From Deltaproteobacteria bacterium (GTDB taxonomy: Bacteria > Desulfobacterota > Syntrophia > Syntrophales > UBA2210): DNA of 6,173 nucleotides. The notes beneath the pieces were generated by a model. The model searched no databases. It saw nothing but the letters and a program-made list of their open reading frames with translations, and was not told the origin of the DNA. Below, one piece after another: positions 1-6,173 of the stretch; the first letter of the stretch is position 1, and the number at the start of each line of letters is the position of its first letter. The stretch is taken from contig JAFGPZ010000026.1 of NCBI GenBank assembly GCA_016935935.1, positions 1 to 6,173 on the forward strand. The letters run 5' to 3'. Made by a program: the position numbers and the translations under genes.

Positions 1-403
1 AGTGTTTGTAGCGTATCATGCCGTTCTTGTCGATGATGAACTGTGCCGGCATGCGTCCCAGTTTGAGGATTCGAACTTCTTGCCCGTACAACTTTGATAC
101 GTGGTGCTTCGGGTCGGCCAGTCCCGGGAATGGCATCTTATACTCGCCCCACCAGTCGGCAAAGGCTTTAGCTTTCTCAGGGCCGATGGCGATGACCTCT
201 GCCCCCCTGTCGACAAAATCATGGTATTCCTGGCGCAACTGCACCATATGCTTTCGGCAGTAAGGTCAGATAAAGCCACGGTTGAAAATCAGAATGACGT
301 GCCGGCTGCCTCTGTAACTGGAAAGTTTCACCGGTCTGCCTTCGCTGTCGGTAAGCTCGAAGTCGGGTGCCGGTGTCGGATCGACCCTTTCTACATCGCT
401 CAT
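1..403 (-). CDS. Peroxiredoxin-like (AhpC/TSA family) selenoprotein, partial at the window edge
   Basis: A thioredoxin-fold peroxiredoxin-like protein, probably a cytoplasmic thiol/selenol peroxidase or disulfide reductase. The start ATG (403-401) follows a strong AGGAGG site (415-410). Residues 1-45 show the family beginning (P-x-P-x-F-x-L-x-D-x-x-G) and strand V-I-L-I-F-N-R-G. Codon 46 is TGA (268-266). Reading on in the same frame gives 88 codons without a stop: P-Y-C-R-K-H-M, then the helix L-R-Q-E-Y, strand E-V-I-A-I-G, W-W-G-E-Y, F-P-G-L-A-D and M-P-A-Q-F-I-I-D-K-N-G, all in family order. The TGA therefore replaces the first Cys of a CPYC motif, giving U46-P47-Y48-C49. Sec-containing Prx-like proteins with UxxC are known from anaerobic bacteria. 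134 residues are visible; I infer that some 20-30 C-terminal residues lie outside. A nonsense mutation is the alternative, but the position and intact downstream frame argue against it. A Sec call requires selA, selB, selC and selD elsewhere in the genome. Confidence 0.85.
231..246 (-). other. Candidate bacterial SECIS hairpin for Sec insertion
   Basis: Read on the minus strand, TGGTGC-AGTT-GCGCCA forms a 6-bp stem (one G-U pair) with a 4-base loop. The loop begins 26 bases after the first base following the TGA codon's start triplet region, which is inside the spacing reported for bacterial SECIS elements (roughly 16-37 bases). A G is the second loop base, as expected for SelB recognition. 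The core GGU-GC-AGUU-GC resembles the apical part of the E. coli fdhF element, whose AGGUCU loop is also closed by GC. The element lies within the coding sequence, as in bacteria generally. It was judged by eye, without a folding program. Confidence 0.6.
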
Positions 404-409
404 GCCTAA

Positions 410-415
410 CCTCCT
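410..415 (-). promoter_or_regulatory. Shine-Dalgarno site of the selenoprotein gene
   Basis: AGGAGG on the minus strand, 6 bases before the ATG at 403. It fixes the start codon and rules out the longer in-frame extension toward 559, whose translation (rich in C, H and I, with no family similarity) looks non-coding. Confidence 0.8.
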
Positions 416-428
416 TACCTTCCATCGA

Positions 429-456
429 TAAGTACATCTATGACACGGTTTGTCAA
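429..456 (-). promoter_or_regulatory. Possible promoter with overlapping palindrome before the selenoprotein gene
   Basis: On the minus strand, a consensus -35 TTGACA (456-451) is followed after 16-17 bases by a poor -10 (TACTTA/ACTTAT, about 434-428). The -35 overlaps an inverted repeat TGACA-CGGTT-TGTCA at 441-455 (5-base arms, 5-base spacer), a plausible operator. The weak -10 would fit a gene that needs an activator. Proposed from the sequence only. Confidence 0.3.
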
Positions 457-484
457 TGGTAAAAATTACAGAAAAGGATAAAAT

Positions 485-503
485 ATTAATGCGCGAAATT
501 AAT
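485..503. repeat. AT-rich inverted repeat, ATTAAT arms
   Basis: ATTAAT at 485-490 and 498-503 flank a 7-base spacer. Because ATTAAT is itself palindromic, this is both a direct and an inverted repeat. It lies in the 209-base gap between the selenoprotein gene and the acyl-CoA dehydrogenase gene. It may be only AT-rich background; no terminator for the dehydrogenase gene was found in this gap. Confidence 0.2.
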
Positions 504-612
504 TGGTGATAACAGAAACACAACATGATTATATGACACCCCAAGCCGAGGCAGAACACCTGTATACCGCGTTAAGTTCAGGAAGGAAAATCAACTGTTG
601 TCATCCATTTAA

Positions 613-1812
613 CTAAAGAAGTGCGGCCCCCTTGATGGTCATTATCTCGTTGGTGGCATCCATGATCTGGAGAAGTTTCGCATCACGCATGTACTTCTCC
701 AGTGTGAACTCCCTTGATATACCGTATCCCCCGAGAATCTGTACCATCTCCACAGTATGTTTCATGGCCATGTTTGTGGCAAAGACCCTTCCCGCAGCCG
801 AGAGCTTAAGATCACCCAGAAACTTGTTTGCCAAGGCCCAGGAAGCTTTCCATAGAAGCGCTCTTGCAGCCTCAATCGCCTGGTACGCATCGAAGAGCTT
901 GAAGGCCACAGCCTGATGCTCTATTATCGGTTTACCGAACTGGACACGCTCCTTTGCGTAGGACAGGGCCTCTTCATAGGCGGATCGAAGCAATCCCACA
1001 GCAAGGTAGCCCACACCGATGTTGCCAGTGGTCTTTATAGCGTTGTGCATCATGGGATAACCTTCTCCGTGAGGAAATATCATATAGTCTTCTGGAATGT
1101 GCACATCATCAAAGCACACATCGGCCTGATTGAGAGCTCTCATGCCTATCTTATCCAAAGCTTTCCCCTTTGTGATCCCCTTGCCGTCAGGCACCAGAAA
1201 AACGGCAGACCCGCAAATCCCCATAGAAGGATCGACACAGGCAAAGAGCAGGTACACACTGGCGATACCACCATTGCTGACAAAGCTTGATTTGGCGCCG
1301 TTTATTATCCACTCTTTACTCTCTTTAAATGCCCTTGTCTCATGACACACTTCTGTATCGTAGTAATTACTTCCATCGGAACCTATATTCCCCTCGGAAC
1401 TGCCCCAGGCTGATATATGGGTGGCTTCTGTGTCCTCACAATAGGGTCTGACGTAGTTGTCGATCAGATTCTTCTTTGAAGAGGCTATAATGCTCAGGAA
1501 AAGGGGAACGACGGCACCGGCAAGGAGTGTAGCCGTTATTCCGACCCCTCCTGCTGCCAACTCCTCCCAGACCAGAGCTGTTGTCATGGGGCCGAGACCG
1601 AGACCGCCATACTCCTCTTTAATTCCCATTTTATGGAATCCAAGCTCATAAGCCCTTTTCATGACATTCCTGAAGACTTCGCTTTTGAATACTTCTTCGG
1701 GATTGGTTATTCTGTCCAGCTCGATCTCGGCGGGGCGTATGACTTCCCTGGCAAACCTGCTAGCCAGTTCCCGTATCTCCAACTGTTCCTCTGAAGGTAA
1801 AAAATCAATCAT
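613..1812 (-). CDS. Acyl-CoA dehydrogenase (FAD-dependent) with Asp at the usual catalytic Glu position
   Basis: A 399-residue flavoprotein of the acyl-CoA dehydrogenase family, full length for the family. Such enzymes oxidise acyl-CoA thioesters at C2-C3 and pass electrons to ETF. The N-terminal helical domain runs from about 1 to 125 (S-E-E-Q-L-E-I-R; E-E-Y-G-G-L-G-L-G at 66-74). The middle beta domain carries S-E-G-N-I-G-S-D (139-146) in place of the usual T-E-P-x-x-G-S-D. The C-terminal domain has R-V-Q-F-G-K-P-I (289-296), G-G-Y-G-I-S-R-E (361-368) and M-R-D-A-K. The base of MCAD (E376 in Y-E-G-T) aligns with D385 in Q-I-M-D-A-T-N-E-I, and the alternative Glu site of isovaleryl-CoA dehydrogenase aligns with Thr near 261. 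ATG 1812 is preferred because GGAG (1825-1822) lies 9 bases before it. A GTG at 1827 would add 5 residues but lacks a ribosome site. The gene starts 1 base after the ADC-family gene. Its substrate is unknown. Confidence 0.93.
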   Translation of the reverse strand: MIDFLPSEEQLEIRELASRFAREVIRPAEIELDRITNPEEVFKSEVFRNVMKRAYELGFHKMGIKEEYGGLGLGPMTTALVWEELAAGGVGITATLLAGAVVPLFLSIIASSKKNLIDNYVRPYCEDTEATHISAWGSSEGNIGSDGSNYYDTEVCHETRAFKESKEWIINGAKSSFVSNGGIASVYLLFACVDPSMGICGSAVFLVPDGKGITKGKALDKIGMRALNQADVCFDDVHIPEDYMIFPHGEGYPMMHNAIKTTGNIGVGYLAVGLLRSAYEEALSYAKERVQFGKPIIEHQAVAFKLFDAYQAIEAARALLWKASWALANKFLGDLKLSAAGRVFATNMAMKHTVEMVQILGGYGISREFTLEKYMRDAKLLQIMDATNEIMTIKGAALL

Positions 1813-1813
1813 A

Positions 1814-2581
1814 TTAGAAATCTCCACTGAAATCAGTCATGATAAACGAATAAGGAAGAAAGGCCTCGGGTTCCGCCTCGCCGACAATCTCACCCGGGTT
1901 TAACGATATGTTATTTACCATATAAAAGGCCGAGACAACGCGCTTTACCTCGATCTCCTGCCAGGGATCATGTGGCGAATACTCCAGGACAATTTCGCCG
2001 GGTCCCATCTCAAAACTCTCCGTATCGAGGTCATTTTGCTGGCGGACCAGCAGGACCTTCCCGTCGAATCCCCGGCTCAGATCGGCTGCAGGTGAATACT
2101 TGAAGAGAAAATTGGGTCCAGGTTTAATTGGTGATTCCTTCATGCTGATCTGCAGATCAGCCCTGATGGTGGCGAAGCGATATCCCAGACGCTCGATCCA
2201 TCCCTCGACTTTGCTTCCCTCCCGATTCAGTCCGATGCGCGCCATCTTCTTCGGAAAGCCATAAATATCCCGTCCATTATGCATGCGCGCTTCATCATCT
2301 ATGGGCATGGATAGACAGTAGTTACCCACCTCGCCTCTATACCGGCAGCGCACGAAGAGGGCACTCTCGTGATAGCCAGGCCCCAGATTAGTCAAAGGAT
2401 AGTGAGATATGAAGCTGAGAGCCCATGGTTCCTCAGCAGGTTCCAGCGGGAGGGGGAGAACCTTCTTGATAATCACGGGGTCTGTTTCATACATTATCCC
2501 CAGTATCTGGGCGCCGGGAAATGCCCTTGTTGAAAGTTTATAGTATCTATCCAGTTCTTCTTCAGATTTAACAAAACCCAT
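1814..2581 (-). CDS. Acetoacetate decarboxylase (ADC) family protein
   Basis: A 255-residue protein of the ADC superfamily, close to the usual length of about 245-260. Acetoacetate decarboxylase forms a Schiff base between a lysine and a beta-keto acid and releases CO2; some relatives instead catalyse aldol or hydratase chemistry. The hallmark G-R-D-I-Y-G-F-P-K-K is at 103-112. K111 matches the Schiff-base lysine and K112 the lysine that lowers its pKa. E72 in Y-H-E-S-A-L-F probably matches a conserved active-site Glu. R99 and the turn P-I-D-D-E-A-R-M-H-N fit the family. No signal peptide or membrane segment is visible. The ATG follows AGGAGGAGG (2595-2587) at 5 bases. The stop TAA (1816-1814) nearly abuts the dehydrogenase start, suggesting one operon and a shared pathway, such as degradation of a keto or cyclic acid through CoA esters. 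Family assignment is firm; true decarboxylase activity is not proven. Confidence 0.9.
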   Translation of the reverse strand: MGFVKSEEELDRYYKLSTRAFPGAQILGIMYETDPVIIKKVLPLPLEPAEEPWALSFISHYPLTNLGPGYHESALFVRCRYRGEVGNYCLSMPIDDEARMHNGRDIYGFPKKMARIGLNREGSKVEGWIERLGYRFATIRADLQISMKESPIKPGPNFLFKYSPAADLSRGFDGKVLLVRQQNDLDTESFEMGPGEIVLEYSPHDPWQEIEVKRVVSAFYMVNNISLNPGEIVGEAEPEAFLPYSFIMTDFSGDF

Positions 2582-2586
2582 GTTAT

Positions 2587-2595
2587 CCTCCTCCT
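2587..2595 (-). promoter_or_regulatory. Extended Shine-Dalgarno site of the ADC-family gene
   Basis: AGGAGGAGG on the minus strand, ending 5 bases before the ATG at 2581. It is unusually strong and directly abuts the AU-rich inverted repeat at 2596-2617, so access to it could depend on that structure. Confidence 0.75.
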
Positions 2596-2617
2596 ATAAA
2601 ATGTTTTTGAATTTTAT
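2596..2617 (-). repeat. Inverted repeat ATAAAAT/ATTTTAT next to the ADC ribosome site
   Basis: Perfect 7-base arms (2596-2602 and 2611-2617) with an 8-base spacer, all A-T in the stem. In the transcript the arm ends directly at the AGGAGGAGG site. It may be a repressor operator or a weak 5' UTR hairpin. The rest of the 177-base gap up to the transporter stop shows no clear promoter or terminator. Confidence 0.35.
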
Positions 2618-2758
2618 GTAATAAAGCCACTGAAGCTCCATCAACAGACAAAAAGATCGTGTTGGACGGGTCGTCAGTTTTCAAGCTGGAGAGACAGAAG
2701 TTCCAATGAACCTTAGGTGGCCTTTTAAGACACATAAATCGTCGCCCCCAGGGGACTG

Positions 2759-4045
2759 TCAATCAGCTAAGGTAAGCGTAATTTTCTCGACCTTCTCCAG
2801 ATCCCTCACGTAAAAGCGAGAAGCCGCAATGTAGAGAAAACTTGCCAGAAGCGTAAATGACGGAAGTATTATCAGCGCCGTTTCAATATTATAATGATCT
2901 GACATTGCGCCCACAAAGATGGGACCCAACGAACTCCCAAGTAGATTCTGAAAGATGACGCAGAAGCTGTATGATACGGCCCTGAGACCGGGATGAACTA
3001 CATCCTGCGTAACGGCGATCGCCGAAGGTGCGAAAGCCATGGCGGATATTCCGCCGATCAGGATGACGATGTACTGTGTTGTTCCTTCAAGAAAGGTAAA
3101 TGACAGAAAAAAGATGAGGGCCGTTAAAGCCGAAAACAGAGCGCTATTATAGAGGCGGGCATTGACTGATCTTCTCCGCCACCTGTCGGCTATAAAACCA
3201 CCGAGTGGCGCTCCTACAATGGATAGCAACATCACCATACCTGCCTTCACTGATGCTTTTTCCATTGGTAAACCGCCAAATCTGTTAAAATAAGTGGGCA
3301 GCCAGCTCAATAATGCGACAACGACAAACATATTCCCGGCGAATGCCAGATAGGTAAGAATAAGGGACGGTGTATGAGTGAACTCACGAATAACATCCAT
3401 ACTCTTCATTTTCTTTTTTCTGCTATCGACCTCTTCCTTTACCGTCTTTATCAGATCTACTGTTTTGTAATCCTTTACAAAGAAGAACAACACCGCAACC
3501 AGTAATCCCGGAATGGCAACAATTCCAAAGGCATGCCGCCATCCATATCGAGTGGCAATGAATCCGCCCAGAGCGATACCCAGTGCGCTGCCTATAGGTA
3601 CGGCCGTGCTGAACAGCCCGAGAAGCATGGCACGCTTCTTTTCGGGAAAGAACGCGGAGATCATAGCTGTTCCCCCTGGCGCGTATCCAGCCTCACCGAC
3701 TCCTATGACTGTTCTGGCAAAAAAAAGCTGCGTAAGATTGCGAGTGAAAGCACAGGCTACGGTTGCAATGCTCCATACAATCGCCATAAGTCCAATAATT
3801 TTTTTTCTGCTCCAACGGTCTATAAGTACAGATACCGGGAAGGAAAAGATAACGATTGACCAGTAAACGGCCGAGACCAGCATGCCGCACTGAGTATCGG
3901 AAAGCCCCCAGTCACTCTTCAGGTAGGGGAATAGGGAAACCACCACCATCCGATCAATATAATCGAAAAGATAGAGAAGAAATAGCAGGATGAATACAGA
4001 ATATGAATATCTTTTTGAAATCAGGTGTTCATTGTCGCTTCCCAT
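2759..4045 (-). CDS. Major facilitator superfamily (MFS) transporter
   Basis: A 428-residue inner-membrane secondary transporter with about 12 predicted membrane helices, normal for the family. Helix 1 (about 13-35) holds L-F-D-Y-I-D-R. The loop between helices 2 and 3 has the MFS signature D76-R-W-S-R-K-K82, echoed in the second half as A-D-R-W-R-R-R-S (286-293). R111-x-x-I-G-x-G-E118-A-G-Y-A-P-G-G resembles the motif of organic-anion (ACS) and Spinster-like MFS members. The central basic loop (about 191-220) separates the two six-helix halves. The ATG follows a G-rich ribosome site (AGGGGGT) at about 5 bases. It precedes the ADC and acyl-CoA dehydrogenase genes on the same strand, so it may import their substrate, probably a carboxylate. 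This role is inferred; the substrate cannot be read from the sequence. Confidence 0.9.
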   Translation of the reverse strand: MGSDNEHLISKRYSYSVFILLFLLYLFDYIDRMVVVSLFPYLKSDWGLSDTQCGMLVSAVYWSIVIFSFPVSVLIDRWSRKKIIGLMAIVWSIATVACAFTRNLTQLFFARTVIGVGEAGYAPGGTAMISAFFPEKKRAMLLGLFSTAVPIGSALGIALGGFIATRYGWRHAFGIVAIPGLLVAVLFFFVKDYKTVDLIKTVKEEVDSRKKKMKSMDVIREFTHTPSLILTYLAFAGNMFVVVALLSWLPTYFNRFGGLPMEKASVKAGMVMLLSIVGAPLGGFIADRWRRRSVNARLYNSALFSALTALIFFLSFTFLEGTTQYIVILIGGISAMAFAPSAIAVTQDVVHPGLRAVSYSFCVIFQNLLGSSLGPIFVGAMSDHYNIETALIILPSFTLLASFLYIAASRFYVRDLEKVEKITLTLAD

Positions 4046-4348
4046 AATAACCCCCTATCAGAAGATTTTGTACTTCCATTCTTTTGAGACAGGCCTCGGG
4101 ACAATGTCTGTTGCTAACGTCAGTTAAAATCTCAGGAACTATTTGTGCGCAGTTGTGCGGAATCCAGGATGAATTGTCATATCAGCAGGTGAGATTGCAT
4201 TTTTCATACTTCCCCCCATGGCAGGAAAAATAAAATTTTATTGCGAAAATGTCAATGAGTATTCGTTAACAGAACGCCTTTTTGTCATACCTGTATGCCA
4301 GGAGTGGAGCACAAAAGGCAAAGGAAGAATCGCAGACACGAGACGCCT
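4046..4348. other. 303-base intergenic region between regulator and transporter genes
   Basis: Both flanking genes are on the minus strand. The gap holds a promoter-like element (4227-4255) that would produce a leader of about 175 bases before the transporter. The leader contains a possible 22-codon ORF (4207-4139, minus; begins M-K-N-A-I-S-P) behind a G-run, and a small TAAC-TGAC-GTTA inverted repeat (about 4113-4125). No convincing rho-independent terminator for the regulator gene and no recognisable riboswitch was seen. A plus-strand reading frame from 4218 is antisense overlap and not a gene. Confidence 0.5.
4227..4255 (-). promoter_or_regulatory. Sigma-70-like promoter for the MFS transporter
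   Basis: On the minus strand, TTGACA (4255-4250) is separated by exactly 17 bases from TATTTT (4232-4227): a perfect -35, optimal spacing and 4 of 6 bases in the -10. Transcription would start near 4220 and run toward the transporter, giving a leader of about 175 bases. It could serve the whole transporter-ADC-dehydrogenase group. Confidence 0.5.
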
Positions 4349-5047
4349 TCAGGAAAGTCTGCCATCTCCTTCCGCAATTTTCGTTAGTCCGGAACGATCG
4401 AGTATGATTATTTTCGAACCTTCAGATCGCAGCAAACCTCTCTTTTGCATCTTGGCAATGATTCGTGACAACGTCTCGGGAATCGTACCCAGAAGGCTCG
4501 CAAGCTGACCCTTGGGCATGTCCAGTAATATATCATCAGACCCTCCGCATTTCCTGCTGAGAGAAAGTATATGCGTCGCCAGGCGCCCCGGAACTTCTCT
4601 CAGTGAGAGGGCTTCTATGATCCCTGAAAACTTCCTTAGCCTTTTGGACAGAACTGCAAGCATATTGAGAGAAAGATCAGGATCTTTTCTCATAAGTCCG
4701 ATAAAGGGATGGCGGGGAAAGAAGAGCATGGAACTTTCCTTCATGGCATCTGCGTAGGCTGGAAAGGATCTGTCCGAAAAGACGGCCACCTCTCCAAAGG
4801 GATCACCGTCTTCAAAAATGTGGAGTATCTGCTCCTTGCCCTCCGGGGAGAGTTTATATATCCTGACGCTACCTGAGAGTATCACAAAAAACCCATTCGC
4901 CTCGTCGCCTTCTGAAAAAATAGCCTCACCGCGGGCGTAACTGCGCCGGATAGCAACCCGTGCGAGTGCGTCCCTCTGGCCAGTAGAAAGGTTTTCGAAG
5001 AGTGGAATCTTCGCTATATGATCAGTTATTGTCACTTTACTCCCCAT
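4349..5047 (-). CDS. CRP/FNR family transcription regulator, DNR-like
   Basis: A 232-residue regulator of usual family length. The N-terminal cyclic-nucleotide-binding-type beta barrel spans about 12-110 (G-E-A-I-F-S-E-G-D at 40-48, F-F-V-I-L-S-G-S-V-R-I at 53-63, F-G-E-V-A at 84-88). The cAMP-binding Arg-Ser of CRP is absent, so cAMP is unlikely. A long dimerisation helix (about 118-147) leads to a C-terminal winged helix-turn-helix (about 178-206). The recognition helix P-E-T-L-S-R has E191, S194 and R195, the FNR/DNR pattern that reads TTGA-type half-sites. There is no N-terminal Cys cluster; the only Cys is C167, so an FNR-type 4Fe-4S oxygen sensor is excluded. A heme or NO-responsive DNR-like role is possible. 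The ATG at 5047 lacks a ribosome site; a GTG at 5035, preceded by GGGGAG, is an alternative start giving 228 residues. It is divergent from the ferredoxin-like gene and shares its operator. Confidence 0.92.
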   Translation of the reverse strand: MGSKVTITDHIAKIPLFENLSTGQRDALARVAIRRSYARGEAIFSEGDEANGFFVILSGSVRIYKLSPEGKEQILHIFEDGDPFGEVAVFSDRSFPAYADAMKESSMLFFPRHPFIGLMRKDPDLSLNMLAVLSKRLRKFSGIIEALSLREVPGRLATHILSLSRKCGGSDDILLDMPKGQLASLLGTIPETLSRIIAKMQKRGLLRSEGSKIIILDRSGLTKIAEGDGRLS

Positions 5048-5054
5048 GTGTTTG

Positions 5055-5084
5055 AAAATACAATTTGTTTTTGACTTAAGTCAA
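5055..5084 (-). promoter_or_regulatory. Promoter of the regulator gene, overlapped by its probable operator
   Basis: On the minus strand, TTGACT (5084-5079) and TATTTT (5060-5055) are separated by 18 bases, predicting a start point near 5048. The -35 is one arm of the palindrome at 5071-5084, which would be centred near -29.5, a position where binding normally blocks RNA polymerase. This suggests negative autoregulation. Confidence 0.4.
5071..5084. promoter_or_regulatory. FNR/DNR-type operator, perfect palindrome
   Basis: TTGACTTAAGTCAA is a perfect 14-base palindrome of the form TTGAC-N4-GTCAA. FNR recognises TTGAT-N4-ATCAA and DNR-like proteins accept TTGAC half-sites. The adjacent regulator has the matching E-x-x-S-R recognition helix. 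The site lies in the 105-base divergent region between the regulator and the ferredoxin-like gene. Confidence 0.8.
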
Positions 5085-5106
5085 GGATCTTCTTTTCATA
5101 CATGAT

Positions 5107-5112
5107 TATTTT
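5107..5112 (+). promoter_or_regulatory. -10 box of a class II activated promoter for the ferredoxin-like gene
   Basis: TATTTT matches the -10 consensus at 4 of 6 bases. Placing it at -12 to -7 puts the start point at 5119, exactly 41.5 bases from the centre of the operator (5077.5). This is the standard distance for class II activation by FNR-family proteins, which replaces a -35. A start at 5119 also excludes the upstream ATG at 5102. Confidence 0.5.
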
Positions 5113-5152
5113 ATTAATCAGAGGAAACAGTAATACGAGAGAGGTAACGATA

Positions 5153-5890
5153 ATGAAGACTATGCGAAAAATTATCAAGATAGACGAAGATAAATGCGAC
5201 GGCTGCGGGCTTTGCGTGCCGGCTTGCGCCGAAGGAGCCATACATATCGTGGATGGAAGGGCAAGGCTCGTGGCTGAACGTTACTGCGACGGCCTCGGGG
5301 CTTGCCTCGGTGAATGTCCCCGCGATGCCCTTGAAATAGTAGACGCTGATGTAGAAGAGTTTGATGAAGATACCGCCGGACAACATCTTAAAGAGATAAA
5401 ATCACCGGCAGAACAGGAAATGCCGGCATCGGCAGGTGGGTGCCCTTCGGCCCGTATTGGGAACTTCCGAAAATTGTCACCGTGCAGCGAGGCAAATCTG
5501 CCCCATAGTCAAATCGCCGCCGGATCGGAACTCTCTAACTGGCCCGTACAGATCAGCCTTGTACCTCCCGAAGCTCCTTTCCTTAGGAACGCTGATATTC
5601 TCGTAGCCGCAGACTGTTCTCCCCTGGCATATGCAAATTTCCACCGGGATTTTCTCAAGGGGAAGGTAGTACTCATGGGATGCCCTAAATTCGACGACTC
5701 ACGGGCCTATATTGAGAAATTCGCACAGATCTTTCGTGAGGCTTATATCAAAAGCATCACTGTGATAGTCATGGAAGTCCCCTGCTGTCAGGGGATGCCC
5801 GTTATCCTCAAGAAAGCAATGGAACTGGCAGGTAAAAACATACCGATGGAACAGAAAACTGTTAGCACCAAAGGAAAAATCCTTCACTGA
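5153..5890 (+). CDS. 4Fe-4S ferredoxin-type cysteine-rich protein
   Basis: A 245-residue cytoplasmic iron-sulfur protein of a family common in anaerobes, often annotated only as a 4Fe-4S dicluster-domain protein. The N-terminal ferredoxin domain has a complete C15-x2-C18-x2-C21-x3-C25. Its second motif is C45-x5-C51-x3-C55-P, where Leu48 occupies the expected second Cys position. An acidic linker (about 64-95) leads to G-G-C97-P. A C-terminal alpha/beta domain (about 129-245) begins W-P-V-Q-I and carries A-A-D-C155, G-C177-P-K-F-D-D and V-P-C211-C212-Q-G, further potential metal or redox ligands. The ATG at 5153 follows GAGG (5141-5144) at 8 bases; the in-frame ATG at 5102 lies before the predicted transcription start. 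In my recollection of the family, such genes sit beside CRP/FNR regulators and hybrid-cluster protein genes, hinting at nitrosative or redox stress. The biochemical function is unknown. Confidence 0.88.
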   Translation: MKTMRKIIKIDEDKCDGCGLCVPACAEGAIHIVDGRARLVAERYCDGLGACLGECPRDALEIVDADVEEFDEDTAGQHLKEIKSPAEQEMPASAGGCPSARIGNFRKLSPCSEANLPHSQIAAGSELSNWPVQISLVPPEAPFLRNADILVAADCSPLAYANFHRDFLKGKVVLMGCPKFDDSRAYIEKFAQIFREAYIKSITVIVMEVPCCQGMPVILKKAMELAGKNIPMEQKTVSTKGKILH

Positions 5891-6173
5891 AATGTGTCTG
5901 TCTTTAGCACCTTGAAATGAGAAATCTATCCATGGCAGCTTTTTCTACAGCATGGATCGGGTTAATATGGAGGCAAAAGAAGTATTTTGCGTGAAATGTG
6001 ACAGAGAAACAATATCTGCTCTTTCTGAAGGGCGTGATATGTCTGTAATGTTATCGCTTTTTAGTGGAATAAAATTTTTTGCTGCACCATGTGATTCATT
6101 CTGTGTTATAGATATTTTTTCGAACTGATAGAGTCCATACTGGGCTTAAGAGTAATGCATGGTCACTCCTTAA
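5891..6173. other. Right-edge region of 283 bases
   Basis: Apart from the small candidate ORF at 5967-6128, nothing is recognised. No hairpin followed by a T run marks the end of the ferredoxin-like gene. The last bases contain, on the minus strand, AAGGAG followed by ATG, but that frame stops after four codons. Confidence 0.4.
5967..6128 (+). CDS. Small cysteine-containing ORF, hypothetical
   Basis: A 53-codon frame, or 58 codons from the in-frame ATG at 5952. It reads as a short protein with C8-x2-C11 near its start and C42-x3-C46 near its end, an arrangement compatible with a small zinc or iron-sulfur site. It lies 76 bases after the ferredoxin-like gene on the same strand and could be co-transcribed. 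No good ribosome site precedes either ATG, the sequence is AT-rich, and I recognise no family. It may instead be a remnant or chance frame. Confidence 0.3.
   Translation: MEAKEVFCVKCDRETISALSEGRDMSVMLSLFSGIKFFAAPCDSFCVIDIFSN

Follow-up and report, generated by a model that had tools for sequence, protein, structure and literature searches.

An in-frame TGA in a Prx-like thiol:disulfide oxidoreductase gene of a Deltaproteobacteria bacterium very probably encodes selenocysteine

We analyzed a stretch of 6,173 nucleotides (hereafter the window) from a Deltaproteobacteria bacterium (contig JAFGPZ010000026.1), whose first gene, on the reverse strand, carries an in-frame TGA at codon 46 that very probably encodes selenocysteine (Sec). 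Selenocysteine was by far the best reading of this codon because Cys homologues occurred at the aligned column, TGA was found in the DNA of relatives, a SECIS-like hairpin followed the codon and a selenoprotein family of this kind had already been published; the same reading, proposed in an earlier note on this DNA, was thereby strengthened. We are highly confident of the account as a whole: a Prx-like selenoprotein of the thioredoxin fold, in which UGA46 would be decoded as Sec through SelB, tRNA-Sec and the hairpin, and Sec46 and Cys49 would form a redox pair. The features are as follows.

2..403, minus strand: gene for a Prx-like thiol:disulfide oxidoreductase with predicted Sec at codon 46, its 3' end lying beyond the window (open frame and AhpC-TSA match)
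401..403, minus strand: ATG start codon behind an AAGGAGG ribosome-binding site (sequence reading and equal N-terminal lengths in relatives)
266..268, minus strand: TGA within the frame at codon 46, the predicted selenocysteine of U46-P-Y-C49 (frame, stop column of relatives and DNA of distant relatives)
257..259, minus strand: codon of C49, the Cys that pairs with U46 (invariant across the 34 rows of alignment A1)
231..246, minus strand: SECIS-like hairpin with a 6-bp stem (UGGUGC/GCGCCA) and the apical loop AGUU, 25 nt after UGA (within the limits of all four bSECIS criteria of PMC13188914)

Translation of the reverse strand revealed that the ATG at 403-401 opened an AhpC/TSA-type frame of 134 codons, reaching the window edge at base 2, in which the TGA at 268-266 was the sole stop and residues 47-134 formed 88 further open codons. 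The Pfam AhpC-TSA domain (PF00578) spanned the TGA (residues 11-132, 105 bits, cut-off 26). Thus, the peroxiredoxin-like frame described in the earlier note was confirmed; the range it had assigned to the TGA, 263-271, takes in the codon itself (268-266) plus one codon on each side. The start was supported by the lengths of the nine external N-terminal fragments found with the 45 residues preceding the TGA: eight were 45 aa long and the ninth 43. Since the 36 full-length relatives among the matches listed had 132-203 aa (most of them 151-171), perhaps 20-35 residues lie past the window edge. The next gene on the minus strand encodes an acyl-CoA dehydrogenase and ends about 200 bases upstream, so the selenoprotein gene may have its own transcript. 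This acyl-CoA dehydrogenase gene and an acetoacetate-decarboxylase-like gene are adjacent at 613-2581 (minus strand); if the first begins at GTG, it shares 14 bases with the second, and an internal ATG at 1812 may be the start instead. At 4349-5890, a Crp/Fnr-type regulator (minus strand) is divergent from a 4Fe-4S ferredoxin-type gene (plus strand).

A search with the read-through protein returned 699 proteins, 120 of which were listed. Among these, 36 were full length across the TGA column and 84 were C-terminal fragments, one of them the window's own; when this one was excluded, 83 of the 119 listed relatives started 7-13 residues past the TGA codon (residues 53-59), mostly at the Met of MAQLR. 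Cys homologues, which the earlier note had suggested looking for at this column, were present in 14 of the 36 full-length listed relatives, and the other 22 had Trp. On the N-terminal side, the 45 residues before the TGA matched ten proteins, and a profile built from those ten matched 1775 short proteins (120 listed). All 121 fetched N-terminal fragments (120 external and the window's own) ended at residue 45. This profile search admitted short proteins alone (about 25 to 79 residues), full-length ones being outside its reach; what it shows is the coincidence of ends at one residue in spite of the range of lengths permitted. Because the stop recurred at the same residue in all 121, a local sequencing error or chance is unlikely. 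In addition, for 25 of the 119 listed external N-terminal fragments the longest contig was equal in bases to that of a listed C-terminal fragment (24 distinct values, such as 2,786,541 and 4,802,620 bases), and those N- and C-halves therefore seem to lie together on one stretch of DNA. In these close relatives the stop would be TGA rather than TAA or TAG.

These results bear directly on the explanation that the gene is a pseudogene, or that the TGA is a sequencing error for TGC or TGT. The window comes from a single contig, which leaves room for such an error; however, 120 external N-terminal fragments had the identical end residue, identity to relatives was high on both sides of the codon (up to 87% before the TGA and up to 83% after it), and the DNA of Thermomicrobium roseum and of Nitrospinota had TGA at the same column, so we regard this explanation as highly improbable. 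They also have a practical side. Annotation often splits the Prx-like UxxC family, as the earlier note had expected, into C-terminal fragments (the 84 of 120 given above) and short N-terminal halves sharing one end residue, which are common; the only call at the T. roseum locus was likewise a short one, of 42 aa.

The organism might instead read TGA as Trp or another ordinary residue, as in a genetic code of the type 4 or 25, and the Trp in 22 of the 36 full-length listed relatives could be taken that way. However, TGA terminated three neighbouring genes of the window (MFS, Crp-type and ferredoxin), Trp was encoded by TGG 18 times, and no further in-frame TGA was present in the six window genes examined; therefore, TGA is not a general sense codon here. 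Moreover, supported clades in a tree of 120 rows combined Trp rows with Cys rows and fragments, for example P0004 (Trp) with three fragments at 100/98, as expected if genes had been called with translation table 4. A Trp-reading organism is thus scarcely credible, and the Trp at this column in database relatives is probably a TGA read with table 4 by the gene caller. The entries concerned lie between P0004 and P0056, and this probable artefact may hide selenoproteins in public protein sets, where some entries show Trp although Sec is likely. The tree was based on 108 columns after residue 52, and the program warned of few columns, long branches and bootstrap values that had not settled; in it the window's clade comprised 80 rows with a support of 95/93, the other 79 being all C-terminal fragments. 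A fragment labelled Syntrophus aciditrophicus (P0187), from a contig of 3,179,300 bases, was a close relative of the window gene (69% identity). Pseudogene, sequencing error and code-4 organism were all rejected on the recurring stop column and the ordinary TGA stops in the window.

The TGA could be read directly in the DNA of more distant relatives. A search of plasmids gave 93 records, all below 60% identity, the best of which was the T. roseum plasmid NC_011961.1. There, codon 43 of the aligned gene was TGA (LRGLR-U-PYCRRHLAQLR); the locus (L074:1501-1968; NC_011961.1 545266-545733) had both the TGA and an AGUU hairpin and was annotated solely as a 42-aa hypothetical protein (WP_012643006.1). 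Among 18 Nitrospinota genomes, 9 were matched at 16 places, and 11 places in 8 genomes had an in-frame TGA, which was at the aligned column in all 11 loci (L023 and L038 being the same place); one locus (L022) had an extra in-frame TAA. They included two further TGA-containing groups: L023, L028, L031, L032 and L035 had YRGxF-U-xxC and a GUN loop at 21 nt, and L022, L024, L025, L029 and L037 had RHLG-U-IFC and an AGUU loop at 25 nt. In L027 (genome G012), which encodes a TlpA-like protein, TGA replaced the first Cys (TTH-U-PYC), and the R42 column had tryptophan.

With respect to the Sec machinery, tRNA-Sec was above the cut-off in 16 of the 18 Nitrospinota genomes (best match in each 72-76 bits), as it also was in 5 of 14 control genomes, and selA was above the cut-off in 14 of the 18. 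Among the 8 genomes that carried TGA loci, 6 had tRNA-Sec and 4 had selA above the cut-off; 2 and 4, respectively, did not. A selB search in one Nitrospinota genome gave five matches, none above the cut-off, and the T. roseum plasmid record had neither tRNA-Sec nor selA above the cut-off. The window's organism would insert Sec at codon 46.

Other searches extended the sampling. Peptide patterns of the window protein found 17 loci in species genomes at 25-35% identity and reached no close relative; among those that were aligned, a stop at the column was present in L002 (Nitrospinota) alone. Two scans of viral contigs revealed no relative, and phages gave three weak matches, to P0003. In the Bacteroidota sample, 17 of 395 genomes were matched at E <= 1e-22; the 18 listed places had no internal TGA (one TAA and one TAG), and in ten fetched loci (11 aligned stretches) the column was Cys in eight and Thr in three. 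The Pseudomonadota sample gave 0 of 398 genomes at E <= 1e-20 in a run without positive control, and is thus uninformative.

The hairpin downstream of the TGA was compared with the bSECIS model as set out in PMC13188914 (a loop of 3-9 nt with G in its first two positions, a stem of 4-16 bp, a distance of 16-37 nt from UGA and a minimum free energy <= -7.5). The window hairpin lay within all of these limits: the loop was AGUU, the stem 6 bp, the distance 25 nt, and the energy -10.0 kcal/mol over 40 nt or -11.7 over 59 nt. The bare limits were also satisfied by 237 of 1000 synonymous recodings and by 260 of 1466 other codon positions; a hairpin as strong as the window's, in energy and with a 6-bp stem, occurred in 19 of 1000 and 21 of 1466, respectively. 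Hairpins within the limits were also present in T. roseum and in each of the 11 Nitrospinota loci with TGA. The AGUU loop at 25 nt was common to seven sequences (the window, T. roseum and five Nitrospinota), and of the remaining six Nitrospinota loci, five had the loop GUC, GUU or GUG at 21 nt and L027 had GGC at 20 nt. The Leu codon inside the hairpin was TTG in all seven, of which the five Nitrospinota are not independent, and the pooled share of TTG among Leu codons in the crude reading frames of the loci was 9.2%. When the six sequences other than the window were made into a covariance model, it recognized the window site with 42.3 bits (E 2.5e-12), the second-best site scoring 9.0; its highest score in 22 loci lacking TGA at the column was 11.4 bits. 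Because protein conservation adds to this score, a synonymous control was run, in which 378 of 100000 draws equalled the window's match to the shared 14-nt hairpin. Pair covariation in the seven-row hairpin alignment was not above that of shuffles (286 of 500 as high), plain minimum free energy downstream of the TGA did not differ significantly from shuffles (z 0.09 and -0.51), and an Rfam scan of the window yielded one chance match, below its cut-off, and no SECIS family.

It is quite possible, and we put it forward tentatively, that the AGUU hairpin 25 nt after UGA is a single SECIS whose sequence has stayed almost unchanged in the window's lineage, in Thermomicrobiota and in Nitrospinota; Sec use in the branch with R42, U46 and P119, T. 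roseum included, would hence be old and its SECIS under joint protein and RNA constraint. The parts of the family papers cited here make no mention of a shared AGUU hairpin in this branch. The shared hairpin is a testable candidate for a family SECIS.

The position of U46 and C49 within the active site was examined in the printed alignments. As judged by eye, U46 fell on the Thr of the peroxiredoxin TxxC and C49 on the peroxidatic Cys, UPYC was placed against CPYC from 3hdc and RMP against RLP, so that both the CxxC/UxxC pair and the opposite conserved Pro were present; P119 was invariant in alignment A1. Therefore, the part of the earlier note that placed the TGA in a CxxC-type pair held, UPYC being by sequence a thioredoxin-type pair, and its assignment of the TGA to the resolving or peroxidatic Cys position did not. 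The positions of the peroxiredoxin Pro, Thr and Arg corresponded to R42, U46 and P119 (alignments by eye and column table), and the canonical PxxxTxxC with the active-site Arg was absent from the window protein. In the loci read, R42 with U or C at 46 was separated from P42/T46/R119, which may serve as an easy way to distinguish Prx-like oxidoreductases from true peroxiredoxins.

We suggest the following mechanism. The product would be a selenoprotein with a predicted thioredoxin fold, probably of 150-170 residues, and UGA codon 46 would be decoded as Sec by SelB and tRNA-Sec, steered by the hairpin just downstream. The selenolate of the Sec46-Cys49 redox pair would attack the substrate, a disulfide (or peroxide), and the selenenylsulfide formed with Cys49 would then be reduced by a cellular thiol donor; this is the catalytic cycle and substrate that we infer. 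That Sec is inserted into an enzyme acting mainly as a peroxidase, rather than as a thiol:disulfide oxidoreductase, seems to us unlikely though still worth weighing, as other residues replace the active-site Pro, Thr and Arg of peroxiredoxins. On the residues of its active site, the protein appears to be better called a Prx-like thiol:disulfide oxidoreductase, of the published UxxC selenoprotein family, than a peroxiredoxin.

Finally, we compared the window protein with known systems. Canonical peroxiredoxins (Bcp/PrxQ and AhpE) and the Sec-peroxiredoxin with TxxU are alike in fold, with C49 aligned to the peroxidatic Cys; however, their active site has Pro, Thr and Arg, whereas the window protein has Arg, predicted Sec and Pro. 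The TlpA/ResA thiol-disulfide oxidoreductases have the first Cys where the window protein has the predicted Sec, and the NCBIfam ResA model scored 58.8 bits (cut-off 170). SelL-related redox proteins (NF040769) gave the best NCBIfam match, 69 bits, yet this was below the cut-off of 120. In line with the earlier note, Sec in Prx-like UxxC proteins is on record in the sources cited here: Table 1 of PMC13188914 includes the UxxC Prx-like thiol:disulfide oxidoreductase among the families predicted with high confidence, PMC1088965 counted the Prx-like family, with UXXC replacing TXXU, in the Sargasso Sea data, Prx-like families were counted in the GOS data (PMC2398784), and S. aciditrophicus was listed with one Prx-like selenoprotein (PMC1794560), which is likely the same gene as P0187. 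The window protein shares with these published selenoproteins the AhpC/TSA domain, UxxC for TxxU/TxxC, Cys homologues and a SECIS-like hairpin; no difference was found at the level of these features. Because the UxxC Prx-like family has already been published, the window gene would be one more member of a described selenoprotein family.
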